IMG/VR virus record: IMGVR_UViG_3300035137_000060
Span: 1-34,008 of that record
Source: a virus
Length of the DNA stretch: 34,008 bases
Reading direction: 5' to 3' (one strand)
Of the stretch, positions 1-34,008 are shown piece after piece; position 1 is the stretch's first letter; the number at the start of each line of letters is the position of its first letter. Under the pieces are notes generated by a model, which worked only from the letters and a program-made list of their open reading frames with translations, ran no database searches and was not told where the DNA came from. The translations under genes were made by a program, and so were the position numbers.

Positions 1-870
1 AATTAGCCCAACTTAACTCAGCGCCCCTTAAATTAGCCCAACTTAACTCAGCGCCCCTTAAATCAGCTTCACTTAAATTAGCTTCTCTTAGATTAGCCTC
101 CCTTAAATCAGCGCCAAATAAATTAGCCTCTTTTAAATCAGCGCCACTTAAATCAGCATCTCTTAAATCAGCGCCACTTAAATTAGCGCCACTTAAATCA
201 GCACAACTTAAATTAGCCCATCTTAAATAAGCATCTCTTAAATCAGCATCTCTTAAATCAGCCTCTCTTAAATCAGCCTCTCTTAAATCAGTTCCACTTA
301 AATCAGCTCCCTTTAAATAAGCACAGCTTAAATTAGCGCGCATTAAATCAGCTTCATTTAAATCAGCATTACTTAAATCAGCGCACTTTAAATCAGCATT
401 ACTTAAATCAGCGCACTTTAAATCAGCATTACTTAAATCAGCGCCTTCTAAATCAGCCCCCTTTAAATCAGCCTCTCTTAAATCAGTTCCACTTAAATCA
501 GCTTCCTTTAAATCAGCCTCTCTTAAATCAGTTCCACTTAAATCAGCGCCACTTAAATCAGCGCCACTTAAATCAGCGCGCATTAAATTAGCTCCTCTTA
601 AATTAGCTTCTCTTAGATTAGTCCCCCTTAAATTAGCGCACACTAAATTAGCGCCACTTAAATCAGCGCCACTTAAATCAGCGCCACTTAAATCAGCGCG
701 CATTAAATTAGCTCCTCTTAAATTAGCTTCTCTTAAATTAGCTTCTCTTAGATTAGTTCCCCTTAAATTAGCGCACACTAAATTAGCGCCACTTAAATCA
801 ATTCCAGTTAAATTAGCGCCACTTAAATCAGCTCCCTTTAAATCAGCTCCCTTTAAATCAGCACCACTTA
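1..870 (-). repeat. 15-bp coding repeat tract with nested tandem duplications
   Basis: The DNA repeats every 15 bp in strict phase (core TTAAAT(C/T)AGC on the + strand), encoding the pentapeptides. Larger duplications are nested inside it. Positions 1-30 are repeated at 31-60. A 30-bp unit at about 363-392 recurs immediately downstream and then partly again. Positions 541-600 are identical to 661-720, and the following sequence also matches after a 15-bp indel. All length changes are multiples of 15 bp, so the frame is preserved. Confidence 0.9.
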
Positions 871-943
871 AATCCAACTTTCGCCAATCTTTATCATCGT
901 TTTTTAACTTCGCATCGATTTCTGCTTGTGTTAGTTTTTTCAT
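1..943 (-). CDS. Pentapeptide-repeat protein, C-terminus cut by window edge
   Basis: Read leftward from ATG at 943 this is an uninterrupted frame of 314 codons that leaves the window at position 1. After about 22 charged N-terminal residues (MKKLTQAEID..., then KDWRK) the protein is nothing but A(D/N)LxX pentapeptides, such as LSGAD, LREAN and LMRAD, about 58 of them in perfect 15-nt phase. Such repeats are known to form a right-handed quadrilateral beta-helix, here about 14 coils or more. Some family members mimic DNA and protect gyrase; many have no known role. The start is supported by AAGGAG 7 nt upstream (949-954). It overlaps the stop of the small upstream paralogue as ATGA, so translation is probably coupled. 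No signal peptide or membrane segment is visible. Function unknown; a moron or host-fitness gene is one possibility. Confidence 0.9.
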   Translation of the reverse strand, partial: MKKLTQAEIDAKLKNDDKDWRKLDLSGADLKGADLKGADLSGANLTGIDLSGANLVCANLRGTNLREANLREANLRGANLMRADLSGADLSGADLSGANLVCANLRGTNLREANLRGANLMRADLSGADLSGADLSGTDLREADLKEADLSGTDLREADLKGADLEGADLSNADLKCADLSNADLKCADLSNADLNEADLMRANLSCAYLKGADLSGTDLREADLREADLRDADLRDAYLRWANLSCADLSGANLSGADLRDADLSGADLKEANLFGADLREANLREANLSEADLRGAELSWANLRGAELSWAN

Positions 944-944
944 G
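853..944. repeat. 92-bp direct repeat, copy 1
   Basis: Identical, as read by eye, to 1029-1120 (offset 176). It covers the first codons of both pentapeptide genes up to and just past the ATG. The sequences diverge immediately upstream of the start codons, so the ribosome-binding sites are not part of the duplication. Confidence 0.9.
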
Positions 945-1119
945 CGTTATCTCCTTTTTTAACACCACTTAAATCAGCATTCCACAAATCAGCCTCTCTT
1001 AAATCAGCCTCTCTTAAATCAGCGCCACTTAAATCAGCACCACTTAAATCCAACTTTCGCCAATCTTTATCATCGTTTTTTAACTTCGCATCGATTTCTG
1101 CTTGTGTTAGTTTTTTCAT
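940..1119 (-). CDS. Short pentapeptide-repeat protein, truncated paralogue
   Basis: A 59-residue protein whose first 30 or so residues are identical to the larger neighbour (MKKLTQAEIDAKLKNDD, then KDWRKLDLSGAD). Only about six or seven pentapeptides follow (LSGAD, LREAD twice, LWNAD, LSGV), then KKGDNA and TGA. The stop at 942-940 overlaps the ATG of the next gene as ATGA. GGAG lies 8 nt before the ATG. It is first behind the promoter at 1171-1198. The 92-bp perfect DNA repeat with the next gene shows recent duplication. It may act as a leader cistron for translational coupling, cap or regulate the larger beta-helix, or simply be a deletion product; the sequence does not decide. Confidence 0.8.
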   Translation of the reverse strand: MKKLTQAEIDAKLKNDDKDWRKLDLSGADLSGADLREADLREADLWNADLSGVKKGDNA

Positions 1120-1120
1120 G
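1029..1120. repeat. 92-bp direct repeat, copy 2
   Basis: Second copy of the repeat at 853-944. Homologous recombination between the two would delete exactly 176 bp and leave a single pentapeptide gene under the upstream ribosome-binding site. Confidence 0.9.
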
Positions 1121-1142
1121 ATTTGTACTCCTTTTTTAATCA

Positions 1143-1162
1143 GCTCATAATTATTTATGAGC
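1143..1162 (-). promoter_or_regulatory. Perfect 8-bp palindrome at the predicted +1 of the pentapeptide transcript
   Basis: GCTCATAA and TTATGAGC arms around a 4-nt centre. It begins directly downstream of the predicted transcription start (about 1164) of the leftward promoter and ends before the ribosome-binding site at about 1127-1130. It could be a repressor operator in DNA or a 5'-end stabilising hairpin in RNA. Three other TCTTGACA promoters in the window also lead into inverted repeats. Confidence 0.55.
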
Positions 1163-1170
1163 TTAATTAC

Positions 1171-1198
1171 ATTGTATCAACTTAACTGATATTGTCAA
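1171..1198 (-). promoter_or_regulatory. Sigma70-type promoter for the pentapeptide genes
   Basis: On the minus strand TTGACA (1198-1193), 16-bp spacer, TACAAT (1176-1171), preceded by an A-rich UP-like stretch. The -35 sits in the octamer TCTTGACA that recurs at the early promoters. It faces leftward toward the two pentapeptide genes with no other gene in between. Confidence 0.75.
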
Positions 1199-1485
1199 GA
1201 TTTTTCTTTAAATTTTTTTAATTAAACATATGTATATTTATTGCGCAAAAAAATTGTGAGAAAAAATTACGCACAACTTTTCACCATAAAATTGTTTATT
1301 TTTTTAACAAAATTGTTGCTTAAAATCGCATTTTTAAAACAAATTTAAAAAACAAGCGTCAATGCATATAAATTATTAGCAAATTTCTGCTAAATATTGC
1401 GTGTATCGTGTTTTTTTGCTTATAGTAATAGCTATGTAGCATAAATTAATTATCGTTTGATTATGCAAAAATTTAGCGCGTTATT
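1199..1485. other. AT-rich intergenic stretch, no gene seen
   Basis: Nothing codes here convincingly. It separates the end of the replication genes from the pentapeptide promoter. Short imperfect inverted repeats are present (for example TTGTG...CACAA around 1254-1280), and the stretch is dominated by A and T runs. No clear DnaA box, iteron set or strong terminator was found. Confidence 0.5.
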
Positions 1486-1965
1486 TTACAAAATCATTTT
1501 TTGATCAGATATGCGCTGTTTAATAAATTCAATTTTTTCTGTAAAATTTTCGTTTATTTTGTTTATTTTTTTATCAATGTGATCGCGATATAAAATTTTG
1601 TAGATTTTTAACGCAGCATCTGCTGATAAACGCACAAAGTTCCACTTGTCAATTTTTTTTACAATTTCTGCATACGTTTTGTCATGCGTCAAAAATGATA
1701 TTTCTGCAGTTGTTAAGTTTAAATCTGATTTTTCGATGCTGCACATTTTAGCAAAAACTGGAAGAGTTGGTGGATAATCATGTTGCATGCATTTTTTAAT
1801 TGCAAATTTAATTTCGTTGTCGTTAAATTTTTTTAATTCACTAGTCCAAATTTTTATTGCTAAATTTAAAATACTTTCGTCGCTAAATTGATTGCACCAT
1901 GCACTTCCGTAAATTGCTGTTAACGTTGCAAATATTTTTAATGTACGTTTTTTTAAATTTTCCAT
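1486..1965 (-). CDS. Replication protein P-like helicase loader
   Basis: 159 residues. The central segment, with a conserved Trp, an acidic/aromatic helix, AIKKCMQHDYPPTLPVFAKM and a Cys, is the hallmark pattern of the lambda P-type replication protein family (short helix, then PPTLPxF). These proteins recruit the host replicative helicase to the phage origin. The rest is helical and Lys-rich with no enzymatic motif. It lies 3 bp downstream of the O-like initiator, the usual O-P order; its AGGAG lies within the end of that gene, so translation is probably coupled. Family assignment rests on the motif and the neighbour. Confidence 0.72.
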   Translation of the reverse strand: MENLKKRTLKIFATLTAIYGSAWCNQFSDESILNLAIKIWTSELKKFNDNEIKFAIKKCMQHDYPPTLPVFAKMCSIEKSDLNLTTAEISFLTHDKTYAEIVKKIDKWNFVRLSADAALKIYKILYRDHIDKKINKINENFTEKIEFIKQRISDQKMIL

Positions 1966-1968
1966 TAA

Positions 1969-2961
1969 TTAATTTTCTCCTGCTATTTTTTTTAAATTAG
2001 CAACAAACTGTTGTTGATTAGTTAATTTTTTTTGTTGTGATTGTTGTTGCGTTAAATCAATTTCATCAAGCCAGCATTTTTGATTTAGCCATGTCGACGG
2101 ATGTTTAATATATTTTTTATCAATATTCATAAAAATAATTTCTTGTTTATAATTTTCTACTCCAATTAAAATTTTATCGAGTAGATCATTGTCAGGATTT
2201 ATTTGAGCAAATGCTTTTAGCGCTCCCTCTTTTGATTTGTGCAAAGGATACACAGCATAAAATTTATCAAATTTTGCAATAAATTCGCTGTTGTTTTTTA
2301 AAACAGTAAAAGAAGCGCGTACACGCGCGTTTTTACTCTCTTTAAAATTTTTATCTTGATTATTTACATTTGAGTTATGTTTAAAACTTAGATCTGTATT
2401 ATAACCATAACCATTACCGCAGTGCTTTGGCACTGCTTGTGCACTGCTTGAGCACTGCTCAGGCACTGCTTGTGCACTGCTTGAGCACTGCTCAGGCGCT
2501 GCTTGTGCACTGCTTGAGCACTGCTCAGGCGCTGCTTGTGCACTGCTTGAGCACTGCTCAGGCACTGCTTGTGCACTGCTTGAGCACTGCTCATGAATAT
2601 TTTCGATTTTTTCCCATTTATTCAATGGCTTATTCCCGTCTTCATCTGGAAATTTATAAAATGGACGTGCTATACTTTGATGATGCCAGCCAGAAATTTT
2701 TAAATATTTTTTATCATTAACAGTATATATTTTGATCAAATTGTTTTTTTCAAGCTCATTCAGCAATTGTTCAATTTCTGATTCAGTATCAGAATCAGCT
2801 GGAAAAATTTTTGCTTTAATGCATCTAAACGAGTACTGATGTATTCCATTATCGTCACAAAAATTCCATAATCCAATGAATAATAAACGTGCATTTTTTG
2901 AACAATTCATCACTTGTTCAGACGCCCAAAATTCTGGTTTTATTGATCTTTTTTTAGCCAT
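1969..2961 (-). CDS. O/DnaT-like phage replication initiator with internal 11-residue repeats
   Basis: 330 residues from the preferred ATG at 2961. An ATG nine bases upstream also exists, but AAGGA is spaced about 8 nt from the inner ATG and overlaps the outer one. The N-terminal half (SIKPEFWASEQV..., ARLLFIGLWNFCDDNG, then a winged-helix-like stretch ending YLKISGWHHQ) matches phage replisome-organiser proteins. The C-terminal half (FDKFYAVYPLHKSKEGALKA..., HPSTWLNQKCW) matches the DnaT/O C-terminal domain that contacts helicase or loader. Between them lie five 11-residue repeats of the EQCSSSAQAVP type. In lambdoid phages the origin lies inside the O gene, so the repeat block is an origin candidate. 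Transcription is leftward, divergent from the Cro-like gene. Confidence 0.78.
   Translation of the reverse strand: MAKKRSIKPEFWASEQVMNCSKNARLLFIGLWNFCDDNGIHQYSFRCIKAKIFPADSDTESEIEQLLNELEKNNLIKIYTVNDKKYLKISGWHHQSIARPFYKFPDEDGNKPLNKWEKIENIHEQCSSSAQAVPEQCSSSAQAAPEQCSSSAQAAPEQCSSSAQAVPEQCSSSAQAVPKHCGNGYGYNTDLSFKHNSNVNNQDKNFKESKNARVRASFTVLKNNSEFIAKFDKFYAVYPLHKSKEGALKAFAQINPDNDLLDKILIGVENYKQEIIFMNIDKKYIKHPSTWLNQKCWLDEIDLTQQQSQQKKLTNQQQFVANLKKIAGEN
2428..2592 (-). repeat. Five 33-bp tandem repeats inside the replication initiator gene
   Basis: Five near-identical 33-bp units, each encoding EQCSSSAQA(V/A)P, with GCACTGCT recurring two or three times per unit. GAGCACTGCTC in each unit is palindromic. 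The GC content is far above the surroundings. Position between the two domains of an O-like gene resembles the iteron block of lambda ori, but the units could also be a simple expandable linker. Confidence 0.85.
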
Positions 2962-2982
2962 ATTTGTCATCCTTATTTTTTG

Positions 2983-3021
2983 TTGAAAAAAAAATATTAA
3001 AGCAGTATACTGTATTATACT
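2983..3021. promoter_or_regulatory. Overlapping divergent promoters with operator
   Basis: Rightward: TTGAAA (2983-2988), 17-bp spacer, TATACT (3006-3011), leading to the Cro-like gene. Leftward: TATAAT (minus strand of 3014-3019), leading to the replication genes; no good -35 is seen for it. The operator-like palindrome CAGTATACTG (3003-3012) covers both -10 regions, so one bound repressor could silence both directions. Confidence 0.55.
3003..3017 (+). promoter_or_regulatory. Operator-like site 1 (CAGTATACTGTATTA)
   Basis: A perfect 10-bp palindrome CAGTATACTG followed by TATTA. The same 15-nt pattern with a single change recurs at 3438-3452. Both copies sit in promoters on either side of the Cro-like gene, the arrangement expected of an autoregulating phage repressor. 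Confidence 0.6.
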
Positions 3022-3094
3022 CGCAATATAAGATTTTTCTTACAAAAAAATTTTTTATTTTTGCGTCTAACAATAATAATTATTTTTGTAATAC

Positions 3095-3127
3095 AATGTA
3101 CATTTTGTTAATCAAATAATGTACATT
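3095..3127. promoter_or_regulatory. Pair of AATGTACATT palindromes upstream of the Cro-like gene
   Basis: Two perfect 10-bp palindromes AATGTACATT at 3095-3104 and 3118-3127, 23 bp centre to centre (about two helical turns), between the rightward promoter and the ATG at 3150. The spacing suits cooperative binding by a second regulator, for example a CI-like protein encoded outside the window. Confidence 0.5.
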
Positions 3128-3149
3128 TAATTCGTAGCAGGTAAATGAT

Positions 3150-3443
3150 ATGAAAAAACAATTTAAGCAATTAAAACAACATGCTGAATTATTGAAAGCG
3201 ATTAAACTTGCAGGGACTGCAAAAAAATTAGCACAATTAATAAGCAAGTATATTCATTGCAACGCATCAAATATTCAGTTCTGGCGTTATAAAGATATAA
3301 AAAAAAATGATGATTTGTTGCCAATCAATGTTTCACAAATCGTCGAGAAAATCTTTAATTATCAAATTATTGCTTTAAATATCTGTCCGTCAATAAAAAA
3401 AATATCAGAAAATTATAAAAAATCTCTTGACAAAAAACAGTAA
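3150..3443 (+). CDS. Cro/YdaS-like DNA-binding regulator
   Basis: 97 residues, basic. The stretch HAELLKAIKLAGTAKKLAQL, then ASNIQFWRYKD and LPINVSQIVEKI, fits the Cro/YdaS helix-turn-helix pattern (LxxAI...AGxxxxLAxxLGVs...vspWr...ip...c..IE). This family usually acts as Cro-type or antitoxin-type transcription repressor. Its place between two copies of an operator-like palindrome, divergent from the replication genes, supports autoregulation. The second operator overlaps its own stop codon (3441-3443). A short AGG precedes the ATG by about 8 nt. The C-terminal 20 residues are Lys-rich and not recognised. Confidence 0.65.
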   Translation: MKKQFKQLKQHAELLKAIKLAGTAKKLAQLISKYIHCNASNIQFWRYKDIKKNDDLLPINVSQIVEKIFNYQIIALNICPSIKKISENYKKSLDKKQ

Positions 3444-3456
3444 ACTGTATTAGTAT
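3427..3456 (+). promoter_or_regulatory. Early rightward promoter with built-in operator
   Basis: TTGACA (3427-3432), 18-bp spacer, TAGTAT (3451-3456). The spacer holds ACAGTAAACTGT (3437-3448), an inverted repeat matching the operator-like site at 3003. The octamer TCTTGACA (3425-3432) recurs at the other early promoters. The predicted start at about 3463 coincides with the first base of the leader structure. Confidence 0.6.
3438..3452 (+). promoter_or_regulatory. Operator-like site 2 (CAGTAAACTGTATTA)
   Basis: Differs from site 1 (3003-3017) at one of 15 positions. It lies between the -35 and -10 of the early promoter and overlaps the stop codon of the Cro-like gene. Confidence 0.6.
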
Positions 3457-3462
3457 TGTTTT

Positions 3463-3540
3463 ACCGTCGAGTTTTGAGCTGATTATAACAATAATCAACA
3501 TAACAAAAATTTAATTTTGTTAGTATCAAAATTTGACGGT
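3463..3540 (+). ncRNA. Three-way-junction 5' leader, riboswitch-like shape, unassigned
   Basis: Outer stem of 15 pairs: ACCGTCGAGTTTTGA (3463-3477) with TCAAAATTTGACGGT (3526-3540). Two of the pairs are G-U, so the pairing holds in RNA better than in DNA. Inside are two further hairpins: TGATTAT/ATAATCA (3480-3486 with 3491-3497, 4-nt loop) and TAACAAAA/TTTTGTTA (3501-3508 with 3515-3522, 6-nt loop). The structure starts at the predicted +1 and ends 25 nt before the AAGGAGG of the next gene. It matches no riboswitch class I can name. It could be a protein-binding leader, an mRNA stabiliser, or a processed small RNA. Confidence 0.55.
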
Positions 3541-3578
3541 TTTATTATGTATATGAATAAAGTATAAGGAGGTATAAC

Positions 3579-4043
3579 GTGGTACATATTAGTGTAATTA
3601 ACGCTTTAAACGATAAAGCAACAAATAAAGAGATATCTGATAAATTATTTAATAAACAAAAAAAATATAATCTATATAGACAATTAATTGATGATTATGC
3701 TTTAGCAAAAAAAAGATGGCATGATTTAGATGATGATGAAAAGTTAGCTCTAATATTAGAGCATATTGATTATAATGATAAATATTTAATATCTGCTGAA
3801 GAGATTATATTTATATTTTCTGCTGATGAGATAAAAAATATATTAAAACCAACTTCGACAAATTTACATGCATTTTTTAAAGCTAGATTTGTTGAATCTT
3901 TAATTGATAAATATATGTTGCAAATCAGTGATGATATTAACGATGCTATACAATTAAAAGTAGATCCGCATGCTTATGACAGGGATATACAAGAACATAT
4001 TGATGCGGATAATAAAGAAAGAAGCTTTAGCTTCAAAATTTAA
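3579..4043 (+). CDS. Unrecognised early protein with GTG start
   Basis: 154 residues starting at GTG, fixed by a full AAGGAGG (3566-3572) 6 nt upstream, the best ribosome-binding site nearby. Charged and predicted mostly helical, with an acidic stretch RWHDLDDDEKLALILEHIDY and no transmembrane segment, cysteine cluster or enzymatic motif. It is the first gene after the structured leader at 3463-3540 and thus the likely immediate target of whatever that leader senses or binds. First-position early genes in phages are often host-takeover or anti-defence proteins, but nothing here shows that directly. Confidence 0.7.
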   Translation: MVHISVINALNDKATNKEISDKLFNKQKKYNLYRQLIDDYALAKKRWHDLDDDEKLALILEHIDYNDKYLISAEEIIFIFSADEIKNILKPTSTNLHAFFKARFVESLIDKYMLQISDDINDAIQLKVDPHAYDRDIQEHIDADNKERSFSFKI

Positions 4044-4079
4044 CTTTTTTAAATTTGCTAAATAATGAGAATATGAATT

Positions 4080-4289
4080 ATGAAAATTGATGTAAAAATA
4101 AGTACATTACGAATTTCAAAGTTTGTTACGTTATTATTTTTTTTGTTTTTAACATTAAAATTAACTCATGTAATAAACTGGGGATGGTTGTGGATTTTTG
4201 CACCAATTTGGGGTGCATTTTTATTCTTGATTTTGTTTTTAGTTATAGTAATTGCTGTATTATTAGTTATAATGCCAGATCATTTCTAA
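4080..4289 (+). CDS. Small two-TM protein, transmembrane Fragile-X-F type
   Basis: 69 residues with two hydrophobic helices, roughly residues 14-33 and 44-64, separated by a Trp-rich turn (INWGWLWIFAPIW). That W-x-W-x-W-x-x-x-P-x-W pattern between two helices is typical of small phage inner-membrane proteins annotated as transmembrane Fragile-X-F, whose function is not known. It sits in the early operon between an unknown protein and the HExxH protein. Confidence 0.65.
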   Translation: MKIDVKISTLRISKFVTLLFFLFLTLKLTHVINWGWLWIFAPIWGAFLFLILFLVIVIAVLLVIMPDHF

Positions 4290-4314
4290 TAATTATTTTA
4301 ATAAGATTATAAAA

Positions 4315-4716
4315 ATGAATAAAATAGATAAATATGAATGTACATTTAACTATAAAAAAACATTTAAAGTTGAGATGTACGGATGCAGGATAAATGTTTA
4401 TTTTTGCGATACATGGAAAGAATTTGCAACATCAACATATGAATTTCTTTCAAAAGAAAAAATAAATTTATTAGATACAGAAGCTTTTTGTTTTGCGCAT
4501 AATCGTGAATATTATGTGTTTTTTGACACTAATGTAAAAATGTCGATTATTGTGCATGAATGCATTCATCTGTTAATGTTTATAATTGATGATTATGAGC
4601 TTGAGTTAAATATAAATACGCAAGAATGGATTGCATATTTAATGCAATTTTTTGTTGACAAAATTTTAGAAATAAAGGAGTTAATCACAAATGAAGATCA
4701 AAAATCTAAAACTTAA
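4315..4716 (+). CDS. Small HExxH putative metalloprotease
   Basis: 133 residues. Residues 81-85 are HECIH preceded by hydrophobic MSIIV, the zinc-binding helix of HExxH metallopeptidases. A glutamate at about 104 (NTQEWIAYLMQ) is placed like the third ligand of gluzincins. Small phage proteins with HExxH then E-x-x-A-Y occur, usually without assigned substrate. The 3' end overlaps the ATPase start by 26 bp, and that gene's AAGGAG lies inside this one, so the pair is translationally coupled. Whether it cleaves a host factor or a neighbour such as the repressor is open; ImmA-type proteases are an analogy only. Confidence 0.6.
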   Translation: MNKIDKYECTFNYKKTFKVEMYGCRINVYFCDTWKEFATSTYEFLSKEKINLLDTEAFCFAHNREYYVFFDTNVKMSIIVHECIHLLMFIIDDYELELNINTQEWIAYLMQFFVDKILEIKELITNEDQKSKT

Positions 4717-5920
4717 AAATTTCGCAAAATTCACAGATTTTACATGTGAATTTAATAACAATATTACACATCTTGTCGGAATGAATGGCTCCGGAAAAAC
4801 AACAGTAGGATTGACAGCAATTTGGGCATGTCTCAAAGGAATTGCTGAAAAATCAAAAAACGATAATCTAATCGGTGAACGATTCAGATTTATTGCAAAT
4901 GGTGCCAAAAGTGCTGATATTGAATTAACACTTTTAGATACAGAAAAAAATGCTGAAATTATTGTTAAAAATAAAATTTCAGATGCCTCAAATAAAATCA
5001 CATTTCAAGCGCCTGATGATTATGAATTAAGTAATGATTGGCTTAATAATTTATTATCAGTTGCTTTTTTAAGTACAAAAAACTTTACTCAACTAGATAG
5101 TAAACAACAAGCACTTTTATTAGGTATTAATACAGAAAAATTCGATAATAAAATAGAAAATTTAAAGAATGAATATACTTTAATTAATCGTGATTTAAAA
5201 AATTTAGGTGAAATAAAATATGTAGAAAAAGTTGAAAAAATATCTATTTCAGAATTAATTGAAAAGAAAAATAATTTAAGAAACATATATTTAGGAAAAG
5301 ATAAATTTTTAAAAGAAATTGAAAATACTTTTGCAAAAAAACGAGCATTAGAAAATGAATTAAAAGAAATTAATAATAAAATTAAAGAATTTCCTGATTT
5401 AAGAACGCTCAATGATGAAGTTAATGATATAATTATAGAAGCAAAAGCTATTGATGAAAAAATTAAAAATTCAGAAGAAATTAATTATAAAGCATTGGAA
5501 TATGAACGTTTTAATGAAAAACAAACAAAAAAAATCGAACTTGAAAAATCTTTGTATGAAAATAAAGATCAACAAAATAAAATACAACAAGAGCGTCTTG
5601 ACTATATACAATCATTTAATCTTGGTTTCAATGATTTATCTATTGATGATAAAGGACAATTGTTATTAAAAAATCGACCGATCAAAGAGCCTCATTTTAG
5701 CAAAGGTGAGCTTGAGTTAATTGTTGCAAATTTATATGTTGCAAAAAACCCAGATTTAAAAGTAAGATTTATCGATGATTTTGAATTATTAGATGAGCAA
5801 CATCAAACAAAACTTATAAATGATTTATTACAAGCAGGATTTCAAATAATTACAGCACAAGTTGATAATAATAAATTTGATAAAAAACAAGATAATATTA
5901 TTTTATTAAGCGAAATATAA
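4691..5920 (+). CDS. SMC/Rad50-like AAA ATPase of phage recombination module
   Basis: 409 residues. MKIKNLKLKNFAKFTDFTCE is the standard N-terminus of SMC/RecF/Rad50-type ATPases. Walker A is GMNGSGKTT (30-38). A central region, roughly 160-300, is Lys/Glu-rich coiled coil. Near the C-terminus come a signature-like FSKGELELIVAN (about 336) and Walker B/D-loop VRFIDDFELLDE (about 358-369), with a following IITAQV strand. Small ATPases of this kind are commonly encoded with YqaJ exonuclease and RecT, as here, and are thought to assist end processing or DNA handling. AAGGAG lies 8 nt or so upstream. The coiled coil is much shorter than in true SbcC. Confidence 0.82.
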   Translation: MKIKNLKLKNFAKFTDFTCEFNNNITHLVGMNGSGKTTVGLTAIWACLKGIAEKSKNDNLIGERFRFIANGAKSADIELTLLDTEKNAEIIVKNKISDASNKITFQAPDDYELSNDWLNNLLSVAFLSTKNFTQLDSKQQALLLGINTEKFDNKIENLKNEYTLINRDLKNLGEIKYVEKVEKISISELIEKKNNLRNIYLGKDKFLKEIENTFAKKRALENELKEINNKIKEFPDLRTLNDEVNDIIIEAKAIDEKIKNSEEINYKALEYERFNEKQTKKIELEKSLYENKDQQNKIQQERLDYIQSFNLGFNDLSIDDKGQLLLKNRPIKEPHFSKGELELIVANLYVAKNPDLKVRFIDDFELLDEQHQTKLINDLLQAGFQIITAQVDNNKFDKKQDNIILLSEI

Positions 5921-5935
5921 TTAAGGAGCAAAGGA

Positions 5936-6151
5936 ATGCTAATTAAAACACAAAAAGCCAAAGAAGTTTTTTTAATTGGTAAACATGGTGAAATAAAAAT
6001 AACATTATTAGAATTATCGAAAAATAAAATTAGAATTGGTATAGATGCACCTAGCGATATGCCTATTTTAAAATATTATATTGCAGATATTTGCGATAAT
6101 AATAGTTATAATAATAAAAACAATAAAAATAAAAAAGCAAAAATATCTTGA
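5936..6151 (+). CDS. Divergent CsrA-like RNA-binding protein, paralogue 1
   Basis: 71 residues. The register matches CsrA throughout: MLI-x-T at the start, E10 and IG at 14-15, ITLL, then the hallmark IRIGIDAP (32-39), followed by a short helix. The CsrA RNA-binding residues are altered: the Arg-Arg after MLILT is Gln-Lys, and the VHREEI motif is replaced by PILKYYI. The tail is Asn/Lys-rich. CsrA/RsmA dimers bind GGA in mRNA leaders and repress translation. Two GGA triplets (5925-5927 and 5933-5935) frame its own ribosome-binding site, the second abutting the ATG, so autoregulation is plausible. It sits between ATPase and YqaJ. Either RNA specificity has changed or it acts by forming heterodimers. 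Confidence 0.72.
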   Translation: MLIKTQKAKEVFLIGKHGEIKITLLELSKNKIRIGIDAPSDMPILKYYIADICDNNSYNNKNNKNKKAKIS

Positions 6152-6175
6152 CAATGTTTATATATAATGTATAAT
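6148..6175 (+). promoter_or_regulatory. Early promoter upstream of the structured leader at 6182
   Basis: TTGACA (6148-6153), 16-bp spacer, TATAAT (6170-6175): two perfect hexamers, the best promoter in the window. A long A-tract precedes it. The -35 overlaps the end of the CsrA-like gene. The 22 bp ending at the -35 (6132-6153) occur again, inverted, inside the leader at 7916-7937. Confidence 0.8.
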
Positions 6176-6181
6176 TATGTG

Positions 6182-6255
6182 TGTGCGAGTTAAATATTTT
6201 TTTTTTAACAACTGCTGGTTAAAAAAACCATCCTTTTTTAGTATTTGCTCGCACA
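6182..6255 (+). ncRNA. Structured 5' leader with long outer stem and inner hairpin
   Basis: Starts at the predicted +1. Outer stem TGTGCGAG (6182-6189) with CTCGCACA (6248-6255) extends inward, through a U-G pair and one bulged U, by about seven more pairs with 6240-6247. Inside is TTTTTTAAC (6201-6209) with GTTAAAAAA (6218-6226), loop AACTGCTG. The AAAGGA ribosome-binding site follows at about 6270. It could regulate the coiled-coil and YqaJ genes or be an independent small RNA. An in-frame upstream reading through it is low-complexity and is not taken as coding. Confidence 0.55.
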
Positions 6256-6284
6256 TTTTTTGTATTAGTAAAAGGACAATTATT

Positions 6285-6452
6285 ATGAGTTTAGATGATG
6301 ATTTTATAGGTACACTTATGCGCGCATATAAAAAAGAGTACAAAATTTTAGAAAATGATATTAACAATTTAAGAGCTGTTATTAAACAACTAATGGAAGA
6401 TGTTAATGATTTACAAAATGAGGTTACATTTTTAAATGAAAGATTATCTTAG
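6285..6452 (+). CDS. Small coiled-coil protein
   Basis: 55 residues from the ATG that follows AAAAGGA by about 10 nt. Acidic start (MSLDDDF), then a continuous heptad-like helix, YKILENDINNLRAVIKQLME followed by DVNDLQNEVTFLNERLS. Likely a homo- or hetero-oligomeric coiled coil. It lies 16 bp upstream of the YqaJ exonuclease and behind the structured leader, so it may be a partner or regulator of the nuclease. No family recognised. Confidence 0.65.
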   Translation: MSLDDDFIGTLMRAYKKEYKILENDINNLRAVIKQLMEDVNDLQNEVTFLNERLS

Positions 6453-6468
6453 TATAAGGAAAAATTAA

Positions 6469-7446
6469 ATGGCATTAACTGAACAACAACTTAAAGATAG
6501 AAAAAATTATATTGGTGGATCAGATATAAGCGCGATTTTTGGATATAACAAATGGAAAACAGCTCTTGATATTTACAATGAAAAAACATCAGATGAAATA
6601 AAACAAAACGGAAATACAATTGATAATAATTATATTGATTGGGGTAATGAAGATGAACCTATCTTACTATCAAAATTTGAGCGCGAAATCTGCTTAAAAG
6701 TAAAACAAAATGTACCAATACGATATCACGATAAATATGATTTTCTTGCTGCAAATGTCGATGGAATTGCGTTTGATCTTGATGAAATCTATATATTAGA
6801 AGCAAAATCAATATGCAGAACACATGACGAGTGGGGCGATCCTGTTAATGATATCAATTATAATTTGATCAGCAATAATCAATTAAAACAAAAACGAGGA
6901 CAAATTCCTGCACAATATTTATTTCAAGTTGCTTATTATTGCGCAATTTATAATTCAACAAAAGCATATATTTTAGTGAGATTTGGTAATCATTTGCCGA
7001 TGTGTGTTTATCAATATAATCGTGATCATGATTTTGAAAATCATATAATTGAAAATGCAAAAAATTTCTGGGTTAATCATATACAAAAAAAGATTCCTCC
7101 TAAGCCGCAAACTTATGATGATGTAAAAGAACTTTACAAAAATGCAATAAAACAAAAAGAAATCATTATAAATAATGATATCATTGATAAATATATAGAA
7201 ATGACTGAATTACAAAAACAATATAATGATTTAGAGAGAAAAATAAAAAAATATAAAAAAGAATTGTTGTTAAACATTGAAGATGCTGAAATCATTAATA
7301 ATCTTGCGCATCAAACAATATTTACGTGTCCAACAATTACAAGCGAAAGAATTGATAATAATAAATTAAAAGAAAAATATCCTGATGTTGCAAGAGATTG
7401 TAGTTATACAATAAAATATAGACGATTTTATAATAAACTGAAATAG
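6469..7446 (+). CDS. YqaJ-type (lambda-exonuclease fold) recombination nuclease
   Basis: 325 residues. The N-terminal IGGSDISAIFGYNKWKTALD is the YqaJ signature, followed by DWGNEDEPILLSKFE (58-72). The PD-(D/E)xK core is ANVDGI (Asp98) and YILEAKS (Glu111, Lys113), then the FQVAYYCAIYNSTKAYILVR strand-helix. These enzymes resect double-strand ends 5'-3' to leave 3' tails for a RecT annealase, encoded here at 8522. The C-terminal 100 residues are helical, with coiled-coil character. All expected catalytic residues are visible. Confidence 0.88.
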   Translation: MALTEQQLKDRKNYIGGSDISAIFGYNKWKTALDIYNEKTSDEIKQNGNTIDNNYIDWGNEDEPILLSKFEREICLKVKQNVPIRYHDKYDFLAANVDGIAFDLDEIYILEAKSICRTHDEWGDPVNDINYNLISNNQLKQKRGQIPAQYLFQVAYYCAIYNSTKAYILVRFGNHLPMCVYQYNRDHDFENHIIENAKNFWVNHIQKKIPPKPQTYDDVKELYKNAIKQKEIIINNDIIDKYIEMTELQKQYNDLERKIKKYKKELLLNIEDAEIINNLAHQTIFTCPTITSERIDNNKLKEKYPDVARDCSYTIKYRRFYNKLK

Positions 7447-7454
7447 TAAATAAT

Positions 7455-7544
7455 ATGATAATTAATTCATGCTGTATTTCATTAATAATATCACTAATGA
7501 TTCTTGTTGTTGTAATAATAATATGCTGGATGAATAATTTATGA
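7455..7544 (+). CDS. Micro-ORF, 29-residue single-TM peptide
   Basis: MIINSCCISLIISLMILVVV then IIICWMNNL: almost entirely one hydrophobic helix. The stop overlaps the start of the next micro-ORF as ATGA. No clear ribosome-binding site precedes it. The composition and the linked trio of tiny hydrophobic frames are the only support. Confidence 0.35.
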   Translation: MIINSCCISLIISLMILVVVIIICWMNNL

Positions 7545-7636
7545 TTATTGATACATGGTTTATAACATTTATTGAAATTTATTGTGTATTTATATTAATT
7601 TTTATAGCTATATTTTTGCTTAATAAATATTTTTAA
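7541..7636 (+). CDS. Micro-ORF, 31-residue single-TM peptide
   Basis: MIIDTWFITFIEIYCVFILI then FIAIFLLNKYF: one hydrophobic helix with a short charged end. It begins in ATGA overlap with the preceding micro-ORF, consistent with translational coupling. Function unknown; inner-membrane micro-proteins of phages sometimes act in superinfection exclusion or lysis timing, but this is only analogy. Confidence 0.4.
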   Translation: MIIDTWFITFIEIYCVFILIFIAIFLLNKYF

Positions 7637-7659
7637 ATATTCTTTTAATGAGGTTTAAA

Positions 7660-7740
7660 ATGTACATTTTAAGAAGTATTGTTTTTGAGTTTTTTGTTTT
7701 GTCTGTAACAATAGCATCGCTGATTTATATTTTTAATTGA
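7660..7740 (+). CDS. Micro-ORF, 26-residue single-TM peptide
   Basis: MYILRSIVFEFFVLSVTIAS then LIYIFN. GAGG lies 6 nt or so before the ATG, the best ribosome-binding site of the three micro-ORFs. One hydrophobic helix covers nearly the whole peptide. Confidence 0.45.
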   Translation: MYILRSIVFEFFVLSVTIASLIYIFN

Positions 7741-7800
7741 TCAAATTGTAACAGAAAAAGAAGAAACTACTAAAATTTGCTGATTATAATAAGATTTTTC

Positions 7801-7829
7801 TTGACAAAATGTGCAAATATTTGTATGAT
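7801..7829 (+). promoter_or_regulatory. Early promoter for the 7980-RecT segment
   Basis: TTGACA (7801-7806), 17-bp spacer, TATGAT (7824-7829), again in the octamer TCTTGACA and preceded by an A/T-rich UP-like stretch. The predicted start is at about 7836, giving a 144-nt leader. Confidence 0.75.
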
Positions 7830-7897
7830 TGCTATAGATTAAATATTAATAATATTAACGGAGTTGTTATAAAAATACAATGTTTATAAAAAGTTTA

Positions 7898-7957
7898 TGC
7901 GCTAATTAATTATAATGTCAAGATATTTTTGCTTTTTATCAACTATTAATTAGCGCA
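7898..7957 (+). ncRNA. Leader hairpin with 13-bp perfect stem
   Basis: TGCGCTAATTAAT (7898-7910) pairs perfectly with ATTAATTAGCGCA (7945-7957). The 34-nt loop contains, in inverted orientation, the 22 bp found at the 6148 promoter -35 (7916-7937). The hairpin ends 22 nt before the ATG of the next gene, whose ribosome-binding site is weak (GGG at 7967-7969). It may mask or stabilise the start, act as a protein-binding leader, or carry an antisense promoter. Confidence 0.5.
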
Positions 7958-7979
7958 CGGTTATTTTGGGTAAATAATA

Positions 7980-8483
7980 ATGACTAAAGTTGAGATAGTT
8001 AAAGAAAAATGTATTGATGTATTTGACGTAAATGAAAATTACTCATATTTTTCACTTTTTTCACTTGATTATAAATATTATGTACGTAATATAGTTATTG
8101 CAATAAATATTAAAACAAAAGATATGCATATCAGTTTTACTATAGATACATTATTACAAGATTGTTCTGTCAATTTTTGTGAATTATTAAAAAAATATAA
8201 TATACAAGATAATGATAAATTTTATCATTGTAAAATCGATAGAAAAAACAGTCTTATATATAAAAATTATTATAATGCACTTGTTGTAACTGCAATCGCG
8301 CCGATTGATAATCAATTATGGATTGAATCAACAATAGAAGATCGTATTGATGATTGTTACGATAATATCATGAATATAATTGATAAACAATTAATGCGTA
8401 TAAAAATAAGTGATGATCTTGATATTATTATTATTGATGATGATTATGATGATGATGATTATGATTATGATAATGATGAATAA
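7980..8483 (+). CDS. Unrecognised protein with strongly acidic C-terminal tail
   Basis: 167 residues. The body is alternately hydrophobic and charged (YKYYVRNIVIAINIKTKDMH), suggesting a beta-rich fold. The last 25 residues are almost all Asp and Tyr (DDDYDDDDYDYDNDE). Acidic C-terminal tails are seen in SSB-like proteins, where they bind partners, and in DNA-mimic inhibitors. The gene lies 38 bp upstream of recT, in the position where an SSB or recombination accessory protein often sits, but the SSB fold pattern is not recognisable. Preceded by its own promoter and hairpin leader. Confidence 0.6.
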   Translation: MTKVEIVKEKCIDVFDVNENYSYFSLFSLDYKYYVRNIVIAINIKTKDMHISFTIDTLLQDCSVNFCELLKKYNIQDNDKFYHCKIDRKNSLIYKNYYNALVVTAIAPIDNQLWIESTIEDRIDDCYDNIMNIIDKQLMRIKISDDLDIIIIDDDYDDDDYDYDNDE

Positions 8484-8521
8484 ATAATTTATTTTATCGC
8501 TTAAATTAAAGGAGTATTTAT

Positions 8522-9565
8522 ATGAGTATTGATAGAAACGCACCAGTTAGATCATTTGATATATTACAAACTGCAATAACTCATGATAAACCATTTATAG
8601 CTCAAGTAGAAAAAGCGTTACCTGAATTTATGCGTAAAAGAAAAGATTCTACTGAGAGATTTTTACGCGTCTGTCAAACAGCTTTTGTGATGAATGAAGA
8701 TGCTGATAATTTGCTTAAATGTACATTACTTAGCGTTGAAAAATCAATTTTAAAAGCCGCAGAATGGGGAATTGAACCTGGTGATTCGTTTGGAAAAGCT
8801 TTTTTTGCTCGTTATAAAAATAACAGAACAAATGTATATGAGTGTAAATTGCAATTAATGTACAAAGGATTGCTGGATCTTGCATATAGATCAAAATACA
8901 TAAAAAATATAGAATTTGATTGCATTTATACATGGGACGAGTTTAAAATTAAAAGTGGTGATACACCATCAATTCATCATTTGCCTTATCCTAAGCCTGA
9001 TGATTTTGACTCTGAACGTGACCTTATTGCTGTTTATGCAATTTGTACTAATAAAAATAATAATAAATTTAGAAGGTATTTGTGGAATGCAGATATTAAA
9101 AAACTTAAAGCAATAGCAACAAAGAGAAGCGGAAAAGTTCCGATGGCGTGGCAATTTGGCTACGAAGCAATGGCATTAAAATCAATAATACGGCATATTT
9201 TAAAATATGTCCCTAGTAGTTCTGAATGTGATAGCGCAGTAATTTATGATGAATATTTAGAATTAACAGGTGTTGATAAATCATCAGATTTTATTAATGT
9301 AAAAAATGCGCTTACAGATACAGATGAAAAAAAACAACTTAATGAAAACATTACTCAAAGTAAAGCATTGCTAGAAGATTTAAAACAAAAAAGTGCATCT
9401 ATAAATATTAATCAAAACATTATAAATAATTCAAAAAATAATGCAGATAAAAATATAAATGAAAAAGCAGAAGTAAAACCAGAAGTAAAACCAGAAGTAA
9501 AACCAGAAGTAAAACAACAACTATCAGAAGAAAGTAGATTGTTTTTTGAACAAGATTGTGGTTAA
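8522..9565 (+). CDS. recT: RecT-family single-strand annealing protein
   Basis: 347 residues. The first 260 match RecT: PEFMRKRKDSTERFLRVCQT, LLSVEKSILKAAEWGIEPG, AFFARYKN..., LQLMYKGLLDLAYRS, then AYKSGKVPMAWQ-type GKVPMAWQFGYEAMALKSII and DEYLELTG. RecT coats 3' tails made by the exonuclease and anneals them to complementary DNA. The C-terminal 85 residues are a low-complexity linker with the tetrapeptide EVKP repeated about four times, probably a disordered tether to partners. AAGGAG lies 8 nt upstream. Works with YqaJ (6469) and perhaps the ATPase (4691). Confidence 0.9.
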   Translation: MSIDRNAPVRSFDILQTAITHDKPFIAQVEKALPEFMRKRKDSTERFLRVCQTAFVMNEDADNLLKCTLLSVEKSILKAAEWGIEPGDSFGKAFFARYKNNRTNVYECKLQLMYKGLLDLAYRSKYIKNIEFDCIYTWDEFKIKSGDTPSIHHLPYPKPDDFDSERDLIAVYAICTNKNNNKFRRYLWNADIKKLKAIATKRSGKVPMAWQFGYEAMALKSIIRHILKYVPSSSECDSAVIYDEYLELTGVDKSSDFINVKNALTDTDEKKQLNENITQSKALLEDLKQKSASININQNIINNSKNNADKNINEKAEVKPEVKPEVKPEVKQQLSEESRLFFEQDCG

Positions 9566-9591
9566 AATATAAACTGATATGGAGATATTAT

Positions 9592-9837
9592 ATGAATACT
9601 AAACAAAACAAAAAAACAACTTTGGTGCTAACTAGGCGAGAATTTGAAAAGATCATCATTGGCGATCATTTTATTGATATAACAGTTGTAGCAATCAAAG
9701 GCAGACGCGTCAAAATCTCAATAACAGCAGATGAAAATTTAAGTGTTCATCGTGAGGAAATTTTTGATCAAATTAATGAACAAAATGAACAGAATGAGTA
9801 TGATGAGCAGAACAATCAAGGCGAGCAGAATGGATAA
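9592..9837 (+). CDS. CsrA-like RNA-binding protein, paralogue 2
   Basis: 81 residues. After an 11-residue extension the frame reads LVLTRREFEKIIIGDHFIDI, TVVAIKGRRVKISITADE and NLSVHREEIFDQIN, a full-length CsrA match. Unlike paralogue 1 it keeps the RNA-contacting LTRR and VHREEI residues, but the usual RIG-x-x-AP core is KISITADE. The tail is Gln/Asn/Glu-rich and low complexity. CsrA dimers bind GGA; a GGAG (9581-9584) forms its own ribosome-binding site. It overlaps the following zinc-ribbon-like gene by 8 bp, so the two are likely co-translated. It could reprogramme host carbon-storage control or regulate the phage's own leaders. Confidence 0.8.
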   Translation: MNTKQNKKTTLVLTRREFEKIIIGDHFIDITVVAIKGRRVKISITADENLSVHREEIFDQINEQNEQNEYDEQNNQGEQNG

Positions 9838-10462
9838 ATATGAACGGTTAAGATTTAATGATTATAAAAAAGCAGGTAATATTAAATGTGGAAGATGTGG
9901 CTATGCTTACAATGAACATTATAAAACAAAAACTGTTATCAATAAAAATATAAATGGTGAATATAAAAGTTATTATGTTATTTGTCCACAAAACGCAAAA
10001 AACGCAAAAAACGCAAAAAACGTAAAAAACATAAAAAATGAAATAAGCAAAGAAAATAGAGAAAATAAAGAAAGCGAAAAAGATATAAATAAAATTAATA
10101 CTCACGGTTATAAGTTGCAAAATAGCAAAAAATATAAAAATATTTTAATAACAAGGGTTCCGGAAGAAAAAGAATATGCAGATGCTGAATTGAAAATGAG
10201 AGGTGCAACAATGCCGATAATTGATATAAGTAAACATGCGATCGATCGCGCATCTTTGCGATTAAAAAAAATCTGGAAAGAAACTAGAGAATCTGATAAT
10301 GAAGGGCTATATAGCTGGCTTGCAAGGATTGCTGAAAAAGCTCTTGAGACAGAAAAAATAGAAAAAAATGCTGATGAAATGTCAGATAAAATTAAATATA
10401 TGAATATTCAATTTATTTTTGACTATTCGATGGCAACACCTGTTTTGTTAACTGTAATATAA
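9830..10462 (+). CDS. Protein with CxxC zinc-ribbon-like N-terminus and Lys/Asn repeats
   Basis: 210 residues from the ATG at 9830, which overlaps the end of the CsrA-like gene (ATGGATAA). A longer upstream frame merely shadows that gene and is rejected. Residues 20-23 are CGRC and Cys52 follows (YVICPQ), a partial zinc-ribbon pattern. Next comes a repeated KNAKNAKNVKN segment from a 9-bp DNA repeat. The C-terminal half (DISKHAIDRASLRLKKIWKE, GLYSWLARIAEKAL, IQFIFDYSMATPVLLTVI) looks like a compact domain seen in phage early regions, but I cannot name it. Confidence 0.6.
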   Translation: MDKYERLRFNDYKKAGNIKCGRCGYAYNEHYKTKTVINKNINGEYKSYYVICPQNAKNAKNAKNVKNIKNEISKENRENKESEKDINKINTHGYKLQNSKKYKNILITRVPEEKEYADAELKMRGATMPIIDISKHAIDRASLRLKKIWKETRESDNEGLYSWLARIAEKALETEKIEKNADEMSDKIKYMNIQFIFDYSMATPVLLTVI

Positions 10463-10476
10463 AGGAGGAATATTTT

Positions 10477-10869
10477 ATGAGCTATCAAGATATAGTTATT
10501 AATCTCATTAACGGGAATATAGAAGATATTAATAAAAACGAGGCTTATAATTTAATTGATAATCTAGCGTATATATTATCACAATTTGACTCACAAAAAA
10601 TTGCATTTTTTTTAGACAAATTAGCTTTTAATTTTCATGAAAAATTCGCAACAAAAAAACAATATTTAGCAAGCATGAAAAATATTGCTAAATATTTACT
10701 CAAAACAAATGATGGAAAAATGTTCATTTTTGGACTTAATCTATATGAATCGTATTTTATTGTCGAAGATGAAGAAACATCAGCAAAAAAAGAAGGAAAA
10801 GAAGAAGATATTAAAGAAAAAAAGAAAACAGAGAAAGATTTGTTCAAAAATAATACAACGATACATTAA
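10477..10869 (+). CDS. Unrecognised early protein with charged C-terminus
   Basis: 130 residues. A strong AAAGGAGG precedes the ATG. The first 90 residues look helical (DIVINLINGNIEDINKNEAY, LDKLAFNFHEKF), followed by a Lys/Glu-rich tail that is probably disordered. No family recognised. It lies 14 bp after the zinc-ribbon-like gene. Confidence 0.65.
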   Translation: MSYQDIVINLINGNIEDINKNEAYNLIDNLAYILSQFDSQKIAFFLDKLAFNFHEKFATKKQYLASMKNIAKYLLKTNDGKMFIFGLNLYESYFIVEDEETSAKKEGKEEDIKEKKKTEKDLFKNNTTIH

Positions 10870-10963
10870 TATAAATGAAACATATGAAAGCTGAAGCTGA
10901 ATAAAAAAATGAGTACAAATTATGACCTTACAAATTTTTGAAATTAGTTAAGTGTATTTAAAA

Positions 10964-11191
10964 ATGAAATATAATATTTGGATAAAAATAGGTGATAAAA
11001 AAGCATATTTTGCTGGAACAGGTTATGGCATATCTTTTTTAGATGCTTGTAGAAATTTTTTTGAAAAAGATGTATATTACGATAAATATACTAATACTTA
11101 CAAAAGTTATAATATTTATCAAACAGAAAAAGATGCTAATAATTCAAAACGAGGTGATTTTTATGAGTGTTCACAAGATATGGATAACTGA
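10964..11191 (+). CDS. Small early protein, tandem paralogue A
   Basis: 75 residues from ATG 10964; a GTG four codons upstream is possible, and neither has a clear ribosome-binding site. The ATG gives an N-terminus that lines up with the next gene. The pattern NIWIKIG...YFAG...SFLDACRNFFEKDVYYD...YKSYNIY matches the next gene's KIWITD...FLGE...TFDEACKIFFKNNINYD...FFGYKLL. This alpha/beta pattern with an F-x-E/D-A-C helix resembles small phage proteins of unknown function. It overlaps the next gene by 29 bp. Confidence 0.55.
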   Translation: MKYNIWIKIGDKKAYFAGTGYGISFLDACRNFFEKDVYYDKYTNTYKSYNIYQTEKDANNSKRGDFYECSQDMDN

Positions 11192-11348
11192 TCCAACTAA
11201 AAAAAAAGATGGAATTAGATTTTTAGGAGAAATTGAAGCACAGACTTTTGATGAAGCATGTAAAATTTTTTTTAAAAATAATATTAATTATGATCATAAA
11301 AAAGGAACATTTTTTGGATATAAGTTATTGAGTGACCCAAAAAAATAA
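11163..11348 (+). CDS. Small early protein, tandem paralogue B
   Basis: 61 residues starting at ATG 11163 (MSVHKIWITDPTKKKDG), chosen because GAGGTG lies about 6 nt upstream and the longer open frame in front is only a shadow of paralogue A. It shares the W-I...(F/L)D(E/A)AC...FF...YD...Y pattern with its neighbour, indicating tandem duplication and divergence. Function unknown. Confidence 0.6.
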   Translation: MSVHKIWITDPTKKKDGIRFLGEIEAQTFDEACKIFFKNNINYDHKKGTFFGYKLLSDPKK

Positions 11349-11396
11349 AAAATAATTTTTTTATTTTAATTAACAAAACAAAAAGGACATCAATAT

Positions 11397-11960
11397 ATGA
11401 GTAATTTTTTTGTTGAAAAGGTTAATTATTTTAATAATAAAAACAATAATAAACGCGATTATGTTAATTTTGAATTTGATATAAGCTGCTTAATAAATAA
11501 TATTATAATGCTTCTAGACAAAAAAATATTATTTTTGCAAAAAAAAGATGCTATGCTAACAAACACATATATTTATTCGTCAATTGACGTTAGATATAAA
11601 AGACAATCAAGATATACGCAAAAAAATATTTTACAAAAAAGCAAAAAAATACAACAAACTATAAGCTTGTACAAAGATACAAAAGGAAAAATTTTACAAT
11701 TAAAAGCAAACGATGGTAACGTTAAAAATAAAACAGAATCATTAAAAATAACAATTAATGATTTGTCAAAAAATATTATCAAACACGATCATGATGAAAT
11801 AAGATTTATTGATCGATTAAAGTATCTAATAATAAATTTTATTAACAGATTATTTAAGACTAAAATTTCAGGTGAAAAATTAATTGAAAATGCACATAAA
11901 ATGAACAATGTGTTAGACGCAAAAAGTGTTATTAACAAATTTGGAATGAATTTCATTTGA
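11397..11960 (+). CDS. Unrecognised Lys/Asn-rich protein, last early gene
   Basis: 187 residues, very basic, Lys/Asn/Ile-rich, mostly helical. A short hydrophobic segment near 36-44 (INNIIMLL) and another near 141-152 (LKYLIINFINRLF) are too short or interrupted to call transmembrane. AAAGGA precedes the ATG by about 10 nt. It ends the rightward operon; the leftward late genes converge from 12029. Confidence 0.6.
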   Translation: MSNFFVEKVNYFNNKNNNKRDYVNFEFDISCLINNIIMLLDKKILFLQKKDAMLTNTYIYSSIDVRYKRQSRYTQKNILQKSKKIQQTISLYKDTKGKILQLKANDGNVKNKTESLKITINDLSKNIIKHDHDEIRFIDRLKYLIINFINRLFKTKISGEKLIENAHKMNNVLDAKSVINKFGMNFI

Positions 11961-12020
11961 TCAAAATAAGCAAAAATAAGCAAAAATAAGAAAATATATA
12001 ATAAAATCAACAGCTTGTTG
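11961..12020. terminator. Convergent intergenic zone with short repeats and weak hairpin
   Basis: Three direct copies of a 10-bp unit (CAAAAATAAG type) at 11961-11990, then CAACA-GCT-TGTTG (12008-12020) followed by a T-rich stretch in each direction. The early and late operons meet here, so a bidirectional terminator is expected, but this hairpin is only 5 bp and the assignment is weak. Confidence 0.3.
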
Positions 12021-12028
12021 TTTGATTG

Positions 12029-12322
12029 TTATTTGATTGAATCAATCATTTTTGTTATCAAACTAATTGTTTCTGAGTTGTGTTTTTGTATCAAATCAAG
12101 TGTTTTCTCAAAAGAATGTTCCATGTCTTCTATTTTTTCATCAACGTATGACTTGTTTGCTTTGTTTTTATTTAATTTATTAGTTTGCAATCCTATGATG
12201 ATCAACGCTATAAATAATATTGTAATTGCTATCTCTTCAGTGCTACCTTTTAATATTGATAATAATGTATTGCCTGCTGCTAAAGTATGATATGGGTTCA
12301 TTTTTCTTACTATATCCCTCAT
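12029..12322 (-). CDS. Small single-TM protein of the lysis module
   Basis: 97 residues from ATG 12322, or 90 from ATG 12301. A GAGGGAT lies within the first codons, but its spacing to the second ATG is long, so the start is uncertain. One hydrophobic helix (EEIAITILFIALIIIGLQ, about 29-46) is followed by a Lys/Asn patch and a coiled-coil-like tail (DEKIEDMEHSFEKTLDLIQK). It lies just downstream of holin and amidase. The topology would suit an i-spanin or auxiliary holin; no Rz motif is seen. Confidence 0.55.
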   Translation of the reverse strand: MRDIVRKMNPYHTLAAGNTLLSILKGSTEEIAITILFIALIIIGLQTNKLNKNKANKSYVDEKIEDMEHSFEKTLDLIQKHNSETISLITKMIDSIK

Positions 12323-12370
12323 TGCTTTGTTATTAATTCTATTTAATATATATTAACATATATAAACATA

Positions 12371-12925
12371 TTAATTATTTATATAATTTTTTTCATTTTT
12401 TCTATTTATCGTATTTTCTAAAATTTTATTTTTTTCTGATGAGCTTTTAGATGTGCCAAAGTAGTAATTGAAGATACCTATAAATGCAGTTGCAAGCGAA
12501 CCTAACATTATTTGCAAAATGTCTTTATTTCTTATGTCATATCTCATTAATATTATTAATAGTCCAAAAAATCCTATTGTAAGAGATATAGCTAAAAATG
12601 ATGTTGTATAATCATGTCTTCCTGTTTTTGCTATTTCTATTTCTCTTGACCTTGCATCAGCAATATCAAGCAAATACATTTTATTTTCTTCGATTCCAAG
12701 TTCTTTTAATTTTATTTTTAGATCAGCATTTGATTTTTTTATAGCAAGTAATTGTTCTGGTGTTGCTTTTTGCAATGATTCTAATATATCAGCACTTGTA
12801 GCATTATCTTTTAACCCTAAAATCTTACATAATTCATTTACAGCAAGTCCTGCTAATGGTGATCCTATAACTGTAGCTATTGTTGGCGCTATTGTACCTA
12901 TTATTGTTTTTATTTTGTCCCACAT
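12371..12925 (-). CDS. Holin of the 3TM (GTA-type) family
   Basis: 184 residues. The N-terminal TIIGTIAPTIATVIGSPLAG and the following LAVNELCKILGL are the characteristic start of the phage/GTA 3TM holin family. Then come a helical segment (ATPEQLLAIKKSNADLKIKL), the ADARSREIE motif, and two hydrophobic helices (about 109-126 and 133-153). Holins form inner-membrane holes that release the endolysin. It lies directly downstream of the amidase gene in the same direction. The ribosome-binding site is weak. Confidence 0.75.
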   Translation of the reverse strand: MWDKIKTIIGTIAPTIATVIGSPLAGLAVNELCKILGLKDNATSADILESLQKATPEQLLAIKKSNADLKIKLKELGIEENKMYLLDIADARSREIEIAKTGRHDYTTSFLAISLTIGFFGLLIILMRYDIRNKDILQIMLGSLATAFIGIFNYYFGTSKSSSEKNKILENTINRKNEKNYINN

Positions 12926-12947
12926 TTTAATTATTTAATATCCTATA

Positions 12948-13406
12948 TTAATAATTTGTTAAATTATTTCTAAAATCAGCAATATCAATATTCGGACACG
13001 TTTTACCATTTGCTGTTTCTGCCTCATAATGACCGATAATTTTATCAATTGGAATTTTAAAATGATCTTTTAATTCAGAACACAACTTATATAAAGAATT
13101 AATTTGATTTTTGCTAAAAATTTTAATACCAATTAAACAAATACCAATGCTTGTTTTATTATATCCTAATGTGTGCGCACCAATTTCAGATGAATATAAA
13201 TAATTATCACCATCTAAAATACGACCACATTCTATTGATCCGTTTAACGATTCTAAATAAAAATCAGGTGTTATCTGTCCATTTAATATAACAAAATGAT
13301 ACCCTATCGTTCGCCAACCTCTTGCAATATGCCATTCTCTAATTGTTTGAGAATTACCAAATCTACTATCAGAACAATGTACAATTATTTGTTCAACTTT
13401 TGCCAT
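12948..13406 (-). CDS. T7-lysozyme-type N-acetylmuramoyl-L-alanine amidase (endolysin)
   Basis: 152 residues, the normal size of a one-domain Amidase_2 enzyme. Zinc ligands are visible as His10 (IIVHCSD), His126 (GHYE) and Cys137 (GKTCPNID), with the catalytic Tyr/Lys equivalents at GYHFVI (Tyr36) and Lys135. This is the T7 lysozyme arrangement H...H...GK-x-CP. It cuts the amide bond between muramic acid and L-alanine. No signal peptide, so export depends on the adjacent holin. Its start overlaps the preceding small gene by 14 bp. Confidence 0.9.
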   Translation of the reverse strand: MAKVEQIIVHCSDSRFGNSQTIREWHIARGWRTIGYHFVILNGQITPDFYLESLNGSIECGRILDGDNYLYSSEIGAHTLGYNKTSIGICLIGIKIFSKNQINSLYKLCSELKDHFKIPIDKIIGHYEAETANGKTCPNIDIADFRNNLTNY

Positions 13407-13593
13407 TTTTCATTTTTTCTGCGTTAGAAATACCTTTTTTGTCATTTTTATTATCTTGTTCAACATTTTCCAAAGGTAAAAAATTAGAACATATAATCTG
13501 TATCTCACTCCATGAAATATTAGGCAGATTTTTTTCTTCTTTAAAATAAGCAAATAATTTTGCTACAATTTGCTGTGGTACTTTATAATACAT
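13393..13593 (-). CDS. Small unrecognised protein upstream of the amidase
   Basis: 66 residues. A full AAGGAG precedes the ATG. The first half (YYKVPQQIVAKLFAYFKEEK) looks helical; NLPNISWSEIQ follows and the C-terminus is polar. It overlaps the amidase start by 14 bp, indicating coupling. No signal peptide or TM helix. Small proteins in this slot are often tail-fibre-associated or lysis accessories, but no family is recognised. Confidence 0.6.
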   Translation of the reverse strand: MYYKVPQQIVAKLFAYFKEEKNLPNISWSEIQIICSNFLPLENVEQDNKNDKKGISNAEKMKNGKS

Positions 13594-13660
13594 ATTAATC
13601 TCCTTTTTTTATTAAATTTCTACCAATAGTATATAATTTAAACAATAGCTCTTGAATTAT

Positions 13661-15283
13661 TTATAGTGATAGCTCTTGAATTCTTTTATCATGATCTTGG
13701 ATTATTTTCAATAATATCGGTATAAATTTTTTATAATGTACACCACATAAATTATTATCATCATCATAAAAAACAAATTCATTATTTATTTGTTCTACAT
13801 CCTCTGCAAGTAAACCATATTGTCGTTCTGGATTGACTTCATTATCCATAAATTTTTTAGTTTTTGGATCTTTTTTCTTATAATTAAAAGCATAAACTGG
13901 CAAATCAAAAACCCATCCATAATTAAAATCAGGGTCTAAATTCTTTTTTATAGCTTTTATTGAAGAAACATATCCTAGAGTTCCATCGCTTTCTACTTCT
14001 ACATCTCTGCTAGAAGTGACAGTTTTGTTATAAATATAAGTTGATTTAACTTCTTTAGTAATTGCGTTAAATGCCATCATCGTATCAAATATAGTCGGAA
14101 GCCCTTTCGGAACACCTGCATCTCCGTATAATTGTAATTCTGTGGGAGTGCGCTCAATAACATAGTTACTAGTAGCATGTGTGCTGACCCAGTCAAATGT
14201 GTGATTAAAATAAGCACCAAACGCAATATGCTGCTCGCCATCTTTATACGCTGATTGTACCATACACGGATAAGTATTATCATCAGTAGTATAATAAGCG
14301 CATGTTGCTGAAGAATTCGGAGATGTCGAATTTCCGCGATAGACTACTTTTGCATAAACAGGGAACGAAATTGATCCACTAGTGGCAAAGTCTAGTAATA
14401 ATTTATCTGTCGTATTAATTTTTGATATTACACCAGACGATACTTGCCAAATAGTTTCCGAATCACCTAAACCACGCCATGACCCATTTTCATAAAATTC
14501 AAATGAATTAGTTGTGCTATTATAACGCGTCATTCCATTGACAGGTGTTCCAGGACGTTCACCAGTTGTGCCTGCCGGTAATTTTAAAAATCCTGTACTA
14601 CCATACGTAGCATCTCCAGATATAGTAATACCACTAGCAGTAATATTAACATTGCCAGCACTATTTAAGTTAATATTGCCAGATGAAGAAGTACTTAAAT
14701 TAATATCAAAATTTTGTGCGCTTATGCCAATTCCGCTACTAATACTATTCACAGAAATCTGTGCATTTGGAGTATTTAATACAATATGATTTGTGCATTG
14801 TAAATCTATTTCTGCATTAGCTTCAATTAACAGATTATTATTTACTGACATTTGAGCATTTGGTGATGCAGTTAAATTAATATTATCAGTAGTTAATGCT
14901 GTAAACCATCCAGCACTAACTCTTGAAAGATTTGTTCCTAAATTATTTAGATTTACTATATTTTGACCTTGCATATCCAAATTTCTTGCATTTGTCATGG
15001 TATAAGTGCTACCACTATCAAGCCATAATGCATTAGCACCTAATTTGACATAAGCTGAAATTCCATCCCATACAAATTCTTCACCGGAGAGAAAAGATTG
15101 GCCTGTGTTTGTTTTTGTTAGATCATTATCAGTAACATTTGATGCAGCAATATAAATTCTTCCAATTTCTGCATTTGCTTCAATAACGGTAGGAAAATCC
15201 GCGGGTACATTAATTATTTTTGGTGGTAAACTTCCTCCTCCACCACCAATTGTATCTAACAATCCTACTAATAAACTTCCCAT
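13661..15283 (-). CDS. Tail fibre/spike with C-terminal S74 intramolecular chaperone
   Basis: 540 residues. N-terminus MGSLLVGLLDTIGGGGGSLP, then a long beta-rich shaft of hydrophobic/Asn repeats (NINLNSAGNVNITASGITIS). The last 110 residues are a Peptidase_S74-type domain: SSIKAIKKNLDPDF, LPVYAFNYKKKD, RQYGLLAEDVEQI and YKKFIPILLKIIQDHDKRIQ. S74 domains trimerise the fibre and then cut themselves off; a Ser/Lys dyad is the known catalytic pair and both residue types are present at the expected SSIKAIKKN segment. Likely receptor-contacting distal fibre. A 24-bp duplication at the 3' end places the stop inside a repeated IQEL unit. Confidence 0.82.
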   Translation of the reverse strand: MGSLLVGLLDTIGGGGGSLPPKIINVPADFPTVIEANAEIGRIYIAASNVTDNDLTKTNTGQSFLSGEEFVWDGISAYVKLGANALWLDSGSTYTMTNARNLDMQGQNIVNLNNLGTNLSRVSAGWFTALTTDNINLTASPNAQMSVNNNLLIEANAEIDLQCTNHIVLNTPNAQISVNSISSGIGISAQNFDINLSTSSSGNINLNSAGNVNITASGITISGDATYGSTGFLKLPAGTTGERPGTPVNGMTRYNSTTNSFEFYENGSWRGLGDSETIWQVSSGVISKINTTDKLLLDFATSGSISFPVYAKVVYRGNSTSPNSSATCAYYTTDDNTYPCMVQSAYKDGEQHIAFGAYFNHTFDWVSTHATSNYVIERTPTELQLYGDAGVPKGLPTIFDTMMAFNAITKEVKSTYIYNKTVTSSRDVEVESDGTLGYVSSIKAIKKNLDPDFNYGWVFDLPVYAFNYKKKDPKTKKFMDNEVNPERQYGLLAEDVEQINNEFVFYDDDNNLCGVHYKKFIPILLKIIQDHDKRIQELSL

Positions 15284-15346
15284 ATTTTTATATTACCTTA
15301 TATTAAATATTTTATTTTTTATAACTTTTAAATATAACTTTTAAAA

Positions 15347-15700
15347 TCACCCGTAGCTTCTCGGCAATAATATTATTGATCTATCTGCTGTTTCTGATGC
15401 ATTACTAACAATTTTTAATGCATAAATAGAGTTAAAATCATTTGCAAGAACTCCATACGCGCGTCCTGCTGTGCATGTAATACTAACTTGTATGTTATTA
15501 ACATTATAATAATCAAAAAAGCTTATGCCATCATAAGATACTTTGAAAGTTAATGATGTTCCGTCAAATGAAGCAGGTAAAATTATTGTTTTAAGAGTTG
15601 ATCCATAAAATTTTACAATATCACTTGTAGTTTGACCGCTTAATATTATTGCAGTAAGCGGTTCAATTATTGATGTTAAATACTGTGTAACTTTGCTCAT
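15347..15700 (-). CDS. Small phage structural protein (tail-associated)
   Basis: 117 residues. The pattern TLKTIILPASFDGTSLTFKV-SYDGISF, then TAGRAYGVLANDF and SNASETADRSIILLPRS, is a beta-sandwich protein often found among the fibre and head-decoration genes of tailed phages; its exact role is not known to me. It lies between two fibre genes in the same orientation. Confidence 0.6.
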   Translation of the reverse strand: MSKVTQYLTSIIEPLTAIILSGQTTSDIVKFYGSTLKTIILPASFDGTSLTFKVSYDGISFFDYYNVNNIQVSITCTAGRAYGVLANDFNSIYALKIVSNASETADRSIILLPRSYG

Positions 15701-15736
15701 ATTTATACCTATTTTTATAATTTATAAAAAAATTTA

Positions 15737-16975
15737 TTATTCAACCCATCCCATAACTGATAATTTTAAATTTGTATTTGCATCAGATGTTGACAATCTA
15801 TATCTAATTTGTTGCGCTGTATCTGTAATTATTTTATATGTATAAACATTTGCGCTAGCATTATCAGCAGTGATATTACCTAACGGCGCTCCAGCAGCTC
15901 CAGGAGCAAGATCGGCGTGATATACATTTGTTAACCACCCTATGCATCCAACAGTTGGAGAAGATAAATATGCATTTAAAATCATTTCGCAATAAATTCC
16001 AGGAGGAACTGGCAATGCAACAACTACAGCAGACGTACCAGGATTTGTTATATTATAATCAGTAACAGGTGTAATCCAGTAGTGAACTCTATCAGCGCAG
16101 TTACATCCTGATCCGTGAAATGATCCAGCAATATAATTAACAATATTTGATGACCCATCGGTATAAACTGATGCGATACGTTTATATGCTGTATATCCTG
16201 TTGCATCTGCTAATAAATTTGTCGCAGTAATTGATGTGTCAAAACCAAAATCTACTGTAAAAGATGTTGTTGCTATTCCAAATAAGTGATACCACGTGTT
16301 TGGCAATAATGCTACAGTACTTGCACGCCCACCATTTCCAGATCCAGCAACCCAAACTTGATCAAGACGTTTGATAAATGTTCCTGCAAGCGTATATGCT
16401 TGATAACTTAACGTATCTCTAAAAGTTCCAGGTGCTATATCAATATGAGTTGTTGGATTCGCTGCGTTTGGATTTGTGAATAATCCATATATTCCATTAA
16501 ATAATGGCAAACTTTCACGCAAAAATGGATCTTCTATCGATTGAAGAATATAAGCACCACCTTTAACAGTTACCTCAACAAGTCTGCCTGCAACAATATC
16601 ACCAGGATCTAAACCTGTACCATCATATTTTTGAATAGGCCTTGCAATTGTATCATTAAAAGCTTGTAAATCACTTGCTGCCGTATTTGTATTAGCAGCA
16701 TAAAATGTAAATCTAGATCCTTCGGACATTACTAATGTTGGTGCTTGCATCGGAGATATTGCGTTAATTATATAATGATTTGCTGTACCTGAATCAACGC
16801 CATGAAATGCTTTTGATGCATAATTTGCAGCACCTTTTGACATTTGGTTTAGATCTGTTGGTGAGAACGACTGAATACTATTTAAAACATAATTTTTTAA
16901 TTCTGAATTTTCACCCTCATTAAATTCAACTGCTGTATATATATCACCTGTCGATTTACTTGGTACATCTCTCAT
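15737..16975 (-). CDS. Tail fibre, probable receptor-binding protein
   Basis: 412 residues. N-terminus helical (MRDVPSKSTGDIYTAVEFNE, SFSPTDLNQMSKGAANYA), resembling fibre attachment segments. Then GTANHYIINAISPMQAPT and SRFTFYAANTNTAAS, a common phage fibre motif family, a cysteine pair (GCNCADR), and a C-terminal beta-rich domain (ENANVYTYKIITDTAQQIRY type). It follows the gp48-like baseplate gene as Mu S follows gp48, but a 303-bp gap with a GC-rich island separates them. Confidence 0.75.
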   Translation of the reverse strand: MRDVPSKSTGDIYTAVEFNEGENSELKNYVLNSIQSFSPTDLNQMSKGAANYASKAFHGVDSGTANHYIINAISPMQAPTLVMSEGSRFTFYAANTNTAASDLQAFNDTIARPIQKYDGTGLDPGDIVAGRLVEVTVKGGAYILQSIEDPFLRESLPLFNGIYGLFTNPNAANPTTHIDIAPGTFRDTLSYQAYTLAGTFIKRLDQVWVAGSGNGGRASTVALLPNTWYHLFGIATTSFTVDFGFDTSITATNLLADATGYTAYKRIASVYTDGSSNIVNYIAGSFHGSGCNCADRVHYWITPVTDYNITNPGTSAVVVALPVPPGIYCEMILNAYLSSPTVGCIGWLTNVYHADLAPGAAGAPLGNITADNASANVYTYKIITDTAQQIRYRLSTSDANTNLKLSVMGWVE

Positions 16976-17278
16976 GCGTTATCTCATTAAATAATTAATA
17001 ATTAAAAATTGTACATTAAATGATATATGCTTCAATTATAAAAAATTTTATTTATACTTTTATCGTAATTATTCAGCGAATTTTTAAAGGATGAATGAAA
17101 CAAAGCAAATAATAGTATTTAGAATATAGAGTTTGCAGTAGGCGCAGGGCGATTGTACCAGAGATTTTCGGATTGATTTTGTGACGACTAGCGCACAGGG
17201 ATAGAGGCGCGGGAGGTAGATGCGCCCCTAAATTTAAAACTCAAGCAAAATTTTGGTGAATAGTTACCTTTTATCTTA
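16976..17278. other. 303-bp gap with a GC-rich island, no gene seen
   Basis: The gap between the baseplate wedge gene and the tail fibre. Most is ordinary AT-rich spacer, but 17131-17230 is about 55% G+C (counted by eye) against roughly a quarter elsewhere. It holds GGCGC/GCGCC arms around a GGGAGGTAGAT loop on the + strand (about 17205-17225). No open frame of length, tRNA shape or terminator is convincing. Confidence 0.6.
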
Positions 17279-17920
17279 TTAATCATCTCTATATCTAGCT
17301 ACAATTTTGACTGGTGCAGGTTTTAATTTGTTAAAAATGCATAAAATTAAATTAGCAAGCGTTTCTTCACCGAAAGTTATGGGAAAAGTCAACGGGAATA
17401 CATTTGACGGTCTATTTATGTCAAGAAAATGTACAATCATTGTAAATTTTGCTTCTTTAATTGACCCAAAAAAATAAATTGGAAATGTAAACGGAAAAAA
17501 ATTACTATGTTGATATCCGTTTAATATCTCTATTCTGACACCAAAAAAATCAGCTAGCGCGATAAAATCTGGTGTTGATGTCAAATTCATTAATGCAAAT
17601 TTTGCAATTGCATATTGCCTACGCTCTTCAATTGATTTATTTTTAGGATTAAAACACTCATCAGGAATTCCTAATTGCCTTTCCCATTCATCAATTAAAT
17701 TATATGTGTAAGGTAAATAGTGTTCGTCTGCCAATTCTTTAATTTTTGCCTCAACACGCATAAATTCGGATGAAAATGCTTGTAAAAGCGATCTTAAATT
17801 AGATCCTTGTATATTTTTTGATCTGAAAATATCATCATTTGGCAAATAATCAGCAAGTGATTGTGTGATTTGCTCATCTGTGTTAACAATAAAAGTTGTT
17901 TGTTGTGGTAATATTTCCAT
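17279..17920 (-). CDS. Mu gp48-like baseplate/tail protein
   Basis: 213 residues. SLADYLPNDDIFRSKNIQGS, LRSLLQAFSSEFMRVEAKI and YTYNLIDEWERQLGIPDECF are the pattern of the Mu gp48/YmfQ (DUF2313) family; the middle Lys/Arg segment SIEERRQYAIAKF is typical. It lies 9 bp downstream of the gp47/J-like gene in Mu order. These proteins link the baseplate wedge to the fibres. Confidence 0.82.
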   Translation of the reverse strand: MEILPQQTTFIVNTDEQITQSLADYLPNDDIFRSKNIQGSNLRSLLQAFSSEFMRVEAKIKELADEHYLPYTYNLIDEWERQLGIPDECFNPKNKSIEERRQYAIAKFALMNLTSTPDFIALADFFGVRIEILNGYQHSNFFPFTFPIYFFGSIKEAKFTMIVHFLDINRPSNVFPLTFPITFGEETLANLILCIFNKLKPAPVKIVARYRDD

Positions 17921-17929
17921 TACTATTTT

Positions 17930-19246
17930 CTACGTTAAAAATGTACAAGAATTGTACACTGCAAGCTGCCCATGCGATATTGTGATATCACCAACAGGCG
18001 ATGATAATGTAAAACTTTCTACATGTTCTCCTGTCTCTGGATTAATTGTTTGATAAATAATTGATCTATAAGCATCTTCTATTAAATCAATACTAACATC
18101 AGGAATTTCTTTAAAAAATTGAATTAAATTTTCTTTGATTGTATTTTGCATCGATTGTGAATTTGGCACTAAATCTGTAAATACAAAATCAACAGGAACT
18201 TTTGTTGGCGCAATAACATTAACATCATCATCAAGCATTGGTGCTGTTTTTATTTTTAAAAGCTCAGTTTTTGCTTCAAGTAATTCTGCAGGAGTTGGGA
18301 TAATATCGTCATCGTTTGCGCGTATAAAATATACTTCAATTTCTCCTGCAACAGGATAAGCATCAAAAGTCCAAACTTTTGTTATCCAAGGTATTTCCTT
18401 TAATGTTTTTGTTATATCAGCATCATTAAAATTAGATATAGGATTAGCATAAGCATCAAGAACTCTAGCTCTGTAAGATTCGATCTCTTCTTCATCTTCA
18501 CCACCTGCTATTTTTCCAGCTTGAACATAAGCATCATCATCAACACCAACAATCGGTGATAATAATGTTAATTTTGCACCGCTATCTAAATTTTTATCCT
18601 GACCAGTTTCAACAGACTGAATTTCAACGCTTGCAACGTTTGATGTTGCTGTAATAGTTCCAGTAGCCGGTGTTGCAGGAGATCCTGACACAGTATAAGT
18701 AAATGTATTTTCTGTTGTTTCCAAAATTGTAAATGTACCGTTGTATTCAGATTCGTTTGCTCCTGCTATTGTAACAGAGATATTAGGTGCTAATTTATGA
18801 TTTATAGATGTTGTTACTGTAGCTATTATTCCGCTTCTTGTTATTCCAACATTATATATATGTTGGGTAATATTATAATTACCATTTATAACCTCATATT
18901 GGATATCGCTTTCATTTTGATAAATAGTTCCAAGCGTTATTGTTGATCCTATTGACCCTGTTGCTGTAATAAATCCTAATGCTGTGCTTGCAGGATTAAC
19001 ATCAATTCCTTTTAATAATCCAATTTGCCTCAGAAAAGTTATATCTTTTGCTGTTTGACTAAACATTTCATTTTTTATTTGAGATTCTTGTTTGTATAAA
19101 TCAAAAATTCTTCCTGATATCCCAACACATAAAGCTCTAATATACGATGTTCGTAAAAATGGATTTAAAACAGGCAGTTCGTTTTGTACATCAGACAAAA
19201 GCCTATCTGTAACTGATTGTCGATTTTCAGGAAAAATAATACTCAT
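17930..19246 (-). CDS. Baseplate J-like (Mu gp47) wedge protein with inserted Ig-like domain
   Basis: 438 residues. The N-terminal Q-N-E-L-P-x-L-(N/R)-P...R-x-L and the C-terminal GGEDEEEIESYRARVLDAYA, then ITKVWTFDAYPVAGEIEVYF, are the baseplate J signature. Between them, about residues 134-201, an extra beta domain is inserted (SGIIATVTTSINHKLAPNIS ... SEYNGTFTI ... TFTYTVSGSPATPATGT). The same kind of domain is found in the protein at 27510. Part of the contractile-tail wedge. Confidence 0.88.
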   Translation of the reverse strand: MSIIFPENRQSVTDRLLSDVQNELPVLNPFLRTSYIRALCVGISGRIFDLYKQESQIKNEMFSQTAKDITFLRQIGLLKGIDVNPASTALGFITATGSIGSTITLGTIYQNESDIQYEVINGNYNITQHIYNVGITRSGIIATVTTSINHKLAPNISVTIAGANESEYNGTFTILETTENTFTYTVSGSPATPATGTITATSNVASVEIQSVETGQDKNLDSGAKLTLLSPIVGVDDDAYVQAGKIAGGEDEEEIESYRARVLDAYANPISNFNDADITKTLKEIPWITKVWTFDAYPVAGEIEVYFIRANDDDIIPTPAELLEAKTELLKIKTAPMLDDDVNVIAPTKVPVDFVFTDLVPNSQSMQNTIKENLIQFFKEIPDVSIDLIEDAYRSIIYQTINPETGEHVESFTLSSPVGDITISHGQLAVYNSCTFLT

Positions 19247-19321
19247 TATTGTATATTTATATAATTCATAAACTTATATTAATAAAATATATTAATAAAA
19301 AAAATATTTATTTTATATCTT

Positions 19322-19795
19322 TTAATTAATATCATTTTCTAATTCTTGTATAGTATTTTGCCACAACTTAAAATATTTAGACAGAACAATATCGCTACTA
19401 ATTATTAAAGAAATTTTTATTAATAATTCTTTTTGCGCATTATATGATGTATCAACTGTAAAATTTGATAATAAACTATCTGTTATATACCATTGTAGCG
19501 CATTATTTAAAAAAGTTTTTGCATTATTAAGTGTTAACTGATCAGCTCTTGCTTGTGATAATAACCATAATTTAGATCCTTGCTCAAAATTATTATATCC
19601 TAAAAATGCATTACCCCACCATCCACGTCTTTTTTGTGCTATTGATATCTCACTTGCTGATGCTCTTCTCTCACATAAAACAGTCATTAGCAATGATGTT
19701 TCAAATCCCTGTGTTATTTCTATATCTCCATCTATAAAATTAATATCATATAATCCGTAATTATTTTTTATTAATTTAAAATCTACAAAAGCCAT
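19322..19795 (-). CDS. Mu gp46-like baseplate protein
   Basis: 157 residues. KRRGWWGNAFLGYNNFEQGS followed by KLWLLSQARADQLTLNNAKT is the diagnostic gp46 block (RGWWGD...GSKLWLL). N-terminal DINFIDGDIEITQGFETSLL fits too. Baseplate wedge component in Mu order (44-45-46-47-48). Confidence 0.88.
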   Translation of the reverse strand: MAFVDFKLIKNNYGLYDINFIDGDIEITQGFETSLLMTVLCERRASASEISIAQKRRGWWGNAFLGYNNFEQGSKLWLLSQARADQLTLNNAKTFLNNALQWYITDSLLSNFTVDTSYNAQKELLIKISLIISSDIVLSKYFKLWQNTIQELENDIN

Positions 19796-19843
19796 AATAT
19801 ATACTCATAAAAAATATTTTTTTTAAAATCTATTAAATACATC

Positions 19844-20335
19844 TTAAATTGATGTGTTTGTGCCAGCGCTTGTGATTGTACCATAATAATCAGTTCCTCC
19901 AATATTTACAGTTATTTGATCTCCAAGCCTTGCTATTTGATTACCACCACTACCTAAATTTGTTTGCGCAGCATTTATATTAACATTTCCACTTGTATAT
20001 ATCTCTACAGATCCATCATTTTTAAATTTGACATAAGTATTTTTTATCACATTTCCAATAAGTACCTCACCCTCTTCAAGATTTTTAAACCTTTCATCTC
20101 TGCTGCATCCTATAATCGCCCTATTATTGTCATTCCCATTAACAGCAAAAATTATAGCTTGTACTCCAACGGGGAGCCGTGTGTATAATCCATACGGATT
20201 AATAACAAATGCATCTCCATGCTTGTTTGGATATTCAACTTGGACTTTTGGAAATTGACCTGTATCAGGTAAACTATTTGATACATATCCAACTTTAATA
20301 ATATTTTTTATTAATTTTAAAAAATACTTTAACAA
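19844..20335 (-). CDS. Mu gp45-like baseplate spike protein
   Basis: 163 residues from a TTG start: GGAG lies about 7 nt upstream and no ATG is suitably placed. The sequence VINPYGLYTRLPVGVQAIIF, NRAIIGCSRDERFKNLEEGE and VEIYTSGNVNINA matches the gp45 spike family (OB fold then short beta-helix), with a Gly-rich end, NIGGTDYYGTITSAGT. It forms the tail tip that pierces the host envelope. No metal-binding HxH motif is visible at the end. Confidence 0.8.
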   Translation of the reverse strand: MLKYFLKLIKNIIKVGYVSNSLPDTGQFPKVQVEYPNKHGDAFVINPYGLYTRLPVGVQAIIFAVNGNDNNRAIIGCSRDERFKNLEEGEVLIGNVIKNTYVKFKNDGSVEIYTSGNVNINAAQTNLGSGGNQIARLGDQITVNIGGTDYYGTITSAGTNTSI

Positions 20336-20360
20336 TATATTTCTCCGTTTAAATTAATAA

Positions 20361-21458
20361 TTAATTAAAATCATCTTGAACTTTTCCACTTTTTTTATTT
20401 TTTTGTGGTCTATTTACTTGTAACGTAAATGCATCTTGTATCATTAATATTAAATTAGTCTTTGATCCATCATCTACAGATTGAGAATATGTTACCTCTG
20501 TAATTAATAAATTAGCATCAATTGACTGTCCATCTAATCCGGCACTTTGATCAAATACTTTTACTAACTTATTAACTTTCCATATTTCATTGTCAAGTTT
20601 AGGAATAAATCCTTGAACTTCGCAATTGTATATAACTGAATTAGCGCGCCTAAAATTAGCTTCCCATTTCGCAGTATCTTCAGTTTCATCTTGATCGCTA
20701 TTATCAGGAGGCTCAATATATAATATTCTTGATTTTCTTATTTCCTTATCATATGCATCAGCTTTAATTTTAATCATTTCTGATGGTTTACCAATAAAAT
20801 CATTTATTGATGCAGATGTTGATAAATTATAATGATAAAATCTTTTAGTGTTATCATAACTGCATGAAGAATTGAGTATTGTTGCTAATGCATTTTTATC
20901 TGTTGATAATACTGTGTTATAAATTTCATTTTTTGCTCTTTCAAAAACAATATATCCATTTCCATTTGTAGTTAATAATACCTGTGATTTTTTTGCATAT
21001 TTTGATAAAAAATCATACGCTGTTGTTCCTATAGAATCACCAGAAACACCAGAAAATTTTTTTAAATTAAATCTATTAATTATTTTAATATCTTGTAAAT
21101 TTAATATTTCTAATATTTTTTTTGTTATAGTTATTAAATCTGCTTTTTTAAATTCAATTTTTGACATATCAGGTTGACTGTCAACAATATCACATGTTAT
21201 ATCTCTACCGCTTATAGTTATTGTATGATTTTGCACATCATATGTAGTGTCAATTTTTTCTATCCATCCTGTCATTACAAGTGAATTTTCTACGTAAATT
21301 TTACAAATATTTCCAACAAAAATTGGAAAAACATTATTTTTAAATGATGATGTTGTGAAAAAAAATGATCCACAAAATTTATCAAGAGATCTTGTTACTC
21401 TAATAGTCTCCCATCCTGTGTATAAATTACCATTAACTTCCAAATGAATTTCAGACAT
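20361..21458 (-). CDS. Mu gp44/P-like baseplate hub protein
   Basis: 365 residues. N-terminal LEVNGNLYTGWETIRVTRSL, then FFFTTSS, VYVEN-type hub strands and ITISGRDITCDIVDSQPD are the signature of the Mu P/gp44 hub. A long C-terminal domain (SEMIKIKADAYDKEIRKSRI, EWIKVNKLVKVFDQ type) completes a gp27-like hub. AGGGTG precedes the ATG. Hub of the baseplate, bridging the tube to the spike. Confidence 0.85.
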   Translation of the reverse strand: MSEIHLEVNGNLYTGWETIRVTRSLDKFCGSFFFTTSSFKNNVFPIFVGNICKIYVENSLVMTGWIEKIDTTYDVQNHTITISGRDITCDIVDSQPDMSKIEFKKADLITITKKILEILNLQDIKIINRFNLKKFSGVSGDSIGTTAYDFLSKYAKKSQVLLTTNGNGYIVFERAKNEIYNTVLSTDKNALATILNSSCSYDNTKRFYHYNLSTSASINDFIGKPSEMIKIKADAYDKEIRKSRILYIEPPDNSDQDETEDTAKWEANFRRANSVIYNCEVQGFIPKLDNEIWKVNKLVKVFDQSAGLDGQSIDANLLITEVTYSQSVDDGSKTNLILMIQDAFTLQVNRPQKNKKSGKVQDDFN

Positions 21459-21501
21459 TATTCACCCTAATTTACAATATTTTGCAATATCATTATGTTT
21501 T

Positions 21502-22692
21502 TTATGCTTCTAAAATTTTCACAGTCCCTTCTATGCGCGATGGATTATAAGATAGATTAATGTCTAATAATTCATCATAATTATCAGTATTACCATAATA
21601 ATTGAATGCTAAAACAGTCATGGGAATCGTTTTTGTCTCAATTTCAATAATTTTATTAACAATTAAACGTCTTTGCTCAAAAAATACACGAGCTTGATTC
21701 CGCAATTCATTAATTTTATCTAAAAGATCGTTTGATAATATATCGTTAGAACTGTTCAATAAATAATCGTATGATTCATCTAGAGTTCCTGCAATATTAT
21801 CTAATTCATTATCTGTTTGATAATCAATATCTGTCGCAGAATCTACTAAATTACAAAAAGCAAGCGCATTAATTGTCCCATTGATTAATTTATTATTTTT
21901 TTTATTTTCTTCAGATTCTGAAGTATTTGCAGTCACAAATTGATCAGTCAAGCCGAACTGTATAAATTTTAAGCTAGCATTAAATCTTGTTGCACCATCG
22001 TCTGATAATGCGTCAAAATTTGATATTAAATTAGATATATTTTCGCCTGCATCATCATCTGTATTTGATGCTGTTCTGTACACATTATTATCAAATGTTC
22101 TCAAAATCTCGCGAAAATCAGTATTACTTGTATTTAATGCAGCTGTATTTCTGCTAATTGCATTAAGTTGTGATGATAAATTGAGCAATTTGTCAGCAGA
22201 TCTAATTATGTTGCGATTAAAATTTACAGAGTACTGACTATTAAAATCACTATTGATAAAATCATATAATTCGTCGTATAAATTTGCTATTTTTGCAATA
22301 TTATTAATATCAGCAGTCGGATAAAGCGGTTCTTCAGCTTCTGAAAAATTCATTGTGAAATTTGCTATTCCAGTGTTTGCAAATTCTTCGCTTACTGTAT
22401 AACTTGTACACTCACAATTAATCATACCTAGAAAGGGATGTGTTAATATCCCAATATCTTTGCTGCTTAATGCTTGCTCGAGTGCTAATTTTTTTACGGT
22501 ATATAATTCACCATGCACCAATCCGTTAATGCTAAAAATCCGTAAATTTTTGCCCAAATCTTCAACATATCTAAAATCTTTATTTGGATATTCGTGTGTT
22601 ACAGTTTTTCTACCTGCAGTGATTGTCCCGCTTACATAGATAAAACCAACGCCTTTAAAGTCAGCTGGGTAAGTTGTGTCAAAAACAGACAT
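21502..22692 (-). CDS. Mu N-like DNA circularisation/tail protein
   Basis: 396 residues. The first 100 residues (YPADFKGVGFIYVSGTITAG, RKTVTHEYPNKDFRYVEDLG, ILTHPFLGMINCECTSYTVS) match the DNA-circularisation N-terminal domain of Mu N. The rest is long helical (about 140-360), with a C-terminal domain ending SYNPSRIEGTVKIL. In spite of the family name it is a tail/baseplate hub component. Confidence 0.83.
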   Translation of the reverse strand: MSVFDTTYPADFKGVGFIYVSGTITAGRKTVTHEYPNKDFRYVEDLGKNLRIFSINGLVHGELYTVKKLALEQALSSKDIGILTHPFLGMINCECTSYTVSEEFANTGIANFTMNFSEAEEPLYPTADINNIAKIANLYDELYDFINSDFNSQYSVNFNRNIIRSADKLLNLSSQLNAISRNTAALNTSNTDFREILRTFDNNVYRTASNTDDDAGENISNLISNFDALSDDGATRFNASLKFIQFGLTDQFVTANTSESEENKKNNKLINGTINALAFCNLVDSATDIDYQTDNELDNIAGTLDESYDYLLNSSNDILSNDLLDKINELRNQARVFFEQRRLIVNKIIEIETKTIPMTVLAFNYYGNTDNYDELLDINLSYNPSRIEGTVKILEA

Positions 22693-22700
22693 ATAATCAC

Positions 22701-24158
22701 CTACATCCGTGAGAACGCCATGTTGTTTCCCAAATCAAAATAAGTATGCTGCATTCCTTTTGTTGTAATATTATTAACCATTTTACCAGGGTCATTTAGT
22801 GATATATGCATTTTTGATGTTACAGTTTGAGGTTTTAAAGAAAAAGCACCCATCATATTATGCATCATTGTTTGATGCATAACAGTTTGTGTTCCTGTTT
22901 GTTGATTAACAGCATGATGCTTTTTATGAAAAATTGCATAAATAGCTTTTGCTATCCAATAATAAACGTTTAATTTTGTAAGCATTTGCCCGATTAAATA
23001 AAGTGCATCTCCAAGTCCTTCAAGCAATCCTTTAATAATAAAACTCCAAAATGGCCATATTGCCTTTGATATTGCATATAATTGATTAACAACGTCGCGA
23101 AAATCTTTGCTTCTCATGTACAAACCAACAAATGCAGCAGTAAGTGCAATTACAGCAATAACTGCAAGAGTGATTGGTGCAAATGCTGCTGATATTGCTA
23201 ATGTTAATACACCCATTGTCACAAAAAGAGGTCCAATAGCGGCAATAATTAATCCAACATATACTAATATTTTTGCTAATGTGTGATGTGTTTTTTCAAA
23301 AACAACAACTGATTTTCTAATTCTTCCAAGCGCATTAATTAAATTAAACATATTTGTTTTTAAATCTAATGCATCAACTATTAAATCACCAATTGGTGCT
23401 AATGTAAGTGTAACATTATCAAGTAATGTGCTTGTCAATCCTTTTAATGTACCCATCAGGATTAACATTGCATTTGCAAAAACTCCGCTTCCTTTTGTTA
23501 ATTTATCTAATAATTCATCATAAACTTTAGCATTAATATAACCAGCTTCTGCTTGTTTTAATACATTTTTTAAAATATGCCCATGTTCTTTTGCAATTTT
23601 TCCTAAAACATCTGTCATACCTATTCCCTGGTGCATCATTTGCCTTAATTCACGAGTATTAAGTTTTCCTGTTTGATGTACTATACCGTAAATTTGCGCA
23701 AGAGTTTCTATATCACCGTATTTTGCTCCTGCAGCTATATCACCAAGTTGTTTTAATACTTTTAAAACATTTTTTCCACTAACGCCAAAATTTATCAATT
23801 GAATTGCTGCACCTGCCATACCCTGAATACGAAATGGTGTTTTTGCAGTAAAATCAATTAATTTTTGCACAAACTCTTTAGCTTTTTTTGAAGAATGGAA
23901 TATTGTAGTAAATTTAGCAGTAATTGTTTCCATATTTGCGCTAGCTTTTAATGCTGCAATGCCAAAACCAGCAATTGGGAGAGTTAAACCAGCAGTTAAA
24001 GCTTTTCCAGTTCGTACCATTGAATCACCAGCATCTTTAACTTTCTGTCTTAGTAACATAGCTTTTCTTGTTATATTTCCCATTGATCTAACAATTCTAG
24101 CTGCTGTTTGACTAAATCTATCTACTGCTGTAATTGTATATGATACGTCATAAGTCAT
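22701..24158 (-). CDS. Tail tape measure protein
   Basis: 485 residues. N-terminal helix with VDRFSQTAARIVRSMGNITR, a glycine/alanine segment (TGKALTAGLTLPIAGFGIAA), the conserved tape-measure core (TAKFTTIF..., TAKTPFRIQGMAGAAIQLIN, ELRQMMHQGIGM), and hydrophobic helices at about 300-350 (ILVYVGLIIAAIGPLFVTMG). The C-terminus is His/Met-rich (MHQTMMHNMMGAF). Its length sets tail length; 485 residues implies a short contractile tail. It follows the frameshifted chaperone genes as usual. Confidence 0.9.
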   Translation of the reverse strand: MTYDVSYTITAVDRFSQTAARIVRSMGNITRKAMLLRQKVKDAGDSMVRTGKALTAGLTLPIAGFGIAALKASANMETITAKFTTIFHSSKKAKEFVQKLIDFTAKTPFRIQGMAGAAIQLINFGVSGKNVLKVLKQLGDIAAGAKYGDIETLAQIYGIVHQTGKLNTRELRQMMHQGIGMTDVLGKIAKEHGHILKNVLKQAEAGYINAKVYDELLDKLTKGSGVFANAMLILMGTLKGLTSTLLDNVTLTLAPIGDLIVDALDLKTNMFNLINALGRIRKSVVVFEKTHHTLAKILVYVGLIIAAIGPLFVTMGVLTLAISAAFAPITLAVIAVIALTAAFVGLYMRSKDFRDVVNQLYAISKAIWPFWSFIIKGLLEGLGDALYLIGQMLTKLNVYYWIAKAIYAIFHKKHHAVNQQTGTQTVMHQTMMHNMMGAFSLKPQTVTSKMHISLNDPGKMVNNITTKGMQHTYFDLGNNMAFSRM

Positions 24159-24168
24159 TTTTAAATAA

Positions 24169-24372
24169 TTACCTTATATTATTTTTTCTTAATTCAGTTT
24201 CAATTCCATTTTGTATTTTTTTCATATTTTGTATTATGTCAAAAACTTCTGGCAAAGGCATATTTTGCAATTCTTTATAACTAAATCCACCATTGAAGAA
24301 ATAAATAATTTTGCATATTTCAAACATTATTTCTTCTTGCGTGCTTCCTTCCATGGTGGAGTAATAAAATTT
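24169..24372 (-). CDS. Tail assembly chaperone, -1 frameshift extension
   Basis: The frame encodes YYST then MEGSTQEEIMFEICKII, FFNGGFSYKELQNMPLPEVF and a helical end. It overlaps the main chaperone gene in the -1 frame. No ribosome-binding site precedes the internal ATG (24354) convincingly. The helix-GGFSY-x-E-L-x-x-M-P-L-x-E pattern resembles the T part of G-T type tail chaperones, normally made only by -1 frameshifting. A slip at A AAT TTT (24372-24366) would join residue 147 of the upstream frame to this extension, giving about 212 residues. Confidence 0.65.
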   Translation of the reverse strand, partial: KFYYSTMEGSTQEEIMFEICKIIYFFNGGFSYKELQNMPLPEVFDIIQNMKKIQNGIETELRKNNIR

Positions 24373-24806
24373 TCCAAATACGCTGCCATGATATCTTGTT
24401 CATCATCTTCACTTATTGATTCTTTTAATAAATTATTCAAAGGTACATTGCCATCAATAAAGCATAAATTTTTGCACATTATATCCCAAAATACGTCATA
24501 GAATAACTCTACTTTTTCAAGAGGTAATATTCCGTATATCATAGTTAATAATTGTTTGCCGTCTATTTCATCATTTACATTTGTATCTTTTTCAAGTTTT
24601 TTAATATCATCAGAATTTAATTTATTTCTAAATTGCAATTCTATGATTACATCAGTCATATATTTTTTTAATTTTAATGTTGATTTTTTATGATTAGCTG
24701 ATGGAGCAATAAGAATTAATTTATTTGTTTTTTTTTCAATACCTTCGTGTTGATAAATTATTTCATTTGATAAAATAAATTCAATTTGTTTTTTATCTTT
24801 GAACAC
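24327..24806 (-). CDS. Tail assembly chaperone (gpG / Mu gp41 position)
   Basis: 159 residues, acidic in the middle, helical, ending PPWKEARKKK. It lies between the tube gene and the tape measure, the invariant position of the tail chaperone that binds the tape measure before tube assembly. It has no independent sequence motif I can name, so the call rests on position, size and the overlapping -1 extension. Contains the slippery heptamer at residues 145-147. Confidence 0.68.
   Translation of the reverse strand: MFKDKKQIEFILSNEIIYQHEGIEKKTNKLILIAPSANHKKSTLKLKKYMTDVIIELQFRNKLNSDDIKKLEKDTNVNDEIDGKQLLTMIYGILPLEKVELFYDVFWDIMCKNLCFIDGNVPLNNLLKESISEDDEQDIMAAYLENFITPPWKEARKKK
24366..24372 (-). other. 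Putative -1 ribosomal frameshift site A AAT TTT
   Basis: On the minus strand the zero-frame codons ...GAA AAT TTT... contain the X XXY YYZ heptamer A AAT TTT. The -1 frame is open from this point through the ATG at 24354 to its stop at 24169. The zero frame continues only 12 codons more. Confidence 0.5.
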
Positions 24807-24892
24807 ATAAACCTCCTAAATAATAATATTATAATTATAATTAATATAATTGATAAAAATAATAAAAATAAAGTGATGAATTTGTATTAATA

Positions 24893-25297
24893 TCAGCTTT
24901 GAACGAGTTGTCTGCAATGAAACTCAACTTCGAAAGATTCATCAACGCCAATATTAGCATCAGGATTATTTATAACAACGCAATTTTGCCCACTTACACT
25001 AAAAGTACCTTCAGATACTGAAATAGATACGCCAACAGCTATATCAACAGATTGCCATGTTCGCAAATATTCTAAATTTTGAGGAGTAGTAAATAATGCA
25101 AATTTTATTTTACCTATTCGTGTTGATACATCTTCAGATACAGCTATCCCTGATGTTCCTCCACCACTTGATATACCAGTAACTTTTTTTTCACCAAAAC
25201 CATTATTAATCATAGTTGTATTTGCTTTTGGAACAATAACAATATTATCTATTCTAATAGTTGGATTTGATAAAACTTTTTGTATTAATTCTGTCAT
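24893..25297 (-). CDS. Tail tube protein
   Basis: 134 residues, beta-rich, with VIVPKANTTMINNGFGEKKV, Gly/Ser segment SSGGGTSG and IGKIKFALFTTPQNLEYLRT. Located directly downstream of the sheath gene, where the Mu tube protein (M) lies, and of matching size. The C-terminus FEVEFHCRQLVQS is a plausible tube strand. Position is the main evidence; the sequence motif is weak. Confidence 0.72.
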   Translation of the reverse strand: MTELIQKVLSNPTIRIDNIVIVPKANTTMINNGFGEKKVTGISSGGGTSGIAVSEDVSTRIGKIKFALFTTPQNLEYLRTWQSVDIAVGVSISVSEGTFSVSGQNCVVINNPDANIGVDESFEVEFHCRQLVQS

Positions 25298-25345
25298 TAT
25301 ATTTACCTCAAAATTATCTATTTTTTATTAGATTTTTAAATATTT

Positions 25346-26905
25346 TTAACTATTTAAAGAAAATGTTAATTGCATTGTTGCAACTATTTGACGTAATTGC
25401 GTAACAACAGGATCAAGCATAACAATAGTAACTTTTCCTTCGATTTCTGTTATAGTAATAGTTAAATTATCTCTAAATAATTTAATTGCAGTTTCTCCAG
25501 CTGGAACAAGCGCTAAATCAGCTAATTCAGCATATAATTTCATGCATTCAGACCTTATAATACCTTCGTTAGCCATATTATAACCAGGAACCAAATCTCC
25601 TAATGATAATCTTGTTTGTCTAAATGCTGTTTTTAAATTATTATGAAAATATTCGCGAACATTTGATGCTTGATCTACATAGTTTAAATATTTATAACTT
25701 AAATCTGTATCTCCTGCAGCATCTTGTTTATATCTAGTTACAACACTATCAGCAATTATTGATGTATTTCCTACATTGTTACCCAATATAGTCCAACCTG
25801 CTTCTTTTAATTCTGATCTTTCTGAATCAAGCCACATCAAGTCGTTATCAATTAAAGGTAAATTTACAAACGGAGTATTGTGATAAGGTAATGTTGATAT
25901 ATGTATCCCGCCGTAATTATCATTTGCAGATTGTGATGCATATACATAATTTGCAATAGGAGCATCAGTTGTTAATCTCAAAGCTCTAATTGCTGCAAAT
26001 TGAGATGCAATTACATAATCAAGCTCAACTAAAGAAGAACCTTTTCTTGCAGCATCAGTTGGAACAGTTCTGTTTGCTATAAAAGTAACGTTTTGACTGT
26101 TATTGCCATAAGTAGCTGCTTTTAAGTTTGCTTCTGTATCTGTTACAGCCATTATTCCAACGCCGTCTAAGATTTTATCTCCAGATATGTTAAATCTATT
26201 ATTTAAAAAAGTGATAATATTATTATTAGTATCATTTATAAGATAAGTTGATGGAAAAACAATAGTTTGATAACGTAAATTTGCAACAACATCTAATACA
26301 TTATCTAATGAAGGGTTATTAGCACCACCGCTAAATGCTGTAAGAGTAGTCGTAACACCAGCTACTGTTCCGCTATATCTTAATGATATAAAATTACCCT
26401 CAAGACCTCCATTTTTTGCAGTTAAAGTAACAGTTCCTGTTACATTTACAGCAGTTACAGGACAGCTAGTATCAGCAGTAATTAATGTCACTAATTTGTC
26501 ACCAATTGTTGTTGGTGTATCTGTTGTTACAATTGATACTGTATACGTATGATTTAATTCACTCCCTATAGTGATCAAAATACTTCCAGCTGCTGTTGGC
26601 GCACCGCTGAAAGCAACAACACCAGTCGCGTCATTTGCACTACCATCATCGTCAATCGGAATTGCATCAAAACGTGATATTTTATTATATGCTTTTGCTG
26701 CTGTAATCATTGTTGCTAATATCGACCCTTCTCCAAACAATGTATTTTGCTCATTAGAATTATCAATATTTTCTACTAAATCACCAGCAGGAGCTGTTCC
26801 AGCAGCAAGTTTTTGGCCAAGAAATAAAATTTTTTGTGCTTCATTTTGTGCAACTTGAGTCGCAGGTAAAATTTGAATATTTACAGATGGATTTGAAATC
26901 GCCAT
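25346..26905 (-). CDS. Contractile tail sheath protein (Mu L-like)
   Basis: 519 residues. N-terminus MAISNPSVNIQILPATQVAQ, then QKILFLGQKLAAGTAP and FGEGSILATMITAAKAYNK are the sheath start; the AAARNFQ-type interior (TIVFPSTYLINDTNNNIITF) and the C-terminal RLSLGDLVPGYNMANEGIIR with EIEGKVTIVMLDPVVTQLRQ complete it. It shows the element is a myophage. Confidence 0.9.
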   Translation of the reverse strand: MAISNPSVNIQILPATQVAQNEAQKILFLGQKLAAGTAPAGDLVENIDNSNEQNTLFGEGSILATMITAAKAYNKISRFDAIPIDDDGSANDATGVVAFSGAPTAAGSILITIGSELNHTYTVSIVTTDTPTTIGDKLVTLITADTSCPVTAVNVTGTVTLTAKNGGLEGNFISLRYSGTVAGVTTTLTAFSGGANNPSLDNVLDVVANLRYQTIVFPSTYLINDTNNNIITFLNNRFNISGDKILDGVGIMAVTDTEANLKAATYGNNSQNVTFIANRTVPTDAARKGSSLVELDYVIASQFAAIRALRLTTDAPIANYVYASQSANDNYGGIHISTLPYHNTPFVNLPLIDNDLMWLDSERSELKEAGWTILGNNVGNTSIIADSVVTRYKQDAAGDTDLSYKYLNYVDQASNVREYFHNNLKTAFRQTRLSLGDLVPGYNMANEGIIRSECMKLYAELADLALVPAGETAIKLFRDNLTITITEIEGKVTIVMLDPVVTQLRQIVATMQLTFSLNS

Positions 26906-26915
26906 GTTTCTACCT

Positions 26916-27152
26916 CTATTTAGATTTTATATTTTTAGGATTTTCATTTTTTATGCTTCTAACCACTGAATCACAAATAGTTAAGCAATTATCAATTTTT
27001 GAATCTTTAAGTCTTTTAAGCCAATATGATGTTATTTTTATTCCAGAATTATCTTTTGTAAGAGTCAATTTTTGACCTTTTTTATAATTAAGTAAGTCAA
27101 TATTTAATTTGACAACAAGAGGAAATTTATACTTTCTTAGAAAATCATTCAT
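26916..27152 (-). CDS. DUF2635 / Mu gp38-like small tail protein
   Basis: 78 residues. LNYKKGQKLTLTKDNSGIKI followed by TSYWLKRLKDSKIDNCL matches the small gp38 family (G-x-x-L...Y-W-L-R-R-L-x-D-G-D). The C-terminus is Lys/Asn-rich. It directly precedes the sheath gene, as gp38 precedes L in Mu. Confidence 0.7.
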   Translation of the reverse strand: MNDFLRKYKFPLVVKLNIDLLNYKKGQKLTLTKDNSGIKITSYWLKRLKDSKIDNCLTICDSVVRSIKNENPKNIKSK

Positions 27153-27230
27153 AATTTAAAATATTTTGTTAGCTAAAATAAAATAATAATCAAAATTTAT
27201 ACAAAAATTTAACAGAAAAAAAATGGATTA

Positions 27231-27253
27231 GATAGAAAAAAAAATTTTATTAT
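27231..27253 (-). promoter_or_regulatory. Candidate late-promoter element, copy 2
   Basis: A 23-bp stretch (minus strand: ATAATAAAA, nine T residues or so, CTATC) identical to 33742-33764. It is 79 bp upstream of the first tail gene; similarity continues about 25 bp downstream with a T-run and (G)TTAAATT. A position-conserved element upstream of two leftward late operons suggests a phage activator or alternative promoter. Confidence 0.5.
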
Positions 27254-27425
27254 ATAATTTAAAATTGCTATTCTTTTTAAAAATTAATTATATATTATTG
27301 ATTAATTATGGCTACGTTTTATTGCTGTTAACAAGCAATGATGAATTGAAGATATGAAATTACTAGTTAAGTAATGTTTTTGCAATATGTAACGTACATT
27401 TCGTCGCCACCCACTTTTATATGCA

Positions 27426-27465
27426 ATTTTGACCATTTTCACCATATGGGAAAAATGGTCAAAAT
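27426..27465. terminator. 14-bp perfect inverted repeat between head and tail operons
   Basis: ATTTTGACCATTTT (27426-27439) and AAAATGGTCAAAAT (27452-27465) with the loop CACCATATGGGA, itself containing CCATATGG. Read leftward from the head genes it is a strong hairpin about 45 bp after the 27510 stop, consistent with a terminator though a clean U-run is lacking. An operator is the alternative. Confidence 0.5.
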
Positions 27466-27509
27466 GATAATAAAAACATCAATAATTGCTTTTGATAATA
27501 AAAAAGATA

Positions 27510-28601
27510 TTATAAAGGTATATCATCTAAATTAATCGAATCAGTCATAAATATTTCATCGTTGAAACTACTTAGATAATTAACATCAATATCTCTAAAA
27601 GCAACTCCTCTTCCGTCATCAATAGTATCATAATATGTGATATATTCAGTTGTTTCAAATGTAAACTCATGTACATAATAAGCATGGTTATAAATAAAAA
27701 AATTATCTCCACTAAAAACAATACCACTATATGGAGGTTGATCAAATCCTGAAGGTAATCGTGTTCTTAATAAACTTCTGCACAAAAAAGGTAGCAATTC
27801 GTCTGCCAAATCACGAGCTGCGCGTGCTGCAATTTCTGTCGTCGCTGGAATTGGAACATATATACTGATTGGTTGAATAACTAATTGTCTATATGCCTCA
27901 GCTTTTCCAGGACTTACTGTTGCATCAGTCATAGTTTGACGATCTTTATTTGCAACTCTATTGCTCAAAACAGAAAAAGCCCACAATTTATTAGGATCTT
28001 GTTTTGTGTATCCATCTAAAATTCGATCAATATCTACACCTCCAGATATCCTTGGTTGTACGCGACAAATAGGAGTTCCATATGCAGGAGATCCTAAAAC
28101 TTTTTGGATTGAAAATGTAAAATGTGTGTCGTCAACATAAGTTATTTGATGCCAACCGTTATACCCGTATTTTAAATCTTCTAATAATTTTGCTGCTCCA
28201 GTTGCTGGAGTTATCGGTGTTCCTTCAATTGAATATGTAATATTTCTTCTATTAGATACGGTTAACAACTCATGACTACCGTTATATTCAGATTGATCTG
28301 CATCGATAATTTCGATATTAAATGTTTGATTAGGCAATGATTCTGTTTGATCATGATCATTTGATGTTGTTGCTGTTGCTATTCCATGATCGTCACTTTC
28401 AAGCAAAATTATATCATTAGGGACTAAAGTTCCTGAAATGTGTACATAATTACCAGTGATTAATCCATGTGCTGCGCTTGTTTCGACAGTTGCAACCAAA
28501 CCACTGCTTGTTATCTGTACAATACTAATTTCATCTGTAAAATAATTTGTATATTTTGGTAAATTTATACGTAATTGCTTAATTATATCCAATGATCTCA
28601 T
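27510..28601 (-). CDS. Tail terminator/completion protein with Ig-like insertion
   Basis: 363 residues. N-terminal helix (MRSLDIIKQLRINLPKYTNY), then a beta domain (ISIVQITSSGLVATVETSAA ... SEYNGSHELL ... ITYSIEGTPITPATGAA) of the same kind as in the gp47-like protein, here with an extra loop. The C-terminal part, AYRQLVIQPISIYVPIPATT, RDLADELLPFLCRSLLRTRL and YVHEFTFETTEYITYYD, matches tail-terminator type proteins (Mu gp37 position). Located between the minor tail HK97 gp10-like gene and the tail operon. Confidence 0.6.
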   Translation of the reverse strand: MRSLDIIKQLRINLPKYTNYFTDEISIVQITSSGLVATVETSAAHGLITGNYVHISGTLVPNDIILLESDDHGIATATTSNDHDQTESLPNQTFNIEIIDADQSEYNGSHELLTVSNRRNITYSIEGTPITPATGAAKLLEDLKYGYNGWHQITYVDDTHFTFSIQKVLGSPAYGTPICRVQPRISGGVDIDRILDGYTKQDPNKLWAFSVLSNRVANKDRQTMTDATVSPGKAEAYRQLVIQPISIYVPIPATTEIAARAARDLADELLPFLCRSLLRTRLPSGFDQPPYSGIVFSGDNFFIYNHAYYVHEFTFETTEYITYYDTIDDGRGVAFRDIDVNYLSSFNDEIFMTDSINLDDIPL

Positions 28602-28617
28602 ATTATTTTTACCTTTT

Positions 28618-29106
28618 TTATACTTTTTTAGTTAAATATTGTTTTAATTTTGATTCGAAATGATTTCTAATATTTCTTTGATTTTTTTTGATTGACGTGA
28701 TCAAATATGGCCTTTGAGCCATTTTATATGTTCCGTTCTCCAAATATTTAGCATATGTGACGCCTTTGGGATTTCCTTTGCGATTCTGAAATTCTTGTTT
28801 TGCGCCAAATTGCATTTTATCTGATCCTATTACGTCAAAATCCAATGATTTCCACAATGATCCTGTAAAGCTTGCTGGTGCTTCACCAGCTCTTGATGCT
28901 CTATGCAAAACAGTTTGTTTTTTTCGTCTCAATTTATAAAGACGACCGTGCTTTGGCTTTGCAAGTATCATTTTTTTTGATTCCTTGATTAAATCTTTAC
29001 CAATACGATAAAATGCTTGTCTGATTGCACGATGTTGAGTTAATGCAAGTTTGCTGATTTGCACTTCAACAGCTTTATTTTTTGGGTCTGCCCATACTGC
29101 AAACAT
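28618..29106 (-). CDS. HK97 gp10-like minor tail/head-completion protein
   Basis: 162 residues. RAIRQAFYRIGKDLIKESKK, then the conserved AKYLENGTYKMAQRPYLITS, is the HK97 gp10 signature (YAxxxExGT...xRPFL). Basic overall. Usually it fits the neck or tail completion between connector and tail. Confidence 0.8.
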   Translation of the reverse strand: MFAVWADPKNKAVEVQISKLALTQHRAIRQAFYRIGKDLIKESKKMILAKPKHGRLYKLRRKKQTVLHRASRAGEAPASFTGSLWKSLDFDVIGSDKMQFGAKQEFQNRKGNPKGVTYAKYLENGTYKMAQRPYLITSIKKNQRNIRNHFESKLKQYLTKKV

Positions 29107-29170
29107 AAATATCCTTTGACGCTTGCCGCTATTTCATAAAGTTCACAATTAAACTTATTTTATACCATAA

Positions 29171-29578
29171 TTATGCTTCATTTACTTGTAAATCTACAGT
29201 TCCACGCAAATTACACGTCATTTTGTAAAATTTATTGCCTTCATCTAAATTTTCAACGCGCAAAATGTTTAAATAAACATCGTCTGTGCCATTAATAGCT
29301 AAAAATTTTAACCATTTTTCAGGTGTTATATTAACAAGATATCTTATATATACATTATGCGTAACAACTTGTTCAGTATTTGTGCTATCAAAAATTGTTT
29401 TTCCTGTGACGCTTTCGACAAGCGCCCACACTTCTTTTTCAACTGTAAACGATTCCGTAAAATCTACACTTCCTGATGATGGGGGCATAATTTGACGAGC
29501 ATTTATTATAATTTTACGATTTAAAGCGCCAATACAAATGCGCCTGCTTGTGCGTCTAATTTTTGTACAATCTGCCAT
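29171..29578 (-). CDS. Head-tail joining/adaptor protein
   Basis: 135 residues. The N-terminal IGALNRKIIINARQIMPPSS and VEKEVWALVESVTGKTIFDS, followed by HNVYIRYLVNITPEKWLKF and LDEGNKFYKMTCNLRG, match the SPP1 gp16/HK97 stopper family (L-R-x-I...VWA-x-V...T...I-R-y). It follows the connector in the usual order. Confidence 0.78.
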   Translation of the reverse strand: MADCTKIRRTSRRICIGALNRKIIINARQIMPPSSGSVDFTESFTVEKEVWALVESVTGKTIFDSTNTEQVVTHNVYIRYLVNITPEKWLKFLAINGTDDVYLNILRVENLDEGNKFYKMTCNLRGTVDLQVNEA

Positions 29579-29651
29579 ATTATATCATCTTGTGCTTTTT
29601 TTGAACTGTTGCAAAAAATGCAACTGTTCATTTTTTAATAAATTTAGAAAA

Positions 29652-30272
29652 CTAAACGCATTCTCCTGCGATACTGTAAACACCCAAATCGTAAATGCGG
29701 TACATTTGATAAATAGCATTGCTAGTAGCAGGTAATAATTTCATTATCGATGCTTGATCACAATCACCTTTGTTTTCGTAGACTGCTGCTAAGTGGTTGA
29801 GCAAAGCAAGTCTTATGTCATCAGGCACATCAGTTTCTGATGTGCCATAGCCTGCCGTAAACTCAATTTTAATTGCTTGTAATTGTTCATCAATATCTAT
29901 CGGATAATGTTGATCATTTTTTAAAACAATTTTAGAAAAATCAACTTCATCAGTTACATAATATAGTGTTGATGTAACTGTTGTAAATAAACTGTCAACT
30001 AAATATTCATATAAATCAAGTGATTGCAATTTTGATCGTCTTAATTTTATACAACACTCAAAAAAATCTCGATACGTTCTGAAACCTGTATTAATAAATA
30101 TTCTACGCGTATAATCTTCACCAAATTTTGTTGCAGCTTTGATCAAAAATGTTAAGTATGTATCTTGTGATGTATCAGTTGGGTCAAGCTTTAAATGTTC
30201 TTTAACTTCTGCAAGAGTGACGGGAGTCGTTGCAGGCGGTGTAATTATATGATAACTATATGCTCTTTCCAT
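29652..30272 (-). CDS. Head-tail connector (gp6-like)
   Basis: 206 residues. ITPPATTPVTLAEVKEHLKL, DTYLTFLIKAATKFGEDYTR, the DLYEYLVD/YYVTDEVDF strands and IKIEFTAGYGTSETDVPDDI form the phage connector/QLRG-type pattern (A...L...D...AxGY...VP). C-terminal helix LALLNHLAAVYENKGD. Makes the ring between portal and stopper. Confidence 0.82.
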   Translation of the reverse strand: MERAYSYHIITPPATTPVTLAEVKEHLKLDPTDTSQDTYLTFLIKAATKFGEDYTRRIFINTGFRTYRDFFECCIKLRRSKLQSLDLYEYLVDSLFTTVTSTLYYVTDEVDFSKIVLKNDQHYPIDIDEQLQAIKIEFTAGYGTSETDVPDDIRLALLNHLAAVYENKGDCDQASIMKLLPATSNAIYQMYRIYDLGVYSIAGECV

Positions 30273-30298
30273 TTTTAACCTTTTTTAACATTTAGCAT

Positions 30299-30580
30299 TT
30301 AATTTTTTGGAGGCCTACCACGTCGCGGCTTTTCTTCATCGCAAGAGCAATTGCCTTTGTCTTCATGTTTAACGTTAAACATTTTATTTTCATGCTCATC
30401 ACTGTTCATTTTTTGTTCTTCGACGCTATCATCACTTTTGATTTCTTCCGCATATTTATACTTAATTAGTAACAATGCTTTAGATTCAGGTAAATCATAT
30501 TGCTTATCTTTTTCTAGTTCAAACGGCGGCTCCCATGGTTCAAATGCCCATTTTTCAGTCCGTAATGAAATTATTTTCAT
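30299..30580 (-). CDS. Small head-region protein with AT-hook-like end
   Basis: 93 residues. N-terminus KIISLRTEKWAFEPWEPPFE and LPESKALLLIKYKYAEEI, then an acidic, Cys-containing linker, and the last residues KPRRGRPPKN, which contain the AT-hook core RGRP. A GGGGGA precedes the ATG. Small proteins at this place often have a GRPRK-like tail; the family is unassigned to me. Confidence 0.6.
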   Translation of the reverse strand: MKIISLRTEKWAFEPWEPPFELEKDKQYDLPESKALLLIKYKYAEEIKSDDSVEEQKMNSDEHENKMFNVKHEDKGNCSCDEEKPRRGRPPKN

Positions 30581-30710
30581 GTTTCCCCCATATTATTTAT
30601 ACATTTTGTTTATGCTTCTTAAAAATGAAATAATAGGCAATTATTAACCATAATTTATCAACGGCAAATAAAATAAATATGTTTAATTTTCGCCCATTAA
30701 TTGTTTTTTT

Positions 30711-31124
30711 TTATGCAGCAGGTTTTAACTCAGGCATTTTACTAGTTGTTGCAGTGATTGTTGCACCAGTTGTTACACCGGTTGATACAATACTAATCTG
30801 CACGTAGCGTTTTGTGTTACCAATGCCAAGAGTTGTCATTGAACTACCGACAGTTGTTGCAGCACTTAATGCAGCAGCAGCTTCTGTGCCGATCAAATTT
30901 GTGTCAGGAACTTGAGTTGCGCCAGCCATTCCAGAATTATCAGATTCTGTGATTAGCGGCGTATAAGTTCCGTCTGTGTATGCTAGTGCTGCAAAACTAA
31001 ACATAACACCACTATCATAATCAGCAGTATCTATAATTTGACCCGTTGTCGTAGTATTAGTACTAATTGCTGCGTAAAAACCTAGGTCACTAGCAACATT
31101 AGATCTCATATCTCGTTGTGGCAT
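30711..31124 (-). CDS. Capsid-associated protein, decoration candidate
   Basis: 137 residues. MRSNVASDLGFYAAISTNTT, DYDSGVMFSFAALAYTDGTY and TPLITESDN, then KRYVQISIVSTGVTTGATIT: a small beta-sandwich pattern common in genes downstream of major capsid proteins. AGGAGG precedes the ATG. Likely bound to the capsid surface; not proven. Confidence 0.62.
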   Translation of the reverse strand: MPQRDMRSNVASDLGFYAAISTNTTTTGQIIDTADYDSGVMFSFAALAYTDGTYTPLITESDNSGMAGATQVPDTNLIGTEAAAALSAATTVGSSMTTLGIGNTKRYVQISIVSTGVTTGATITATTSKMPELKPAA

Positions 31125-31165
31125 ATCTATATCCTCCTAAAAAAATTAAAATAAAATTAAAAAAA

Positions 31166-32458
31166 TTAAGGTTTAACTTTTCCGATTTTTAATGAATCAT
31201 AATTAGTTACATCTCCACCAACTCTTTTTGTCGTATAATACAAAATGTATGGTTTTGCTAAATAAATATCTCTAACGATTCTGACGCCTATGCGATCAAC
31301 AATAGTATATCCAATCGAAAAATCTCCATAAACTATTGATAACGAATTTGCTACAATAGTTGGGATATCATGCATAAACACAACATTGCTACCTAATAAT
31401 ATTTTAGTATCGCCAACTTTGAATGAATTAGGATCTAACAAATATTGTCCGGTTACAGCTTCTTTTAGACGTGTAATTAAACCAAAAGTCGTTCTGTTCA
31501 TAGCCCATACAGCATTAGGCTGATAATCTTCAATCAATGCATTTTGCAAAGCTTTAATATCATCAGCAGTATAAGTTAATGATGTCGAACTTGTAAGTTG
31601 CTCAAGTTTACCGCGTTCATAAGTTCCAGGAGTTGTCCATGCAGGATAACTTAAAAAACCTTTTGGTTTTTTATTACCATTACCAACTACAAATGCATTA
31701 TTTTCCAAACGCGTGAATTTACGCACTATTTTTCCTTGCAGCCATGCTTCAATATCAAAACCAGCATCATCTAGCATTTTTTGAGTTACTTTAGGCTGCG
31801 CATAAAGCTCATGTGCATAAATAGTTAGTTTACCTATTTGTGGTGTAGTTGTACTTGGTCTGCTATCTGTTTCTCCAACCCATCCGCCGTCTCCTTCATT
31901 ATCATCGACAATATATTCAACTGCGTCAGATCTTATATTAATAGTAGATGCAACTTGCCTAACTGGAGATGTTTCAAATATTCTTTTTATCATAACATTT
32001 GAAATCTCAGGCCTTACCCAATACCCACCATCTGGATCTACTTGATCTTGCAAATCTTTCCTGAACATTTGTTTTTTATCTTCTGATAAGCCAATAAATC
32101 CTTTTTTAATGATGTCATCAACAATATACAAAACAGAATCTTCGCTTAACATAGTTCCTTTGCGTAAATAATTAGTAAATTCATCACGCGTTTTGACTTC
32201 TAAAATTTTGTTTTGTTGTCCAGATGAATTATTTAAGTTACATAAAGCCTTTTCAATTTTCTCTAATTGCTCAATATTTTTTTGTTGAACAGATTTTAAA
32301 GTATTAACTTCGTCAAGATTTTTTGTAACATCTTCATTCATCTTTTTCATTTGTTCGTTATAATCACTAAAATTTTTAGCATTACGATTATTAACTTCTT
32401 GGATATCAGCAATAAGACCTAGTGCCGTGTCCATTTTTTCTTGGATTTCGTTTGGCAT
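31166..32458 (-). CDS. HK97-type major capsid protein
   Basis: 430 residues. The first 75 form a coiled-coil delta domain (IADIQEVNNRNAKNFSDYNE, KNLDEVNTLKSVQQKNIEQL), removed by the protease in this family. The mature part shows DPDGGYWVRPEISNVMIKRI, ASTINIRSDAVEYIV, LTIYAHELYAQPKVTQKMLD, WLQGKIVRKFTRLENNAFVV, GNGNKKPKGFLS and the C-terminal YVYY-type KPYILYYTTKRVGGDV. It is directly downstream of the prohead protease. Confidence 0.93.
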   Translation of the reverse strand: MPNEIQEKMDTALGLIADIQEVNNRNAKNFSDYNEQMKKMNEDVTKNLDEVNTLKSVQQKNIEQLEKIEKALCNLNNSSGQQNKILEVKTRDEFTNYLRKGTMLSEDSVLYIVDDIIKKGFIGLSEDKKQMFRKDLQDQVDPDGGYWVRPEISNVMIKRIFETSPVRQVASTINIRSDAVEYIVDDNEGDGGWVGETDSRPSTTTPQIGKLTIYAHELYAQPKVTQKMLDDAGFDIEAWLQGKIVRKFTRLENNAFVVGNGNKKPKGFLSYPAWTTPGTYERGKLEQLTSSTSLTYTADDIKALQNALIEDYQPNAVWAMNRTTFGLITRLKEAVTGQYLLDPNSFKVGDTKILLGSNVVFMHDIPTIVANSLSIVYGDFSIGYTIVDRIGVRIVRDIYLAKPYILYYTTKRVGGDVTNYDSLKIGKVKP

Positions 32459-32463
32459 AATTT

Positions 32464-33630
32464 TTATCCTCTCAATTGTTTAATATTATGAATTAATTCA
32501 TCTAATTTTTTATAAACTAATTCATTTTTTTCTGTATCATAATTTTCTTCGTAGTCTTCGTAGTCTTCGTAGCCACAATCAGAATCACTCTGTTTATAAC
32601 TAAACGAACTAGCAAGACAAAGCGCAGCTCGTCTACTAAAGACTCCTGATTCTCTCAAGATATCTTCAAATTCTTTCTTTGTTTTGATGTTTTTTACATC
32701 TTCAATTTCAAATTTATTTTTTAATGGACTGTCAAGATTCATTTTTTTATAGTATTTATTTATATGATTTTTAACTGCTGATATATCTTTATCAGGTAAT
32801 TTAACACCTCCTCTTGCTCCACTCATTGCAGCAGCAGCAGCAAATATTCCTTTTGGGATAGCTGTTAACTTACCGTCAACAACATCAGCATAAGGTAATT
32901 TATATGATCCAAATTTTTCTTTATTTCCAGAATCAAACCAAAAAAATGCATTTTTATATGTGCTACTTGGTTTTTCTTCTGAATCTGTAAATTTACGAAT
33001 ACGATTCATTGCTGCATCTGAGTCCCACGTTTTATCACGTGAAGCAAGCGGTAAATCTTTAAAAGATGTAGATGCTTTTTCTTCTAGTAATTTAACTTCG
33101 TTTATTGTTGCTTTTCTATTTGCTGGATAATTAACAACAGAAACCTCTTTAAGTCCTAATTCTTTGATTTTTCTTATTCCAGATCCTGTTTCCTCAAAAT
33201 CTTTAAGGAAAAATCCGATTGATAAGTCTGATAACGCACCTTGCTTCATTAGAGAATAAATTTCTCTTCCATCTTGAGTATCTAAGTTTAACTCTCCCTT
33301 AACTTTCCAATATTTACCTTCTTTTGATATTGTATCAATAGGAATTATCCCAATTGGTTTGCTAAATAACGTATCATGTTGATAAAACAATTTTACAGGC
33401 TTTTTTTGTTTTTTGTAATTTTCTAACGTCAAATCAAACGCATTAGGCAAGATAATATCATTATCAAGATCTTTATGTTCTGTTGCCATGTATCCCCAAA
33501 AAACACCCATTTCTTCATCATTTTCTGATTGATCATCTGATGTTATTTTTTCTTTTTTAACATCAAAAATTTCTAAATTAAAAGACTTATATTCAGATTC
33601 ATCATTACTTTTATGATTGTCATAAAACAT
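32464..33630 (-). CDS. HK97-type prohead protease with C-terminal extra domain
   Basis: 388 residues. The protease domain (about 40-180) has VFWGYMATEHKDLDNDIILP, catalytic His in YQHD (His85), Ser in LSIGF (Ser137) and KEVSVVNYPAN. A second domain (about 193-310), SRDKTWDSDAAMNRIRKF then FDSGNKEKFGSYKLPYADVV and GARGGVKLPD, is one often fused to phage proteases. The C-terminus is acidic (EDYEDYEENYD). The start is uncertain: the frame stays open 25 codons upstream without an ATG, and ATG41 (MGVFWGY) also fits family starts. Confidence 0.85.
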   Translation of the reverse strand: MFYDNHKSNDESEYKSFNLEIFDVKKEKITSDDQSENDEEMGVFWGYMATEHKDLDNDIILPNAFDLTLENYKKQKKPVKLFYQHDTLFSKPIGIIPIDTISKEGKYWKVKGELNLDTQDGREIYSLMKQGALSDLSIGFFLKDFEETGSGIRKIKELGLKEVSVVNYPANRKATINEVKLLEEKASTSFKDLPLASRDKTWDSDAAMNRIRKFTDSEEKPSSTYKNAFFWFDSGNKEKFGSYKLPYADVVDGKLTAIPKGIFAAAAAMSGARGGVKLPDKDISAVKNHINKYYKKMNLDSPLKNKFEIEDVKNIKTKKEFEDILRESGVFSRRAALCLASSFSYKQSDSDCGYEDYEDYEENYDTEKNELVYKKLDELIHNIKQLRG

Positions 33631-33741
33631 TTTTTCGCTTGCCTCTTCAAATTTTATCGGTTTCTTATCTTGATCTTTCCAAATTATTAAAATGATTTAA
33701 AATTAAACAGTTTTTGAATTTAGCAAAAAAAAAAAGTGTTT

Positions 33742-33764
33742 GATAGAAAAAAAAATTTTATTAT
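33742..33764 (-). promoter_or_regulatory. Candidate late-promoter element, copy 1
   Basis: Identical over 23 bp to 27231-27253, and 112 bp upstream of the protease gene at the head of the capsid operon. No good -10/-35 pair is seen, consistent with a phage-specific late activator. Confidence 0.5.
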
Positions 33765-33787
33765 CTAAGATTTATATGCATAATGAA

Positions 33788-34008
33788 AAAAAATTAAAGT
33801 TGTTGAGAGGTCAATATACGATTACATAGTAAGCTTTTTGACCTCTCGTTAAAACAAGGAAAGATTATCGTGAAAATAATGAAAAAATTAAAGTTGTTGA
33901 GAGGTCAATATACGATTACATAGTAAGCTTTTTGACCTCTCGTTAAAACAAGGAAAGATTATCGTGAAAATAATGAAAAAATTAAAGTTGTTGAGAGGTC
34001 AATATACG
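33788..34008. repeat. 94-bp tandem repeat array, runs off the window
   Basis: Units begin at 33788, 33882 and 33976 (the last incomplete). Bases appear identical between units. Each holds GAGAGGTCAA ... TTGACCTCTC, a perfect 10-bp stem (33805-33814 with 33838-33847; again +94) with a 23-nt loop, and ends AAGGAAAG...GTG. Because units are identical with no variable spacers it is not a CRISPR. Confidence 0.85.
33870..33923 (+). CDS. Possible 17-residue peptide repeated per 94-bp unit
   Basis: AAGGA (33856-33860), 9-nt spacing, GTG, then a frame of 17 codons, M/VKIMKKLKLLRGQYTIT, ending TAG TAA. The same start recurs at 33964 and runs out of the window. The first unit has two extra A residues and lacks this frame. 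Basic peptide; the hairpin overlaps the coding part. Coding status uncertain. Confidence 0.25.
   Translation: MKIMKKLKLLRGQYTIT

Follow-up and report, generated by a model that had tools for sequence, protein, structure and literature searches.

What would a highly structured RNA do at the very start of a phage early transcript? This question is raised by the region around position 3463 of the DNA analysed here, a stretch of 34,008 nt (hereafter, the window) from the IMG/VR virus record IMGVR_UViG_3300035137_000060. The window covers roughly two thirds of the genome of one phage: the IMG/VR contig G001 (50,270 bp) is 100% identical to it over the parts compared, and the 127-bp terminal repeat of this contig indicates a circular genome of ~50.1 kb. 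Our study describes a real, orphan, structured early leader at this position (leader 1), for which protection of the mRNA is the most likely role and attenuation the main rival.

Promoter and gene context of the leader

A sigma-70-type early promoter is predicted at 3427-3456 on the plus strand, with TTGACA at 3427-3432, an 18-bp spacer, TAGTAT at 3451-3456 and a predicted +1 near 3463. It is important to note that the window contains 10 promoter-like sites, against 12.1 expected from shuffles; since there is no excess of such sites, the transcription start of leader 1 remains a prediction, which is backed by the full TTGACA and by a palindrome located between the -35 and -10 boxes. This palindrome, ACAGTAAACTGT (3437-3448), is a likely repressor operator, and a near-identical copy (CAGTATACTGTATTA, 3003-3017; GCAGTATACTGT, 3002-3013) is found in the divergent upstream promoter region. 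Palindromes in both promoter regions are as expected for one shared repressor. The 97-aa ORF at 3150-3443 (+), which ends at the leader's promoter with its 3' end overlapped by the -35 box, has no family match; from its position, it is possibly the small DNA-binding regulator of both palindromes.

To the left of this ORF lies a divergent RepA-like gene (1969-2970, minus strand). To the right of the leader, a Shine-Dalgarno (SD) sequence AGGAGG and a GTG start (3566-3581, +), with the SD outside the junction pairing, open the early operon, whose order is a 154-aa ORF (3579-4043, +; no family found), small proteins, an AAA ATPase, a CsrA-like regulator, recE and recT. The structure predictions for the 97-aa and 154-aa ORFs were poor (pLDDT 46 and 50, respectively). 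A CsrA-like regulator, encoded here at 5936-6151, is also present in the AT-rich phage contigs L158 and L190. Inside the RepA-like gene, a tandem repeat at 2420-2594, with units GCACTGCTTG(T/A)GCACTGCTCAGG, can form very stable hairpins; it looks like a set of replication iterons in a lambda O-like placement.

Anatomy and folding of leader 1

The sequence-only reading of this locus had proposed a three-way junction that opens at the predicted +1 (3463) of the TTGACA/TAGTAT promoter, with a 15-pair stem containing two G-U pairs and enclosing hairpins of 7 and 8 pairs. Our base-by-base check confirmed this anatomy, the promoter being a predicted one. The junction spans 78 nt of the plus strand (3463-3540), and its outer stem joins 3463-3477 to 3526-3540 in 15 of 15 pairs, two of which are wobbles (G3469-U3534 and G3471-U3532). 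The two enclosed hairpins, at 3480-3497 (7/7 pairs, 3480-3486/3491-3497) and 3501-3522 (8/8 pairs, 3501-3508/3515-3522), contain no mismatch and carry the loops AACA and AUUUAA, respectively. The minimum free energy of the 88 nt at 3463-3550 is -27.1 kcal/mol, compared with a shuffle mean of -10.1 (z -6.28), and none of 200 dinucleotide shuffles folded as low; the test against shuffled sequence of the same composition, suggested together with the original claim, came out in its favour. When the flanks are included (3455-3578), the z score is -3.55 and again none of the 200 shuffles was as low. After GC correction, leader 1 ranks first among 9,694 windows of 84 nt on both strands, a ranking from which the tandem repeat at 2.4-2.6 kb was excluded.

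The opposite strand of leader 1 folds at -25.0 kcal/mol, almost equal to the plus strand, so folding energy alone cannot choose RNA over DNA. This near-equality, together with the ease with which inverted repeats arise in AT-rich DNA, favours the explanation that the locus is a DNA-level inverted repeat (a protein site or a cruciform) or a functionless chance structure. We consider this explanation unlikely. Against it stand the z score, the top rank among the 9,694 windows, the opening of the structure at the predicted +1, the two departures from perfect pairing, which form wobbles in the transcribed strand alone, and the presence of a second such element at the window's best promoter. According to our own estimate, two altered inverted-repeat pairs would both be plus-strand wobbles by chance in ~1/16 to 1/36 of cases; for this reason, the earlier argument that the two G-U pairs reveal selection on RNA is weak when taken alone, and it gains some support from the pairing of the second leader described below. 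Location at +1 and the two wobbles, considered together, point mildly to RNA.

Search for relatives of leader 1

The Rfam search, at gathering and relaxed thresholds, produced no match to leader 1, its best chance match being STnc230 (E 7.7), which agrees with the initial impression that no known class fits the leader. A nucleotide search of known phages with the leader region returned low-complexity matches only. In IMG/VR, relatives of the flanking ORFs came from the same phage only (G001), the relatives of RepA show a different gene order, and the relatives of RecE do not have the first operon gene in common. We also built a single-sequence covariance model of the leader (R1) and ran it against fetched phage loci totalling 2.1 Mb and against 369 genomes of gammaproteobacteria; it recovered itself and chance matches only, and its sole match in the genomes falls within trkA. 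Finally, a degenerate stem pattern applied to all of IMG/VR was found in 21 other contigs, all of them unrelated. Within the searches made, the only homologue of leader 1 is that of the same phage (G001).

A second leader and short-hairpin leaders in the same genome

Our study identified a second leader, new here, which is built like the first and located 5' of recE/recT. The best promoter in the window, with full consensus (12/12; TTGACA-16-TATAAT), lies at 6148-6175 (+), and the ~76 nt that follow (leader 2; 6181-6256, +) are paired from +1 (6181-6190/6247-6256), contain inner helices and are succeeded by the U-tract UUUUUU, with an SD some 17 nt further. This leader folds at -21.2 kcal/mol (z -4.5; 0/200 shuffles). 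The ORF after it (6286-6452, +; SD AAAAGGA) encodes a 55-aa coiled-coil-like protein, and recE comes next at 6469. Positions +6 to +11 read CGAGUU in leader 1 as well as in leader 2, and the partner of CGAG is UUUG in leader 1, which creates the two G-U pairs, and CUCG in leader 2. Such a difference of partner, one-sided and pair-preserving, is suggestive, in a comparison of two sequences only.

In addition, the genome contains three short leaders in which a common 9-pair hairpin opens 1-2 nt from +1 and precedes a purine-rich SD. One of them, AAGCTCATAAATAATTATGAGCT, is in the window (1142-1164, minus strand), after the promoter TTGACA-16-TACAAT at 1198(-), and two identical copies of its hairpin occur in the rest of the genome, at L019 4242 and 5818. 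The promoters of the leaders at 1164(-) and L019 4242 have the full TTGACA. The 10-mer GAGCTGATTA is found in this genome in leader 1 and in the three short-hairpin leaders only.

Of the 9 strong intergenic TTGAC promoters of this phage, 6 are followed by a 5'-terminal domain that reaches -7 kcal/mol or lower, compared with 23% of noncoding positions (binomial ~0.007, or ~0.02 when the repeated hairpin is counted once), and 2 by one of -20 kcal/mol or lower, compared with 0.9% of noncoding positions. This comparison is post hoc, made after the pattern had been seen, and the enrichment of 5' stems at the promoters of this phage is only moderately strong.

Structured leaders at other RecE operons and a possible put-like antitermination

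As a by-product, the search for structures at +1 in the relatives of RecE yielded a Megaera-type leader, conserved in ~25 viral contigs (alignment A5; ~30 with the related set described below) and also present on the plasmid pPCS148 of Candidatus Megaera polyxenophila. This leader opens with AUAAG at the +1 of an early promoter, some 1.1 kb upstream of the RecE homologue, and its sequence runs AUAAGGCAUAAAAAAACGCCUUAAG...CUUAAGACGUUUU...CCUUAU, then GUAAGAAUU...AAUUCUUAC. The members are found in L121-L155, L162, L163 and L177 (e.g. L152:5912-6019) and in L237:1425-1540. Rfam gave no match for this leader in the contigs of the 12 members scanned. Since the stems hardly vary, they offer little covariation (a two-sided change in 1 of 17 pairs). 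We propose the leader (alignment A5, model R2) as a candidate new RNA family. The related set comprises six contigs (L150:1421, L145:1590, L135:640, L138:2377, L140:6202 and L147:1284). A true three-way junction is present in L150, L145 and L135, its outer stem AGUAACCCA-GAA/UUC-UGGGUUAC starting from about +3 of the early promoter. The leaders of L138, L140 and L147 form the outer stem again, using altered bases. These results show structured RNAs at +1 to be a recurrent feature of RecE-operon promoters. Model R2 has no match in the window; leader 1 is like the Megaera-type leader in starting at +1 of an early promoter, but the two have no sequence similarity and are not homologues.

One RNA acting from such a position is the put RNA of phage HK022, which achieves protein-free antitermination via the zinc-binding domain of the RNA polymerase beta' subunit. 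HK022 putL is located just downstream of PL, measures ~70 nt, forms two stem-loops, pairs from base 3, requires no phage protein and includes a -10-like pause motif and a triplex (PMC9378689). If leader 1 were a put-like cis antiterminator, it would bind the elongating polymerase and resist pausing and termination along the early operon. Its size and place fit putL, both being structured RNAs of ~70-80 nt with two stem-loops at the start of an early phage transcript, and no boxA-like site was found near it. However, put lacks a long enclosing stem, whereas both hairpins of leader 1 are held inside the 15-pair closing stem; leader 1 has no sequence similarity to putL/putR or match to any family, its fold is single-copy by model R1 and, unlike putL/putR, the second leader of this phage is not similar in sequence to the first. 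We consequently regard a put-like function as improbable. The broader proposal that RecE-type early operons carry +1 structured RNAs that act on the polymerase or decide early read-through is, in our opinion, just as doubtful; leaders 1 and 2 and the Megaera-phage leader would then be unrelated solutions, providing put-like protein-free control outside lambdoid phages.

Ligand binding and attenuation as possible roles

Three-way junctions are a common ligand-binding architecture and the phage encodes a CsrA-like protein, and the sequence-only reading had compared leader 1 with a riboswitch or a protein-binding leader; in such a case, it would have a regulatory role, either similar to that of a riboswitch or in the autoregulation of an early protein. 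Our analysis gave this suggestion no support. The SD is 0.6-0.98 unpaired with or without the junction, and no alternative fold traps it; because SD and start codon are equally open in both states, a translational switch is unlikely. Moreover, GGA, the CsrA-type motif, is absent from the junction loops and occurs only in the SD. Regulation by a ligand or a bound protein is, of the explanations considered here, the one to which we give least credence.

Attenuation deserves more attention. The U-rich tail UUUAUUAU (3541-3548, +) directly follows the stem of leader 1 and is terminator-like, although weak. In both long leaders, a U-tract comes right after the 3' arm, with nT values of 3.57 in leader 1 and 4.38 in leader 2, which are reached by 3.6% and ~1.4% of noncoding positions, respectively. 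In the growing transcript of leader 1, the 5 nt that immediately precede the U-tract bring the free energy from -15.1 to -27.0 kcal/mol, and it is this late stem gain of 12 kcal/mol, together with the U-tracts, that makes partial termination a serious rival. According to this explanation, which we consider possible, the GC-rich stem base would close as the U-tract is made, some transcripts would stop near 3545 and the rest would read into the operon, so that the leader would act as a promoter-proximal, terminator-like attenuator or as the source of a short structured RNA of ~85 nt, used as a phage sRNA or an immunity-type RNA. The compactness of the RNA from +1 through the U-tract is in keeping with such a product. 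Phage leader attenuators and immunity RNAs of the P4 CI RNA and lambda oop type are compact early-region RNAs consisting of a stem and a U-rich tail; leader 1 is like them in coming from an early-region promoter and in ending with these two elements, but its U-tract is weak and a search by exact 12-mers revealed no antisense targets of note. Also unfavourable to termination is the simple terminator score of leader 1, which is negative (-8.8 to -18.6; the score is not made for branched stems), compared with 8.6 and 4.5 for other hairpins of the window and with 27.7 and 11.3 for the best two in the rest of the genome, as is the fact that the short-hairpin leaders have no U-tract. If leader 1 were an attenuator or a put-like element, it would represent, outside lambdoid phages, a switch that acts on early transcription without a protein.

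Proposed protection of the 5' end of the early mRNA

The reading that we place first, tentatively and by analogy with known stabilisers, is that leader 1 is a 5'-terminal stem that protects the early mRNA from 5'-end-dependent decay. According to the review PMC3997798, which cites Emory 1992 and Bouvet 1992, E. coli mRNA is stabilised by 5'-terminal hairpins, with RppH being impeded, and not all E. coli mRNAs are protected by a 5' hairpin. The start of transcription at 3463, the production of the RNA and its stabilising effect are what we infer in the following sequence of events. Leader 1 would be the 5' untranslated leader of the phage early operon, with base 1 already paired. In the nascent RNA, the two small hairpins would fold first, bringing the 5' and 3' arms together, and the 15-pair stem would then zip up in the direction of its GC-rich 5' base, so that 0-1 nt would remain unpaired at the 5' end. 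Such a paired 5' end would be a poor substrate for pyrophosphate removal by RppH and for 5'-end-dependent attack by RNase E; the SD and start codon downstream would stay open, and the early operon mRNA would live longer.

Two considerations led us to rate protection first. The ompA/papA stabilisers combine a paired 5' end with an open SD, and so does leader 1: as in their 5' untranslated regions, the stem of leader 1 starts 0-2 nt from the predicted 5' end of the mRNA, its GC-rich end is located at the predicted +1, and the ribosome-binding site downstream is accessible. Furthermore, a paired 5' end is the one property common to all five leaders of this phage; the leaders retain it while differing in sequence, as fits a function of the pairing itself. 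Also in favour of protection are the stability of the fold of leader 1 relative to shuffles and the excess, described above, of 5'-terminal domains at the promoters of this phage. Several observations do not favour protection. Leader 1 differs from the ompA/papA stabilisers in being a branched 78-nt junction followed by a U-tract; a simple hairpin would be enough, and the three-way junction exceeds this need. Protection also leaves the U-tracts after both long leaders unexplained, and other loci show no enrichment of 5' stems at their promoter-like sites (p 0.36). If protection is the true role, this phage builds 5'-end armour into several of its promoters. Whichever role is the true one, leaders 1 and 2, which belong to one genome, could serve as a simple matched pair in reporter assays.

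Other structured elements and ORFs

Other elements of this genome were observed during our analysis. At L019 16912 to ~16825(-), near the end of the head genes, a full-consensus promoter has a GC hairpin and TTTTTTT within the ~60 nt downstream of it; this element is likely a short phage RNA gene. In the window, a branched intergenic structure (27420-27505, minus strand; z -5.2) lies between tail genes, and strong structures are found near 29765-29880 and 30890-30980. A large cluster of pentapeptide-repeat ORFs extends over window positions 1-1120 and L019 39-2995, with the N-terminus MKKLTQAEIDEKLKNDDKDW in common, and the same start is present in a DUF4116-like ORF at L019 6706-6981.
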